Shown here: positions 1 to 64,000 of the stretch, piece after piece
Numbering within the stretch: the stretch's first letter is position 1
Layout of the letters: every line of letters begins with the position of its first letter
Source: Arenimonas caeni
GTDB taxonomy: Bacteria > Pseudomonadota > Gammaproteobacteria > Xanthomonadales > Xanthomonadaceae
Direction: 5' to 3'
Assembly (NCBI RefSeq): GCF_003024235.1
Contig: NZ_KZ679084.1
Span: 62,001 to 126,000 of the forward strand
Length of the DNA: 64,000 nucleotides
Translations under genes and position numbers: made by a program
The notes under the pieces: model-generated
The model's input: the letters and a program-made list of their open reading frames with translations, nothing else
Database searches by the model: none
Told to the model about the DNA's origin: nothing

Positions 1-914
1 CGCCGGGCCTGCCGGGCATCCTCGTCCATCTGGCGCACCAGGGACGGCAGGTCGTCGAATTTCTCTTCGTCGCGCAGCTTGGCGACGAACTCCACCTCGA
101 TGCGCGATCCATAGAGGTCGCCATCGAAGTCGAACACATGCGCCTCGAGCAGGGGCTCGACGCCCTGCACCGTCGGCCGCGTGCCCAGGCTGGCCACGCC
201 GGCGCGCGGCGCGGGGCCGATGCCGTGCACCCAGACCGCGAAGATGCCGCCCAGCGGCGCCTTCCTCCCGGCCAGCCGCAGGTTGGCCGTAGGGTAGCCG
301 AGCTGGCGGCCGAGCTGCTTGCCGCGCACCACCTTGCCGGCGATGGCGTAGCGCCGGCCCAGGGCCTCGGCGGCGGCCCCGAGGTCGCCGGCGGCCAGGT
401 GCGCACGCACCGCGCTGGCCGAAACCCGCCCGCCGCCGTCGGCCACCACCGGCACTTCGGCGGCCCGGAAGCCGTGCCGTTCGCCCAGGGCCTGCAGCAG
501 GCCCAGGTCGCCGACGCGGCGGTGGCCAAAGCGGAATTCGGGGCCGACCCAGACTTCGCGGGCCGACAGCCGGTGCACCAGCACCCGCTCGACGAAGGCC
601 TCGGCGGACATCGCCGCCATCGCCGCGTTGAAGCGCAGCAGGCCCACCGCGTCCATGCCCAGCCGGCACAGGCCCTCGAACTTGGCGCGCGGCAGCAGCA
701 GCCGGGCCGGCGGATCGGCCGGGGCGAAGTATTCACGCGGCAGGGGTTCGAAACTCAGCGCCACCGCGGCCAGGCCGGCGGCGCGCGCACGCGCGCGCAC
801 GTGGCCGACCAGGGCCTGGTGGCCCCGATGGAGGCCGTCGAAGGCACCGATGCAAACCACGCTGCCCTGCGGGCAAGCAGGCTTGCCCTCGACGTCCCGG
901 AACAGCTTGTTCAT
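1..914 (-). CDS. ribF: Bifunctional riboflavin kinase / FAD synthetase (3' end beyond window)
   Basis: Makes FMN from riboflavin and then FAD from FMN and ATP, in the cytoplasm. Read on the minus strand from ATG at 914-912, the protein begins MNKLFRDVEGKPACPQGS, followed by the FAD-synthetase nucleotidyltransferase signature IGAFDGLHRGHQAL near residues 22-35. The riboflavin-kinase part contains LGYPTANL and runs off the left edge, so about 304 residues are visible and the C-terminus is missing. It lies 23 bp downstream of murJ on the same strand, the usual murJ-ribF order, and is probably co-transcribed with it. Identity is firm. Confidence 0.93.
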   Translation of the reverse strand, partial: MNKLFRDVEGKPACPQGSVVCIGAFDGLHRGHQALVGHVRARARAAGLAAVALSFEPLPREYFAPADPPARLLLPRAKFEGLCRLGMDAVGLLRFNAAMAAMSAEAFVERVLVHRLSAREVWVGPEFRFGHRRVGDLGLLQALGERHGFRAAEVPVVADGGGRVSASAVRAHLAAGDLGAAAEALGRRYAIAGKVVRGKQLGRQLGYPTANLRLAGRKAPLGGIFAVWVHGIGPAPRAGVASLGTRPTVQGVEPLLEAHVFDFDGDLYGSRIEVEFVAKLRDEEKFDDLPSLVRQMDEDARQAR

Positions 915-937
915 CCGGAAATTATAGCCGGCACCGC

Positions 938-2518
938 TCACCGGCCGCGCAGTTCACGCGGACGCCAGCCGCTGGCGAGCAGGCCCAGGCCATAGGCGGC
1001 GGCACCGGCGGCCACCACGGCCAGCAGCAGGCCCCAGCGCGCCGCCCCGGTCCAGGCCCGCCAGTCGCCGACCGCGTATTTGGCGGCCAGCACCGCCGCC
1101 GCCAGCGCCAGGCTGGCCAGCGCCAGCCGCAGCAGGTGCCGGCCCCAGCCCGGCGCCAGACGGAAACCGGCCTGGCGGCGCAGCGCGCGCCACAGCAGCA
1201 GGGCGTTGGCCAGGCCGGCCAGGCCGGTGGCCAGGGCGATGCCGGCGTGCGCACCCGGCACCGCGCCCAGCCACAGCGGCGTGGTGATGGCCGCGGTGAG
1301 GGCGACGTTGATGAAGACGGTAGCCACCGCGGCGCGCATCGGCGTCCTGGTGTCCTGGCGGGCGTAGAAGGCCGAGAGCAGCACCTTGCTGGCCATGAAG
1401 CCGGGGATGCCCAGGCTCATGGCCACCAGGCTCAGCGAGGTCATGCGGCTGTCGGCGGCCATGAACTCGCCGCGCTCGAAGATCACGATCGCCAGCGGCT
1501 CGGCCAGCAGGGCCAGGCCCAGCGCGGCCGGGATGGCCAGCAGCAGCACCGTGCGTAGGCCCCAGTCGAGCGAGGCGGCGTAGCCCTCCGTGTCGGCGTC
1601 GGCGTGCCGGCGCGACAGGTGCGGCAGGATCACCGTGCCCAGGGCCACGCCGAACAGGCCCAGCGGGAACTCCACCAGGCGGTCGGAGTAGTAGAGCCAG
1701 CTCTGGCTGCCGTCGACCAGCAGCGAGGCGAACATCGTGCCGACGATCAGGTTGAGCTGGGCCACCGAGGACGAGAACAGGGTCGGCAACATCAGGGTGC
1801 CGACGCGGCGCACGCCCGGGTGGCGGAAATTCAGGCGCAGCCGGGGGCGCAGGCCCAGCCGGCCCATCGCCGGCCACAGCAGCACCAGCTGCAGGAAGCC
1901 GGCGGCCAGCACACCCCAGGCCAGGGCCTTGATCGGCACCGCCAGCAGCGGCGCCAGCAGCAGCATCGCGGCGATCACCGACAGGTTGTGCAGCACCGGG
2001 GTCACGGCCGGGAGCGCGAAGCGCTGGAAGCTGTTGAGCACGGCCCCGGCCAGCGCGGTCATCGAGACCAGGGCCAGGTAGGGGAAGACGATGCGCAGCA
2101 GGTCGGTGGTGAGCCCGAACTTGGCCGGGTCGTCGAGCTGGCCGGGGGCGATGGCCGCCACCACCAGCGGCGCGGCCAGCAGGCCCAGGCCGCTGACCAC
2201 CAGCACGGCGGCGCACAGGGCGCCGGCCACGTGGTCGAGGAAGTCCTTGAGCGCGGCCTCGTCGCCGCGCTGGCGCAGCTCCGAGAGCACGGGCACGAAG
2301 GCCGAGGCGAAGGAGCCCTCGGCGAAGATCCGGCGCAGGTAGTTGGGGATGCGGTAGGCCACGGCGAAGGCGTCGACGATGCCGCCGGCGCCGAAGATGT
2401 GGGCCTGCACCATGTCGCGGGCGAAGCCGGCCACCCGCGATAGCAGGGTCATGGCGCTGAAAACGGCCGTCGAGCGCAGCAGGCCGCCCCGGGGCTTGCC
2501 CCCCACCGGCCCGCTCAT
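938..2518 (-). CDS. murJ: Lipid II flippase MurJ
   Basis: Flips lipid II across the inner membrane for peptidoglycan synthesis. It has 526 residues, typical of the MviN/MurJ family (MOP superfamily), and is strongly hydrophobic with about 14 predicted membrane segments. The N-terminal stretch [23 protein letters not shown] and the loop [18 protein letters not shown] are characteristic. The start is ATG at 2518-2516. It is divergent from rpsT, sharing a 125-bp intergenic region, and is followed 23 bp later by ribF. Confidence 0.95.
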
Positions 2519-2538
2519 GCCTGCCCCCCGGGGGGTGT

Positions 2539-2567
2539 TTGACTCAAGCTACTGAATCGACCATAAT
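2539..2567 (+). promoter_or_regulatory. sigma-70 promoter of rpsT
   Basis: TTGACT (2539-2544) and CATAAT (2562-2567) are separated by exactly 17 bp; each hexamer matches consensus at 5 of 6 positions. It points at rpsT, with about 70 nt of leader before the GTG start, a length that could carry the S20 autoregulatory leader. Confidence 0.75.
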
Positions 2568-2643
2568 TTCGGGTCTTTCCACCCCCGTTTCCCGGCCAGG
2601 GCGCCTTGCCACGGCCATCGTCCAACGATTTCAGGAGCCCTCC

Positions 2644-2913
2644 GTGGCCAACATCAAGTCCGCCAAGAAGCGCGCCAAGCAGACTGTCGTCCGCAACGCC
2701 CGCAATGCCAGCCAGCGTTCCATGCTGCGCACCGCCGTGAAGAAGGTCCTCAAGGCCCTGGAAGCCAAGGACGCCGCCGGCGCCGAAGCCGCGTTCGTCG
2801 CCGCCCAGCCGATCCTCGACCGCTACTCGGCCCGCGGCCTGATCCACAAGAACAAGGCTGCCCGCCACAAGAGCCGCCTGAGCGACCACATCAAGGCGCT
2901 CAAGCAGGCCTGA
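2644..2913 (+). CDS. rpsT: 30S ribosomal protein S20
   Basis: Primary 16S rRNA-binding protein of the small subunit. It has 89 residues, the usual length, and is rich in Lys, Arg and Ala with the family opening [12 protein letters not shown]. The start is GTG at 2644, preceded by AGGAG at 2634-2638 (5-nt spacing). In-frame upstream starts would add a non-homologous N-terminus and are rejected. It is monocistronic, with its own promoter and a strong terminator. Confidence 0.97.
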
Positions 2914-2950
2914 TCCGCCGGCGCCGCAAGGCGCCGCGATCGGCAAGCGA

Positions 2951-2974
2951 AGGCCGGCGCAAGCCGGCCTTTTT
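2951..2974 (+). terminator. Rho-independent terminator of rpsT
   Basis: Perfect 8-bp GC-rich stem (2951-2958 pairs with 2963-2970) with a GCAA-type loop, followed by five T. It sits 38 bp after the rpsT stop. Confidence 0.85.
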
Positions 2975-3031
2975 GCTGCCCCGGATCCGGCCGGGGACAT
3001 CGCCCCGGCCTTGACGCACGAAGCCACGGCC

Positions 3032-4255
<1,224 letters not shown>

Positions 4256-4516
4256 TCAGGCCGCCGGGACCACGCTCACGGTGCGGCGCTTCTTGGGGCC
4301 CTTGACCGAGAAATCCACCACGCCGTCCACGAGGGCGAACAGGGTGTGGTCGCGGCCGAGGCCGACGCCCGGACCCGGATGGAACTCGGTGCCACGCTGG
4401 CGGACGATGATGTTGCCGGCCTCGATGGCCTGGCCGCCGTACATCTTCACGCCGAGGTACTTCGGGTTGGAATCGCGGCCGTTGCGGGACGAGCCTACGC
4501 CTTTTTTCTGTGCCAT
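4256..4516 (-). CDS. rpmA: 50S ribosomal protein L27
   Basis: Ribosomal protein near the peptidyl-transferase centre. It has 86 residues, beginning [17 protein letters not shown] with the conserved KYLGVK and [10 protein letters not shown] motifs. It lies 18 bp downstream of rplU in the same operon. The start is ATG at 4516-4514 with a purine-rich GAGGAGAC stretch upstream. Confidence 0.97.
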
Positions 4517-4534
4517 GACGTTGTCTCCTCTGGC

Positions 4535-4846
4535 TTAGCCGGCGATGCCGGTGATTTCGATTTCGGTGAAATACTGCCGGTGGCCCATCTGCTTGCGATG
4601 GTGCTTGCGGCGGCGGAACTTGACGATGCGGACCTTGTCGAGGCGGCCGTGCGACTTGACGGTCGCGGTGACCTTGGCGCCGTCGACGGTCGGGGCGCCG
4701 ACCTTGACGTTCTCGCCGTCGCCGAGCATCAGGACCTTGTCGATCTCGAAGCTCTTGCCTTCCTCGAGGTCGATCTTCTCGACCTTCAGGGTCTCGCCCT
4801 GCATCACGCGGTATTGCTTACCGCCGGTAACGATGACTGCGTACAT
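4535..4846 (-). CDS. rplU: 50S ribosomal protein L21
   Basis: Large-subunit protein that binds 23S rRNA. It has 103 residues from ATG at 4846, with the family opening [14 protein letters not shown] and the C-terminal [17 protein letters not shown] longer in-frame reading from 4951 adds residues that L21 lacks and overlaps the promoter, so the short start is used. First gene of rplU-rpmA-obgE. Confidence 0.97.
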
Positions 4847-4909
4847 GACCGGGATTCCTCTGTAGTTATTTTGGACAAACCTGCCCGCGGTCGACGGGAC
4901 AGAAGCGGA

Positions 4910-4939
4910 ATTATAGGGGTTCCGGAGCCCGAGGCGCAA
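4910..4939 (-). promoter_or_regulatory. sigma-70 promoter of rplU-rpmA
   Basis: Read on the minus strand: a perfect TATAAT (-10, 4915-4910) and TTGCGC (-35, 4939-4934) with 18-bp spacing. This leaves about 60 nt of leader before the rplU ATG. Confidence 0.65.
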
Positions 4940-5047
4940 GCCCCTGTCCACAAAGGGATTTCACCCGGCGTGGAGGGCCGGACCGGGCCGGGCTGCTAGA
5001 CTGCCGGGTTCCCGATTCCGCCAGCCGCAAGGAGCCCCTGCCGGCGC

Positions 5048-7905
<2,858 letters not shown>

Positions 7906-7909
<4 letters not shown>

Positions 7910-8310
7910 GCCACGTCGTCCACCAGGTCGAGCTGGAAGTGCGCTGGCGCGACCTCGACGCCTTCAACCACGTCAACAACGCCAGCTACCTGGGCTACAT
8001 CGAGGAAGCGCGCGTGCGCTGGTTCAAGTCGCTGAGCGAGGATTGGGCCGGCGAGACCGCAGCGCCGATCATGGCGGCGGTGGCGGTGAACTACCGGCGG
8101 CCGATCAACTGGCCCGAAACCGTGCGCATCGAGCTCATCGCCGACCGCATGGGCACCAAGAGCCTGACCATCGGGCACCGCATCACTTCGGCCGCGGACC
8201 CGGGCGTGCTCTATTGCGACGGCCACACCGTGCTGGTGTGGGTGGACCGCGCCGGCCAGAGCGTGCCGCTGCCGGACAAGGTGCGCGCCGCCTGCGAACC
8301 GGCGGCCTGA
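7906..8310 (+). CDS. Acyl-CoA thioesterase, 4HBT (hot-dog) family
   Basis: Predicted single-domain hot-dog thioesterase of the 4-hydroxybenzoyl-CoA thioesterase/YbgC type; it hydrolyses acyl-CoA, substrate unknown. It has 134 residues. The 4HBT signature [22 protein letters not shown], shown here in part, has the catalytic Asp of DAFNHVNN near residue 22. The start overlaps the uvrA stop (ATGA), so it is translated from the uvrA message, although no functional link to repair is obvious. It converges on the PCuAC gene with a 13-bp gap. Confidence 0.85.
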
Positions 8311-8323
8311 AAGACCCGGCGCC

Positions 8324-8770
8324 TCAGGGCGCCTCGCGCCGCACCGGGTATTCGGCGAAGACCCGGCGGCCGTCCTCCAGCACGAGGCGCACCCGCGCCA
8401 CGTCGCCCTCGGCCAGCGGCCGCAGCGGGCGCATCAGCATCAGGTGCAGCCCGCCCGGCTCGAAGCGCAACTCGCCGCCGGGCGGCAGTTCGAGCCGGCC
8501 CGCCTCGCGCATCCGGCTCACGCCGCCCTCCTCCACCGTGCGGTGGATCATCGGCATGCCGAAGTCCAGGCTCTCGACGTCCACCACGACCACCGGCGCC
8601 TCGCAGGGATTGCGCAGCACCAGGTAGCCGGCCAGCGTCTTCGCACCCGGCGGCGCCGAGCGCACCCAGGGCGACCCGACCACCGGCAGGCAGTCGGCGG
8701 GGGTTGCCGCAACGGCGGCTGAAGCGGGGAGCAGGGCCAGCAACCCCGCGAAAAGGTGGCGTGCGTTCAT
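8324..8770 (-). CDS. Periplasmic copper chaperone of the PCuAC family
   Basis: Delivers Cu(I) in the periplasm, commonly for cytochrome oxidase assembly. It has 148 residues with a Sec signal peptide (MNARHLFAGLLALLPASAAVA, cleavage near 21-22). The H(M)X10MX21HXM copper motif is recognisable from GMPMIHRT through SRMRE to GLHLMLM. It stands alone: convergent with the thioesterase and divergent from the DUF4139 gene 38 bp away, so those two share a promoter region. Confidence 0.88.
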   Translation of the reverse strand: MNARHLFAGLLALLPASAAVAATPADCLPVVGSPWVRSAPPGAKTLAGYLVLRNPCEAPVVVVDVESLDFGMPMIHRTVEEGGVSRMREAGRLELPPGGELRFEPGGLHLMLMRPLRPLAEGDVARVRLVLEDGRRVFAEYPVRREAP

Positions 8771-8808
8771 GGGCCTATAGTAAGTCCACGCCCGTACAGG
8801 AGCCCTGA

Positions 8809-10278
8809 ATGAAACCTTCGCTGATCTCCCTCGCCATCGCCGCCGCCCTCGTCTCGCCGGCCCACGCCGAGGCGCCGCGATTGACCATCTACAGCGGCGA
8901 CTACGAGTCGGTCGTGCAGTCCGGCGGCCATGCCAGCGGCGCCGGGCTGGCCCACTACCAGGCCCGCCTGTCCTGGGACCTGCGCGCCGGCGACAACGAA
9001 GTGCGCCTCGGCGGCCTGCCGGCCACCCTCGACGTCGGCTCGGTGCGGCTCGAGCCGCTGGGCGGCGCCCAGGTTCGCGGCCAGCGCTACGACTTCGCCC
9101 TGGCCGGGCAGCATGCCCTGCTGCAGCGCGCGATCGGCCAGCAGGTGCAGGTCGAGCATGCGGTCGGCAACCAGCGCGAGACCGTATCCGGCACCCTGCT
9201 CGCGGCCGGCGACGGCCTGACCCTGCGCCTGGCCGACGGCCGGGTGAAGGTGCTCTCGGGCTACACCAGCTTCGAGCTTCCGGCCCTGCCCCCGGGCCTG
9301 GCCGTCGAACCCGGGCTGGCCTGGACCCTGGCCGCCGCCCGCGCCGGCCGCGAGTCCTTCGACCTGGCCTATGCGACCGCCGGCCTGGCCTGGCGCGCCG
9401 AATACCAGGCCACGCTCCGCGGCCAGGGCAAGGCCTGCCGCATGCAGTTCGACGGCGCCGCCCTGGTTGCCAACGGCGCCGGCACCGATTTCCGCGGCGT
9501 CGCCCTGACCCTGGTCGCCGGCCAGCCCAACCGCGTCTCCGACGGTGGCTACGCGCCGGCGCCGATGGTGGCCAAGGCCGAGCGGGCGATGGTGCTGGCC
9601 GACGCCGCGCCGACCCCCGAAGCCGCCGGCGAATACCACGCCTACCGCCTGCCCGGCACCGGCGACCTGCCGCAGGGCAGCGTGCAGCGGCTGCCGCTGC
9701 TCGACCGCGTGCCCGGCCTGCCCTGCGAGCGCGCGTACCGGGTGTCCTCGACCATGGGCCAGTGGCAGCCGCCGCGGCCCATCGTCGACGCCAACTACGG
9801 CGCCGGCGAGGAAAAGCCGCCGGTGACGGCCCACCTGGCCTTCGACAACCGCAAGGACGGCGGCCTGGGCCTGCCGCTGCCGGCCGGACGCGTGCGCGTG
9901 TTCGACGGCGGCGACCTGCTCGGCGAAGCCCGCCTGGCGCACACGCCGGCCAACGAGAAGGTCGAACTCGAACTGGGCACGGTGTTCGACCTCACCGCCG
10001 AACGCCGGCGCGAAGATTTCCGGCTCGACCGCGACGGCCGCACCATGACCGAGACCATCACCGTGGTGGTGCGCAACGCCAAGGCCGAGGCCGCCACCGT
10101 GCAGGTGCGCGAGGCGCTGCCGCGCTGGACCGACTGGGAGATCACCGCCTCGAGCGTGCCGGCGCGCAAGCTCGATGCCCAGCTCGCCGGCTTCGAGCTG
10201 GCGGTGCCGGCCGGCGGCGAGGCGCAACTGAGCTACACGGTGCGCTATCGTTGGACTCCCGACGTCCGGATTCCCTGA
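8809..10278 (+). CDS. Exported DUF4139-domain protein
   Basis: A 489-residue protein of unknown biochemical role. A signal peptide ends at about residue 20 (SPAHA). The rest is predicted mostly beta-strand. The C-terminal half shows the DUF4139 pattern (HLAFDNRKDGGLGLPLPAGR, then ETITVVVRNAK and YTVRYRW). The family is common in Xanthomonadaceae and other bacteria, usually as a single secreted protein. It precedes the crotonase gene by 3 bp, so the two are likely co-transcribed. Function not assigned. Confidence 0.82.
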   Translation: MKPSLISLAIAAALVSPAHAEAPRLTIYSGDYESVVQSGGHASGAGLAHYQARLSWDLRAGDNEVRLGGLPATLDVGSVRLEPLGGAQVRGQRYDFALAGQHALLQRAIGQQVQVEHAVGNQRETVSGTLLAAGDGLTLRLADGRVKVLSGYTSFELPALPPGLAVEPGLAWTLAAARAGRESFDLAYATAGLAWRAEYQATLRGQGKACRMQFDGAALVANGAGTDFRGVALTLVAGQPNRVSDGGYAPAPMVAKAERAMVLADAAPTPEAAGEYHAYRLPGTGDLPQGSVQRLPLLDRVPGLPCERAYRVSSTMGQWQPPRPIVDANYGAGEEKPPVTAHLAFDNRKDGGLGLPLPAGRVRVFDGGDLLGEARLAHTPANEKVELELGTVFDLTAERRREDFRLDRDGRTMTETITVVVRNAKAEAATVQVREALPRWTDWEITASSVPARKLDAQLAGFELAVPAGGEAQLSYTVRYRWTPDVRIP

Positions 10279-10281
10279 ACC

Positions 10282-11031
10282 ATGATCGAGATCCACGCCC
10301 ACGGAGCGATCCACGAGATCCGGCTGGCCCGCCCGCCGGTGAACGCCCTCACGCCGGAGATGCTGTCCGCCCTGCGCACCGCGGTGCAGGCCGCGCCGGA
10401 ACAGGGCGCCCGGGCCATCATCCTCTCGGGCGGCGAGCGGGTGTTCTCTGCCGGCATGGACGTGCCGCACCTGATGGGCCTGGACCCGGCCGGGCTCAAG
10501 GCCGGCTGGGCCTCGCTGTTCTCGGCCGCGCGCGCCATCGCCCGCTCGCCCGTGCCCGTGGTCGCCGCCCTCGGTGGCCACAGCCCGGCCGGCGGCTGCG
10601 TGCTGGCGCTGTGCTGCGACTACCGGATCATGGCGCGCGGCCCCTTCCGCATCGGCCTGAACGAGGTGCAGGTGGGCCTGGTGGCGCCCGACGCCATCCA
10701 GCACCTGATGCGCCGCGTGGTCGGGCCCTACCGCGCCGAGCGCCTGCTGGTGGCCGGCGCCCTGGTCGAGGCCGAGCAGGCGCTGGCGATCGGTCTGGTG
10801 GACGAACTCACCGACGGCGAGCACGTGACCAAGCGCGCCGAGGTCTGGCTGCAGGAACTGCTGGCCCTGCCGGGCGAGGCCATGCTGGCCACGCGCCGGA
10901 TCGCCCGCGCCGACCTGGTGGCGGCCCTCGACGGCTTCCGCAACGACGACCTCGACGGTTTCCTGGCCGAGTGGAACTCGCCGTCCACGCAGGCTGCGCT
11001 CAAGGCGCTGGTGGCGCGGCTGGGCAGATGA
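10282..11031 (+). CDS. Enoyl-CoA hydratase/isomerase family protein, isomerase-like
   Basis: Crotonase-fold enzyme of 249 residues acting on an acyl-CoA. Oxyanion-hole segments are SAGMDVPHL and GGHSPAGGCVLAL. Of the two hydratase glutamates, the first position is not Glu (PAGGCVLAL) and the second is kept in IGLNEVQVGL. That pattern resembles delta3,delta2-enoyl-CoA isomerases (ECI/DCI type) more than hydratases, so isomerisation of unsaturated fatty acyl-CoA is the best guess. It is followed, with a 4-bp overlap, by a small lipoprotein gene. Confidence 0.8.
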   Translation: MIEIHAHGAIHEIRLARPPVNALTPEMLSALRTAVQAAPEQGARAIILSGGERVFSAGMDVPHLMGLDPAGLKAGWASLFSAARAIARSPVPVVAALGGHSPAGGCVLALCCDYRIMARGPFRIGLNEVQVGLVAPDAIQHLMRRVVGPYRAERLLVAGALVEAEQALAIGLVDELTDGEHVTKRAEVWLQELLALPGEAMLATRRIARADLVAALDGFRNDDLDGFLAEWNSPSTQAALKALVARLGR

Positions 11032-11414
11032 ACCTGCGCCTGGCTGCCCGCGCGCCGTTCCTGGCGCTGGCCTGCCTCCTGCTGGCGGCTTGTTCCGAAC
11101 AGCCCTTGCCGGAGGGGTTCGCCGACTACGCCGGGCACTGGCGCGGCGACAGCGTGCTGCTGGTGATCACGCCCGAAGGCCATGGAGACTACGAGTACGT
11201 GCGCGCCGGCTCGCGCATCTCGATCGAGGGCCCGGTGCACGGCTTCGACGGCGAGGGCTTCCGCATCGGTTTCGGGCCGATGAGCGCGCGCTTCGAGGTG
11301 CAGCAGCCGCCGCACCTGAGCGACGGACGCTGGCGCATGACCGTCGACGGCCATCGCCTGGTGCGCGTGGACATCCTGCCGGTGACGTCGGGCCGCGACA
11401 GCCTGCGGCTGTGA
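11028..11414 (+). CDS. Small predicted lipoprotein, function unknown
   Basis: A 128-residue protein with a lipoprotein signal peptide and a clear lipobox (LLLAACSEQ, Cys near residue 22). The mature part begins with GHWRGDSVLLVITPEG and is predicted beta-rich; no family is recognised with certainty. The ATG overlaps the preceding crotonase stop by 4 bp (ATGA), showing translational coupling. It ends head-to-head with the sulfurtransferase gene, which begins its stop on the very next base. Confidence 0.72.
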   Translation: MNLRLAARAPFLALACLLLAACSEQPLPEGFADYAGHWRGDSVLLVITPEGHGDYEYVRAGSRISIEGPVHGFDGEGFRIGFGPMSARFEVQQPPHLSDGRWRMTVDGHRLVRVDILPVTSGRDSLRL

Positions 11415-12269
11415 TCAGTCGCCCGTGGCGACCGGCCGCGACCGGTCGCTGACCCAGCCGCTCCAGGACGGGGCGTAGATCTTCGCGCCGGACAGGCCGG
11501 CGTGCTCCATCGCCAGCAGGTTGTGGCAGGCGGTGACGCCCGAACCACAGGACAGCACCACCTCGCCGGGCGCATGTCCGCCCAGCAGCGCCTCGAAATC
11601 CGCGCGCAGGTCGGCGGCGGGCCGGAAGCGCCCGTCGGCGAGGTTGGCCTGGAAGGGGCGGTTGCGGGCGCCGGGAATATGCCCCGCCACCGGATCGAGC
11701 GGCTCGACTTCGCCCCGGAAGCGCTCGGGCGCCCGGGCGTCGAGCAGCCAGCCCGGCGACTGGCCCAGGCGCGCCTGCACCTGCGCGGCGTCGACCAGCT
11801 GCGAGCGGTCGAAGCGCCCGGGACAGGGCGGCTTGGGCAGCGGCTCGCGGGTATCCACGGGCAGGCCCTTCGCCAGCCAGGCGGCCAGGCCGCCGTCGAG
11901 CACGGCCGCCTGCGGGTGGCCGTACAGGCGCAGCAGCCACCACAGGCGGGCCGCGGCCATCGCGCCGTCGCCGGCGTCGTAGGCCACCACCTGGTCGTCG
12001 GGACCGATGCCCAGCCGTCCCAGCAGCTCGCCGAAACGCTCCTCGTCGGGCAGCGGATGCCGGCCTTCGGACGCCGGTTTGCGCTTGTCCGACAGGTCTT
12101 CGTCGAGGTGGGCGTAACCCGCGCCCGGAATGTGCGCCCGGCGCCAGGCTTCGCGGCCCGCGCCGGTGTCGGTGCCGCCGGCGACGTTGCGGCAATCGAC
12201 CAGCACCAGGCCGGGACGGCCCAGGGCCGCCGCCAGTTCGTCGACGGAGACCAGCGTGGTCCAATTCAT
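11415..12269 (-). CDS. sseA: Sulfurtransferase, tandem rhodanese (SseA type)
   Basis: Transfers sulfane sulfur, probably from 3-mercaptopyruvate. It has 284 residues in two rhodanese domains. The N-terminal domain (VLVDCRN...IPGAGYAHLDEDLS) lacks the catalytic loop. The C-terminal domain carries the active-site loop SCGSGVTACHN with Cys near residue 237; the CGSGVTA form is typical of mercaptopyruvate sulfurtransferases rather than thiosulfate rhodaneses. ATG at 12269 overlaps the NUDIX stop (ATGA). Last gene of DUF1289-NUDIX-sseA. Confidence 0.9.
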   Translation of the reverse strand: MNWTTLVSVDELAAALGRPGLVLVDCRNVAGGTDTGAGREAWRRAHIPGAGYAHLDEDLSDKRKPASEGRHPLPDEERFGELLGRLGIGPDDQVVAYDAGDGAMAAARLWWLLRLYGHPQAAVLDGGLAAWLAKGLPVDTREPLPKPPCPGRFDRSQLVDAAQVQARLGQSPGWLLDARAPERFRGEVEPLDPVAGHIPGARNRPFQANLADGRFRPAADLRADFEALLGGHAPGEVVLSCGSGVTACHNLLAMEHAGLSGAKIYAPSWSGWVSDRSRPVATGD

Positions 12270-12886
12270 CGCAGCTGCTCCAGCCTTTGCCTGAGATTGA
12301 CCAGCATCGCGGCGGTCGCGCCCCAGATGCGGTGGCCGCCGTAGCGGAACTCGAGCACGCGCCGGCTCCGTCCCTGGAAATCGATCTCGTGCGAATGCAC
12401 GTTGGCCGGGTCGAGCAGGAACTGCAGCGGCACCTCGAAGGCCTCGGCCACTTCGGAAGGATCGGGCGTAGGCACGAAGCCGGCGCGCACCGTCGCCACG
12501 ACCGGGAAGACGTGGAAACCGGTGATGGTGACGAAGGGATCGAGGTAACCCAGCGGCGAGGACAGCGAATCGCACAGCCCCACTTCCTCGCGGGCCTCGC
12601 GCAGGGCGGCGGCGACCGGATCGGTGTCGTCGGGCTCGATGCGGCCACCGGGGAAAGCGACCTGGCCGGCATGGTGGCGCAGGGCCTCGGTGCGGCGGGT
12701 CAGCAGCACCTGCGGTCCGCCGGCATGCTCGACCAGCGCCACCAGCACGGCGGCGGGGCGCAGCGGCATCTGCGGCGGCAGCAGGTCGGCCAGTTCGGCC
12801 TGGTTCCAGCCCGGACCGGCGGGCGGCTGGCCAAGCGGATGCAGGGCGGCGGGAATCCGTTCGAACGGATCCGGCGGCGGGCTCAC
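12266..12886 (-). CDS. NUDIX hydrolase, CoA pyrophosphatase type
   Basis: Predicted to cleave CoA and its derivatives to 3',5'-ADP and phosphopantetheine. It has 206 residues. The CoA-pyrophosphatase segment VLLTRRTEALRHHAGQVAF precedes the Nudix box (GGRIEP...REAREEVGL, about residues 81-104). The chosen start is GTG at 12886, which overlaps the upstream DUF1289 stop (GTGA). A longer reading from 13000 would run antiparallel through DUF1289 codons in another frame and is rejected. Confidence 0.88.
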   Translation of the reverse strand: MSPPPDPFERIPAALHPLGQPPAGPGWNQAELADLLPPQMPLRPAAVLVALVEHAGGPQVLLTRRTEALRHHAGQVAFPGGRIEPDDTDPVAAALREAREEVGLCDSLSSPLGYLDPFVTITGFHVFPVVATVRAGFVPTPDPSEVAEAFEVPLQFLLDPANVHSHEIDFQGRSRRVLEFRYGGHRIWGATAAMLVNLRQRLEQLR

Positions 12887-13074
12887 GCGCGCACGGCCTC
12901 GCGACCGGGCAGCACGACCTCCATCAGGTGAAGGCGCTCGTCGTCGCCCATCTGCGACCAGCGGGCGATCTCGGCCGTGGTGCGGTGGCATCCCTCGCAC
13001 AGCCCGGCGCCATCAAGCGAGCAGACCCCGATGCAGGGGCTGAGCACGGCGCGGAATGCGGGGGATTGGGACAT
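12883..13074 (-). CDS. DUF1289 cysteine-rich small protein
   Basis: A 63-residue protein with the family's cysteine pattern CIGVCSLD...CEGCHRT, a possible metal or Fe-S site. DUF1289 proteins are widespread and uncharacterised, and often sit next to oxidoreductases or NUDIX genes. Start ATG at 13074. It overlaps the NUDIX start by 4 bp, so the three-gene operon DUF1289-NUDIX-sseA is translationally coupled throughout. Confidence 0.85.
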   Translation of the reverse strand: MSQSPAFRAVLSPCIGVCSLDGAGLCEGCHRTTAEIARWSQMGDDERLHLMEVVLPGREAVRA

Positions 13075-13090
13075 GGGTTACCTGGAACGA

Positions 13091-13120
13091 CGGTGCCGCG
13101 CCGTTGCCGGCGCGGCACCG
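13091..13120 (-). terminator. Hairpin downstream of the FKBP gene
   Basis: Perfect 13-bp GC-rich stem (13091-13103 with 13108-13120) closed by a GCAA loop on the minus strand. Only a short T-poor tail follows, so it is a terminator or a 3'-stabilising hairpin. It separates the FKBP gene from the DUF1289 operon. Confidence 0.7.
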
Positions 13121-13126
13121 CGGGTA

Positions 13127-13843
13127 TTACTTGACGCCGACGACCTTGATGTCGAACACCAGGGCCTGGCCCGGGCCGACCGGCGAACGCGGGTCGTTGC
13201 CGAAGCCCTTGTCGGACGGCAGGAACACTTCCCAGCGCGAACCGACCGGCATCATCACCAGCACTTCGCGCACGCCCGGGATCGGGAACTCGCCGACCAC
13301 GTGGGTCACCGGCTGCGGATCCTGCTGGGCGTAGGTGTTGGCGAACTCACGGCCGGTCGACACCGAACCGCGGTAGTGCATCTGCACCTGGCTGGTGTTG
13401 GTCGGCTTGGCGCCGGTGCCCTGCTCGATCACGCGGTACTGGATGCCGCTGGGCAGGGTGGTGATGCCCGGCTTGGAGCGGTTGGCGGCCAGGAACGCGT
13501 CGGACGCGGCCTTGTTCTCGTTGGCCTTGCGCTCGAACTCGGCGCGGGCCTGGGCAACCATGCGCACCTGCAGGCCGGCCAGCTGCATTTCCATCTGGTC
13601 GGCCGGGTGGGCCGGCGCGCGCTTGGCGAAGCCGTCCTGGATACCCTTGATGACGCCGTTGATGTCGACGTCCACCTTCTGGTCGGCGAGGTCCTTGCCC
13701 AGGTCGAAGCCGATGGCGTAGCTGAGCACCGGCTTGTTGGCCGGCGGGGGCTGCGGCGGGTTCGCGGGGGCCGTCTGGGCCATCGCCACGCTGGCACTCA
13801 GGCCAAGGGCCGCCATGCCGGCAGCGATCAAACGCAACTTCAT
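13127..13843 (-). CDS. FKBP-type peptidyl-prolyl isomerase, exported
   Basis: Catalyses proline isomerisation during protein folding in the cell envelope. It has 238 residues from ATG at 13843. The Sec signal peptide is MKLRLIAAGMAALGLSASVAMA. An FkpA/Mip-like N-terminal dimerisation helix region (KPVLSYAIGFDLGKDL through KAASDAFLAAN) precedes the FKBP domain (QYRVIEQGTGAKP...MHYRGSVSTGREF...PIPGVREVLVMMPVGSRWEVFLPS). GGAGA at 13852-13856 is the ribosome-binding site. The hairpin at 13091-13120 follows. Confidence 0.92.
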   Translation of the reverse strand: MKLRLIAAGMAALGLSASVAMAQTAPANPPQPPPANKPVLSYAIGFDLGKDLADQKVDVDINGVIKGIQDGFAKRAPAHPADQMEMQLAGLQVRMVAQARAEFERKANENKAASDAFLAANRSKPGITTLPSGIQYRVIEQGTGAKPTNTSQVQMHYRGSVSTGREFANTYAQQDPQPVTHVVGEFPIPGVREVLVMMPVGSRWEVFLPSDKGFGNDPRSPVGPGQALVFDIKVVGVK

Positions 13844-13999
13844 CAGGGAATCTCCGGTTGATTGTATAGGGCGATGTAGGGCCCCGAACGCCGCGCTAGG
13901 ATAGCCCCCGCACGGCTGAATCGCCACTGACGTCGGCCCGTGGCCATTACCCGACAGGCCACGGCGCCCGGAGTTCCCCAATTCAAGGAGTTTCACCCC

Positions 14000-14782
14000 A
14001 TGGAGTACCGCAACCTGCTGGTCGAGGACCACGGCGCCATCCGCCGCATCACCCTCAACCGCCCCGACAAGCTCAATGCGCTCGACTTCGCCACCCTCAC
14101 CGAGCTGCACGCGGCCTTCGAAGCCGCCGGGCGGGACGCCGCGGTGCGGGTGGTGGTGCTGACCGGCGCCGGCCCCAAGGCCTTCGTCGCCGGCGCCGAC
14201 ATCGCCGAGATGAACGGCCTCAGCCCGGCCCAGGCACGCGACTTCTCCGCCCACGGCCAGGCCCTGATGACCCGCATCGAGCGGCTGGGCAAGCCGGTCA
14301 TCGCGCGCATCAACGGATTCGCCCTCGGCGGTGGCCTGGAACTGGCCATGGCCTGCCACCTGCGCATCGCCGCCGACACCGCCAAGGTCGGCCAGCCCGA
14401 GATCAACCTCGGCCTGGTGCCGGGCTTCGGCGGCACCCAGCGCCTGCTGCGCCTGGCCGGCCGCGCCGCCTGCCTGGAGCTGTGCCTGCTGGGTGCGCCG
14501 ATCGACGCCACCCGGGCCGCGGCCCTGGGCATCGTCACCCGGGTGGTGCCGGCCGAGGCCCTGGATGCCGAGGTCGATGCCGTCGCCGGCCAGCTCGCCA
14601 GCTCGGCGCCGCTGGCCCTGCGCGGCATCCTCGACGCCGTGCTGCTGGGCGGCGAGGCGCCGCTCGATACCGGCCTGGACCACGAAACCCAGGTGTTCGC
14701 GGTGACCTTCTCCACCGAGGACATGAAGGAAGGCACCGGCGCCTTCCTGGCCCGGCGCAAGCCGCAGTTCACCGGCCGCTGA
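14000..14782 (+). CDS. Enoyl-CoA hydratase
   Basis: Crotonase of 260 residues that hydrates 2-enoyl-CoA in beta-oxidation. Both catalytic glutamates are present: GGGLELAMACHLR (first) and GQPEINLGLVPGFGGTQRL (second). The oxyanion hole is AFVAGADIAEM plus ALGGGLEL. The start at ATG 14000 is supported by AAGGAG at 13985-13990 (9-nt spacing). The rnfC start lies only 14 bp after its stop, so it is the first gene of the enoyl-CoA hydratase-rnfCDGE-nth transcription unit. Confidence 0.92.
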   Translation: MEYRNLLVEDHGAIRRITLNRPDKLNALDFATLTELHAAFEAAGRDAAVRVVVLTGAGPKAFVAGADIAEMNGLSPAQARDFSAHGQALMTRIERLGKPVIARINGFALGGGLELAMACHLRIAADTAKVGQPEINLGLVPGFGGTQRLLRLAGRAACLELCLLGAPIDATRAAALGIVTRVVPAEALDAEVDAVAGQLASSAPLALRGILDAVLLGGEAPLDTGLDHETQVFAVTFSTEDMKEGTGAFLARRKPQFTGR

Positions 14783-14796
14783 CCCCGGCGCCGGCC

Positions 14797-16293
14797 GTGC
14801 GCCCGCACGCCATCCACGGAGGGCTGGTGCTCGAAGGGCACAAGGCCGCGGCGATGGCCGGCGGCCTGCGTGACTGCGCGCCGCCGCCGCGCCTGCTGCT
14901 GCCGCTGCGCCAGCATGCCGGCCCGCCCTGCCGGCCGGTGGTCGGCGCGGGCGATCGGGTGGTGCGCGGCCAGGTGGTCGCGGTGCCCGAGGGCGCCGGC
15001 GCGCCGGTGCATGCGCCGCTGGCGGCCCGGGTGCTGGCGCTTGAGTCCCGGCCCCTGCCCGGCCCGGCGGGCCTGCCCGTGCCACACCTGCTGCTCGAGC
15101 CTTCGGGCGGGTCCGAGGACGCGCTGCTGCCGCCGCTGCCGGCCGACGCCGATCCGGCCATGCTGCGCCGGCGCATTGCCGAGGCCGGCGTCGTCGGTCT
15201 GGGCGGCGCGGGCTTCCCCACCGCCGAGAAGCTGGGCGCCACGCGCGACATCCTCGTGCTCAACGGCGCCGAGTGCGAACCCTGGATCAGCTGCGACGAC
15301 GCCCTGCTGCGCGCCCACGCCGGCGAGGTGGTGCGCGGCGCCCGAGTGCTGGCGCGCGCCGCCGGCGCCGCGCGGGTGCTGCTGGCGGTCGAGGACGACA
15401 TGCGCGAGGCGCTGTCGGCCTGCCATGCCGCGGTGGATGCCGAAAACGAAGACATCGAGGTCGTCGCCGTGCCGGCCCGCTACCCGGCCGGCGGCGAGCG
15501 GCAGCTGATCCTCGCCCTCACCGGCCGCGAAGTGCCGCGCGGCGGCCTGCCTCGCGACATCGGCGTGGTGGTGTTCAACGTGGCCACCGCGCGGGCGGCC
15601 TGGCGGGCGGTGGCGCTGGGCGAACCGCTGCTCGAACGCGTGGTCACCGTCACCGGGCCGGGCGTGGCGCGCCCGGGCAACTACCGGGTGCCGCTGGGCA
15701 CGCCGGTCGCGCACCTGGTCGAACAGGCCGGCGGCTACACGCCGGCGGCGGCGCGCCTGCTGCTGGGCGGCCCGATGATGGGCCAGGCCCTGCCCCACGA
15801 CGACTTCCCGATCGGCAAGACCCACAGCTGCGTGCTGGTGCTCGACGCCGCCGGCCTGCGCCCGGGCGGCGACGAGATGCCCTGCATCCGCTGCGGCGAC
15901 TGCGCCGGCGCCTGCCCGTCGCGCCTGCTGCCGCAGCAGCTGCTGTGGCAGGCACGCGCCGGCCGGCTCGAGGATGCCCGCGGCCAGGGCCTGTTCGACT
16001 GCATCGAATGCGGCTGCTGCGACCTGGCCTGCCCCAGCCACATCCCGCTCACCGAGGTCTTCCGCCGCGCCAAGGGCGAACTGCTGGCCGCCGATGCCGC
16101 CGCGGCCGACGCCGCCGCGGCGAAGTCGCGCTTCGAAGCGCGCCAGCAGCGACTGGTGCGCGAGGCCGCGGAACGCGAGGCGCGGCTGGCGGCGCGCAAG
16201 GCCGCGGCGGCCAGCCCCGAAGGCGTGGCCGCGGCGCTCGAGCGCGCCCGCGCGCGCCGCGCCGCGCTGCAGGACCCGGACGCCCACGAATGA
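14797..16293 (+). CDS. rnfC: Electron transport complex subunit RnfC
   Basis: Peripheral subunit of the ion-pumping ferredoxin:NAD oxidoreductase (Rnf); it holds FMN and NADH sites and two [4Fe-4S] clusters. It has 498 residues. GGAGFPTAEKL marks the flavin/NADH region. The ferredoxin-like motifs are CIRCGDCAGACP and CIECGCCDLACP near residues 366-413. A lysine-poor, Ala/Arg-rich C-terminal coil follows. The start is GTG at 14797 (VRPHAIHGG, matching the family's FHGG opening). It overlaps rnfD by 4 bp. Confidence 0.92.
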   Translation: MRPHAIHGGLVLEGHKAAAMAGGLRDCAPPPRLLLPLRQHAGPPCRPVVGAGDRVVRGQVVAVPEGAGAPVHAPLAARVLALESRPLPGPAGLPVPHLLLEPSGGSEDALLPPLPADADPAMLRRRIAEAGVVGLGGAGFPTAEKLGATRDILVLNGAECEPWISCDDALLRAHAGEVVRGARVLARAAGAARVLLAVEDDMREALSACHAAVDAENEDIEVVAVPARYPAGGERQLILALTGREVPRGGLPRDIGVVVFNVATARAAWRAVALGEPLLERVVTVTGPGVARPGNYRVPLGTPVAHLVEQAGGYTPAAARLLLGGPMMGQALPHDDFPIGKTHSCVLVLDAAGLRPGGDEMPCIRCGDCAGACPSRLLPQQLLWQARAGRLEDARGQGLFDCIECGCCDLACPSHIPLTEVFRRAKGELLAADAAAADAAAAKSRFEARQQRLVREAAEREARLAARKAAAASPEGVAAALERARARRAALQDPDAHE

Positions 16294-17336
16294 AGACCTT
16301 CGACACCGCCCCCGCCCCGCACCTGCCCGCGCGCCGCAGCGTGCGCGCCGTGATGGGCTGGGTGCTGGGAGCGCTGGTTCCGGGCATCGCGGCACATGCC
16401 TGGTTCTTCGGCCCCGGCATCGTGCTGCAGATCGCCCTGGCCACCGCCTTCGCGCTCGCCTTCGAGGCGGCGATGCTGCGCCTGCGCGGCCAGCCGATGC
16501 GCCCCTTCCTCACCGACCTGAGCGCGCCGCTCACGGCCGTGCTGTTCGCGCTGTGCCTGCCGCCGCTGGCGCCGTGGTGGCTGGCGGCGATCGGCATGTT
16601 CGCGGCGATCGTGGTCGCCAAGCATCTGTTCGGCGGCCTCGGCCACAATCTGTTCAACCCCGCGATGGTCGGGCTGGCGGTGGTGCTGCTGGCCTTCCCG
16701 CGCGAGTTCACCCAGTGGCTGGCGCCGGCCGGCCTGGACGGTGCGCTGCCGGTGCCGGGCCTGGGCGACAGCCTGCGCGCCATCCTCACCGGCGCGCTGC
16801 CGCCGCCCTGGGGCTGGGACACGCTGGCCCAGGCCACGCCGCTCGATACCGTGCGCACGCTGTCGAGCCAGGGCGTGACGCTGTCGGAGATCCGCGGCGC
16901 GCCGCTGTTCGGCGACTTCGGCGGACGCGGCTGGGAATGGGTGGCGAACTTCTTCGCGCTCGGCGGCCTGCTGCTGCTCTACAAGCGCATCATCCCCTGG
17001 CAGGTGCCGGTGGCGACGCTGGGCACCACGGTGCTGCTGACCCTGCCGTTCTGGCTGCTCGACCCCGACCTGCACCCGATGCCGCTGCAGCATGTGTTTT
17101 CCGGCGCGCTGGTGCTCGCCGCCTTCTTCATCGCCACCGACCCCGTCAGCGGCTGCACCACGCCGCGCGGCCGCCTGCTGTTCGGCGCCGGCGTGGCGGT
17201 GCTGACGCTGGCGATCCGGCGCTGGGGCGCCTTTCCCGACGGCGTCGCCTTCGCGGTGCTGCTGATGAACTGCGCCGCGCCCTGGATCGATGCGCACACC
17301 CGCCCGCGCATCCTCGGCGAGGGCAAGGCGCCATGA
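16290..17336 (+). CDS. rnfD: Electron transport complex subunit RnfD
   Basis: Inner-membrane Rnf subunit carrying a covalently bound FMN. It has 348 residues with about nine membrane segments and the conserved GGLGHNLFNPAMVGLA motif. The flavinylation threonine is at about residue 183 in AQATPLDT; most homologues have SGAT there, so the small residues before Thr differ but the acceptor Thr remains. ATGA overlaps join it to rnfC and rnfG. Confidence 0.92.
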   Translation: MKTFDTAPAPHLPARRSVRAVMGWVLGALVPGIAAHAWFFGPGIVLQIALATAFALAFEAAMLRLRGQPMRPFLTDLSAPLTAVLFALCLPPLAPWWLAAIGMFAAIVVAKHLFGGLGHNLFNPAMVGLAVVLLAFPREFTQWLAPAGLDGALPVPGLGDSLRAILTGALPPPWGWDTLAQATPLDTVRTLSSQGVTLSEIRGAPLFGDFGGRGWEWVANFFALGGLLLLYKRIIPWQVPVATLGTTVLLTLPFWLLDPDLHPMPLQHVFSGALVLAAFFIATDPVSGCTTPRGRLLFGAGVAVLTLAIRRWGAFPDGVAFAVLLMNCAAPWIDAHTRPRILGEGKAP

Positions 17337-18007
17337 GCGAAGGCCTGCGCGAATCGCTGCGCGCCGGCGCCCAGCTGGCCCTGGCCGGGCTGGCGGCGGC
17401 GCTGCTGCTGGCCGGCACCTGGGCCCTGACCCACGCACGCATCGCCGAAAGCGAGCAGCGGGCGCGCCGCGAGGCGCTGCAGATCGTGCTGCCGGCGACC
17501 CTGCACGACAACGACCCGATCGCCGAGGCCGTGCAGGTGCAGGCCCCCGCCTGGCTGGGCCAGCCTTCCTCGCCGGTGTACCGCGCGCGTCGCGGCGGCG
17601 AACCGGTGGCCCTGGTCTTCGAGGCGACCGCGCCCGACGGCTACGCCGGCCCGATCCGCCTGCTGGTGGCGGTGGACCAGGCGGGCCGCGTGCTCGGCGT
17701 GCGGGTCACGGCGCACACCGAAACGCCGGGCCTCGGCGACGACATCGAGGCCGGACGCAGCGACTGGATCACCCGCTTCAGCGGCCGCGCGCTCGGCGAC
17801 CCGGCGCCGTCGCGCTGGCGCGTGGCGCGCGACGGCGGCGACTTCCCGCAGTTCGCCGGCGCCACGCTGACGCCGCGCGCGGTGGTCGCGGCGGTGCGCC
17901 GCGCGCTGCAGTTCGTGGCCACGCATGGCGAGGCGGTCCGCGCCGCCGAAGCCGGCGCTACACTGTCCTTCGACGACGCGCCCGCCGACCCGCCGCCCGC
18001 CCGATGA
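17333..18007 (+). CDS. rnfG: Electron transport complex subunit RnfG
   Basis: Membrane-anchored periplasmic Rnf subunit with a second covalent FMN. It has 224 residues: one N-terminal membrane helix ([18 protein letters not shown]), then an FMN-binding domain with HTETPGLGDDIE and the flavinylation motif AGATLTPRAV, in which Thr is conserved. Its start overlaps the rnfD stop and its end overlaps rnfE, each by 4 bp. Confidence 0.92.
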   Translation: MSEGLRESLRAGAQLALAGLAAALLLAGTWALTHARIAESEQRARREALQIVLPATLHDNDPIAEAVQVQAPAWLGQPSSPVYRARRGGEPVALVFEATAPDGYAGPIRLLVAVDQAGRVLGVRVTAHTETPGLGDDIEAGRSDWITRFSGRALGDPAPSRWRVARDGGDFPQFAGATLTPRAVVAAVRRALQFVATHGEAVRAAEAGATLSFDDAPADPPPAR

Positions 18008-18648
18008 GTTCCCCCACGCCCCGCGCCATCCTCGAATACGGCCTGTCCAGCGGCAACGTCGGCCTGGTGCAGATGCTGGGCCTGTGCCCGCTGCTGGCGG
18101 TGAGCAACAACGCCGTCAACGCGCTCGGCCTGGGCCTGGCCACCGTGCTCGCCCTCACCGCCACCAACACCGTGGTCGCCGCCATCCGCCGGCTAACCCG
18201 CCGCGACGTGCGCATCCCGGCCTTCATCATGGTGATCGCCGCCGTGGTCACGTCCATCGAACTGGCGATGCGTGCCTGGCTGCCGGAGCTGCACGCGGTG
18301 CTCGGCCTGTTCATCCCGCTGATCGTCACCAACTGCGCCCTGATGGGCCGCGCCGAAGCCTTCGCCTCGCGCCACGACCCGGCCCGCGCCGCGCTCGACG
18401 GCTTCGCCACCGGCCTGGGTTTCCTGTGGGTGCTGCTGGCCATCGGCGCCATCCGCGAAATGGTGGGCGAAGGCAGCCTGTTCGCCGGCGCCGGCCGGCT
18501 GCTCGGCCTGCCCGGCCTGGAGCTGGTCGCGGAAGGCTACCCCGGCTTCCTGCTGGCGATGCTGCCGGTGGGCGCGTTCGCGGTGCTGGCCTGCCTGGTG
18601 GCGATGCGCCAGGCCTGGCGCCTGCGCGTGGCCGGGGGCGCCGCATGA
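18004..18648 (+). CDS. rnfE: Electron transport complex subunit RnfE
   Basis: Integral membrane Rnf subunit, 214 residues with six predicted helices. Family hallmarks are QMLGLCPLLAVSNNAVNALGLG and PLIVTNCALMGRAEAFA; their Cys residues (LGLCPL and TNCALM) belong to the intramembrane iron-sulfur cluster shared with RnfA. It overlaps rnfG and nth by 4 bp each. Confidence 0.93.
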   Translation: MSSPTPRAILEYGLSSGNVGLVQMLGLCPLLAVSNNAVNALGLGLATVLALTATNTVVAAIRRLTRRDVRIPAFIMVIAAVVTSIELAMRAWLPELHAVLGLFIPLIVTNCALMGRAEAFASRHDPARAALDGFATGLGFLWVLLAIGAIREMVGEGSLFAGAGRLLGLPGLELVAEGYPGFLLAMLPVGAFAVLACLVAMRQAWRLRVAGGAA

Positions 18649-19280
18649 AGCCGGCGGATCGGCGGGAACTGTTCGCCCGCCTGAAGGAACTCAACCCGAA
18701 GCCGACCACCGAACTCGAATACAGCACGCCGTTCGAGCTGCTGGTGGCGGTGACGCTCTCGGCCCAGGCCACCGACGTGGGCGTGAACAAGGCCACGCGG
18801 CGCCTGTTCCCGGTGGCGAACACGCCCGAGGCCATCCTGGCGCTCGGCGAGGACGGCCTGAAGAAGTACATCTCCACCATCGGCCTGTTCAACGCCAAGG
18901 CAGCGAACGTGGTCGCCGCCTGCCGCATCCTGGTGGAAAAACACGGCGGCCAGGTGCCGCGCGACCGCGAGTCGCTCGAGGCCCTGCCCGGCGTCGGTCG
19001 CAAGACCGCCAACGTGGTGCTCAACACCGCCTTCGGCGAACCCACCATCGCGGTGGACACGCACATCTTCCGCGTCTCCAACCGCACCGGCCTGGCGCCG
19101 GGCAAGACCGTGCGCGCGGTCGAGGACAAGCTGCTCAAGGCGGTGCCGGCCGAATACCGGCTCGACGCCCACCACTGGCTGATCCTGCACGGGCGCTATG
19201 TGTGCAAGGCGCGCAAGCCCGACTGCCCGCAGTGCGTGATCCGCGACCTGTGCCGCTACAAGGACAAGACCGCCGATTGA
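18645..19280 (+). CDS. nth: Endonuclease III
   Basis: DNA glycosylase/AP lyase that removes oxidised pyrimidines. It has 211 residues, the standard length. The helix-hairpin-helix is LPGVGRKTANVVLN, with the catalytic Lys in GRKTAN and the Asp in VDTHIFRVSNR. The C-terminal [4Fe-4S] pattern Cx6Cx2Cx5C is complete (CKARKPDCPQCVIRDLC). It lies directly behind rnfE with ATGA overlap, an arrangement conserved in many gammaproteobacteria. Confidence 0.97.
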   Translation: MKPADRRELFARLKELNPKPTTELEYSTPFELLVAVTLSAQATDVGVNKATRRLFPVANTPEAILALGEDGLKKYISTIGLFNAKAANVVAACRILVEKHGGQVPRDRESLEALPGVGRKTANVVLNTAFGEPTIAVDTHIFRVSNRTGLAPGKTVRAVEDKLLKAVPAEYRLDAHHWLILHGRYVCKARKPDCPQCVIRDLCRYKDKTAD

Positions 19281-19283
19281 AAA

Positions 19284-19344
19284 GGGGACGGGTGCGGATA
19301 AGGGGACGGGTGCAATTTGGCTTCACCAAATTGCACCCGTCCCC
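19284..19344. repeat. REP-like palindrome (GGGGACGGGTGCAATTTGG family)
   Basis: Perfect inverted repeat: 19-bp arms at 19302-19320 and 19326-19344 around a 5-nt loop, preceded by a partial direct copy of the arm (GGGGACGGGTGCGG at 19284-19297). It lies between the convergent nth and porin genes and may act as a bidirectional terminator. A related pair is at 30502-30574, so this is a genomic repeat family. Confidence 0.85.
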
Positions 19345-19358
19345 GATCTGGAGCTGGG

Positions 19359-20663
19359 TCAGAAGTTGAACTGCGTGCGCAGCGCGTACTGGCCGGTCTC
19401 GTCGCCGGTCAGCTCGTTGTCGCCCTGGGTGTAGTTGAACATGAAGCGCAGGTTCGGGTTCACGTAGTAGTTCATGCCCAGGATCCAGCTGCTGGCCTCG
19501 CGACCGATGAGGTCCTTGTTCTCGATCTGGTCGAAGCGCGCGGTCAGCTCCCACAGGCCGGCACCGGCCACCTTGGGCGAGCCGAACACGCCGTTGCCCG
19601 GCTTGTAGACCTTGCGGCCGCCGTTGAGCATCAGGCTGCCCTGCACGTAGAAGGTCTCGACATCCTGGTCCGGGCCCAGCGGCTGGCCGAAGCTGGCGTT
19701 GGCGTACTCGGACTGGAAGAACAGCGGGCCGAACATGCCGGCGAACTCCAGGCCGTAGGCATCGACCTGCTCGCCGCTGGCGCCGTTGCTGGTGGCGATC
19801 GACAGGCTCGGGCCGCGACGGCCGGCGTAGTTGGCGGTGGCCGCGAGGTTGGCCGAACCCTGGTTCATGTTCTCGTGGCTGTACCAGCCGCCCAGGTGCA
19901 GCACCCGGTCGCCCTGCATGAGCGGGGCCCAGGTGGCGCGGCCGGAGAAGCCCATGCCCTCGTTGCGGGCGCCGCTGGCGCCGCGCAGGTTGAACGCCGT
20001 GGCGCCGGCGCTCCAGTTCGCGCCGCCCATCAGGTAGCCCACGCCCTGCTGGAACTGGCGGCCGCTGAACAGGCCGGTGGCGGAGGCGTAGGGGCGCTCC
20101 ATCATCAGGATCTCGTTGGAGCTGGTCAGCTCCTCCATCGAGCGGTAGGGCTTGAAGTGGCCGATGGTGAGCTTGCCCGGGCCCAGGGTGCGGGCGATGT
20201 ACAGGTCGCGCAGGCCGTCGAGGTTGCTGCCGGCGGCGAAGTCCTGCTCCATCTTGTATTCCCAGCCATAGGCGGTGCCCGACAGGGTCAGGCGGCCACG
20301 GCGGAACTCGGTGGTGCCGGTGGTGGAGGCCAGGTCGCGGTCGAAGGCGTAGCCGTCGAAGTGCAGGCGGCCGCCGAGGCCGAACGAGAACGCGCCGTCC
20401 GCGGAGGTGACCTTCAGGCCGCCCTTGGTCTCGACCTTGGGCTGGGTGGTCTGCATCGCCTTGAGCGACTCGGCGGTGTCGATGTTCACGGCCGACTGGG
20501 CGTCGTCGCGGGCCTCGAGCTCGTCGATGCGGTTCATCAGCGCCGCCAGCTGGGCCTTGAGCTCGGCGAGCTCCTGGTCGCTGGCCTGCTGGGCATGGGC
20601 GGCCCCGGGGGCGAGTCCGGTGAGGGCGGCCGCGAGCGAAGCGGCCAGGATGGTCAAACGCAT
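19359..20663 (-). CDS. Phosphate-selective porin, OprP/OprO family
   Basis: Outer-membrane beta-barrel predicted to take up phosphate or pyrophosphate. It has 434 residues. A signal peptide ends near AAHAQ (residue 24). An N-terminal coiled coil follows (SDQELAELKAQLAALMNRIDEL), typical of trimeric OprP/OprO porins. The barrel then starts with FSFGLGGRLHFDGYAFD and the last residue is Phe (RTQFNF). AAGGAG at 20674-20679 is the ribosome-binding site. A minus-strand Pho-box-like repeat upstream and the divergent pst operon support PhoB control. Confidence 0.88.
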   Translation of the reverse strand: MRLTILAASLAAALTGLAPGAAHAQQASDQELAELKAQLAALMNRIDELEARDDAQSAVNIDTAESLKAMQTTQPKVETKGGLKVTSADGAFSFGLGGRLHFDGYAFDRDLASTTGTTEFRRGRLTLSGTAYGWEYKMEQDFAAGSNLDGLRDLYIARTLGPGKLTIGHFKPYRSMEELTSSNEILMMERPYASATGLFSGRQFQQGVGYLMGGANWSAGATAFNLRGASGARNEGMGFSGRATWAPLMQGDRVLHLGGWYSHENMNQGSANLAATANYAGRRGPSLSIATSNGASGEQVDAYGLEFAGMFGPLFFQSEYANASFGQPLGPDQDVETFYVQGSLMLNGGRKVYKPGNGVFGSPKVAGAGLWELTARFDQIENKDLIGREASSWILGMNYYVNPNLRFMFNYTQGDNELTGDETGQYALRTQFNF

Positions 20664-20766
20664 GACATGAACTCCTTGGAGGATGGTAAGCCGTGAAGGG
20701 GCCGTCAGGCCGGCCGCCGGGCGTGCACAGGCTGCTCCCGCCCCATGACAGGCACTTGTGCATTTC

Positions 20767-20784
20767 GTGACAGCCCGGTGACAG
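20767..20784 (-). promoter_or_regulatory. Pho box upstream of the porin gene
   Basis: On the minus strand the sequence is CTGTCACCGGGCTGTCAC: two identical 7-mers CTGTCAC with a 4-bp spacer (11-bp period), matching the PhoB box consensus. It lies 104 bp before the porin start, so the porin is predicted to be PhoB-activated under phosphate starvation. Confidence 0.8.
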
Positions 20785-20808
20785 CACCACTGCAGGCGCT
20801 GGGCCGGA

Positions 20809-20848
20809 CTGTCATACGGCTGTAACGAACAAGCAACAGGCTTGTCAC
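20809..20848 (+). promoter_or_regulatory. Pho box upstream of pstS
   Basis: CTGTCATACGGCTGTAAC (20809-20826) is a PhoB box with an 11-bp period. A further in-phase half-site TTGTCAC lies at 20842-20848 (22 bp on). It is about 70-110 bp before the pstS GTG and on the strand of the pst operon. Confidence 0.8.
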
Positions 20849-20919
20849 CGGTCCGGACTGTAATGCCGGGGCATCGGGGGAAGTCCCCCGAGGTCGTACC
20901 CACCCACAGGAGTCGTTCC

Positions 20920-21936
20920 GTGCTCAAGTCCCTGAAGCTCAGCCTGGCCGCCGTGGCCCTGGCCGCCAGCCTCACCCCCGCCGCGCAGGCCGCCGAGATC
21001 ACCGGCGCCGGCGCCTCCTTCGTGTTCCCGACCATGTCGCGCTGGTCGGCCGACTACAACGCGGCCACCGGCCATCGCGTCAACTACCAGTCGATCGGCT
21101 CGGGCGGCGGCATCGCCCAGATCAAGGCCAACACCGTGGACTTCGGCTCGTCCGATGCCCCGCTCAAGCCCGAGGAGCTGGCCGCCTCGAACCTGGTGCA
21201 GTTCCCGTCGGTGATGGGCGGCATCGTGCCGGCCTTCAACGTGCCGGGCATCGAAGCCAACCAGCTCAAGCTCGACGGCAACACCCTGGCCAACATCTAC
21301 CTGGGCAAGATCACCAAGTGGAACGACCCGGCCATCGCCGGCCTCAACCCGGGCCTGGCCCTGCCGGACCTGCGCATCACCGTCGTGCACCGTTCGGACG
21401 GCTCGGGCACCACCTTCAACTTCGTCAACTACCTCTCCAAGGTCTCGCCGGAGTGGAAGCAGAAGGTCGGTGAAGGCACCGCCGTGCGCTGGCCGACCGG
21501 CGTGGGCGGCAAGGGCAACGAAGGCGTGACCGCCTACGTTAAGCAGATCCGCGGCGGCATCGGCTACATCGAGCTGTCGTACGCGCTGACCAACAAGGTC
21601 GCCTACGCCCGGATGCAGAACGCCTCGGGCAACTTCGTCGAGGCCTCCAATGCCTCGATCCAGGCTGCCGCCGCCAGCGCCGAGTGGGGCAAGTCCAGGG
21701 ACTTCTTCCTGGTCGTGACCGACGCCCCGGGCGCCGACGCCTGGCCGATCGCCGCCACCAACTTCATCCTGATGTCCAAGCGCCCGAAGAACGCCGACGG
21801 CAACCGACAGGCCCGCGAGTTCTTCGCCTGGGTCTACGCCAACGGCGACGACTCGGCCACCCAGCTCGGCTACGTGCCGCTGCCGGACGCCCTGGTCGGG
21901 CAGATCGAGACCTACTGGACCGCGAACCTGAAGTAA
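20920..21936 (+). CDS. pstS: Phosphate ABC transporter substrate-binding protein
   Basis: Periplasmic phosphate-binding protein of the Pst transporter. It has 338 residues from GTG at 20920, with CAGGAG at 20906-20911. The signal peptide ends near PAAQAAE (residue 23). Family motifs: ITGAGASFVFP at the mature N-terminus, GSSDAPL, and HRSDGSGTTFNFVNYLS, which binds phosphate. An in-frame ATG-less extension upstream overlaps the Pho-box region and is rejected. First gene of pstSCAB-phoU. Confidence 0.96.
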   Translation: MLKSLKLSLAAVALAASLTPAAQAAEITGAGASFVFPTMSRWSADYNAATGHRVNYQSIGSGGGIAQIKANTVDFGSSDAPLKPEELAASNLVQFPSVMGGIVPAFNVPGIEANQLKLDGNTLANIYLGKITKWNDPAIAGLNPGLALPDLRITVVHRSDGSGTTFNFVNYLSKVSPEWKQKVGEGTAVRWPTGVGGKGNEGVTAYVKQIRGGIGYIELSYALTNKVAYARMQNASGNFVEASNASIQAAAASAEWGKSRDFFLVVTDAPGADAWPIAATNFILMSKRPKNADGNRQAREFFAWVYANGDDSATQLGYVPLPDALVGQIETYWTANLK

Positions 21937-22014
21937 GCGCCCCACCCCGGGTCCGCGCGCCCACCGGCGCGCGGCCCTTCTACGGACGCAGGCACCCAAC
22001 AGAGAGCGCCGCGA

Positions 22015-22983
22015 ATGCAAGCCACTTCCGCCCCGAGTCCCGCTGAACGATCGCATCGCTTCGATGCCTTCGCCGACTGGTTCTTCCGCAATCTCGTCAC
22101 CATCGCCGGCTGGTTCGTGCTGATCGCACTGGGCCTGGCCGCACTGTCGATGGCCTGGGGCGGACGCGAGGCCTTCCTGGCCTTCGGCCCCGGCTTCCTC
22201 ACCTCGACCGCCTGGAACCCCGTCACCGAGGAGTACGGCGCGGCGGTGGCCATCTACGGCACCGTGGTGAGCACGATCATCGCGATGATCATCGCGGTGC
22301 CGGTGAGCTTCGGGATCGCCCTGTTCCTCACCGAGGTCGCCCCGTCCTGGATCCGCCAGCCGCTGGGCATGGCCATCGAGCTGCTGGCGGGCATTCCCTC
22401 GATCATCTACGGCATGTGGGGCCTGTTCGTGCTGGCGCCCTTCCTGGCCGACAACGTCTACCCGTGGGTAGACGCGAACCTGGGCCAGATCCCGCTGGTC
22501 GGCATGCTCTTCGCCGGCCCGCCGCTGGGCATCGGCATGCTCACCGCCGGCATCGTGCTGGCGATCATGGTCATCCCCTTCATCTCCTCGGTGATGCGCG
22601 ACGTCTTCATGACCGTGCCCAACCGCCTGAAGGAATCGGCCTACGCGCTGGGTTCGACCACCTTCGAGGTGGTCTGGAACATCGTGCTGCCCTACACGCG
22701 CTCGGCCGTGATCGGCGGCATCTTCCTGGGCATGGGCCGCGCCCTCGGCGAGACCATGGCCGTCACCTTCGTGCTGGGCAACTCGCACCACATCAACGCC
22801 TCGCTGCTGATGCCCGGCAACTCGATCGCCGCCTCGATCGCCAACGAATTCGCCGAGGCCACCACGCCGATGTACCAATCGGCCCTGCTGGCCCTGGGCT
22901 TCGTGCTGTTCATCGTCACCTTCGTGGTGCTGGCGATCTCCAAGTTCATGCTGATGCGCCTGGCCAAGCGGGAGGGCAACTGA
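22015..22983 (+). CDS. pstC: Phosphate ABC transporter permease PstC
   Basis: Inner-membrane channel subunit for phosphate, 322 residues with six to seven helices. The permease (EAA) loop is MTVPNRLKESAYALGSTTFEVVW, given here as evidence only in its recognisable core KESAYALGST. It follows pstS by 78 bp; its TGA overlaps the pstA ATG by one base. Confidence 0.96.
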   Translation: MQATSAPSPAERSHRFDAFADWFFRNLVTIAGWFVLIALGLAALSMAWGGREAFLAFGPGFLTSTAWNPVTEEYGAAVAIYGTVVSTIIAMIIAVPVSFGIALFLTEVAPSWIRQPLGMAIELLAGIPSIIYGMWGLFVLAPFLADNVYPWVDANLGQIPLVGMLFAGPPLGIGMLTAGIVLAIMVIPFISSVMRDVFMTVPNRLKESAYALGSTTFEVVWNIVLPYTRSAVIGGIFLGMGRALGETMAVTFVLGNSHHINASLLMPGNSIAASIANEFAEATTPMYQSALLALGFVLFIVTFVVLAISKFMLMRLAKREGN

Positions 22984-23838
22984 TGGCCACCACCGCCGAC
23001 CGCCTGTACCTGCGCCGCCGCGTCGTCAACGGCGTTTCCCTGGTGCTCTCGGGCGCCGCGACCCTGTTCGGCCTGTTCTGGCTGGTGTGGATCCTCTGGA
23101 CCACGATCAGCAAGGGCGTCGACGCGATGAGCCTGCAGCTGTTCACCGAGATGACGCCGCCGCCGGGCCAGGACACCGGCGGCCTGAAGAACGCCATCGT
23201 CGGCTCGCTGATGCTCAGCTCGCTGGCCGTGCTGCTGGGCGCGCCGGTGGGCATCGCCGCCGGCACCTTCCTGAGCGAATACGCCCGGGCGCGCAAGATC
23301 GGCGAGGTCATCCGATTCGTCAACGACATCCTGCTCTCGGCGCCCTCGATCGTCCTGGGCCTGTTCGTCTACACGCTGGTGGTGCGCACGACCGGAACCT
23401 TCTCGGGCTACGCCGGTTCGATCGCCATGGCCTTCATCGTTCTGCCGGTGGTGGTGCGCACCACCGACGAGATGCTGCGCCTGGTGCCCTCGCAGATGCG
23501 CGAGGCGGCGCTGTCGCTGGGCATCCCGCAGTGGAAGGTGACCACGCAGATCCTCTACCGCGCCGCCCTGCCCGGCATCGTCACCGGCGTGCTGCTGGCC
23601 CTGGCCCGCATCGCCGGCGAAACCGCGCCGCTGCTGTTCACCGCCTTCAACAACCAGTACTGGAGCACCGACATGTCCGGCGCGATGCCGAACCTGCCGG
23701 TCACCATCTTCCAGTTCGCGATGAGCCCGTTCGAATACTGGAACCAGCTGGCCTGGGCCGGCGCCTTCCTGATCACCCTGTTCGTGCTGGCCGTCTCGCT
23801 GGTCGCCCGCACCCTCCTGCTGCGCAAGAAGACCCACC

Positions 23839-23846
<8 letters not shown>
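22983..23846 (+). CDS. pstA: Phosphate ABC transporter permease PstA
   Basis: Second membrane subunit of Pst, 287 residues with six helices. The EAA loop is [19 protein letters not shown], contacting the PstB ATPase. The start codon shares its A with the pstC stop (TGATG), and the gene overlaps pstB by 8 bp, giving tight coupling. Confidence 0.96.
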
Positions 23847-24663
<817 letters not shown>

Positions 24664-24673
24664 GGACATCGCG

Positions 24674-25363
24674 ATGACCGACCATATCGTCAAGAGCTTC
24701 GACAACGAGCTCACGCGCCTCGACGGCGAGATCCAGCGCATGGGCCAGATCGCCGTGGCCCAGCTCGATGCGGCCATCGACGTGCTGCAGCGCCGCGACA
24801 GCCAGGCGGCCATGCGCGTGGTGGCCAACGACGAGGCCATCGACGCGCTCGAACACGAAATCAGCCACGACGTGCTGCGCCTGCTGGCCCTGCGCCAGCC
24901 GATGGCGCGCGACCTGCGCGAGGTCTATGCCGCGCTGCGGATCTCGTCGGACATCGAGCGCATCGGCGACTACGCCGCCAACGTGGCCAAGCGCTCGATG
25001 GTGCTCAACCAGAGCGCGCCGGTCACGGTGGCCCGCGGCCTGCCGGCCCTGGCCCGGCTGGCCAACAACCTGGTCACCGAGGCCCTGGCCGCCTACCGCC
25101 TGCGCGACGCCGACAAGGCGATGCAGGTGCGCGGCCGCGACGCCGAGCTCGACGCCGAGTACACGGGCCTGTTCCGCGAGTTGCTGACCTACATGGCCGA
25201 GGACCCGCGCCAGATCACGGCCTGCACGCACCTGCTGTTCATCGCCAAGAACATCGAGCGCATCGGCGACCACGCCACCAACATCGCCGAGAACACCTGG
25301 TTCCTCGTCCACGGCGAACTCCCCGCCGGCGACCGCGCCAAGGCCGACCTCACGTCCTCCTGA
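24674..25363 (+). CDS. phoU: Phosphate signalling protein PhoU
   Basis: Negative regulator linking Pst activity to the PhoR/PhoB system. It has 229 residues in two three-helix repeats, each with the metal-binding signature: DIERIGDYAANVAK (first) and NIERIGDHATNIAEN (second). Last gene of the pst operon. phoR and phoB are not in the window. Confidence 0.97.
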   Translation: MTDHIVKSFDNELTRLDGEIQRMGQIAVAQLDAAIDVLQRRDSQAAMRVVANDEAIDALEHEISHDVLRLLALRQPMARDLREVYAALRISSDIERIGDYAANVAKRSMVLNQSAPVTVARGLPALARLANNLVTEALAAYRLRDADKAMQVRGRDAELDAEYTGLFRELLTYMAEDPRQITACTHLLFIAKNIERIGDHATNIAENTWFLVHGELPAGDRAKADLTSS

Positions 25364-25380
25364 CCCCGCCCCCCGCTGGG

Positions 25381-25807
25381 GCGCCTTCAGGCGCGACTGC
25401 CCTGTCTGCCTGCGATTGGGCGACTCGCCACTTTCGCGGGTGGACGCGGCGTGCATTCGCCCCGGCCGACACGCCGTGAACCCATCCATGGGGGCTCCTC
25501 GTCGACATCCATGTCTCCGAGGGTCGGCCGGGGCGAACGCACGCCACCTCCTCGAAAATTCGTCATGGCCGACAGGCAAGCAGGCATGCCGCGTCCCTGG
25601 AGGCCGCTGGCTACAGTCGGAGCGACGGCGTGCACGCGTACGACTCGACGGAGCGGAGGACAGGATGTCCGCAACGCACGGCCGTAAGCTGGTTATGGAT
25701 GACGCCTGCGCGCGGCCGGACGGCGAGTCGTACGCGTGCGCGGCGGCGCCACTCCGCCAGGCATCCGGCCGGAAGGGCCTGCGCTAGGCAGTCGGGCCTG
25801 AAGGCGC
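25381..25807. repeat. 427-bp non-coding element with nested inverted repeats
   Basis: The ends are 21-bp inverted repeats (25381-25401 and 25787-25807) that match at 20 of 21 positions. Inside are a 23-bp inverted repeat (25448-25470 with 25523-25545, one mismatch) and an 18-bp pair (25630-25647 with 25724-25741, one mismatch). The outer arm contains GCGCCTTCAGGCGCG, the core of the palindrome at 58256-58319. The open frames inside are short and look spurious. It fills the gap between phoU and the glycine riboswitch and looks like a MITE/REP composite. Confidence 0.75.
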
Positions 25808-25906
25808 TTCTGGTGGCGGTTTGCCGGCCGGGCCTGGCCCGGGGCCGGGACGGGGCGGCCGGCGGGGCAAAAAGGGGCCCGGCGGGGTAGAATGGACGGG
25901 CTCGAT

Positions 25907-26078
25907 GCGCGGAGCGGGAGAGGCTGGCTGCGGCCAGCGCCGAAGGCGTAACGCCCGTAATCGCTCAGGAACCCGAACCGCCTCCGCGCGAGCGACTCTG
26001 GAGAGACCGGAACCAGCCGGCGCCGAAGGGGCATGGCCGCAGGGATTGCAGCCAAAACTCTCAGGCAAAAGGACAGAG
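25907..26078 (+). ncRNA. Tandem glycine riboswitch
   Basis: Two glycine aptamers in series. Aptamer 1 (25907-25989) is closed by an 8-bp P1 stem (GCGCGGAG with CTCCGCGC) and contains GGGAGAG and GCCGAAGG. Aptamer 2 (25996-26078) is closed by CTCTG/CAGAG and contains GGAGAGACC, GCCGAAGGGG and the 3' signature CTCAGGCAAAAGGAC. The linker is 6 nt. It lies just ahead of gcvP, the expected target: glycine should turn on its own breakdown. Confidence 0.93.
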
Positions 26079-26110
26079 GGGCACCCCCGTGCGGGTTCGC
26101 ACGGCCCCTC
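26076..26110 (+). promoter_or_regulatory. Probable expression platform of the glycine riboswitch
   Basis: A long hairpin: GAGGGG (26076-26081) pairs with CCCCTC (26105-26110), enclosing a perfect CCGTGC/GCACGG stem (26087-26092 with 26099-26104). Its 5' strand overlaps the 3' strand of aptamer-2 P1, so the two exclude each other. There is no T tract, and it ends 3 nt before an in-frame ATG (26114), so control of translation start is more likely than termination. Confidence 0.55.
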
Positions 26111-26128
26111 CCCATGTCCGGATCCGCC

Positions 26129-28965
<2,837 letters not shown>

Positions 28966-28990
<25 letters not shown>

Positions 28991-30150
28991 ACCACGACGG
29001 TGGTGGCCACGATCGCGGCCACCACCCACAGCAGGTTCACCCGCTTCCACAGCAGCAGTGCCAACGCGGCCAGCGCGATGGCGACATCGGCGGGGCCGCG
29101 CAGCCCCGCCGGCGCGACGGTGCCGGCCAGGGCCGCGGCCAGCAGGCCCACCACCACCGCATTGATGCCGGCGATCGCCGGCGAGGCGCCGCGCAGCCGC
29201 GCCAACCCGCCCCAGAGCGGCAGCACCGCCGCCACCAGCAGCAAGCCCGGAAGGAACATCGCCGCCAGCGCGACCAGGGCACCCAGCGCCGGCGGCTCGC
29301 CCGTGGGCGCCAGCGCGCCCAGGTAGGCCGCCAGCGAGAACATCGGCCCCGGCAGCACCTGCGCCGCGCCGTAGCCGGCCAGGAAGTCGTCGCGGGCCAG
29401 CCAGCCGCTGGCGACGGTGGACTGCTCGAGCAGCGGCAGCACCACGTGGCCGCCGCCGAACACCAGCGCGCCGGCTTCGTAGAAGGCCGCCGCCAGCGAC
29501 GCCAGCGAGGCCCCGCCCCCGGCCAGCATGAGCGCCGCCACCAGCCCCGCGGCGAACAGCGCCAGCATCGCCGCACCCGCCACGCGGCCGTGGTGCACCG
29601 CCAGGCCGGCGGCCGGCAGCGCGGGCACGTGGCGGCACAGCACCAGGCCGAGCAGGCCGCCGGCGCCGATCAGGGCCAGCTGCAGCCAGGCCCCGCCGAA
29701 GAAGGTCATCGCCGCGAAGGCCAGCACGCCCAGCAGGGCGCGCGGGCCGTCGGGCAGCAGGCTGCGCGCCATGCCCCAGAGGCCGTGCGCGACCACCACC
29801 ACGGCCACGAGCTTGAGGCCATGCACCACCGACAGCGCCAGCGGGCCGTCGAGGCGCGGCGCCAGCAGCGCCAGGCCGAACATCAGCAGCGCCGATGGCA
29901 GGGTGAAGCCGAGGAAGGCCAGCAGCCCGCCCCGCCAGCCGCCGCGCAGCAGGCCGACGGCGAAGCCGAGCTGGCTGCTCGCCGGGCCCGGCAGCGCCTG
30001 GCAGATGGCCAGCAGCTGGGCGAATTCGGCCTCCGAAAGCCAGCGCCGGCGCACGACGAACTCCTCGCGGAAATACCCCAGGTGGGCGATCGGGCCGCCG
30101 AAGCTGGCCAGGCCCAGGCGCAGGAATACGAGGAAGAGCTTGGCCAACAT
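28966..30150 (-). CDS. chrA: Chromate transporter, CHR family
   Basis: Inner-membrane chromate/sulfate-type efflux protein. It has 394 residues, the long two-domain form. The N-terminal CHR domain has [24 protein letters not shown] and [12 protein letters not shown]; the C-terminal domain repeats the pattern as [19 protein letters not shown] and [17 protein letters not shown]. About ten helices are expected. It is convergent with gcvP (25-bp overlap of coding ends) and divergent from arsR. Confidence 0.9.
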
Positions 30151-30204
30151 GCGCCGAGTCTAGCCGCACCGCGCGGCTGCCATGTTTCCGTCATACGTTT
30201 CGAC

Positions 30205-30210
30205 TATTCT
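30205..30210 (+). promoter_or_regulatory. Probable -10 element of arsR, leaderless arrangement
   Basis: TATTCT lies 6 nt before the arsR GTG, which would put the transcription start at or next to the start codon. No Shine-Dalgarno precedes the GTG. The AT-richer stretch 30185-30213 is also the likely ArsR operator region, but no clean palindrome is seen. Confidence 0.45.
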
Positions 30211-30216
30211 GGAACA

Positions 30217-30519
30217 GTGAAAACGAAAGCCGCCCTCGACGCCCTCTCCGCCCTGGCCCAGCCGCACCGGCTGGCGGTGCACCGCTGGCTGGTCGAACGC
30301 GCCCCGGACGGCGCCTTCGCCGGCGAGATCGCCGAACACCTCGGCGTCCCGGCCACGACGCTGTCCTTCCACCTCAAGACCCTGCAGGCCGCCGGCCTGG
30401 TGCGGGCCGAGCCCGAGGGCCGCCACATCCGCTACCGCGCCGCGCTCGACACCGTGCGCGGCCTGGTCGCCTACCTCACCGAAAACTGCTGCGCCCGAAC
30501 TGGGGACAGGTGCAACTAG
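30217..30519 (+). CDS. arsR: ArsR-family metalloid-responsive repressor
   Basis: Winged-helix repressor released by arsenite, 100 residues from GTG at 30217. The DNA-recognition region is EIAEHLGVPATTLSFHLKTLQAAGLV. It lacks the classical CVC box of the alpha-3 helix; instead Cys pairs lie at the C-terminus (ENCCARTGDRCN: Cys 91, 92 and 99), like the C-terminal As(III) site of ArsR from Acidithiobacillus. The last codons, including Cys 99, lie in the REP-like arm starting at 30502. It heads arsR-GAPDH-arsJ. Confidence 0.9.
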   Translation: MKTKAALDALSALAQPHRLAVHRWLVERAPDGAFAGEIAEHLGVPATTLSFHLKTLQAAGLVRAEPEGRHIRYRAALDTVRGLVAYLTENCCARTGDRCN

Positions 30520-30574
30520 GCCCTGTTTCCCTCCCCATCCCGACAACACTTCGAGCCTAATTGCACCTGCCCCC
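30502..30574. repeat. Degenerate REP-like palindrome between arsR and the GAPDH gene
   Basis: Arms at 30502-30520 and 30556-30574 match in inverted orientation at 17 of 19 positions around a 35-nt loop. The arm (GGGGACAGGTGCAACTAGG) is a variant of the arm at 19302-19320. The left arm is inside the arsR coding end; the right arm ends one base before the next start codon. Confidence 0.8.
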
Positions 30575-30575
30575 C

Positions 30576-31577
30576 ATGACACTTCGAATCGGCATCAACG
30601 GCTTCGGCCGCATCGGACGCCTCGCCCTGCGCGCCGCCTTCGGCTGGGAGGACGTACGCTTCGTGCACGTCAACGACCCGGCCGGCGACGCGGCCACGCT
30701 GGCCCACCTGCTCAACTTCGACTCGGTGCACGGGCGCTGGACGCACGAGGCCACGCACGAGGGCGACGACATCCTCATCGACGGCCAGCGCATCACCACC
30801 AGCCGGAACAAGGCCATCGCCGGCACCGACTGGTCGGGCTGCGACGTGGTCATCGAGGCCAGCGGCAAGATGAAGACCACGGTCGCCCTGCAGGCCTACC
30901 TCGACCAGGGCGTGAAGCGTGTGGTCGTCACCGCTCCGGTGAAGGAGCCGGGTGTGCTGAACGTGGTGATGGGCGTCAACGACCACCTTTACGACCCTTC
31001 GAAGCACCGCATCGTCACCGCCGCCAGCTGCACCACCAACTGCCTGGCGCCCATCGTCAAGGTGATCCACGAGGGCCTGGGCATCCGCCACGGCTCCATC
31101 ACCACCGTGCACGACCTCACCAACACCCAGTCCATCCTCGACCAGCCGCACAAGGACCTGCGCCGCGCGCGCGCATGCGGCATGAGCCTGATCCCGACCA
31201 CCACCGGTTCGGCCACGGCGATCACCGAGATATTCCCCAAGCTCAGGGGCCGCCTCAACGGCCACGCCGTGCGCGTGCCGCTGGCGAACGCCTCGCTCAC
31301 CGACGCGGTGTTCGAGGTGCAGCGCGAGACCACGGTGGAGGAAGTGAACACGCTGCTCAAGGCCGCCGCGGAGGGCCCGCTCAAGGGCATCCTGGGCTTC
31401 GAGACGCGCCCGCTGGTGTCGATCGACTACCGCACCGACCCGCGCAGCAGCATCGTCGATGCCGCGTTCACCATGGTCGTCGCGGGCACCCAGGTGAAGG
31501 TGTTCGCCTGGTACGACAACGAATGGGGCTACGCCAACCGCACCGTCGAACTGGCCCGCAAGGTGGGCCTGGCGTGA
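30576..31577 (+). CDS. ArsJ-associated glyceraldehyde-3-phosphate dehydrogenase
   Basis: Uses arsenate in place of phosphate to make unstable 1-arseno-3-phosphoglycerate, which ArsJ exports. It has 333 residues. The NAD fold opens with [21 protein letters not shown], and the catalytic Cys is in [10 protein letters not shown] (near residue 153). The start is ATG at 30576 (MTLRIGING). The bases before it are the right arm of the REP element, so no Shine-Dalgarno is seen; a TTG 15 bp upstream gives a slightly longer reading. The GTGA overlap with arsJ and position behind arsR identify it as the arsenic-linked paralogue. Confidence 0.92.
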
Positions 31578-32776
31578 GCAACGCCGTTCGCCAGTACCTG
31601 CTGGTGACGGGCAACTACTGGGCCTTCACCCTCACCGACGGCGCCCTGCGCATGCTGGTGGTGCTGCACTTCCACCAGCTTGGCTATTCGCCGCTGCAGG
31701 TGGCGATGCTGTTCGTGTTCTACGAGTTCTTCGGCGTGGTCACCAACGTCGTCGGCGGCTGGCTGGGCGCACGGCTCGGGCTGAACCGCACGATGAACCT
31801 CGGTCTTGTGCTGCAGGTGGGCGCGCTGGCCATGCTGGCGGTGCCGGCGGCCATGCTCACCGTGCCCTGGGTGATGACGGCGCAGGCGCTGAGCGGCATC
31901 GCCAAGGACCTCAACAAGATGAGCGCCAAGGGCAGCCTCAAGGCGCTCGTGCCCGACGATGCCCAGGGCCGGCTCTACCGCTGGGTGGCCGTGCTCACCG
32001 GCTCGAAGAACGCGCTCAAGGGCGTGGGCTTCTTCCTCGGCGGCCTGCTGCTGGCGACGCTGGGCTTCGACGGCGCGGTGCTCGCGATGGCCGGCGCGTT
32101 GGCGCTGGTCTGGCTGGGCAGCCTGGTGTTCCTGCAGGGCGACCTGGGCAAGGCGAAGGCGAAACCGAAATTCCGCGAGCTGCTGTCCAAGAGCCCGGCC
32201 ATCAACCGGCTGTCGGCGGCGCGGCTGTTCCTTTTCGGTGCCCGCGACGTCTGGTTCGTGGTGGCGCTGCCGGTGTTCCTGGCCGAGGCGCTGGGCTGGC
32301 GGCACGAATCGATCGGCGCTTTCCTGGCGCTCTGGATCATCGGCTACGGCGCGGTGCAGGCGCTGGCGCCGGCCATCACCGGGCTGTGCCGCGGCGCCCT
32401 GCCCGACGGCCGCGACGCCTTCGGCTGGGCCCTGCCGCTGGTGGGCCTGGCCGGCGGCATGGCGGCGGCGCTCTGGGCCGGCTGGCCGGCACAGCCGGTG
32501 CTGGTCGGGGGGCTGCTCGCGTTCGGCGTGCTGTTCGCGCTCAACTCGGCCCTGCACAGCTACCTGATCATCAGCTACGCCCGCGAGGACGGTGTCTCGC
32601 TCGACGTGGGCTTCTACTACATGGCCAACGCCGGCGGCCGCCTGCTGGGCACGGTGCTGTCGGGCGCGATCTACCAGGCCTGGGGCCTGGCGGCCTGCCT
32701 GGCCGCCTCGGCGGCGATGCTCGGGCTGGCGGCGGGCATTTCCCTGGCGCTGCCGCGCCACCCCGCCGGACATTGA
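31574..32776 (+). CDS. arsJ: Organoarsenical efflux MFS transporter ArsJ
   Basis: Major-facilitator exporter of 1-arseno-3-phosphoglycerate, giving arsenate resistance without arsenate reductase. It has 400 residues with about 12 helices. Family features are [31 protein letters not shown] (read in parts) and [18 protein letters not shown]. The start is GTG at 31574, overlapping the GAPDH stop. Last gene of the arsenic operon. Confidence 0.93.
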
Positions 32777-32877
32777 CCCGCCCGTCACGCCCGGCACGTG
32801 CGCCGGCGCGCGAAAATCTGCAGGATGTCGGGCGCGGGGCGACCCTGCCGCCGCGGCAAACCCGAAGGGAGCAAAGC

Positions 32878-33273
32878 ATGTCGAAGAAAACCCTGAAACC
32901 CGTCGTCCTCGCCGCCGGCGCGGTCATGTTCGGCTCGATGGCCCTGGCCGGCTCGAGCTTCGCCATGGACAGCCTGTCGCAGGGCTACCTGCTGGCCGCC
33001 GGCGACGCCAAGGCCGAGGAAGGCAAGTGTGGCGAGGGCAAGTGCGGCGAAGGCAAGTGCGGCTCCGACAAGGCCGAAGAAGGCAAGTGCGGCGAAGGCA
33101 AGTGTGGCGAGGGCAAGTGCGGCTCCGACAAGGCCGAAGAAGGCAAATGCGGCGAAGGCAAGTGTGGCGAGGGCAAGTGCGGCTCCGACAAGGCCGAGGA
33201 AGGCAAGTGCGGTTCCGACAAGGCCGAAGAGGGCAAGTGCGGCGAAGGCAAGTGCGGCGGCCACGCCGCCTGA
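32878..33273 (+). CDS. HvfA/BufA-type copper-binding RiPP precursor
   Basis: Secreted precursor of a post-translationally modified copper-binding peptide (bufferin / HvfA family). It has 131 residues. A signal-peptide-like N-terminus ends near SSFA (residue 29). The rest is 12 copies of EGKCG separated by SDKAE linkers; all 12 cysteines are in these motifs. In characterised members, an MNIO enzyme with its partner converts such Cys residues to Cu-binding heterocycles. The start is ATG at 32878 with AAGGGAG at 32865-32871. It is followed by the maturase after 4 bp. Confidence 0.92.
33001..33262 (+). repeat. In-frame tandem repeat inside the bufferin precursor
   Basis: The 60-bp blocks 33061-33120 and 33121-33180 differ at a single base (silent, AAG to AAA). 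Partial or shuffled units lie on both sides. Each full unit encodes SDKAE plus three EGKCG. Such identity implies recent duplication or active length variation. Confidence 0.9.
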
Positions 33274-33277
33274 GCCG

Positions 33278-34138
33278 ATGAGTCCGGTCGTGCGCTCGCT
33301 CGAACCGACGGCCGCCGGCCTCGGCCTGCGGCGGGCCCTGCTGGGTCCGCTGCAGGGCGCGGCGCCGGGCGACTTCGATTTCCTCGAGTGCGCGCCGGAC
33401 AACTGGATCGGCGTGGGCGGGCGGTTCGGCGCCGCCCTGCGCGAGCTCAGCGCGCGCCACCCGCTGGTCTGCCACGGCCTGTCGCTCTCGCTCGGCTCCA
33501 CCGATCCACTCGACGACACCTACCTGGCCCGCCTGCGCCGCTTCCTCGACGAACACCGCGTGCCGGTGTTCAGCGAGCACCTGAGCTACTGCAGCGATGG
33601 CGGCCAGCTCTACGACCTGCTGCCCATCCCCTTCACCGAAGAGGCCGTGTTTCACGTCGCCGGCCGCATCCGGCAGGTGCAGGACGCGCTGGGCCGGCGC
33701 ATCGCGGTGGAGAACATCTCCTACTACGCCGCGCCCTTCCAGGCGATGGCGGAAATCGATTTCATCAACGCAGTGCTGGCCGAGGCCGACTGCGACCTGC
33801 TGCTGGACGTGAACAACGTCTTCGTCAACGCCATCAACCACCGCTACGACCCGCACGCCTTCCTGCGCGGGCTGCCGGGCGGGCGCATCGCCTATTTCCA
33901 CATCGCCGGCCACTACGACGAGGCCGAGGACCTGAAGGTCGACACCCACGGCGCGCCGGTGAAGCCCGACGTGTTCGCCCTGCTCGACGAAGCCTGCTCG
34001 CTGTTCGGGCCGCGCCCGACCCTGCTCGAGCGCGATTTCAATTTCCCGCCCTATGCCGAGCTGGTGGCCGAACTGGGCCAGGTGCGGACGGTGCTGCAGC
34101 GCCATGCCCCGGCCGGGAGCCGGCATGTCCGCGCCTGA
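33278..34138 (+). CDS. MNIO-type RiPP maturase (DUF692; HvfB/BufB)
   Basis: Multinuclear non-heme iron oxidase predicted to oxidise Cys residues of the adjacent precursor. It has 286 residues, a TIM-barrel DUF692 protein. Likely metal ligands are in [42 protein letters not shown] and LLERDFN. It follows the precursor by 4 bp and overlaps the partner gene by 14 bp. Confidence 0.93.
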
Positions 34139-34892
34139 GCAGCTCGCGCGCCAGCAGGCCTGCCTGGCCGCGCACGTACGCGACCCGGCCGCCAACGCGC
34201 CGCCTCCGGGGATCGAAGAGCGCCGCCTGCAGGTCTACCGCGAGCTGTTCATCAACAGCGTGCTCGGCCTGCTGGGCGGCAACTTCCCGGTGCTGCGGCG
34301 GATCCTCGGCGAGCCGGCCTGGCCGGAGCTGGTGCGCGCCTTCTACCGCGAACACCACTGCGCCACGCCGCTGTTCCCGGAGCTGCCGCGCGAGTTCCTG
34401 CAGTACCTGCAGGCGCGCGCCGAAGCCGGGCGCGGCGACCCGCCGTGGTGGCTGGAGCTGGCGCACTACGAATGGGTGGAGCTGGCGCTCGACCTGAGCG
34501 AGGACAGCGACGAGGATGTGCCGCACGACCCGGCCGGCGACCTGCTCGAAGGCGTTCCGGTCGTCTCGCCGCTGGCCTGGCCGCTGGCCTACGCCTGGCC
34601 GGTGCACCAGCTGGCCCCGGGCCAGGTGCCCGAAGCGCCGGCGCCGGCGCCAACCCTGCTCCTGGTCCGGCGCGACCCGGGCCACGCCGTTCGCTTCCAC
34701 ACGCTCAGCCCGCTCACCTTCCGCCTGCTCCAGCGCTTGTCGGAACAACCGGACCTTTGCGGCCGGGAACAGCTGCAGGCGCTTGCCGACGAGGCCGGCG
34801 CCGCCGACCCGGCCGCGTTCCTGGCCGAAGGGGCGCGCATGCTCGGGCAACTGCGGCGCGACGGCGTGCTGCTGGGGACCCGCGCCGGCTGA
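34125..34892 (+). CDS. RiPP maturation partner (DUF2063; HvfC/BufC)
   Basis: Partner protein thought to present the precursor peptide to the MNIO maturase. It has 255 residues. The DUF2063 N-terminus is [32 protein letters not shown]; the C-terminal half has a domain predicted to bind the leader. The start at ATG 34125 overlaps the maturase by 14 bp. Third gene of the bufferin operon; no efflux or regulator gene is attached. Confidence 0.9.
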
Positions 34893-34915
34893 GCCGCCCT
34901 GTTATCCTGCGCGGC

Positions 34916-35560
34916 ATGGAAAACACCCCCCTGCCGCGCATGGCCGAGCGCTTCCGCGGCTTCCTGCCGGTCGTCGTCGACGTCGAGACCGGCGGCTTCG
35001 ACTGCAGCCGCCACGCCCTGCTCGAGATCGCCGCCGTGCCGATCGAACTCGACGGCGACGGCTACTACGTGCCCGGCGAGACCGTCAGCAGCCACGTCGA
35101 GCCCTTCGCGGGCAGCGAGATCGACCCGCGCTCGCTCGAGGTCACCGGCATCCGGCTCGACTGCGCCCTGCGCGGCGCCCTGCCCGAGCGCGAGGCGCTG
35201 GACCATGTGTTCGCCAAGGTCCGCGCCGCCGTGAAGCGCAACGGCTGCCAGCGCGCGATCCTGGTCGGCCACAACGCCCATTTCGACCTCGGTTTCCTGA
35301 ACGCTGCGGTGACGCGGACAGGACATAAACGCAACCCTTTCCACCCCTTCAGCACCTTCGATACGGTTACCCTAGCCGGCATGGCCTATGGCCAGACCGT
35401 GCTCAGCCGCGCGGTGCAGGCGGCGGGATTGCCATGGGATGGCGACCAGGCCCATTCGGCGGTGTACGACACCGAGCGCACGGCGCAGCTGTTTTGCGCG
35501 GTGCTCAACCGATGGCGCCAGTTCTGCTCGCAGGACCTCGCCGCAAGCCACCAGGACTGA
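34916..35560 (+). CDS. rnt: Ribonuclease T
   Basis: 3'-5' exoribonuclease that trims tRNA and stable-RNA 3' ends. It has 214 residues, typical. DEDDh active-site motifs: [10 protein letters not shown] (Asp, Glu), [13 protein letters not shown], and [11 protein letters not shown] (His, Asp). The start is ATG at 34916 ([19 protein letters not shown]). It follows the bufferin operon by 23 bp; functional connection not suggested. Confidence 0.95.
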
Positions 35561-35587
35561 GCGCGCCCCTCCAACCGGGAGACCGCG

Positions 35588-36550
35588 ATGATCCACGACT
35601 CCATCCTCGGCACCGTAGGCGACACGCCGATCGTCCGCATCAACCAGCTGGCGCCGGACGGCGTCGCGATGTACGCCAAGCTCGAGTTCTTCAACCCGAT
35701 GTCCTCGGTGAAGGATCGCCTGGCCACCGCCATCATCCTCGACGCCGAAGCCTCCGGCGCACTCAAGCCGGGCCAGATGGTGGTCGAGGCCACCTCGGGC
35801 AACACCGGCGTCGCGCTGGCGATGGTGTGCGCGGCGCGCGGCTATCCCTTCGTGGCCTTCATGAGCGAGACCTTCTCGGTCGAGCGCCGCAAGCTGATGC
35901 GCGCGCTGGGCGCGAAGGTGATCCTGACGCCGGCGGCCGAACGCGGCAGCGGCATGGTCAGGCGCGCGCGCGAGTTCGCGGAAAGGCACGGCGCCTTCCT
36001 CGCCCGGCAGTTCGAGAACCCGGCCAACCCGGCCTGGCACCGCGCCACCACCGGCCCGGAAATCCTGCGCGACTTCGCCGGCAGGCGCCTGGACTGGTTC
36101 GTCACCGGCTACGGCACCGGCGGCACGATGACCGGCGCCGGCGAGGTGCTCAAGCTGGCGCGGCCCGACCTGAAGATCGCCGCCACCGAACCAGCCGGCG
36201 CCGCCCTGCTTTCGGGCAAGGACTGGCAGCCGCACAAGATCCAGGGCTGGACCCCGGACTTCATCCCCGAGGTGCTCAACCGCGACATCTACGACCTGAT
36301 CGTGCCCGTCGACGACGTGCTCGCCCGCGACACCGCGCGCGACCTGGCGCGGCGCGAGGGCATCTTCTGCGGCATCTCCGGCGGCGCCACCTTCGCGGCG
36401 GCGCTGGAACTGGCCCGCACGCTCGAGCCGGGCAGCGTGGTGCTGGCCATGATCCCCGACACCGGCGAGCGCTACCTGAGCACCTTCCTGTTCGAAGGCA
36501 TCAACGAAGGCAGCGACGACGAGTGGCTGGCCTCGCTGGAGGCGGGCTGA
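35588..36550 (+). CDS. cysK: Cysteine synthase (O-acetylserine sulfhydrylase)
   Basis: PLP enzyme forming cysteine from O-acetylserine and sulfide. It has 320 residues. The PLP lysine is in NPMSSVKDRLA (near residue 43), substrate loop TSGNTGVALA, phosphate loop GYGTGGTMTGAGE, and GISGGATFAAALE. CysK and CysM are hard to separate by eye; the gene symbol is the more likely of the two. It is 27 bp after rnt and convergent with the DUF1036 gene. Confidence 0.87.
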   Translation: MIHDSILGTVGDTPIVRINQLAPDGVAMYAKLEFFNPMSSVKDRLATAIILDAEASGALKPGQMVVEATSGNTGVALAMVCAARGYPFVAFMSETFSVERRKLMRALGAKVILTPAAERGSGMVRRAREFAERHGAFLARQFENPANPAWHRATTGPEILRDFAGRRLDWFVTGYGTGGTMTGAGEVLKLARPDLKIAATEPAGAALLSGKDWQPHKIQGWTPDFIPEVLNRDIYDLIVPVDDVLARDTARDLARREGIFCGISGGATFAAALELARTLEPGSVVLAMIPDTGERYLSTFLFEGINEGSDDEWLASLEAG

Positions 36551-36562
36551 GCGCCCGCCCCC

Positions 36563-37030
36563 TCAGGGGTCGAGGTTCCAGGTAAAGGTGCCGTACTCGT
36601 CCATGCTGGCGGGCTGGAAGCCGCGGGTTTCCTGCCCGGACCCGCAGGTGTTCGCGTTCGTCGAGTAGAAGTTGTACGGGCCGGGGTACTCGACGCACAG
36701 CGTGTGGCTGCCGCCCCAGTAGAGGTCGGAGCCGTCGGCGTCGGCGTAGAAATAGAAGTTGCTGTTGATGGTCTCGACGATGTTGTTGCAGTCGCCGGCG
36801 TCGACGCGGAACCAGCCGCGGTTGTAGAAGCGCTTCTCGCCCACCGGGATGTACGACACCGCCACCAGCGCGTCATGGCTGCTGCGGTTGCAGACCTTGA
36901 GCTGGATCGTGGAGGGCTGGTTGGCAGTCGCCTCCTCTTCCCACTCGTCCTCCCAGTCCTGCCCCACCGCGGCCGGCGCGACCGCCAGCACCAGGGCCGC
37001 CAGCGCGGCCCGCGTCGTCATGTGCTTCAT
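36563..37030 (-). CDS. Exported DUF1036-domain protein
   Basis: A 155-residue protein of unknown function. A signal peptide ends near VGQ (residue 23), followed by an acidic stretch (DWEDEWEEEA). The DUF1036 core is LKVCNRSSHDALVAVSYIP through GWFRVDAGDC, with conserved Cys residues that may form disulfides. The start is ATG at 37030; an in-frame ATG 48 bp upstream adds residues that do not look like a signal peptide. It is monocistronic. Confidence 0.82.
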   Translation of the reverse strand: MKHMTTRAALAALVLAVAPAAVGQDWEDEWEEEATANQPSTIQLKVCNRSSHDALVAVSYIPVGEKRFYNRGWFRVDAGDCNNIVETINSNFYFYADADGSDLYWGGSHTLCVEYPGPYNFYSTNANTCGSGQETRGFQPASMDEYGTFTWNLDP

Positions 37031-37099
37031 TGCCCAAGATCCCCTGTTGGTGCCACCGAAGGTAGCAAGCTTCGGCACCCGGGTTAAGTGGGTCCTGTC

Positions 37100-37405
37100 T
37101 CAGTCCTGGCGGCCGGCCGCCCCGCCCCCCGGCCGCAGGCGCCCCATCCGTGCCCGCAGGCCGCGCCACAGGCCGTAGAGGCTGATGGCGATCCAGGCCA
37201 GTTGCATGATCGTGGTGGAGATCACGGTGCTGAAGTCCGGGCCCGGCCCGAAGATCGAGACCAGGATGAACACGGCGCCGAACAGGTTGGCCAGCTGGTA
37301 GCCCAGCGCGTCGCCCTTCAGGCGCCCGGCCTGCAGCAGGAAGAAGGCGCCGAGCACGAAGGCCACGCCGGCCAGGCCGACGAAGTCGTACCACTGCAGG
37401 CTCAC
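37100..37405 (-). CDS. Small membrane protein, CBU_0592-like family
   Basis: A 101-residue protein with three hydrophobic segments (LAGVAFVLGAFFLLQAG, NLFGAVFILVSIF, IMQLAWIAISLYGLW). The pattern resembles the small CBU_0592-type membrane proteins, function unknown. It overlaps the rlmB stop by 4 bp, so it is the third gene of rnr-rlmB and is translated by coupling. Confidence 0.75.
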   Translation of the reverse strand: MSLQWYDFVGLAGVAFVLGAFFLLQAGRLKGDALGYQLANLFGAVFILVSIFGPGPDFSTVISTTIMQLAWIAISLYGLWRGLRARMGRLRPGGGAAGRQD

Positions 37406-38157
37406 AGGCCACCCCCGCGCTGGCGCACCACTTCGAACAGGGCGATGCCGGTGGCCACCGACACGTTCAGGCTCTCCATCTCGCCCGGCATCGGGATGCG
37501 CACCAGGCCGTCGCAGGTTTCACGGGTCAGCCGGCGCATGCCCTCGCCCTCGCCGCCCATCACCAGGGCGATGTTGCCCTTGAGGTCGGTGGCGTGGATC
37601 GTGGCCGGCGCCTCGCCGTCGAGGCCGTAGATCCAGACGCCGAGCTCCTGCAGCCTCTTGAGCGTGCGCGCGAGGTTGGTGACGCTGACCACCGGGATCC
37701 GGTCGGCGGCGCCGGCCGAGGTCTTGCGCACGGTGGCGTTCACCGGCGCGGCCTTGTCCTTGGGGATCACCACGGCGGTGACGCCGGCGGCGGCGGCCGT
37801 GCGCAGGCAGGCGCCGAGGTTGTGCGGGTCCTGCACGCCGTCGAGCACCAGCACCAGCGCCTTGCCGTCCGCGGCCTCCACCAGCCCCGGCAGCTCCTTC
37901 TCGTCGGTGGCCTTGGCGGCCTCGTAGCGGGCCACCGCGCCCTGGTGGCGCAGGCCGCCGGCGATGCCCTCGAGCGACTGCAGCGGCACGCGCCGCACCG
38001 GCACGTCGCGGCGCCGGGCGGTTTCCTCGATCTCGGTGATGCGCGGGTTCTTGCTGCCGGCCTCGAGCAGCACCTCGCGCACGTGCTCGAGGTCGTGTTC
38101 CAGCGCCGAGGCCACGGCATTGATGCCGGCGACCCAGTTGTCCTTGCGGTTAGCCAT
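37402..38157 (-). CDS. rlmB: 23S rRNA (guanosine-2'-O)-methyltransferase
   Basis: Methylates G2251 (E. coli numbering) in the peptidyl-transferase loop. It has 251 residues: an N-terminal L30e-like RNA-binding domain (WVAGINAVASALEH) and a SpoU/TrmD knot with LVLDGVQDPHNLGACLRTA and the C-terminal NVSVATGIALFEVVRQR. It is 20 bp downstream of rnr, the usual operon. Confidence 0.96.
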   Translation of the reverse strand: MANRKDNWVAGINAVASALEHDLEHVREVLLEAGSKNPRITEIEETARRRDVPVRRVPLQSLEGIAGGLRHQGAVARYEAAKATDEKELPGLVEAADGKALVLVLDGVQDPHNLGACLRTAAAAGVTAVVIPKDKAAPVNATVRKTSAGAADRIPVVSVTNLARTLKRLQELGVWIYGLDGEAPATIHATDLKGNIALVMGGEGEGMRRLTRETCDGLVRIPMPGEMESLNVSVATGIALFEVVRQRGGGL

Positions 38158-38177
38158 CGTCGTTTCCTGTGGCGGGC

Positions 38178-40679
38178 TCAGTCGGCCCAGGCCTTCTTCT
38201 TTTTCTTCACGCCGCCGCGGCTGCCTTCCGGCTCGGCCAGGCGGAAATCGATGCGGCGGTCCTCGACGCTGGCCTTGAGCACCAGCACCCGCACCGGGTC
38301 GCCGAGCCGGAAGCGCAGCCCGGTGCGCTCACCGGCCAGGCTGCGCCGCAGCGGGTCGAAATGATAGTAGTCCTGCGGCAGCTGGGTCACGTGCACGAGG
38401 CCGTTGACCTTCGACCCGGCCAGTTCGACGAACAGGCCGAAGTTGGTGACGCCGCTGACCACGCCGTCGAACTCATGGCCGACGTGCTTCTCCATCCAGG
38501 CGCTGCGGTAGCGCTCGTCGACCTCGCGCTCGACCTCGTCGGCCTTGCGCTCCTTCTCCGAGCAGTGCAGCGACAGCGCCGCCATGTCCTTGGCGGTGTA
38601 CACGTAACCGGTGTCGCGGCCGGCATCGAGCGCGTGCTTGATGGCCCGGTGCAGCAGCAGGTCGGGGTAACGGCGGATCGGCGAGGTGAAGTGGGCGTAG
38701 GCCTCCAGCGCCAGGCCGAAATGGCCGTGGTTGTCGGTCTGGTACACGGCCAGGCTCTGCGAGCGCAGCAGCACGGTCTCGAGCAGGGCCGCGTCGGGCC
38801 GCTCGCGCACCTTCTTGAGCAGGCGGGTGAAGTCGCGCGGCTCCACGCGCCCCCAGGCCGGCAGGCTCAGCCCGAACTCGGAGAGGTATTCGAGCAGGTC
38901 GGCGTACTTGGCCTCGGGCGGACGCGGGTGCACGCGATAGGGCGCCGGCACCTGCTTGCCCGACACGAACTTCGCCGCCTCGACGTTGGCGGCGATCATG
39001 CATTCCTCGATCAGCTTGTGCGCGTCGTTGCGCTCGAGCATGCCGGCCTGCACGACCTCGCCCGAATTGTCGAGCACGAAGCGGACTTCGGAGGATTCGA
39101 ACTCGATCGCGCCGCGGCGGGAGCGCGCCCGGGCAAGCACCTGGTAGAGCTGGTGCAGCCGCTGCACCTGCGGCAGCAGCGAACCGACCTGGGCGATGGC
39201 TTCGGCGCCGGCCTCGGTGTCGGCCTCGCCCACCGCCTTCCAGACCTGGGTGTAGGTCAGGCGCGCGTGCGATCGCATCACCGCCTCGTAGAACTCCGAG
39301 CGGGTGACGTTGCCCTCGAAATCCACCTGCATGTCGCAGGCGAAGCACAGGCGCTCGACCTTGGGCATCAGCGAGCAGATGCCGTTCGAAAGCGTCTCGG
39401 GCAGCATCGGCACCACGAAACCCGGGAAGTACACCGAGGTCGCGCGCTTGGTGGCCTCGTCGTCGAGCGAGGTGCCCGGCCGCACGTAGTGCGAGACGTC
39501 GGCGATGGCCACCACCAGCCGGAAACCTTCGGCATTGGGCTCGCACCAGACGGCGTCGTCGAAGTCCTTGGCGTCCTCGCCGTCGATGGTGACCAGGGGC
39601 AGCTTGCGCAGGTCGACGCGGCGGCGCGCCTCGGCGGCCGGCACCTCCAGCGCCACCTCGGCGGCCTCGGCCAAGGCCTCGCGCGGGAACTCGTGCGGCA
39701 GGTCGTGGCCGTGGATGGCCGCCTGCACCACCAGCGAAGGCGTGAGCCGGTCGCCCAGCACCAGCAGGATGCGGCCCACCGGCGGGCGTCCGTCCTGCGG
39801 CGGCTCGGTGATTTCCACCACCACCAGCTGGCCTTCGCGGGCGCCGTTGTTCTCGCCGGCGGGGATCAGCACCTCGGTCAGCACGCGGCGATCATCGGGC
39901 ACGACGATGCCGATGCGGGCGCGTTCGCCGTAACGGCCGGTCAGCCGGGTCAGGCGGTGCTCGAGCACCTCGACGATGGCGCCTTCGCGGCGGCCACGGC
40001 GGTCGACGCCGGTGATCGAGGCGAGCACGCGGTCGCCGTGCAGGGCCTTGCGCAGCTCGCCCGGCGGCAGGAACAGGTCCTCGCCGCCGTCGTCGCACTT
40101 GAGGAAGCCGAAGCCATCGGGATTGGCGATGACCGTGCCGGCGACCAGGTCGAGCTTGCGCGCCACGGCGTAGCCGCCGCGGCGATTGAGCAGCAGCTGG
40201 CCGTCGCGCACCATCGCCGCCAGCCGGCGCGACAGCGGCTCGAGCCGGTCCTCGGCGAGCAGGTCCAGCCCTTCGGCGATCTCGCGCAGCGACTGCGGGC
40301 CGGTGGCGTCGACCAGCCATTCGGTGATCGCCTCGCGGCTGGCGATGGGGTTCTCGTAGCGGGCGGCCTCGCGCGCGGCCATGGGATCGTGGAAGGCCGG
40401 GGCACGCTTGTGGCCGCGCGGCGGGTGGGCCGGCGCCGGGGCGGACGGCCCCTTGCCGCCGCGGCGCGGTGCCTCCGCCGCACCGGGCTTGCCGGGCTTG
40501 GCGGGCTTGCCGCCCGGGCCGGACTTGCCGGACTTGGCGGCCGGGGCGGCCTTGCCGGAGCCGGCCGGCCGGCCCTTCTTCGAGGGTTTGCCGGAATCGC
40601 CGGCGCGCAGGTTCTCGGGCATCCAGGGCGGCAGCTTGGCGCCCGGGCTCTTCTTCTTGTTCTTGGGGGCTTGGGTCAT
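38178..40679 (-). CDS. rnr: Ribonuclease R
   Basis: Processive 3'-5' exoribonuclease that degrades structured RNA. It has 833 residues from ATG at 40679. A Lys/Pro/Gly-rich N-terminal tail of about 100 residues is lineage-specific. Then cold-shock domains, the RNB catalytic domain (LVTIDGEDAKDFDDAVWCE, with the Asp residues) and an S1 domain (EFDGVVSGVTNFGLFVEL), ending in VKKKKKAWAD. The intergenic region upstream contains the divergent tRNA-Leu promoter. Confidence 0.96.
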   Translation of the reverse strand: MTQAPKNKKKSPGAKLPPWMPENLRAGDSGKPSKKGRPAGSGKAAPAAKSGKSGPGGKPAKPGKPGAAEAPRRGGKGPSAPAPAHPPRGHKRAPAFHDPMAAREAARYENPIASREAITEWLVDATGPQSLREIAEGLDLLAEDRLEPLSRRLAAMVRDGQLLLNRRGGYAVARKLDLVAGTVIANPDGFGFLKCDDGGEDLFLPPGELRKALHGDRVLASITGVDRRGRREGAIVEVLEHRLTRLTGRYGERARIGIVVPDDRRVLTEVLIPAGENNGAREGQLVVVEITEPPQDGRPPVGRILLVLGDRLTPSLVVQAAIHGHDLPHEFPREALAEAAEVALEVPAAEARRRVDLRKLPLVTIDGEDAKDFDDAVWCEPNAEGFRLVVAIADVSHYVRPGTSLDDEATKRATSVYFPGFVVPMLPETLSNGICSLMPKVERLCFACDMQVDFEGNVTRSEFYEAVMRSHARLTYTQVWKAVGEADTEAGAEAIAQVGSLLPQVQRLHQLYQVLARARSRRGAIEFESSEVRFVLDNSGEVVQAGMLERNDAHKLIEECMIAANVEAAKFVSGKQVPAPYRVHPRPPEAKYADLLEYLSEFGLSLPAWGRVEPRDFTRLLKKVRERPDAALLETVLLRSQSLAVYQTDNHGHFGLALEAYAHFTSPIRRYPDLLLHRAIKHALDAGRDTGYVYTAKDMAALSLHCSEKERKADEVEREVDERYRSAWMEKHVGHEFDGVVSGVTNFGLFVELAGSKVNGLVHVTQLPQDYYHFDPLRRSLAGERTGLRFRLGDPVRVLVLKASVEDRRIDFRLAEPEGSRGGVKKKKKAWAD

Positions 40680-40743
40680 CCGCGCATGGTACACCCCGGC
40701 CCCTGAGCGCCAGCCGCACGCTTCCGGCGTCGCCGCGCGGTCG

Positions 40744-40772
40744 TTGACAAAACCCGGCGCCGGCCTTAGATT
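40744..40772 (+). promoter_or_regulatory. sigma-70 promoter of tRNA-Leu
   Basis: Consensus TTGACA (40744-40749) and TAGATT (40767-40772) with 17-bp spacing, ending 33 bp before the tRNA. Confidence 0.7.
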
Positions 40773-40805
40773 ACGCGGCTCTTGTCGCACTGCGGCGAGA
40801 CACCT

Positions 40806-40890
<85 letters not shown>

Positions 40891-40913
40891 GCTTTAGGGT
40901 TCACCCCTTCCGA

Positions 40914-40938
40914 AACCCCGCTCCCATGCGGGGTTTTG
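40914..40938 (+). terminator. Element-borne terminator behind tRNA-Leu
   Basis: Stem AACCCCGC (40914-40921) with GCGGGGTT (40928-40935), 6-nt loop, then TTTGCGTTTT. It lies inside the element and replaces the native tRNA terminator now displaced to 47003-47027. Confidence 0.75.
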
Positions 40939-41011
40939 CGTTTTCGGGGCCGTGGAATTCCTAGGTGGGTCCCAGGAAGTGACGGACCCCTGTGCCGGTC
41001 GCCAGACGACC

Positions 41012-42940
41012 ATGAGCACGAACGCCTACCTCTACCGCCGCAACGGCACCTACTACTTCCGCTGGTCCATTCCCTTGGCTTGCCGACTGCGCATGCCGTC
41101 GGGCGAACCGTGCGAGCTTCGCCTATCCCTGCGAACGACCCACCCGCCAACGGCTCGCCATCGGGCGGCACGCTGCTGGCTGGCTGCCCTAGAGGCCGCT
41201 GAGGGCTTCCTTGTCTCGGGTCGGGCCATCCGATACAACGACCTGATAGCCGCCATCAGGACCCGTGCCCGCATGCCCACCGAAACCACCGCCCCGGAAA
41301 CGCCCCTGCTGTCGCTAGGAGCCGTCGCCGGGACCGTGGAGGTGCAGGCCCTCAAGGACACGATGGCGCACCTGGACGGACTCGGGGCCACGTTCTACTT
41401 ATCGGTCGAACATCGCGCCGCGAATCTCTGGGTGGACCGCCCCGAGCCCGACGGGACGCTTCGAGCGGAACTGGTCGAGCGGCTGGAGGACTTCGCGGAC
41501 GCCACGGCCTATCTCCCCCGCTCCAGCGTGACGGCGGCCCTCGCTGCGAATGAAAACCTGCTCAAGGTCGAGGCCGTGTTTTCCCGCCTGCCAGGCATGT
41601 GGGAGGGGTCCGAGCACGCCAGGCGACCCTACGAGGTTCGGTTCGATACCCCGCTGGTCGTCAACCTCAGCGCCCTTCTCGTGGATGCCGAGCTGGCCAA
41701 GGCCGCACCCAAGGCTATACAGCCGACGAGGACCGCCGCCTCGCCCGGAGGCATGCCCAGCCCCACCTGCGACCCCATCCTACTGTCCAAAGGCTTGGAG
41801 CTATGGCTCGAGCGGAACGACAGCTGGGCTGATGCCACCAAGGCGAACTACACCAGCTACGTTCAGCAGTTCATCGACGTGGTCGGCAAGGACTTGTCCA
41901 CCACCGACCTGACGGCTGACCACTTCACTGAGTTCGACAATATCGTCCGCAACCTGCCGAAGAACTGGAAGTCACTTCAGACCACGACGGGCAAGACCCT
42001 GCGTGCGCTCGCCAAGGAGAAGAAACCAAAGGGCGGCGGGACTTCCGCCAAGACCCTGAAGGAGAAGGCCGCCACCATCTCACAGTTTTTCGAGTTCTTG
42101 GAAGGGCAAGGTTACTGGCACGGACGATACGGCAAGAAGCTGTTTGAGGGCATCAAGTCGAACAAGAAGAGCCAGAAGCACCGAAAGGTATTCAGCAACG
42201 ACGAGCTGAAGACCCTGTTCACCGGCGAGGGCCTTCCGACGCTTCAGAGCGCGAAGTTCGCCCTCTACGTGTGGGGAAGCGTGCTGCTGCTATACACCGG
42301 CGCACGCCCCTCGGAAATCAGCCAGCTACGCCGAGAGGATGTCATCAAGGACCAGGACGGCACGTGGTACCTGCGGATTGCGGCCTCGGAGGAGCATGAG
42401 GACGAGGACGATGGAAAGCGGCTCAAGACGGACGCCAGCTCCCGCTCGGTCCCCCTCCACCCCGAGGTCATGGCCTTGGGCTTCGAGGTCTTCCTCGCCC
42501 ACTTCCAGCCAACTGACCCGCTGTTCCCCGAGGCCATGCGTCACAAGCAGAAGGTCAGCCGGGAGTTGGGTGACTGGTTCAACCAGAAGCTGCTGCCGGC
42601 AGCAGGCCTGAAGGGCGATGGGGCCGTCCTCTACTCCCTTCGCCATACCGTTATCGAGCGGTTCAAGGGGGACGCGTCCCTTGACTACCTTGCCTGCGCC
42701 TACGTGGGCCACAGCACCGACGAGGACTCACAGCGCCCCAACAAGGTTTTCGTGGATACCTATGGGCGTGCCCACAGCCCCGCAACGCTGGCGGCGAGGC
42801 TGCATCCGATGCTGGACTTCGGCATCGACTGGACGCCCATCAAGAAGCTGATTGCCGATAAGGACACGGAATGGAAAGGCGGGAGGTTGCAACTGGCCCG
42901 GGCGAAGAAGGCCGCCAAGCGGGTCGCCAAGCAGCGGTAG
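41012..42940 (+). CDS. Tyrosine recombinase / integrase of the tRNA-Leu element
   Basis: Site-specific recombinase expected to integrate and excise the element. It has 642 residues from ATG at 41012, whose opening (MSTNAYLYRRNGTYYFRWSIP) matches the DUF6538-type N-terminus of such integrases; an in-frame ATG at 40952 is less likely. The C-terminal catalytic domain has the first Arg in YTGARPSEISQLRRED, then YSLRHT (second Arg; the usual first His of HxxR is Tyr), YVGHST and the nucleophile Tyr in FVDTYGRAH. It lies directly next to attL. Confidence 0.9.
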   Translation: MSTNAYLYRRNGTYYFRWSIPLACRLRMPSGEPCELRLSLRTTHPPTARHRAARCWLAALEAAEGFLVSGRAIRYNDLIAAIRTRARMPTETTAPETPLLSLGAVAGTVEVQALKDTMAHLDGLGATFYLSVEHRAANLWVDRPEPDGTLRAELVERLEDFADATAYLPRSSVTAALAANENLLKVEAVFSRLPGMWEGSEHARRPYEVRFDTPLVVNLSALLVDAELAKAAPKAIQPTRTAASPGGMPSPTCDPILLSKGLELWLERNDSWADATKANYTSYVQQFIDVVGKDLSTTDLTADHFTEFDNIVRNLPKNWKSLQTTTGKTLRALAKEKKPKGGGTSAKTLKEKAATISQFFEFLEGQGYWHGRYGKKLFEGIKSNKKSQKHRKVFSNDELKTLFTGEGLPTLQSAKFALYVWGSVLLLYTGARPSEISQLRREDVIKDQDGTWYLRIAASEEHEDEDDGKRLKTDASSRSVPLHPEVMALGFEVFLAHFQPTDPLFPEAMRHKQKVSRELGDWFNQKLLPAAGLKGDGAVLYSLRHTVIERFKGDASLDYLACAYVGHSTDEDSQRPNKVFVDTYGRAHSPATLAARLHPMLDFGIDWTPIKKLIADKDTEWKGGRLQLARAKKAAKRVAKQR

Positions 42941-43208
42941 CCCCTGATTGCAGCCAAGGCTAACTACATGGGCAATACCTCGCTCTTTTCGCGGCGCAGC
43001 ACAGCGCTTCTATATACCTATGATGATTACCCAAGCGGAATCGTTCTCGGCAGCCAGCCGAGCTAGCAAACCTGACCCCATGGGACGGGTTGCTTTTGCG
43101 TTGGTGTAATGAAAGTTGGTGAAAGACCCAAGCGTATTTTACCCTGGCTAAATGTTGACCAGCCAATTTCATACTCTGTAAACTCCTTTGAAATGAAGGA
43201 GACGAGCA
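42941..43208. other. Intergenic region of the element, no supported gene
   Basis: AT-rich 268 bp between the integrase and the HUH protein gene. Only short overlapping frames are present and none has a family resemblance. It carries the promoter below and is the natural place for a replication origin of the element, but no iterons or clear hairpin were found by eye. Confidence 0.5.
43155..43184 (+). promoter_or_regulatory. Putative promoter of the HUH protein gene
   Basis: TTGACC (43155-43160) and TAAACT (43179-43184) with 18-bp spacing; the AAGGAG ribosome-binding site follows at 43196-43201. Confidence 0.5.
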
Positions 43209-43856
43209 TTGCTCGGACACCCCTTCTGGAGATTGCAGAATGTGGAAAAGTTGAGTCATGCAAACGTTAGAGACGCTTGGAAGACGTTTCTGACCGGTAT
43301 CGAGCCGGATTACTTCGTCACACTAACGTATAGCATCGGGCTACCGGACAAAGCAGCAGCCTCGTCGCTTCAGTTTTTCCTAAGGTGTATCTTCAAGGCA
43401 CTCCCCAAGCGTATCCGCCTTAGGGCCATGGGGGCTGTATGCGTTGAGAGAACGACCATTGGGAAGTATGCGGGGACTCACCACTTCCATATTCTGTTTG
43501 CCCGCATTGACGATGCAGCCAAGGACTACGAGTCCAAATTCAAAGCGATAGCGGAGAAGGCTGCCGGCAGATTGAAAACACGCAAGAACATCCCGTTGGT
43601 TCCCCCCAAGAACATTCACACAGTATCTGTATGGGACTCAGATGGCTTAGCAGATTATGTGACTAAGCGAGGCAAGTTTCCTTTTGACCGAGATGGTCTA
43701 AAGGTCTGGCTCTTCGACAGGAATGGCGTCGACCATGACTTACCTGGCGAGGAATCCATGATTTGGGTAGACACTAACCGTGATTCCTCAGATGCCCGCA
43801 ATCATCGGAGGCGCAGCCGTTACAGCCCAGTTCCGGAGCCACTTAGGTATAGGTGA
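43209..43856 (+). CDS. HUH/Rep-like rolling-circle replication protein
   Basis: Predicted single-strand endonuclease starting rolling-circle replication or transfer. It has 215 residues, more AT-rich than the host genes. The three Rep motifs are in order: FVTLTY (36-41), HHFHILF with the HUH pair His92/His94, and DYVTK with candidate nucleophile Tyr150 and Lys153. The start is TTG at 43209, decided by AAGGAG at 43196-43201 with 7-nt spacing; no ATG lies in frame before motif 2. It follows the integrase by 268 bp. The assignment rests on motifs, not on a named family. Confidence 0.68.
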   Translation: MLGHPFWRLQNVEKLSHANVRDAWKTFLTGIEPDYFVTLTYSIGLPDKAAASSLQFFLRCIFKALPKRIRLRAMGAVCVERTTIGKYAGTHHFHILFARIDDAAKDYESKFKAIAEKAAGRLKTRKNIPLVPPKNIHTVSVWDSDGLADYVTKRGKFPFDRDGLKVWLFDRNGVDHDLPGEESMIWVDTNRDSSDARNHRRRSRYSPVPEPLRYR

Positions 43857-43952
43857 GATATTCATGCAATCCTAGTTTCGGCTTTCAGAAGTCAATTGAC
43901 TTCATACCCAAAGAAAACTGAACTAGCGACTGCCAGGGGTGCTTGCCGCTGG

Positions 43953-44528
43953 TCAGAATGGCAACATGCACTGCCCCGTCCGAACCGCAGCCGTCGTCAT
44001 CGAGCGCGCCTCGACCAGGGACAATTCGGGGTCGAGCATCGTCGCCAAGATAGCCATTCGACGCTCTAGTTCAGCACCCCACGCCTTAAGGTGGACCGCA
44101 ACCCGCCGACCTGAGAGCACATCTCGCCGGATTACCTCCACCTCGCCCCTCAAGTAGTCTTGAAAGCCAACGTCTTTCTGGCGAGGAGAAGGGAATGGAA
44201 TATGGCTCCAGTCGATTCCGTACCCTTCAAGGTCAGTCAGTAGGCCAGCAAGCCCGTCCTCGAGTATGTCGACCGCTGACATGGTGGTTACCAGGCGATG
44301 GACACCGAGCTCATACAGTCGAGCGACATCGGCAGCGAGGTCCCTCCGGATTTCGAGCACGCCCCTGTTCTGATGAAGGACGGTCGCTCGATATCCCGGC
44401 GCTACTGTTGCGTATATAAGCCCGACTCGCAGGAAGACAGGCACGACTACCAGCGGATGGGATTCGCTGGTGTGGTCTGGGAGTTGAACTTCGAACGGGT
44501 TGAAGGATGAGCTGCTCAAGCAGCCCAT
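43953..44528 (-). CDS. Phosphatase-fold protein without catalytic residues
   Basis: A 191-residue protein resembling small CDKN3/dual-specificity phosphatases: LAADVARLYELGVHRLVTTM, then IDWSHIPFPSPRQKD and a helix before the P-loop. At the P-loop, homologues have HCxxGxxR; here it reads VAVHLKAWGAELERRM, with Leu147 for Cys and Glu153 for Arg. It is therefore expected to be inactive, perhaps binding phosphoprotein or nucleotide. The start overlaps the upstream gene by 13 bp. Last gene of the recombinase operon. Confidence 0.6.
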   Translation of the reverse strand: MGCLSSSSFNPFEVQLPDHTSESHPLVVVPVFLRVGLIYATVAPGYRATVLHQNRGVLEIRRDLAADVARLYELGVHRLVTTMSAVDILEDGLAGLLTDLEGYGIDWSHIPFPSPRQKDVGFQDYLRGEVEVIRRDVLSGRRVAVHLKAWGAELERRMAILATMLDPELSLVEARSMTTAAVRTGQCMLPF

Positions 44529-45010
44529 CCCTTCAAGTTCGGACTGTAGGGCGACAGGTAGCGACGCTCGGGATACCGGGCAGCATAGGCAGCGAGGTGC
44601 GCTTCGAAGGTGTCATCAAGCACGGGCTCAACCAGCGAACCGAAGTCGGCTCGAACCTCACGGCAGAATCGGCTATCACCGACCAGCAACTCGCCTACGC
44701 GCCCCACCCATCGCACCGTCACCCGGTCTTGGGCAGCGTTGATGGCAGCTAGGCCTAGCTCACCCACCGTAGAAGCGCCTGAGAAGCCACAGGACGCGAT
44801 GTCAGGCTCTTCCTCTACCTCGCCAGCGCCCAAGGCCGATTCAGCCCCAAACAATTCGGCACGCAGGAATTTGAGGGCATCGGCATCGGTGGCGAACCAG
44901 TAGAAACCCTGGTGGCCACCAGCCCCAAGGGCAAAGGCAAGGAACAGCCCGACCGGGCAAGACCGAGGGTCACGCTGCCGCGGGTCGGAAGGGACGAGTG
45001 CGAAGGCCAT
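44516..45010 (-). CDS. Hypothetical protein of the tRNA-Leu element
   Basis: 164 residues, no family recognised. Begins MAFALVPSDPRQRDPRSC; a hydrophobic stretch LFLAFALGAGG is too short to be a sure membrane segment. The middle GFYWFATDADALKFLRAEL and a Glu-rich patch EVEEEPD are distinctive. ATG at 45010 shares its A with the recombinase stop (TGATG), and its end overlaps the pseudo-phosphatase start by 13 bp, so the three proteins are made together. An in-frame ATG at 45022 is also possible. Confidence 0.6.
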   Translation of the reverse strand: MAFALVPSDPRQRDPRSCPVGLFLAFALGAGGHQGFYWFATDADALKFLRAELFGAESALGAGEVEEEPDIASCGFSGASTVGELGLAAINAAQDRVTVRWVGRVGELLVGDSRFCREVRADFGSLVEPVLDDTFEAHLAAYAARYPERRYLSPYSPNLKGWAA

Positions 45011-45576
45011 CAGTGCGGGCACTCCTGGAGCGCCCGATAGATGGTCGCCCGCCCAACCTGATACTTGTCCTGCAACTGGCCAACGGAGAAGCCCTCGTCC
45101 TCCTTCAGGCGGCGGATGGTGACCTTTTGCTCAGCGGTCAGGGCCTCGCGGCGACCGAACCGAACCCCCTTGGCCAAGGCCATCTTGATGCCATCGGCCT
45201 GCCGCTCGGCACGGATGTCTGCCTCGAAGGCGGCGAACGCGCCCAACAGGGAGAACATCAGCCTGCCCTCGGCGGTCGTTGTGTCGATGGACTGGTCAAG
45301 CACCCGAAGAGCCACCCCCTTCTGCTGGAGGGTATCGGCAATCTTGGCGAGGTCCAGCACCGACCGGGCCATGCGGTCGAGACGACTGATGACCAGCACA
45401 TCGCCCTCGCGGACGTAGTTCAGGCAGGCCTGAAGCTCTTTCCGGTTGTCGTACTGCCTGCCGGACTTCTTCTCAGCGAAGACCTTGGTGCAGCCAGCCT
45501 CTTCGAGCTTCTGGAGCTGGACATCCAGCGACTGGCCAATGGATGAGACGCGGGCGTAACCGACGGTATGGCTCAT
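45010..45576 (-). CDS. Serine recombinase, resolvase/invertase family
   Basis: Site-specific serine recombinase, 188 residues. The catalytic Ser is in GYARVSSIGQS; ISRLDRMARS and LLGAFAAFEADIRAERQADGI are family signatures. The C-terminal helix-turn-helix is GFSVGQLQDKYQVGRATIYRAL. First gene of the three-gene minus-strand operon, with a strong leaderless-type promoter just upstream. It may resolve dimers of the element or invert a segment; no matching inverted repeats were found. Confidence 0.9.
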   Translation of the reverse strand: MSHTVGYARVSSIGQSLDVQLQKLEEAGCTKVFAEKKSGRQYDNRKELQACLNYVREGDVLVISRLDRMARSVLDLAKIADTLQQKGVALRVLDQSIDTTTAEGRLMFSLLGAFAAFEADIRAERQADGIKMALAKGVRFGRREALTAEQKVTIRRLKEDEGFSVGQLQDKYQVGRATIYRALQECPH

Positions 45577-45583
45577 AAATGTT

Positions 45584-45612
45584 ATTATATTCTCTTAGAC
45601 GTTATGATACAA
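45584..45612 (-). promoter_or_regulatory. Promoter of the recombinase operon
   Basis: On the minus strand: TTGTAT (-35, 45612-45607), 17-bp spacer, perfect TATAAT (-10, 45589-45584). The recombinase ATG starts 7 nt after the -10, so the transcript would be leaderless. Imperfect inverted AT-rich repeats here could be the recombinase's own binding site. Confidence 0.7.
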
Positions 45613-45692
45613 GCCATCGGAACGACTTTTGAGACCCCTCCGGGGCAGTCTCGCCGTGTATACATTTCGGAACCGAACCGGACGCATCAGAG

Positions 45693-46592
45693 ATGAAACC
45701 AATAATAGTAATGGCCACCCTCGTCGCAGGCGCCGCCCTATCGTCGACAGCCAATTCAAAAGACCTGAATAAAACTGGCTCGAATCCACAGAGGCAGACC
45801 AGCAGCGGCGAAGTCTACACAGCCATCAATGAGACTCTTTCTGACTCACTTCAGCGCCTGAAAGAGGGGGCCGAAAGCGGCAACACTGACGCACAGTGGC
45901 AGTACGGGGTTGCGCTTATACGCGGATACGCTGGGCGAACTCCGAACAAGCCAGAAGGCGCTCGATGGATTCGCTTAGCCGCCTCTGCCGGAAACCCCAT
46001 CGCACAGACAGCGCTTGGACATCTTTACCTCATCGGCGAAGGCGTACCTCTTGACTATCAAGAGGCACACACATGGACCTCGCGAGCAGCTCTCCAAGGA
46101 CATGTCCCGGCGCAAACCAGATTGGCATCCATGTTCCGCGATGGAATTGGAACAGAGACCAATAGAGCTGAACAGCTTAAATGGCTTGAAGAAGCAGCTC
46201 GCCAAGGCGACTCTGAGTCACAGTACTTAGCCGCCATGCAGTTGCTGCTCGGGGACGGAGTGCAAAAGGACATCCGAAAAGCAATCCACTGGCTTAACTT
46301 GGCCACCACCCAAGGAAACGCAAATGCCCAGGCAACCCTCGCATCCCTTTATTTCAAGGGAGCGGAGGTGCCGGCGAACAGAGGTGAGGCACTGAGACTT
46401 GCTGAACTTTCCGCAGCCCAGAACAATGCTATGGGAATGCAGACCCTCGCAATTATATTACTAACTGACAAGGACAAAGAGCCTGACATCGACCGCGCCA
46501 AATCCCTATTACGAAGGTCTGCAATACTTCTACGCGAAGACCCCGAGGCGCTTATAGATAAGGTAATGCGAATTACTGGACATCGCCAATGA
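45693..46592 (+). CDS. Exported Sel1-repeat protein
   Basis: A 299-residue protein. The signal peptide MKPIIVMATLVAGAALSSTA is followed by about six Sel1-like repeats (for example GNTDAQWQYGVALIRGY, GNPIAQTALGHLYLIGEGV, GDSESQYLAAMQLLLGDGV), which form an alpha-solenoid for protein binding. It is divergent from the recombinase operon (116 bp between starts). GC content is clearly below the host average. Partner unknown. Confidence 0.85.
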   Translation: MKPIIVMATLVAGAALSSTANSKDLNKTGSNPQRQTSSGEVYTAINETLSDSLQRLKEGAESGNTDAQWQYGVALIRGYAGRTPNKPEGARWIRLAASAGNPIAQTALGHLYLIGEGVPLDYQEAHTWTSRAALQGHVPAQTRLASMFRDGIGTETNRAEQLKWLEEAARQGDSESQYLAAMQLLLGDGVQKDIRKAIHWLNLATTQGNANAQATLASLYFKGAEVPANRGEALRLAELSAAQNNAMGMQTLAIILLTDKDKEPDIDRAKSLLRRSAILLREDPEALIDKVMRITGHRQ

Positions 46593-46972
46593 TATTGAGC
46601 TCTGCAGACCAGAGGCATACTGACTTCGATGACGACATAAAGCTAATAACAGGCGCTCATTAGCCCGGCGGAACTGCGGATATCACTGATTCGCCCAAGC
46701 GGCACGCGCTACGAATTTTTCTCACCCCCACATTCCTGTGCGAGGGCCTAGCACGGCTTCAAGAGAGCCGAACGTACGGAAGCCAGCAGACCGCAAGGCT
46801 GCACCGGATGGACGAGCTGGCGGCGATGGAGTTCCTGCTCGACAAGATGAAGAACACCAAGTAGGTTGAGTGGCTAGGGCTGTGTCGTTCACGTGTGCCA
46901 ACTGGAAGCCCCTTTTGGCGCGAAGCCCATTAGAATCAACGGGTTACGAGCGATGCTGCCGGCAGAGGCCCT
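46593..46972. other. Right end of the element, mostly non-coding
   Basis: 380 bp after the Sel1 gene. Only a 66-codon open frame (46664-46864, +) catches the eye: it has no ATG near its start and ends in MDELAAMEFLLDKMKNTK, with the only in-frame ATGs at or after 46808. It may be the C-terminal remnant of a lost gene. Otherwise nothing is supported. Confidence 0.45.
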
Positions 46973-46990
46973 GTCCTCTCCTGGGCACCA
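46973..46990 (+). other. attR core, 18-bp direct repeat
   Basis: Identical to 40873-40890 (tRNA-Leu 3' end). The flanking sequence does not continue the tRNA, so this marks the right junction of the 6.1-kb element. Confidence 0.93.
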
Positions 46991-47002
46991 TCTTCGAGAA
47001 CA

Positions 47003-47027
47003 AAGGCCCGCTTTGGCGGGCCTTTTT
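47003..47027 (+). terminator. Displaced native terminator of tRNA-Leu
   Basis: Perfect 9-bp stem AAGGCCCGC/GCGGGCCTT with a 4-nt loop and T tract, 12 bp after attR. Before integration it would have stood 12 bp after the tRNA CCA. Confidence 0.8.
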
Positions 47028-47084
47028 CTTTGGCCCGCACCCAACGGCCTACAATCCGGGCCGCAAGCCGCACGGAACCCGCAG

Positions 47085-49190
47085 ATGCCCACCGACCCCA
47101 AGCGCATCGAACACGCCCTGGCCCTAGCCGCCGACGGCCGGACCGGCGAAGCCGAAGCCCTGCTCGCCCAGCTCGCCGGGGCCGATCGCGATGCCACCGC
47201 CGCCTGGCACCTGGCCTGGCTGCGCCTGCGTGGCGGCGACGCCGACGGCGCGCTCGCCATCCTGTCCGAATTCGCCGACGACCCGCTGTGCAACGAGCGC
47301 CTGCGCGAGCAGCTGCTGGGTGAACGCCGCAACGCCGAGGCCGCCGCGGCCATGGCGCGGGCGCCGGGCCCGGCCGGCGAGCCGCGTTCGCTGGTCGCCG
47401 CCGCCATCGCCCGCCACCTGGCGCGCGACTTCGCCGGCGCGGTCGACCTGTGCCGGCAGGCGCTCGCCGTGGCGCCGGCGCACGCGCCCGCGCACAACCA
47501 CCTGGGCCGCGCGCTGCACAACCTGGGCCAGGTGCCGGGCGCGCTGTCGGCCTTCGAGGCCGCGGTCCGCGCCAACCCCGACTACCCCGAGGCCTGGCAC
47601 AACCTGGGCCACGCGCTGCGCGCCCGCGGCGAGCTTGAACCGGCCTGCCAGGCCTTCGAGCAGGCGCTGCGGATTTCGCCCGGCTACCGTTCGGCGCGCC
47701 TGAACCTGGGCATCACCCGGTTCTCGCTCGACCAGCCCGGCCCGGCCCTGGCGTGTTTCGACGCCCTGCTGGCCCGCGACGGCGACGACGTCGAGGCCAT
47801 GGTCAACGCCGGCCTGTGCCTGCAGCTGCGCGGCGATCTCGGGCAGGCCCGGGCCCGCTACGAGCGCGCCCTGTCGCTGGCGCCGGAGAACCAGTCGGCC
47901 TGGTACTACCTCGGCGTGCTGCTCAACGAGCAGTCCGAGCCCGCGGAGGCGGTGCGCGCCCTGCGGCGCGCCCTGGCCCTGCGCCCGGACGATGCCGACG
48001 CCTGGGCCGAACTGGCCGGCGTGCACGAGCTGTCGAGCGAACTGGACCAGGCCGGCGACGCGGTGAAGTCCGGCCTGCAGCATGCGCCCGGCCACCCCCT
48101 GCTCAACATCGAGGCGGCCAGGCTCGAGCGCCGCCGCGGCGACCTGCTGGGCGCCGAAGCCCGGCTGCGCCGGCTCGACCCGCAGCGCATGCCGGCGCGC
48201 GTGCGCCAGCAGTACTTCTACGAACTGGGCAACGTGCTCGACCGCAACCAGCAGAACGACGCCGCCTTCCGCGCCTTCGAGCAGGGCAATGCCCTGGCGG
48301 CCCGCAGCGTGCGCCGCGAGGCCGTGGACGGCGAGGCCTTCTTCCGCGAGGTCGCCCAGGTGGCCGACTGGCTCGACGCCGGCGCGCCGGGCATCGAGGC
48401 CGGCGCCGGCGACGGCGGCGACACCGGCGCCGACCTGTGTTTCCTGGTGGGTTTCCCGCGCTCGGGAACCACCCTGCTCGACACCATCCTCGACGCCCAC
48501 CCGGGCGTGCGTTCGGTCGAGGAAAAGCCCACGCTCGAACCGGTGGTGCACGCCCTGCGCGCGCTGCCCGGGGGGTATCCGTCCGCGCTGGCGGGCCTGG
48601 ACGCCGGCGAGCGCGATCGGCTGCGCCGCCTTTACCGGGCCGCCCTCGCCCACCACGGCGCCGGCGACGGCACGCTGGTGCTCGACAAGCTGCCGCTGCG
48701 CACGGTGCACGCCGGCCTGGTGCAGGCGCTTTTCCCGAAGGCGCGCCTGCTGTTCTCGCTGCGCCACCCCTGCGACGTGGTGCTGAGCAACTTCATGCAG
48801 CAGTACGCGGTGAACGAGGCGTTCGTGAACTTCTACACGCTGGCCGACACCGTCCGCACCTACGACGCGGTGTTCGGGCTCTGGGAGAAGCTGCGGGCGC
48901 GGCTGTCGCTGCCGGTCGGCTACGTGCGCTACGAGAACCTCGTGGAGGCGCCCGGGGCGGAAGCGGAGGCGGCCTGCCGCTTCCTGGGCATCGCCTGGGA
49001 CCCGGCCACGCTCGAGGCCGACCAGCGCAACCGCGAACGCGGGCGCATCCGCACCAACAGCTACCAGCAGGTCGCCGAGCCGATCTACCGGCGGGCCCTG
49101 GGCCGCTGGCAGCGCTACCGCGGCCAGCTCCAGCCCTACCTGCCCACCCTGGCGCCGCACGCGGCGCGCTGGGGCTACTCGCTGGACTGA
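47085..49190 (+). CDS. TPR-repeat protein with C-terminal sulfotransferase domain
   Basis: A 701-residue protein. Residues 1 to about 440 are tetratricopeptide repeats (for example HAPAHNHLGRALHNLGQVPGALSAFEAAV). The sulfotransferase domain starts at LCFLVGFPRSGTTLLDTIL, the 5'-phosphosulfate loop for PAPS. The TPR-sulfotransferase architecture is common in proteobacteria; the target is unknown. ATG at 47085 is used; a longer frame from 46893 crosses the attR site and cannot be original. Confidence 0.85.
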   Translation: MPTDPKRIEHALALAADGRTGEAEALLAQLAGADRDATAAWHLAWLRLRGGDADGALAILSEFADDPLCNERLREQLLGERRNAEAAAAMARAPGPAGEPRSLVAAAIARHLARDFAGAVDLCRQALAVAPAHAPAHNHLGRALHNLGQVPGALSAFEAAVRANPDYPEAWHNLGHALRARGELEPACQAFEQALRISPGYRSARLNLGITRFSLDQPGPALACFDALLARDGDDVEAMVNAGLCLQLRGDLGQARARYERALSLAPENQSAWYYLGVLLNEQSEPAEAVRALRRALALRPDDADAWAELAGVHELSSELDQAGDAVKSGLQHAPGHPLLNIEAARLERRRGDLLGAEARLRRLDPQRMPARVRQQYFYELGNVLDRNQQNDAAFRAFEQGNALAARSVRREAVDGEAFFREVAQVADWLDAGAPGIEAGAGDGGDTGADLCFLVGFPRSGTTLLDTILDAHPGVRSVEEKPTLEPVVHALRALPGGYPSALAGLDAGERDRLRRLYRAALAHHGAGDGTLVLDKLPLRTVHAGLVQALFPKARLLFSLRHPCDVVLSNFMQQYAVNEAFVNFYTLADTVRTYDAVFGLWEKLRARLSLPVGYVRYENLVEAPGAEAEAACRFLGIAWDPATLEADQRNRERGRIRTNSYQQVAEPIYRRALGRWQRYRGQLQPYLPTLAPHAARWGYSLD

Positions 49191-49221
49191 ACCGGGCGGG
49201 CGCGGCCCGCCCGCGCCGGCC

Positions 49222-50643
<1,422 letters not shown>

Positions 50644-50659
50644 CTAGCCCGGCCGGGGT

Positions 50660-50845
50660 TCAGCCCCGGACCAGCTGCAGGGCCAGCAGGCCCAGCCCCA
50701 CCATGACCGCGCCGGCCAGCCGCAGCGAGCGCTCGGGCTGGGCCAGCAGCTGGGCCACGGCCTGCTTCCAGAGGCCGGGGGCCGCGAACAGCAGCAGCCC
50801 CTCGATTACCAGCACCAGGCACAGCGCCGCCCAGAAGTCGGACAC
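50660..50845 (-). CDS. DUF2065 small membrane protein
   Basis: 61 residues with two hydrophobic segments (FWAALCLVLVIEGLLLFAAP and LAGAVMVGLGLLALQLV). DUF2065 (YjeT-like) is regularly found after hflC and before purA. Function unknown. It lies 3 bp after hflC. Confidence 0.88.
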   Translation of the reverse strand: MSDFWAALCLVLVIEGLLLFAAPGLWKQAVAQLLAQPERSLRLAGAVMVGLGLLALQLVRG

Positions 50846-50848
50846 GGC

Positions 50849-51724
50849 TCAGCGCTTGTCGTTGCCGAAGTAGCGCAGCAGCTCCGAATCCGGGTCGAGC
50901 ACCAGCACGGTCTGGCCGTCGGCCATCGACGCCCGGTAGGTCTCCAGGCTGCGGTAGAACGCGTAGAACTCCGCGTCCTTGCCGTAGGCGGCCGCGGCGA
51001 TCTCGGCGGCGCGGGCGTCGCCCTCGCCTCGCAGCTTCTGGGCGTCGCGCTCGGCCTCGGCGATGGTCACCTGGCGCTGGCGCTCGGCCTCCGAGCGGAT
51101 GGTCTCGCTGACCTCCACGCCCTCGGCGCGCAGCTGGTTGGCCACCTGGGTGCGCTCGGTGCGCATGCGGTTGTAGACCGTGCCCAGGATGTTGCTGTCG
51201 TCGGGCAGGTTGATGCGCTTGATGCGCACGTCCACCACCTCGACGCCGAGCGACTCGGCGCCGCGGTTGACCGCGGCCAGGAAGCTGCCGGAGAGCTCGG
51301 CGCGACCGGCCGAGACCACTTCCTGCAGCGTGCGCTGGTTGATCTCGTTGCGCAGGGCGTTCTTGACGATGGGCGTCAGGCGCTGGCGCGCCACGTCCTC
51401 GTTGCCGCCGCTGGCGGCACGGTAGTAGGTGGCCACGTCCTTGATGCGCCACTTGACGAAGAAGTCGACGCTCACGTCCTTCTTCTCGGAGGTCAGGTAG
51501 CGCTCCGGGGCGTCGTCGAGCGAGAGGATGCGCTGGTCGAACTTGCGCACCTCCTCCACCAGCGGCCACTTGAAGTGCAGGCCGGGCTGGATGTCGGCGC
51601 GCACCACGCGGCCGAGGTTGAGCACGATCGCGGTCTGGCTTTCGTTGACGATGTAGATCGAGCCCATCGCCACGAACAGGGCGATGACGGCGGCGAATAC
51701 GATGGCGGTGAATCCACGGACCAT
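50849..51724 (-). CDS. hflC: Protease modulator HflC
   Basis: Inner-membrane SPFH/band-7 protein that with HflK forms the large cage around FtsH. It has 291 residues from ATG at 51724. The N-terminal membrane helix is FTAIVFAAVIALFVAMGSIYIV; the SPFH domain follows, with a long coiled coil (SETIRSEAERQRQVTIAEAERDAQ). It lies 1 bp after hflK. Confidence 0.95.
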   Translation of the reverse strand: MVRGFTAIVFAAVIALFVAMGSIYIVNESQTAIVLNLGRVVRADIQPGLHFKWPLVEEVRKFDQRILSLDDAPERYLTSEKKDVSVDFFVKWRIKDVATYYRAASGGNEDVARQRLTPIVKNALRNEINQRTLQEVVSAGRAELSGSFLAAVNRGAESLGVEVVDVRIKRINLPDDSNILGTVYNRMRTERTQVANQLRAEGVEVSETIRSEAERQRQVTIAEAERDAQKLRGEGDARAAEIAAAAYGKDAEFYAFYRSLETYRASMADGQTVLVLDPDSELLRYFGNDKR

Positions 51725-51725
51725 G

Positions 51726-52826
51726 TCAGCGGCCTCCCTGGCGGCGGGTGTCACGCGGATCGGGCGTCGGTTCCGGCGCGACCTGCGTGGCCGGCAGGCG
51801 CAGCACGGGGGCCTCGGCGGGCACGCCGCGGCTGGTGCTGCCGCCCATCGGCAGGTAGAGGATGTTGTTGTCGCCGGCCATCACCTTGGGGTTGGCGGCC
51901 AGCACGTCCTGCATCGTCTCGAGGTACAGGCGCTGGCGCGTGACCTCCGGCGCCTTGCGGTACTCGGCGACCAGCAGGCTGAAGCGCTGCGCGTCACCCT
52001 CGGCGCGGGCGATGGCGGAAGCGCGGTAACCCTCGGCCTCGGTGCGCAGGCGGGCGGCGACGCCTCGCGCCTCCGGAACCACCTTGCTGGCGTAGGCGCG
52101 GGCCTCGTTCTCGATGCGGTTCTTGTCCTCGCGGGCGGCGATGGCGTCGTCGAAGGCTTCCTTCACTTCCTCCGGCGGACGCGCGTCCTGCAGGTTGAAG
52201 TTCACCACGGTCAGGCCGGTCTGGTAGAAGTTCAGCGACTCCTGCAGGCGCTCCTGCGAGGAGATCACCAGCGCGGCGCGGTCGAACAGCACGGTGTCCA
52301 TGGTGCTGCGGCCGACCACCTCGCGCACGGCACTCTCGGCCGAGTCGCGCAGGGTCTGCTCGGGATTGACCGAACCGAACAGGTAGGTGCGCGGGTCGTC
52401 GCGGCGGAACTGCACATTGAACTTGATGTCGATCAGGTTCTCGTCCTGGGTGAGCACGCGCACCTGGTCGCTGAGCTCGACCACCTGGGTGGCGTCGACG
52501 ATGTACACCGACTCGATCGGCCAGGGCCACTTGAAGTTCGGGCCCGGGGTCATGATGCGGTCGAACTCGCCGAAGCGCAGCACGACGCCGCGCTGGCGCT
52601 CGTCCATCAGCCTGAAGCTGTTGAACACCAGCCAGATGCCGAGCAGGCCGATGACCCAGGGCAAGGGATTGAACCCGCCCTGCGACGACGAGCCGCGCCC
52701 GCGGCCGGCGCCGCCGCCACCGCCGAACATGCCCTTGAGGCGGTTGACGAAGGCTTCGACCTCGTTGCCGGGGTCCTTGCCCTTCCAGGGATCTTGGTTG
52801 CCTTTGCCAGGCTGGTTCCAGGCCAT
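51726..52826 (-). CDS. hflK: FtsH protease activity modulator HflK
   Basis: Partner of HflC around FtsH. It has 366 residues. The Gly-rich N-terminus (MFGGGGGAGRGRGSSSQGG) precedes a membrane helix LPWVIGLLGIWLVFNSF. The SPFH domain contains RVLTQDENLIDIKFNVQFRRDDP and a coiled coil. It is followed immediately by hflC. Confidence 0.95.
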   Translation of the reverse strand: MAWNQPGKGNQDPWKGKDPGNEVEAFVNRLKGMFGGGGGAGRGRGSSSQGGFNPLPWVIGLLGIWLVFNSFRLMDERQRGVVLRFGEFDRIMTPGPNFKWPWPIESVYIVDATQVVELSDQVRVLTQDENLIDIKFNVQFRRDDPRTYLFGSVNPEQTLRDSAESAVREVVGRSTMDTVLFDRAALVISSQERLQESLNFYQTGLTVVNFNLQDARPPEEVKEAFDDAIAAREDKNRIENEARAYASKVVPEARGVAARLRTEAEGYRASAIARAEGDAQRFSLLVAEYRKAPEVTRQRLYLETMQDVLAANPKVMAGDNNILYLPMGGSTSRGVPAEAPVLRLPATQVAPEPTPDPRDTRRQGGR

Positions 52827-52892
52827 CTTCTGCTCCGTGGCGCATCGCCTGGGCCGGCGGTCTGGCGGGGGCCAGGGCCGGGGCGGTGCGCT

Positions 52893-54209
52893 TCAGTCTG
52901 TCTCGGGATTGTAGGTAGGGGCGTCAGGTGCCACAAGCAAGGCCGCCGCGAGCGGATGCCCGCCGGGTTCTGCCGCCAGCCTTTCTGCCACGGCGCGTGG
53001 CAAGTCCAGGTCAAGCCGCCAGCCCTGTTCGTCCGTTGACTCGGCCTTCACGCCGCCGACCTCGTGCAGGCGCGCGCGCAGCCGTCCCTCGGCCGGGCCC
53101 AGGCGCAGCTCGGCGTGCAGGCGGCGGTCGAGGAAACGTTCGGCCAGCAGCCCGCGCAGCGCGTCGAGGCCTTCGCCGGTCTTCGCCGACAGCCAGACCC
53201 GCTCGCGCCCCTCCACCGGCGGATCGCGGCGCGGCATGCCGCCCTCGATCCGGTCGATCTTGTTGAACACGAGCACCTGCGGGATGTCGCCGGCGCCGAT
53301 CTCGGCCAGCACGTCGTCGACCTGGCCGATGCGCTCGTCGCGCAGTTCGTCCGCGGCGTCGACCACGTGCAGCAGCAGGTCGGCGTCGCGCGCCTCCGAC
53401 AGCGTGGACCGGAACGCCGCCACCAGCTCGTGCGGCAGGTCGCGCACGAAGCCGACGGTGTCCGACAGCACCAGCGGCGCCACGCCCTCGATGCGGCGCG
53501 TGGTCGGGTCGAGCGTGGCGAACAAGCGGTCGTCGGCGTAGACGCCGGAATTGGTGAGGATGTTGAACAGCGTGGACTTGCCGGCGTTGGTGTAGCCGAC
53601 CAGCGCCACGCGCGGGACGTCGTTGCGCAGGCGCGCGCGGCGCATCTGCGTGCGCTGCACCTCGACCTTGTCCAGGCGCGCGCGCACCGACTCGAGCTTC
53701 TTCTGCAGCATGCGCTTGTCGAGCTCGAGCTGGGTCTCGCCCGGGCCGCGCAGGCCGATGGCGCCGCCGCGCTGGCGCTCGAGGTGGGTCCAGCCGCGCA
53801 CCAGGCGCGTGGCCCAGTGCTTGAGCTGGGCCAGTTCGACCTGCAGCTTGCCTTCGTGGCTGGCGGCGCGCTGGGCGAAGATGTCGAGGATCAGGCCGGT
53901 GCGGTCGACCACGCGGCGCTTGAGCGCGCGCTCGAGGTTGCGCTCCTGGCCGGGCGTGAGCAGCTCGTTGACCAGCACCAGGTCGGCCTGGGTGGCCTCG
54001 CAGGCCGCCTGCACTTCCTCGAGCTTGCCGGTGCCGATGTAGTAGGCCGGGTGCGGCCGCTCGACGCGCGCGGCGACCGAGCCGACCACGGTGGCACCGG
54101 CCGAACGCGCCAGTTCGGTGAATTCCTCCAGCCGGGAGGGGTCCTGCAGGCCCGGCGGGTGCGGCTGCACCAGCAGGGCGCGCTCGCCTTTGCGGGCGCG
54201 CTCAAACAT
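52893..54209 (-). CDS. hflX: GTPase HflX
   Basis: Ribosome-splitting/rescue GTPase. It has 438 residues. The N-terminal HflX domain (YYIGTGKLEEVQ, LTPGQERNLERAL) precedes a coiled linker and the G domain with GYTNAGKSTLFN, then DTVGFVRDLPHELV and NKID. It lies 15 bp after hfq and 66 bp before hflK. Confidence 0.96.
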   Translation of the reverse strand: MFERARKGERALLVQPHPPGLQDPSRLEEFTELARSAGATVVGSVAARVERPHPAYYIGTGKLEEVQAACEATQADLVLVNELLTPGQERNLERALKRRVVDRTGLILDIFAQRAASHEGKLQVELAQLKHWATRLVRGWTHLERQRGGAIGLRGPGETQLELDKRMLQKKLESVRARLDKVEVQRTQMRRARLRNDVPRVALVGYTNAGKSTLFNILTNSGVYADDRLFATLDPTTRRIEGVAPLVLSDTVGFVRDLPHELVAAFRSTLSEARDADLLLHVVDAADELRDERIGQVDDVLAEIGAGDIPQVLVFNKIDRIEGGMPRRDPPVEGRERVWLSAKTGEGLDALRGLLAERFLDRRLHAELRLGPAEGRLRARLHEVGGVKAESTDEQGWRLDLDLPRAVAERLAAEPGGHPLAAALLVAPDAPTYNPETD

Positions 54210-54224
54210 CGTTCAGCGCCGCGT

Positions 54225-54500
54225 TCAATCGTCCTCGCCCGCCTCGTCCTCGTCGCCGTGGGCGCTGGCCACCTGGCCGCCACCGGGGCCGACGCGCACA
54301 TTGCGGGCCGGGACGACGGTGGAGATCGCGTGCTTGTAGACCATCTGGCTGACGGTGTTGCGCAGCAGGACGACGAACTGGTCGAAGCTTTCGATGGTGC
54401 CCTGCAGCTTGATGCCGTTGACCAGGTAGATGGACACGGGGATGCGTTCGCGACGCAGGGCGTTCAGGAAGGGATCCTGGAGGGACTGGCCTTTGGACAT
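54225..54500 (-). CDS. hfq: RNA chaperone Hfq
   Basis: Sm-like hexameric RNA chaperone for small RNAs. It has 91 residues. Sm1 ([20 protein letters not shown]) and Sm2 (VYKHAIST) are intact; the opening [22 protein letters not shown] is canonical. The acidic C-tail [10 protein letters not shown] is usual. It lies between miaA and hflX, in the conserved order miaA-hfq-hflX. Confidence 0.98.
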
Positions 54501-54590
54501 GCTGTGGACTCCGTCTTCTTATTGTGGCGCGCCAGCGTGGCGCGGTTTGCGGCCAATGGGTCCGGGCCGCGAAGGGGGCCAGTCTAGCAG

Positions 54591-55538
54591 CTAGGCCGCA
54601 GACGGGCGGGCGGTGAAATCCGCCAGCGCCCGCTCCAGCCCGGCCCGCTCGCTGGTCGGGTCGAACCACAGCGCCTCCGGCCGGGCCCGCAGCCAGGTGA
54701 GCTGGCGCTTGGCCAGCTGCCGGGTGGCGGCGATGGCCTGCTCCCTGAACGTGGTGGCGTCGGTGTGGCCATCAAGGTGGGCCCAGGCCTGGCGGTAGCC
54801 GACCGCACGCATCGAGGGCAGGTCCGGGTGCAGGCGCGGGTCGGCCCGCAGCCGGCGCACCTCGTCCAGGAAACCCTCGGCCAGCATCTGGTCGAAGCGG
54901 CGGGCGATGCGTTCGTGCAGCACGGCGCGGTCGGCCGGCGCCAGCACCAGGCGCAGCACCCGGAACGGGAAGCGGCGCGGCGCGGCGGCCTGCTGCCACT
55001 CGCTGATGGGCCGGCCGCTCAGTCGCCAGACCTCCAGCGCGCGGGTGATGCGCTGGCTGTCGCCGGGCTTGATGCGCTGGCCAGCGGCCGGGTCCACCGC
55101 CGCCAGCTCGGCGTGCAGGGCCGGCCAGCCGCGTTCGGCGGCCTCGGCGGCGATGGCGGCGCGGATGCCCGGGTCGGCCTCGGGCAGTTCCGACAGCCCC
55201 TCGAGCAGCGCCGAGAAATACAGGCCGGTGCCGCCCACCAGCAGCGGCACCCGGCCGCGCGCCGCCAGCGCCTGCATCGGCGGCAGGGCCTCGCGGGCGA
55301 AGTCGGCGGCCGAGAACACCTCGTGCGGGTCGCGCACGTCCACCAGGTGGTGGCGCACGCGCGCCAGCGTGGCGCGGTCGGGCTTGGCCGCGCCGATGTC
55401 CAGGCCGCGGTAGACCAGGGCCGAGTCGACGCTCACCACCTCGGTATCCAGCGCCTGCGCCCAGTCGAGCGCGAGCGCGGTCTTGCCCGAGGCCGTCGGG
55501 CCCATGAGCGCGATGGCCAGGGGGCGGGAATCGCGCAT
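54591..55538 (-). CDS. miaA: tRNA dimethylallyltransferase
   Basis: Adds a dimethylallyl group to A37 of tRNAs reading UNN codons. It has 315 residues from ATG at 55538. The P-loop [13 protein letters not shown] is near residues 11-23, followed by [19 protein letters not shown] and [14 protein letters not shown]. It begins 2 bp after the putP-type gene, so may be transcribed with it; hfq follows 90 bp on. Confidence 0.96.
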
Positions 55539-55540
55539 GC

Positions 55541-57037
55541 TCAGTCCCGGCTGCGGCGCAGTTCGTCCTGCACGTGCTGGTACAGGCCGCGCATGGCCGG
55601 CGACGGCGGCGCGCCCAGTCGGCTGAAGACCAGCACGGCCACGGTCGCCAGCGCCACGCCGGGCACCATTTCGTACAGGCCGGTGGATTCGGCGAACAGT
55701 TCCTTCCAGGCGATCACCGTGGCGGCGCCCGTGACCATGCCGGCCAGCGCACCGTTGCGGGTCATGCCGCCCCAGAACAGCGACAGCACCACCACCGGGC
55801 CGAAGGCCGCGCCAAAGCCCGCCCAGGCATAGCTGACCAGGCCCAGCACGCGGCTGTCGGGGTCGGCGGCCAGCCAGATGGCCAGCAGCGCCACCGCCAG
55901 CACCGCCATCCGGCCGACCCAGACCAGCTCGCGCTGGCCGGCCCGCGGGCGCAGGAAGCCCTTGTAGAAGTCCTCGGTGAGGGCGCTCGAACACACCAGC
56001 AGCTGGCAGCTGAGCGTGCTCATCACCGCGGCCAGGATCGCCGAGAGCAGCACGCCCGCGACCCAGGGGTTGAACAGGTGCGTGGCCAGTTCGATGAACA
56101 CCCTCTCCGGGTTGGCCTCGACCGGCCCGGCCAGTTCCGGATGGGCGCGGAAGTGCGCGATGCCGAAAAAGCCCACGGCCACGGCGCCGGCCAGGCACAG
56201 CACCATCCAGATCATGCCGATGCGGCGCGCCGCCGGGATCGAGCGCACGGAGTCGGCGGCCATGAAGCGCGCCAGGATGTGCGGCTGGCCGACGTAGCCC
56301 AGGCCCCAGGCCAGCAGCGAGATGATGCCCACCACCGTCGTGCCCCTGAACATGTCCAGCCGCGCCGGGTCCACCTGCTCCACCAGCGCCACCGCCTCGG
56401 CCGGGCCGCCCAGGCCGAGGATGACGAACACCGGGGTGATGATCAGGGCGAAGATCATCAGCGTGGCCTGCACGGTGTCGGTCCAGCTCACCGCCAGGAA
56501 GCCGCCGATGAAGGTGTAGGCGATGGTCGCCGCGGCGCCGAACCACATGGCCTGGGCGTAGGGGATGGCGAACACCGATTCGAACAGGCGCGCGCCGGCG
56601 ACGATGCCCGAGGCGCAGTAGACGGCGAAGAACACCAGGATCACCAGCGCCGAAAACACCCGCAGCAGTTTGTTGCGGTCCTCGAAGCGCTGGTTGAAAT
56701 AGTCCGGCAGGGTCAGCGCGTTCTGGCTGCGCTCGGTGTACAGGCGCAGCGGCGCGGCCACGAAGCGCCAGTTCGCCCAGGCGCCGATCACCAGGCCGAC
56801 GGCGATCCAGGCCTCGGACAGGCCCGAGAGGTAGAGCGCGCCGGGCAGGCCCAGCAGCAGCCAGCCGCTCATGTCCGAGGCGCCGGCGCTGAGCGCGGTG
56901 ACGTAGGGGCCGAGCGAGCGGCCGCCAAGGATGTAGTCGTCGAAGCTGCGCGTGTAATACCAGGCCGCAAGGCCGATGCCGACCATGCCCAGGATGTAGA
57001 CGGCGAAGGTGATGTGCAGCGGGGAAAACTCGCTCAT
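55541..57037 (-). CDS. putP: Sodium/proline symporter, SSS family
   Basis: Na+-coupled proline importer, 498 residues, about 13 helices. Hallmarks: [25 protein letters not shown] and the sodium-site motif [16 protein letters not shown]. The start is ATG at 57037 ([14 protein letters not shown]); the longer in-frame start at 57115 adds a charged stretch absent in the family. It is separated from miaA by 2 bp. Confidence 0.92.
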
Positions 57038-57337
57038 GGCGTGCGGGGCCGGTTCCTGGGGCCGGGCAAGCTTAGCGCGAACGCGTGCCGGGCCGGAGGC
57101 GCCGTCGCCGGTCATCCACAGGGCCTGTGGATAGCCGTCGGGAAATCCTTGTGGGCAGAACCACGACAGCGCGGCGCGGCGCGGGTTGCAGCAAGATTGG
57201 CGAATTTCTGACCAGGCGACCGGGGATTTCCACAGCGCCTGTGGACAAGCCTGGGAGAAGCCATGTGGATGGAATCGGCAGCGCCAGTCAGGGCGCGGCC
57301 TGCAGCCATCGTGGCCAATTCGTGACCAGTGGCCGGC
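57038..57337. other. putP-folP intergenic region with a duplicated, DnaA-box-like segment
   Basis: 300 bp without a gene. It contains two diverged copies, 114 bp apart, of a unit: CCACAGnGCCTGTGGA palindrome (57116 and 57230), TGTGG tract, GCAGC, then AATT and TGACCAG (57209 and 57323). Five sites resemble DnaA boxes (TCATCCACA, TGTGGATAG, TTTCCACAG, TGTGGACAA, TGTGGATGG). The distance between the copies is constant at both ends. Confidence 0.6.
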
Positions 57338-58237
57338 TCAGTCGTCGTCGGGCCAGCGGATCCCGGCGGCCGCCGACGGCGCCGGTTTCGGCGCCGGCTG
57401 GGCCGCCACGGCCGCCCAGACCTTGAGCGCATCGACCGTGGCCGCCACGTCGTGCACGCGCAGGATGCGCGCGCCATACTCGGCGGCGAGCACGGCCGCA
57501 GCCACCGAGGCGTGCAGGCGCCCGCCGACCTCCCGGCCGGTGATTTCGCCCAGGCTGCGCTTGCGGCTCAGGCCGGCCAGCAGGGGCAGGCCCAGGTCGA
57601 GCAGGCGCGACTGCTGGCGCAGCAGCAGCAGGTTGTGGGCGGTGGTCTTGCCGAAGCCGTAGCCGGGGTCGAGCACGATGCGCTTTTTCGGGATGCCGGA
57701 CATCTCGCAGGCGAAGATGCGTTCGGCCAGGAAACGGTGCACCTCGCCCACCAGGTCGTCGTAGACCGGCGCCTCCTGCATCGAGCGCGGCTCGCCCTGC
57801 ATGTGCATCAGCACCACCGGCACGCCGGCGGCGGCCGCCGCGTCGAGCGCGCCCTCGCGGCGCAGGGCATGGACGTCGTTGATCATCCCGGCGCCGGCGG
57901 CCACCGCCGCGCGCATCACCCCGGGCTTGGAGGTGTCGACCGAGATCGGCAGCGAGGTTTCCTTCGCCAGCCGCTCGATGACCGGGACGACCCGGCGCAA
58001 TTCCTCCTCCTCGCCGACCTCGCCGGCACCGGGGCGGGTGGACTCACCACCGACGTCGAGGATGTCGGCGCCCTCCTCCGCCAGCCGCAGGCCGTGGGCC
58101 ACCGCGGCCTCGACGGTGTCGTGGGCGCCGCCGTCGGAGAAGGAATCGGGCGTGACGTTGACGATGCCCATCACGCGCGGCACGTCGAGCCTGACGATGC
58201 GGCCGACGCAGTCGAGCTGGGGGATGGTGTCGAACAT
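57338..58237 (-). CDS. folP: Dihydropteroate synthase
   Basis: Condenses p-aminobenzoate with the pterin diphosphate in folate synthesis; sulfonamide target. It has 299 residues from ATG at 58237 (GGAGG at 58243-58247). Motifs: GIVNVTPDSFSDGG, DVGGESTRPGA, and VLDPGYGFGKT. The last 30 residues are a Pro/Ala-rich tail. It follows ftsH, with a perfect palindrome between them. The glmM gene usually behind folP is absent here; putP follows instead. Confidence 0.96.
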   Translation of the reverse strand: MFDTIPQLDCVGRIVRLDVPRVMGIVNVTPDSFSDGGAHDTVEAAVAHGLRLAEEGADILDVGGESTRPGAGEVGEEEELRRVVPVIERLAKETSLPISVDTSKPGVMRAAVAAGAGMINDVHALRREGALDAAAAAGVPVVLMHMQGEPRSMQEAPVYDDLVGEVHRFLAERIFACEMSGIPKKRIVLDPGYGFGKTTAHNLLLLRQQSRLLDLGLPLLAGLSRKRSLGEITGREVGGRLHASVAAAVLAAEYGARILRVHDVAATVDALKVWAAVAAQPAPKPAPSAAAGIRWPDDD

Positions 58238-58255
58238 CAGGGCCTCCAAAAACAA

Positions 58256-58319
58256 TGTAGGAGCGCCTTCAGGCGCGAAGCTTCTGGCTCAAAGCTTCGC
58301 GCCTGAAGGCGCTCCTACA
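58256..58319. repeat. Perfect 28-bp palindrome between ftsH and folP
   Basis: Arms 58256-58283 and 58292-58319 are exact inverted copies around an 8-nt loop. The arm starts TGTAGGAGCGCCTTCAGGCG, a REP family common in pseudomonads and xanthomonads. The core GCGCCTTCAGGCGCG also forms the ends of the element at 25381-25807. It lies 18 bp upstream of the folP start. Confidence 0.88.
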
Positions 58320-58362
58320 CAAGCGAGGCGGGCGCCCTGCGCAAGCGGGGCGCCGGCCAGGC

Positions 58363-60260
<1,898 letters not shown>

Positions 60261-60264
<4 letters not shown>

Positions 60265-60890
60265 TTGGTTCCTCGGCGCTTGCCGGTGGCCAGCGCATAA
60301 ACTTCATTCGAGCGGCGCCGGGACGCCGCGGGCTTGCGGACCACCACCTTGTCGTAGCGGGTCCTGAGGTCCTTGACGTAGGCATCGAAGCCCTCGCCCT
60401 GGAACAGCTTGATCAGGAAGTTCCCGCCCGGCCGGAGGTGCCGGTCGGCGAAATCGCGGGCCAGCTCCGAGAGATACATCGCCCGGGCCTGGTCCACGGT
60501 GTCCACCCCGGACATATTGGGGGCCATGTCGGAAAGCACAAGGTCCACCTGATCGCCACCCAGCAGGGCTTCCAGTTCGGACAATGGCCCGTCCTCTCTG
60601 AAATCGCCGTGAATGAATTCGACCCCGGCGATCGGGGGCATGTCGAGGATGTCCAGGGCCAGGACCCGGCCGCGGTCGCCCAGCTCGCGCCGCACCACCT
60701 GGGACCAGCCGCCGGGGGCGGCGCCGAGGTCAACCACGACCATGCCGGGCTTGAGCAGGCGGTCGCGCTCGATCAGTTCCTCGAGCTTGTAAGCCGCGCG
60801 CGAGCGCATGCCCTCGGCCTGGGCCTTCTTAACGAAGGGGTCGTCGAAGTGTTCCTTGAGCCAGCGTTGGCTGCTTCGGCTGCGGGCCAT
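60261..60890 (-). CDS. rlmE: 23S rRNA (uridine-2'-O)-methyltransferase
   Basis: Methylates U2552 of 23S rRNA. It has 209 residues from ATG at 60890. The SAM motif is [13 protein letters not shown], followed by [14 protein letters not shown] and the catalytic tetrad Lys in [10 protein letters not shown]. It is divergent from yhbY and overlaps ftsH by 4 bp, the usual rlmE-ftsH operon. Confidence 0.97.
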
Positions 60891-60956
60891 GGGCAGGGGA
60901 TCGGGGGATTGGCCGCCATGATACCCTAGCGCCCCTTCCCGACCCGCCCGGATCCC

Positions 60957-61262
60957 ATGGCCGCCGCCCTCAGCAACAACCAGAAGCGTTACCTGCGCGG
61001 CCTGGCGCACGACCTCAAGGCCGTGCTCATCGTCGGCGCCAAGGGCATCACCGATCCGCTGGTGGCCGAGGCCGGCCTGGTGCTCGAGCAGCACGAGCTG
61101 GTGAAGGTGAAGGTCCACGCCGGCGACCGCGAGGAGCGCGACGCCTGGGTAGCGGAGCTGTGCGAGCGCACCGGCGCCGCCCTGGTCACCCGCATCGGCA
61201 ACGTGGCGGTGCTCTACCGCCGCAGCGCCGACAAGCCGATGATCGTTCTGCCCAAGGGCTGA
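60957..61262 (+). CDS. yhbY: Ribosome assembly RNA-binding protein YhbY
   Basis: CRM-domain protein associated with 50S assembly. It has 101 residues, with [20 protein letters not shown], the GxxG loop VGAKGIT, and [11 protein letters not shown]. It is divergent from rlmE (66 bp between starts), a conserved arrangement, and is followed after 12 bp by the Mth938-domain gene. Confidence 0.95.
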
Positions 61263-61274
61263 CGGCGCGGCGGC

Positions 61275-61649
61275 ATGCAGCTCTTCCAGGAAAACCCGGA
61301 TTTCGCCTACGTGCTGCGTGGCGCGGGCCCGGAAGGCGTGCGCGTGAACCAGCAACTGCTCACCGCCAGCTTCGTGCTCTCGCCCAACCAGCTGGTGGAA
61401 GCCTGGCGCCCGGCCTCCGTGGAAACCCTGGCCCCCGAAGACATGGACGCCGTGCTGGCGCTCAACCCGGCCGTGGTGCTGCTCGGCACCGGCCCGCGCC
61501 AGCGCTTCCCGGCCCCGGCCGTGATGGCCGCCCTGCTCACCCGCGGCATCGGCATGGAAGTGATGGACAGCGCCGCCGCGGCGCGCACCTTCAATGTCCT
61601 GGCCACCGAAGGCCGCGCCGTCGTCGCCGCCTTCCTCGTACCCGGCTGA
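61275..61649 (+). CDS. Mth938/NDUFAF3-domain protein
   Basis: A 124-residue protein of the Mth938-like (NDUFAF3) family: [13 protein letters not shown], then [13 protein letters not shown] and [25 protein letters not shown]. The family is linked to respiratory complex I assembly in mitochondria, but the bacterial role is unknown. It is 12 bp after yhbY. Confidence 0.88.
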
Positions 61650-61652
61650 CCC

Positions 61653-61682
61653 TGCAGGAGGGCCTGGAGGCCCTCCCACAGG
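61653..61682. terminator. Hairpin between the Mth938-domain gene and nlpD
   Basis: GGAGGGCC/GGCCCTCC inverted repeat (about 61658-61675) between converging genes, related in style to the TGTAGGAG...TCCTACA palindromes; it can serve as a two-way terminator. Confidence 0.6.
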
Positions 61683-61684
61683 GG

Positions 61685-62521
61685 TCAGCGGGCGGGGAGG
61701 ACCTGCAGGGGGTCGACGGGCTTGCCGTTGCGGCGCACTTCGAAGTGCAGCATGTCGCGGCTGGTGCCGGTGCGGCCGAGTTCGGCGATCTGCTGGCCGC
61801 CCTTGACGCTGGCGCCCTCGCCCACCAGCCGGCGGCGGTTGTGCGCGTAGGCCGACAGCCACTCGTCGCTGTGCTTGACGATGATCAGCTCGCCGTAGCC
61901 CACCAGGCCGGCACCCGAATAGACCACCACGCCGTCGGCGGCGGCCAGCACCGGGTCGCCGGCGCTGCCGGCGATGTCCAGGCCCTGGCGCTTGGGGTCG
62001 CCGGCGACGAAGCGGCCGATGATCTGGCCGTTGGCCGGCCAGCGCCAGGCGCCGGCGATGCCGCTGGTGGCCGGCGGCGTCGGCGGCGGCGGCGTCGTGG
62101 CGCGGCCGGGCGTCGTGGCCGGCGTCGTGGCCGCAGGACGGGCCGGGGGTGTCGTCGCGGGCGTGCCGGACGGCGTCGGTGCCGGTCGCGCCGGGGGCAT
62201 GCCGGTGACGCTGCCGCCGCTGGTGGCGGCGACCCGCTGGCCGCCGCGCAGCTTCAGGCGCTGCCCCGGGTAGATCGTGTAGGGCGCGCGGATGCCGTTC
62301 CAGCCGGCCACCTCGCGGTAGTCCAGGCCGTGCCGGAAGGCGATGCCGTAGAGGGTGTCGCCCCGCCGCACCACGTAGCTGCCGTCGCGCGGCACTTCCA
62401 CGCTGGCCGGGCGCGGCGCCGGGCGGGCGCCCTCGCGCTTGACCACGCGCGAATGCCCGCAGGCGGCCACCAGGGCAAGTAGCAGCACGGCGACGCCGGC
62501 GCGGGTGAACCAGGCCTTCAT
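61685..62521 (-). CDS. nlpD: LysM/M23 murein-hydrolase activator NlpD
   Basis: Outer-membrane lipoprotein that activates cell-division amidases. It has 278 residues. The lipobox is LVAACGHS; LysM is [24 protein letters not shown] Pro/Thr/Ala-rich linker leads to the M23 domain ([16 protein letters not shown]...[19 protein letters not shown]). Metal-binding His residues are replaced as in NlpD, so an activator rather than an enzyme. The ATG at 62521 shares its A with the pcm stop (TGATG). Confidence 0.93.
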
Positions 62522-63198
62522 CACAGCGTTCCCGGCAGCAGCGGCACGAAGACGACGGCGCCCAGGTCTTCCTGCAAGAACTGGCCGTCCAGGCGCCGGA
62601 TGCGCAGCAGGCGCTGGCCCGAAGGGCCGCCGACCGGGGCCACGAGCGTGCCGCCCTCCTCGAGCTGGGCGAGCAGGGCCGGCTCGATCGCCGCCGCGCC
62701 GGCGGTGACGATGATGCCGCCGAAGGGCGCGTACTCGGGCCAGCCGGCGCGACCGTCGTCGTGGCGGGTGCGCACGTTCAGACCCTGGTGCCGGAAGCGG
62801 CGGCGGGCGATGCGCAGCAGTTCCTCGATGCGCTCGACGCTGTAGGTTTCCAGCCCCAGCGTGGCCAGCACCGAAGCCTGGTAGCCCGAGCCGGTGCCGA
62901 CTTCGAGCACCCGGGCCGGCAGGCCATGTTCAACCAGCGCCTCGGTCATGCGCGCCACCACCCAGGGCTGGGAGATGGTCTGGCCGTTGCCGATCGGCAG
63001 CGCGGTGTCCTCGTAGGCACGGCTGGCCAGGGCCTCGTCGATGAACAGGTGCCGCGGCACGGTGCGCATGGCGGTGAGCACGCGCTCGTCGACGATGCCG
63101 CCTTCCTTGCGCAGCCGCTCGACCATGCGGTCGCGGGCGCGCTGCGAGGTCATGCCCAGGCCCTTGGCCTCGGGCTGTATCCGGTAACGGGGCATCAT
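62521..63198 (-). CDS. pcm: Protein-L-isoaspartate O-methyltransferase
   Basis: Repairs isoaspartate in ageing proteins. It has 225 residues. SAM-binding motif: [18 protein letters not shown], with the active-site loop [15 protein letters not shown]. The start ATG at 63198 overlaps the surE stop by 4 bp (a second ATG follows at 63195). Middle gene of surE-pcm-nlpD. Confidence 0.96.
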
Positions 63199-63974
63199 GG
63201 CTTGGCTTTCATTCCTTCGCCCAGGCCGCCGACCCAGCTGGCGACCTTGTCCAGCGCCTGGTAGCGCGTGAGGTCGACGTGGATGGGCGTGATCGAAACG
63301 CAGCCGGTGCGCACCGCGTGGAAGTCGGTGCCCGGGCCGGCGTCCTGCTCCGGACCGGCCGGGCCGATCCACCACATCGGCCGGCCGCGCGGGTCGAACT
63401 GCTCGATGCAGGGCTCGGCGCGGTGGCGATGGCCCAGGCGCGTGACTTCGTAGCCGCGCAGCTCGTCCCAGGGCAGGTCGGGCACGTTGACGTTGAGGAT
63501 GGTGTCGGCCGGCAGCGGGTCGACCAGCAGGCGCGCGGTGATCTCGAGCGCGGCGCGGGCGGCGGTGTCGTAGTGGCGGCCGGAATGCTCGTCGGTGACC
63601 AGGGACATCGCGATCGCCGGATGGCCCAGGAACCGGCCTTCCATCGCCGCGGCCACGGTGCCCGAATAGATGACGTCGTCGCCGAGGTTGGCGGCGGTGT
63701 TGATGCCCGAGAGCACGATGTCCGGGTCGCGCTCGAGCAGGCCGGTCAGCGCCAGGTGCACGCAGTCGGTGGGCGTGCCGGCCACGCGCCAGACCCGCTC
63801 GCCCAGCGACTTGACCCGGATCGGCCGGTCGAGCGTGAGGGAATTGCTGGCCCCGGAACGGTCGCGGTCGGGCGCGACCACCGTCACCTCGTGGCCGGCG
63901 GCGCGCAGCGCCTCGGCCAGGACGCGGATGCCGGGGGCCTCCACGCCATCGTCATTGCTTACCAGTACGCGCAT
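63195..63974 (-). CDS. surE: 5'/3'-nucleotidase SurE
   Basis: Metal-dependent nucleoside-monophosphate phosphatase. It has 259 residues, opening [17 protein letters not shown] with the metal-site Asp pair, then [14 protein letters not shown]. First gene of the surE-pcm-nlpD group; 26 bp remain upstream in the window. Confidence 0.97.
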
Positions 63975-64000
63975 CAGGGATCTCGCGGGAAGGACCCCAT

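What the first reader, a model, noticed from the sequence alone, without database searches (positions are those of the whole stretch)
40873..46990. Compact 6.1-kb element in tRNA-Leu(CAG) with integrase, HUH protein and a pseudo-phosphatase operon
Seen: an 18-bp identical repeat exactly 6,100 bp apart, the left copy being the tRNA 3' end; integrase next to attL; AT-richer genes in between; no phage structural or conjugation genes. Inference: a small satellite-like or plasmid-like integrative element. The combination of tyrosine integrase, HUH/Rep-like protein, serine recombinase, uncharacterised coupled pair and exported Sel1 protein is not one I recognise as a described class.
Basis: partly seen in the sequence, partly recalled or inferred. 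Interest (0 to 1): 0.78.

Follow-up and report, generated by a model that had tools for sequence, protein, structure and literature searches.

The report
Small integrated element in tRNA-Leu gene
A 6.1-kb piece of foreign DNA has inserted itself cleanly into the end of a leucine tRNA gene; it carries its own integrase, a replication-type nicking protein and a set of very rare genes, one of which looks like a dead relative of a phosphatase linked to bacterial immunity.

Summary
The 18-bp tRNA-Leu(CAG) 3' end recurs exactly 6,100 bp downstream and occurs only twice in the 2.95-Mb genome, even with two mismatches allowed. In same-genus genome G103 the tRNA is followed directly by the kind of sequence that here follows attR: an empty site. 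Same-genus G297 keeps a 116-bp stretch, 82% identical to this element's left end, at the same tRNA.

It is a compact integrative element: tyrosine integrase, HUH Rep-like protein, a leftward operon of serine recombinase, orphan protein P4 and P3, and a Sel1 protein. P3 is a divergent relative of DSP/CDKN3-type phosphatases that lacks the aligned catalytic Cys, Arg and a conserved Asp. No close relative of the integrase, HUH protein or P4 turned up in the searches made for each.

The chassis works like known integrative plasmids or mobilizable elements, so I call it a new variant of a known kind. The unusual part is the pseudo-phosphatase/P4 pair: the same genome encodes an ADP-ribosylglycohydrolase-phosphatase fusion with intact motif near conflict-type genes. 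A decoy role is possible but untested; mobility today is unproven.

The parts
40806..40890 (+). tRNA-Leu(CAG), target gene; its 3' end is kept intact at the left junction
   Evidence: ARAGORN; Rfam tRNA
40873..40890 (+). attL core (18 bp, the tRNA 3' end)
   Evidence: repeat D15; only two copies in the genome
40891..41011 (+). left-end leader between attL and integrase, with a hairpin/terminator-like site (40913-40936); window 40897-41010 aligns over 116 columns at 82% identity with a stretch at the same tRNA in G297, identity fading at the integrase start
41012..42940 (+). tyrosine integrase (642 aa; DUF6538 N-terminal domain; catalytic Arg, Lys, Arg, His, Tyr present, Tyr in place of the first His of HxxR)
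   Evidence: DUF6538 E 1e-9, above cut-off; Phage_integrase E 1.5e-4, 22.0 bits against a cut-off of 27.1; phrog_1 integrase E 4e-25; alignment
43209..43856 (+). HUH Rep-like protein (215 aa, TTG start after AAGGAG; motifs FVTLTY, HFHILF, DYVTK by inspection)
   Evidence: PF23343 E 0.0034 (18.1 bits, cut-off 27.8) and phrog_3584 E 0.0038, both weak; low-confidence model, mean pLDDT 46, with HFH on its third strand
43953..44528 (-). P3, pseudo-phosphatase related to DSP/CDKN3-type enzymes (HC to HL, P-loop lost)
   Evidence: no Pfam match of its own
44516..45022 (-). P4, orphan protein (168 aa, GTG start), overlapping both neighbours by 13 bp
   Evidence: no credible relative; coding-like codon-position GC
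45010..45576 (-). small serine recombinase (resolvase/invertase type), first gene of the P4-P3 operon; TATAAT 7 nt before the ATG
   Evidence: PF00239 E 2e-39, phrog_125 E 8e-58; the 15 plasmid records listed of at least 5000 (capped) are 55-58% identical, one further record lies in the 60-80% band; sequence
45693..46592 (+). Sel1-repeat protein with signal-peptide-like N-terminus (by inspection)
   Evidence: PF08238 E 3e-35, phrog_8741 E 1e-42
46798..46862 (+). 65-bp fragment of a host-type rho gene near its 3' end, 97% identical to the genome's own rho
   Evidence: gene confirmed as rho
46973..46990 (+). attR core (18 bp)
   Evidence: the sequence after it resembles what follows the tRNA directly in G103

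Best explanation
A 6.1-kb site-specific integrative element of the integrative-plasmid / mobilizable type. Shown: it sits at the 3' end of tRNA-Leu(CAG), the left junction keeps the tRNA whole, an empty site exists in a relative, and it encodes a tyrosine integrase with a nearly complete catalytic set. Inferred: the integrase recombines the 18-bp core to insert and excise a circle. The HUH protein nicks that circle for rolling-circle replication or for mobilisation by a helper conjugation system. The serine recombinase resolves multimers. The P4/P3 pair and the Sel1 protein are cargo; P3 most likely acts by binding, as a catalytically dead phosphatase fold.
For: 18-bp att pair, only two copies in the genome. 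Empty site in G103: the 60 bases after the tRNA score 48 (maximum 60) against the attR side and -2 against the attL side. Related left end in G297 at the same tRNA. GC drop. Integrase, serine recombinase and Sel1 assignments, weak HUH assignment. Catalytic residues in the integrase alignment. HUH motif on the third strand of a low-confidence model. P3 shares 26 of 61 positions conserved in at least 9 of 10 relatives, but only 2 of 11 in the P-loop stretch, with Cys, Arg and the conserved Asp changed.
Against: No excision, circle or copy-number data. No excisionase-like frame recognised among the listed frames of 50 aa or more. The HUH family matches are weak and the model has mean pLDDT 46; a fold search could not be run. 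Pfam's Phage_integrase match is below its cut-off and Tyr replaces the His that all four aligned relatives have at HxxR. No clear origin hairpin; oriT and partition genes not tested beyond the family scans. No second copy of the element found, so mobility today is unproven. P-loop loss in P3 against loss elsewhere gives Fisher p 0.097, and an Arg lies three residues beyond the aligned position, so an alternative register is possible.
Confidence: 0.72

Rival explanations
1. An integrative mobilizable element in the strict sense: the HUH protein is a relaxase acting at an oriT in the element, with a helper conjugative system.
For: HUH proteins of Rep type serve as relaxases in IMEs (abstract of PMC7563843); small size and integrase-plus-HUH layout.
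Against: The only profile matches, both weak, are to replication proteins (PF23343, phrog_3584), not relaxases; no mobilisation gene among the six proteins; oriT not tested.
Confidence: 0.25
2. A phage satellite or a remnant of a small ssDNA phage that lost its structural genes.
For: Tyrosine integrase at a tRNA, weak Rep match of ORF2/G2P type, compact size; one phage record with a weak integrase match (25.5%), which by inspection also encodes a small serine recombinase.
Against: No structural, packaging or phage-regulation family among the six proteins; no match in the phage records for P3, HUH or P4 nor in viral contigs for P4, HUH, integrase or P3, the contig scans finding close relatives only.
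Confidence: 0.12
3. A decaying genomic island: once mobile, now a fixed mosaic whose genes are accidental leftovers.
For: GC varies between genes (51.5-63.8%); a 65-bp rho fragment and about 380 bp without a clear gene at the right end; G297 shows a left end without integrase.
Against: Perfect 18-bp att pair, six open frames of plausible length, overlapping genes kept in register.
Confidence: 0.2

Closest known systems
Integrative mobilizable elements with Rep-type relaxases (IME_oriTs, MobT; PMC7563843, abstract and outline seen)
   Same: Integrase plus a Rep-type protein in a small integrated element without its own conjugation machinery
   Different: Those sit mostly in oriT of ICEs in Firmicutes; here the target is tRNA-Leu(CAG), the HUH protein is not shown to be a relaxase and the cargo is unrelated
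Tycheposons and other proposed satellites/hitchers (PMC11389934, passages seen; details of tycheposons recalled)
   Same: Tyrosine recombinase beside a tRNA, small size, cargo genes (recalled)
   Different: No sequence relation tested; HUH Rep and P4/P3 not known to me from them
ARG-centric ADP-ribose conflict systems with rhodanese/DSP phosphatase (PMC9503650, passages and whole section 3.8 seen)
   Same: P3 is related to phosphatases of this kind; the same genome encodes an ADP-ribosylglycohydrolase-phosphatase fusion within about 6 kb of AAA ATPase, NERD-helicase and REase-ARP genes
   Different: P3 lacks the catalytic residues; no ADP-ribosylglycohydrolase, Nudix/WYL regulator or chaperone family matched in the element

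Membership tests
Tyrosine-integrase integrative element at a tRNA | Direct repeat of the tRNA 3' end bounding the insert, integrase inside | tested here: met
Tyrosine-integrase integrative element at a tRNA | Empty site in a relative with the same flank | tested here: met
   G103
Tyrosine-integrase integrative element at a tRNA | Excision and circle formation | not testable with these tools
   no reads available
Integrative mobilizable element | Relaxase and oriT | tested here: inconclusive
   HUH protein matches Rep families weakly; oriT not tested
Rolling-circle integrative plasmid | HUH Rep with motifs I-III and a double-strand origin | tested here: inconclusive
   motifs seen by inspection, low-confidence model; no clear origin hairpin in the spacers searched
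Phage satellite | Packaging, capsid-modifying or phage-regulation genes | tested here: not met
   no such match among the six proteins
Active DSP/CDKN3-type phosphatase | HCx5R active-site loop and general acid | tested here: not met
   10 of 10 aligned relatives keep Cys and Arg; P3 has Leu and Glu there, and Ser at the aligned conserved Asp; that this Asp is the general acid is recalled
ARG-centric conflict system | ADP-ribosylglycohydrolase gene or domain coupled to the phosphatase | tested here: not met
   none among the element's six proteins

The most novel reading that the evidence does not exclude
P3, with P4 as partner, is an element-borne inactive decoy of the phosphatase arm of ARG-centric ADP-ribose immune systems. 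It would bind their substrate, product or partner protein and blunt that immunity in hosts such as this one, which encodes an ARG-phosphatase fusion with intact motif. That would make a pseudo-phosphatase a counter-defence protein of a minimal integrative element.
Probability: 0.08. Interest if true: 0.75.

Novelty: new variant of a known kind. Interest (0 to 1): 0.42.

Why it matters
It is a clean, minimal integrative element with a defined insertion site and a gene set not found elsewhere in the collections searched. If P3/P4 act on ADP-ribose immune systems, it would give a handle on counter-measures against systems that the paper I read (PMC9503650) only predicts. I saw no pseudo-phosphatase in such a role in the titles listed by two searches, but those show only 12 of 154 and 6 of 8,988 papers, so this is no proof of absence.

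Tried and rejected
HUH relatives: 2 of 296 other family genomes matched at E about 2e-4, but both matched frames contain a stop, so I rejected them. 0 of 359 other class genomes. None in plasmids, phages (E <= 0.001) or viral contigs. No genome-contig scan was run for HUH or P3.

P4 relatives: 0 of 296 other family genomes. 2 of 359 other class genomes at E 0.002-0.006, both antisense to a long plausible frame, rejected. None in plasmids, phages, genome contigs or viral contigs; the contig scans need exact short peptides, so distant relatives would be missed.

Integrase relatives: 3 of 296 other family genomes at E <= 1e-20, 27-34% identical over part of the protein, in other elements beside tRNA-Asp or tRNA-Ser. 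None in genome or viral contigs or, at E <= 1e-20, plasmids. One weak phage record. None in G297 or G103 at E <= 0.001.

P3 relatives: 8 of 296 other family genomes plus a second place in the window's own genome, 2 plasmids, no phage record, no viral contig.

The rho fragment as a second attachment site: rejected, since it lies inside rho and none of the 27 same-genus genomes searched (own included, 22 of 27 matched) had a better donor than 97% apart from the element itself (only the own match was confirmed as rho). The left-end pattern was not found in viral contigs. Promoter scan of the region: 1 found, 1.8 expected by chance, and it did not report the recombinase site.

The P4 model (mean pLDDT 37) is not usable. 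PDB sequence searches with P3 and HUH gave no meaningful hit. In one search the query for the downstream TPR protein was out of frame, and the frames for two host genes were wrong; neither is used. Paper searches: DUF6538, 0 papers; 0 papers; PMC12324425 seen as abstract only and not used as a comparison.
Full report
Observation. The window holds tRNA-Leu(CAG) at 40806-40890. Its last 18 bases recur at 46973-46990, 6,100 bp on; extended to 22 bp, 21 agree. In the whole 2.95-Mb genome, with up to two mismatches, only these two places match. GC is 58.8% between the repeats and about 71% outside.

Empty and occupied sites. All 27 genomes held for the genus, own included, gave a match to the tRNA query. 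I looked for a 17-bp tRNA end in 29 of the loci that call returned (L021-L049) and found it in 20, the window's own included; the other nine were not compared. The 60 bases after the tRNA were scored against both sides of the element (maximum 60). G103 scores 48 for the attR side and -2 for the attL side: an empty site. G297 scores 40 for the attL side and -6.5 for the attR side; its match to the element is 116 columns at 82% identity, fading at the integrase start, and no integrase relative was found in G297 (the tool notes that an empty answer there shows little). So a related element has probably used this site before. Of the other 17, 14 score higher for the attR side and 3 slightly higher for the attL side, none as clearly as G103 or G297. 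G180, one of those three, carries other AT-rich frames at the site, with no integrase that I recognised.

Anatomy. Left to right: a leader with a terminator-like hairpin, the tRNA's own terminator-like site now lying beyond attR; a 642-aa tyrosine integrase with a DUF6538 domain; an HUH protein; a leftward operon of serine recombinase, P4 and P3, each overlapping the next by 13 bp; and a Sel1 protein. In the integrase alignment the catalytic Arg, Lys, Arg, His and Tyr are present; the first His of HxxR is Tyr, whereas the four aligned relatives have His (catalytic positions recalled). Its Pfam Phage_integrase match is below the cut-off, its PHROG integrase match is strong. The HUH protein has FVTLTY, HFHILF and DYVTK in order, weak matches to Rep families, and a low-confidence model with HFH on the third strand and strands and helices in the order I recall for HUH nucleases.

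P3. Genome and plasmid searches link P3 to bacterial DSP/CDKN3-type phosphatases at 24-34% identity. P3 itself matches no Pfam family even at E 10. In an alignment with ten relatives, all ten keep HCK(G/D)GLGRAG, while P3 reads HLKAWGAELE, and the conserved Asp of the PIxD stretch is Ser. Of 61 positions conserved in at least 9 of 10, P3 keeps 26, but 2 of 11 in the P-loop stretch (Fisher p 0.097), so the count alone does not prove targeted loss; an Arg three residues on leaves room for another register. By inspection three relatives (L010, L011, L015) are fused to, and two (L009, L016) lie beside, an ADP-ribosylglycohydrolase; Pfam was run only on this genome's own fusion (PF03747 E 6e-58 with PTP-SAK and CDKN3 matches). 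Within about 6 kb of it lie AAA ATPase, NERD-helicase and REase-ARP genes. In part that resembles the ARG-centric systems predicted to counter viral ADP-ribosylation (PMC9503650, section 3.8); I did not look for their Nudix/WYL regulators or chaperones. P3 is not especially close to the genome's own fusion (26%); its best family match is a stand-alone phosphatase in G071 (34%).

P4. No credible relative was found. Codon-position GC is coding-like and it overlaps two genes in register, so I treat it as real but cannot assign a fold.

Mechanism. Shown: site, boundaries, gene content, changed phosphatase residues. Inferred: integrase-driven insertion and excision, HUH nicking for replication or mobilisation, multimer resolution by the serine recombinase, and a binding role for P3 with P4. 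The operon places the recombinase and the P4/P3 pair under one promoter region, whose TATAAT lies 7 nt before the recombinase ATG, suggesting a leaderless message (inference; the promoter scan did not list it).

Novelty. The chassis is of a known kind. The gene set is not matched elsewhere in the collections searched, and the pseudo-phosphatase/P4 pair is the part worth pursuing.

Noticed in passing
G000:C21, L106:6891-8372 (minus strand) and neighbours: The window's own genome encodes an ADP-ribosylglycohydrolase-phosphatase fusion within about 6 kb of AAA ATPase, NERD-UvrD helicase and REase-ARP genes, in part resembling a predicted ARG-centric conflict system.
   Followed up: partly
window 46798-46862: A 65-bp piece of a host-type rho gene sits inside the element near attR, 97% identical to the genome's own rho; how it got there is unexplained.
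   Followed up: partly
L051:1147-1266 (G297): A left-end scar of a related element at the same tRNA, without integrase, followed by a Sel1-like frame with an exported-looking start, by inspection.
   Followed up: partly
L057:700-5050 (G180): The same tRNA site holds a different AT-rich cluster of small frames, some exported-looking by inspection, suggesting an insertion hotspot.
   Followed up: partly
window 45577-45610: Perfect TATAAT 7 nt upstream of the serine recombinase ATG, as for a leaderless transcript.
   Followed up: no
L066:3037-3540 (plasmid NZ_CP087161.1): A DSP relative of P3 lies among arsenic resistance genes between arsH and an ArsO-family gene.
   Followed up: no
L009:6-1364 (G237): A GmrSD-type restriction gene lies beside the phosphatase relative of P3 in G237, another link of these phosphatases to defence-type genes.
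   Followed up: no
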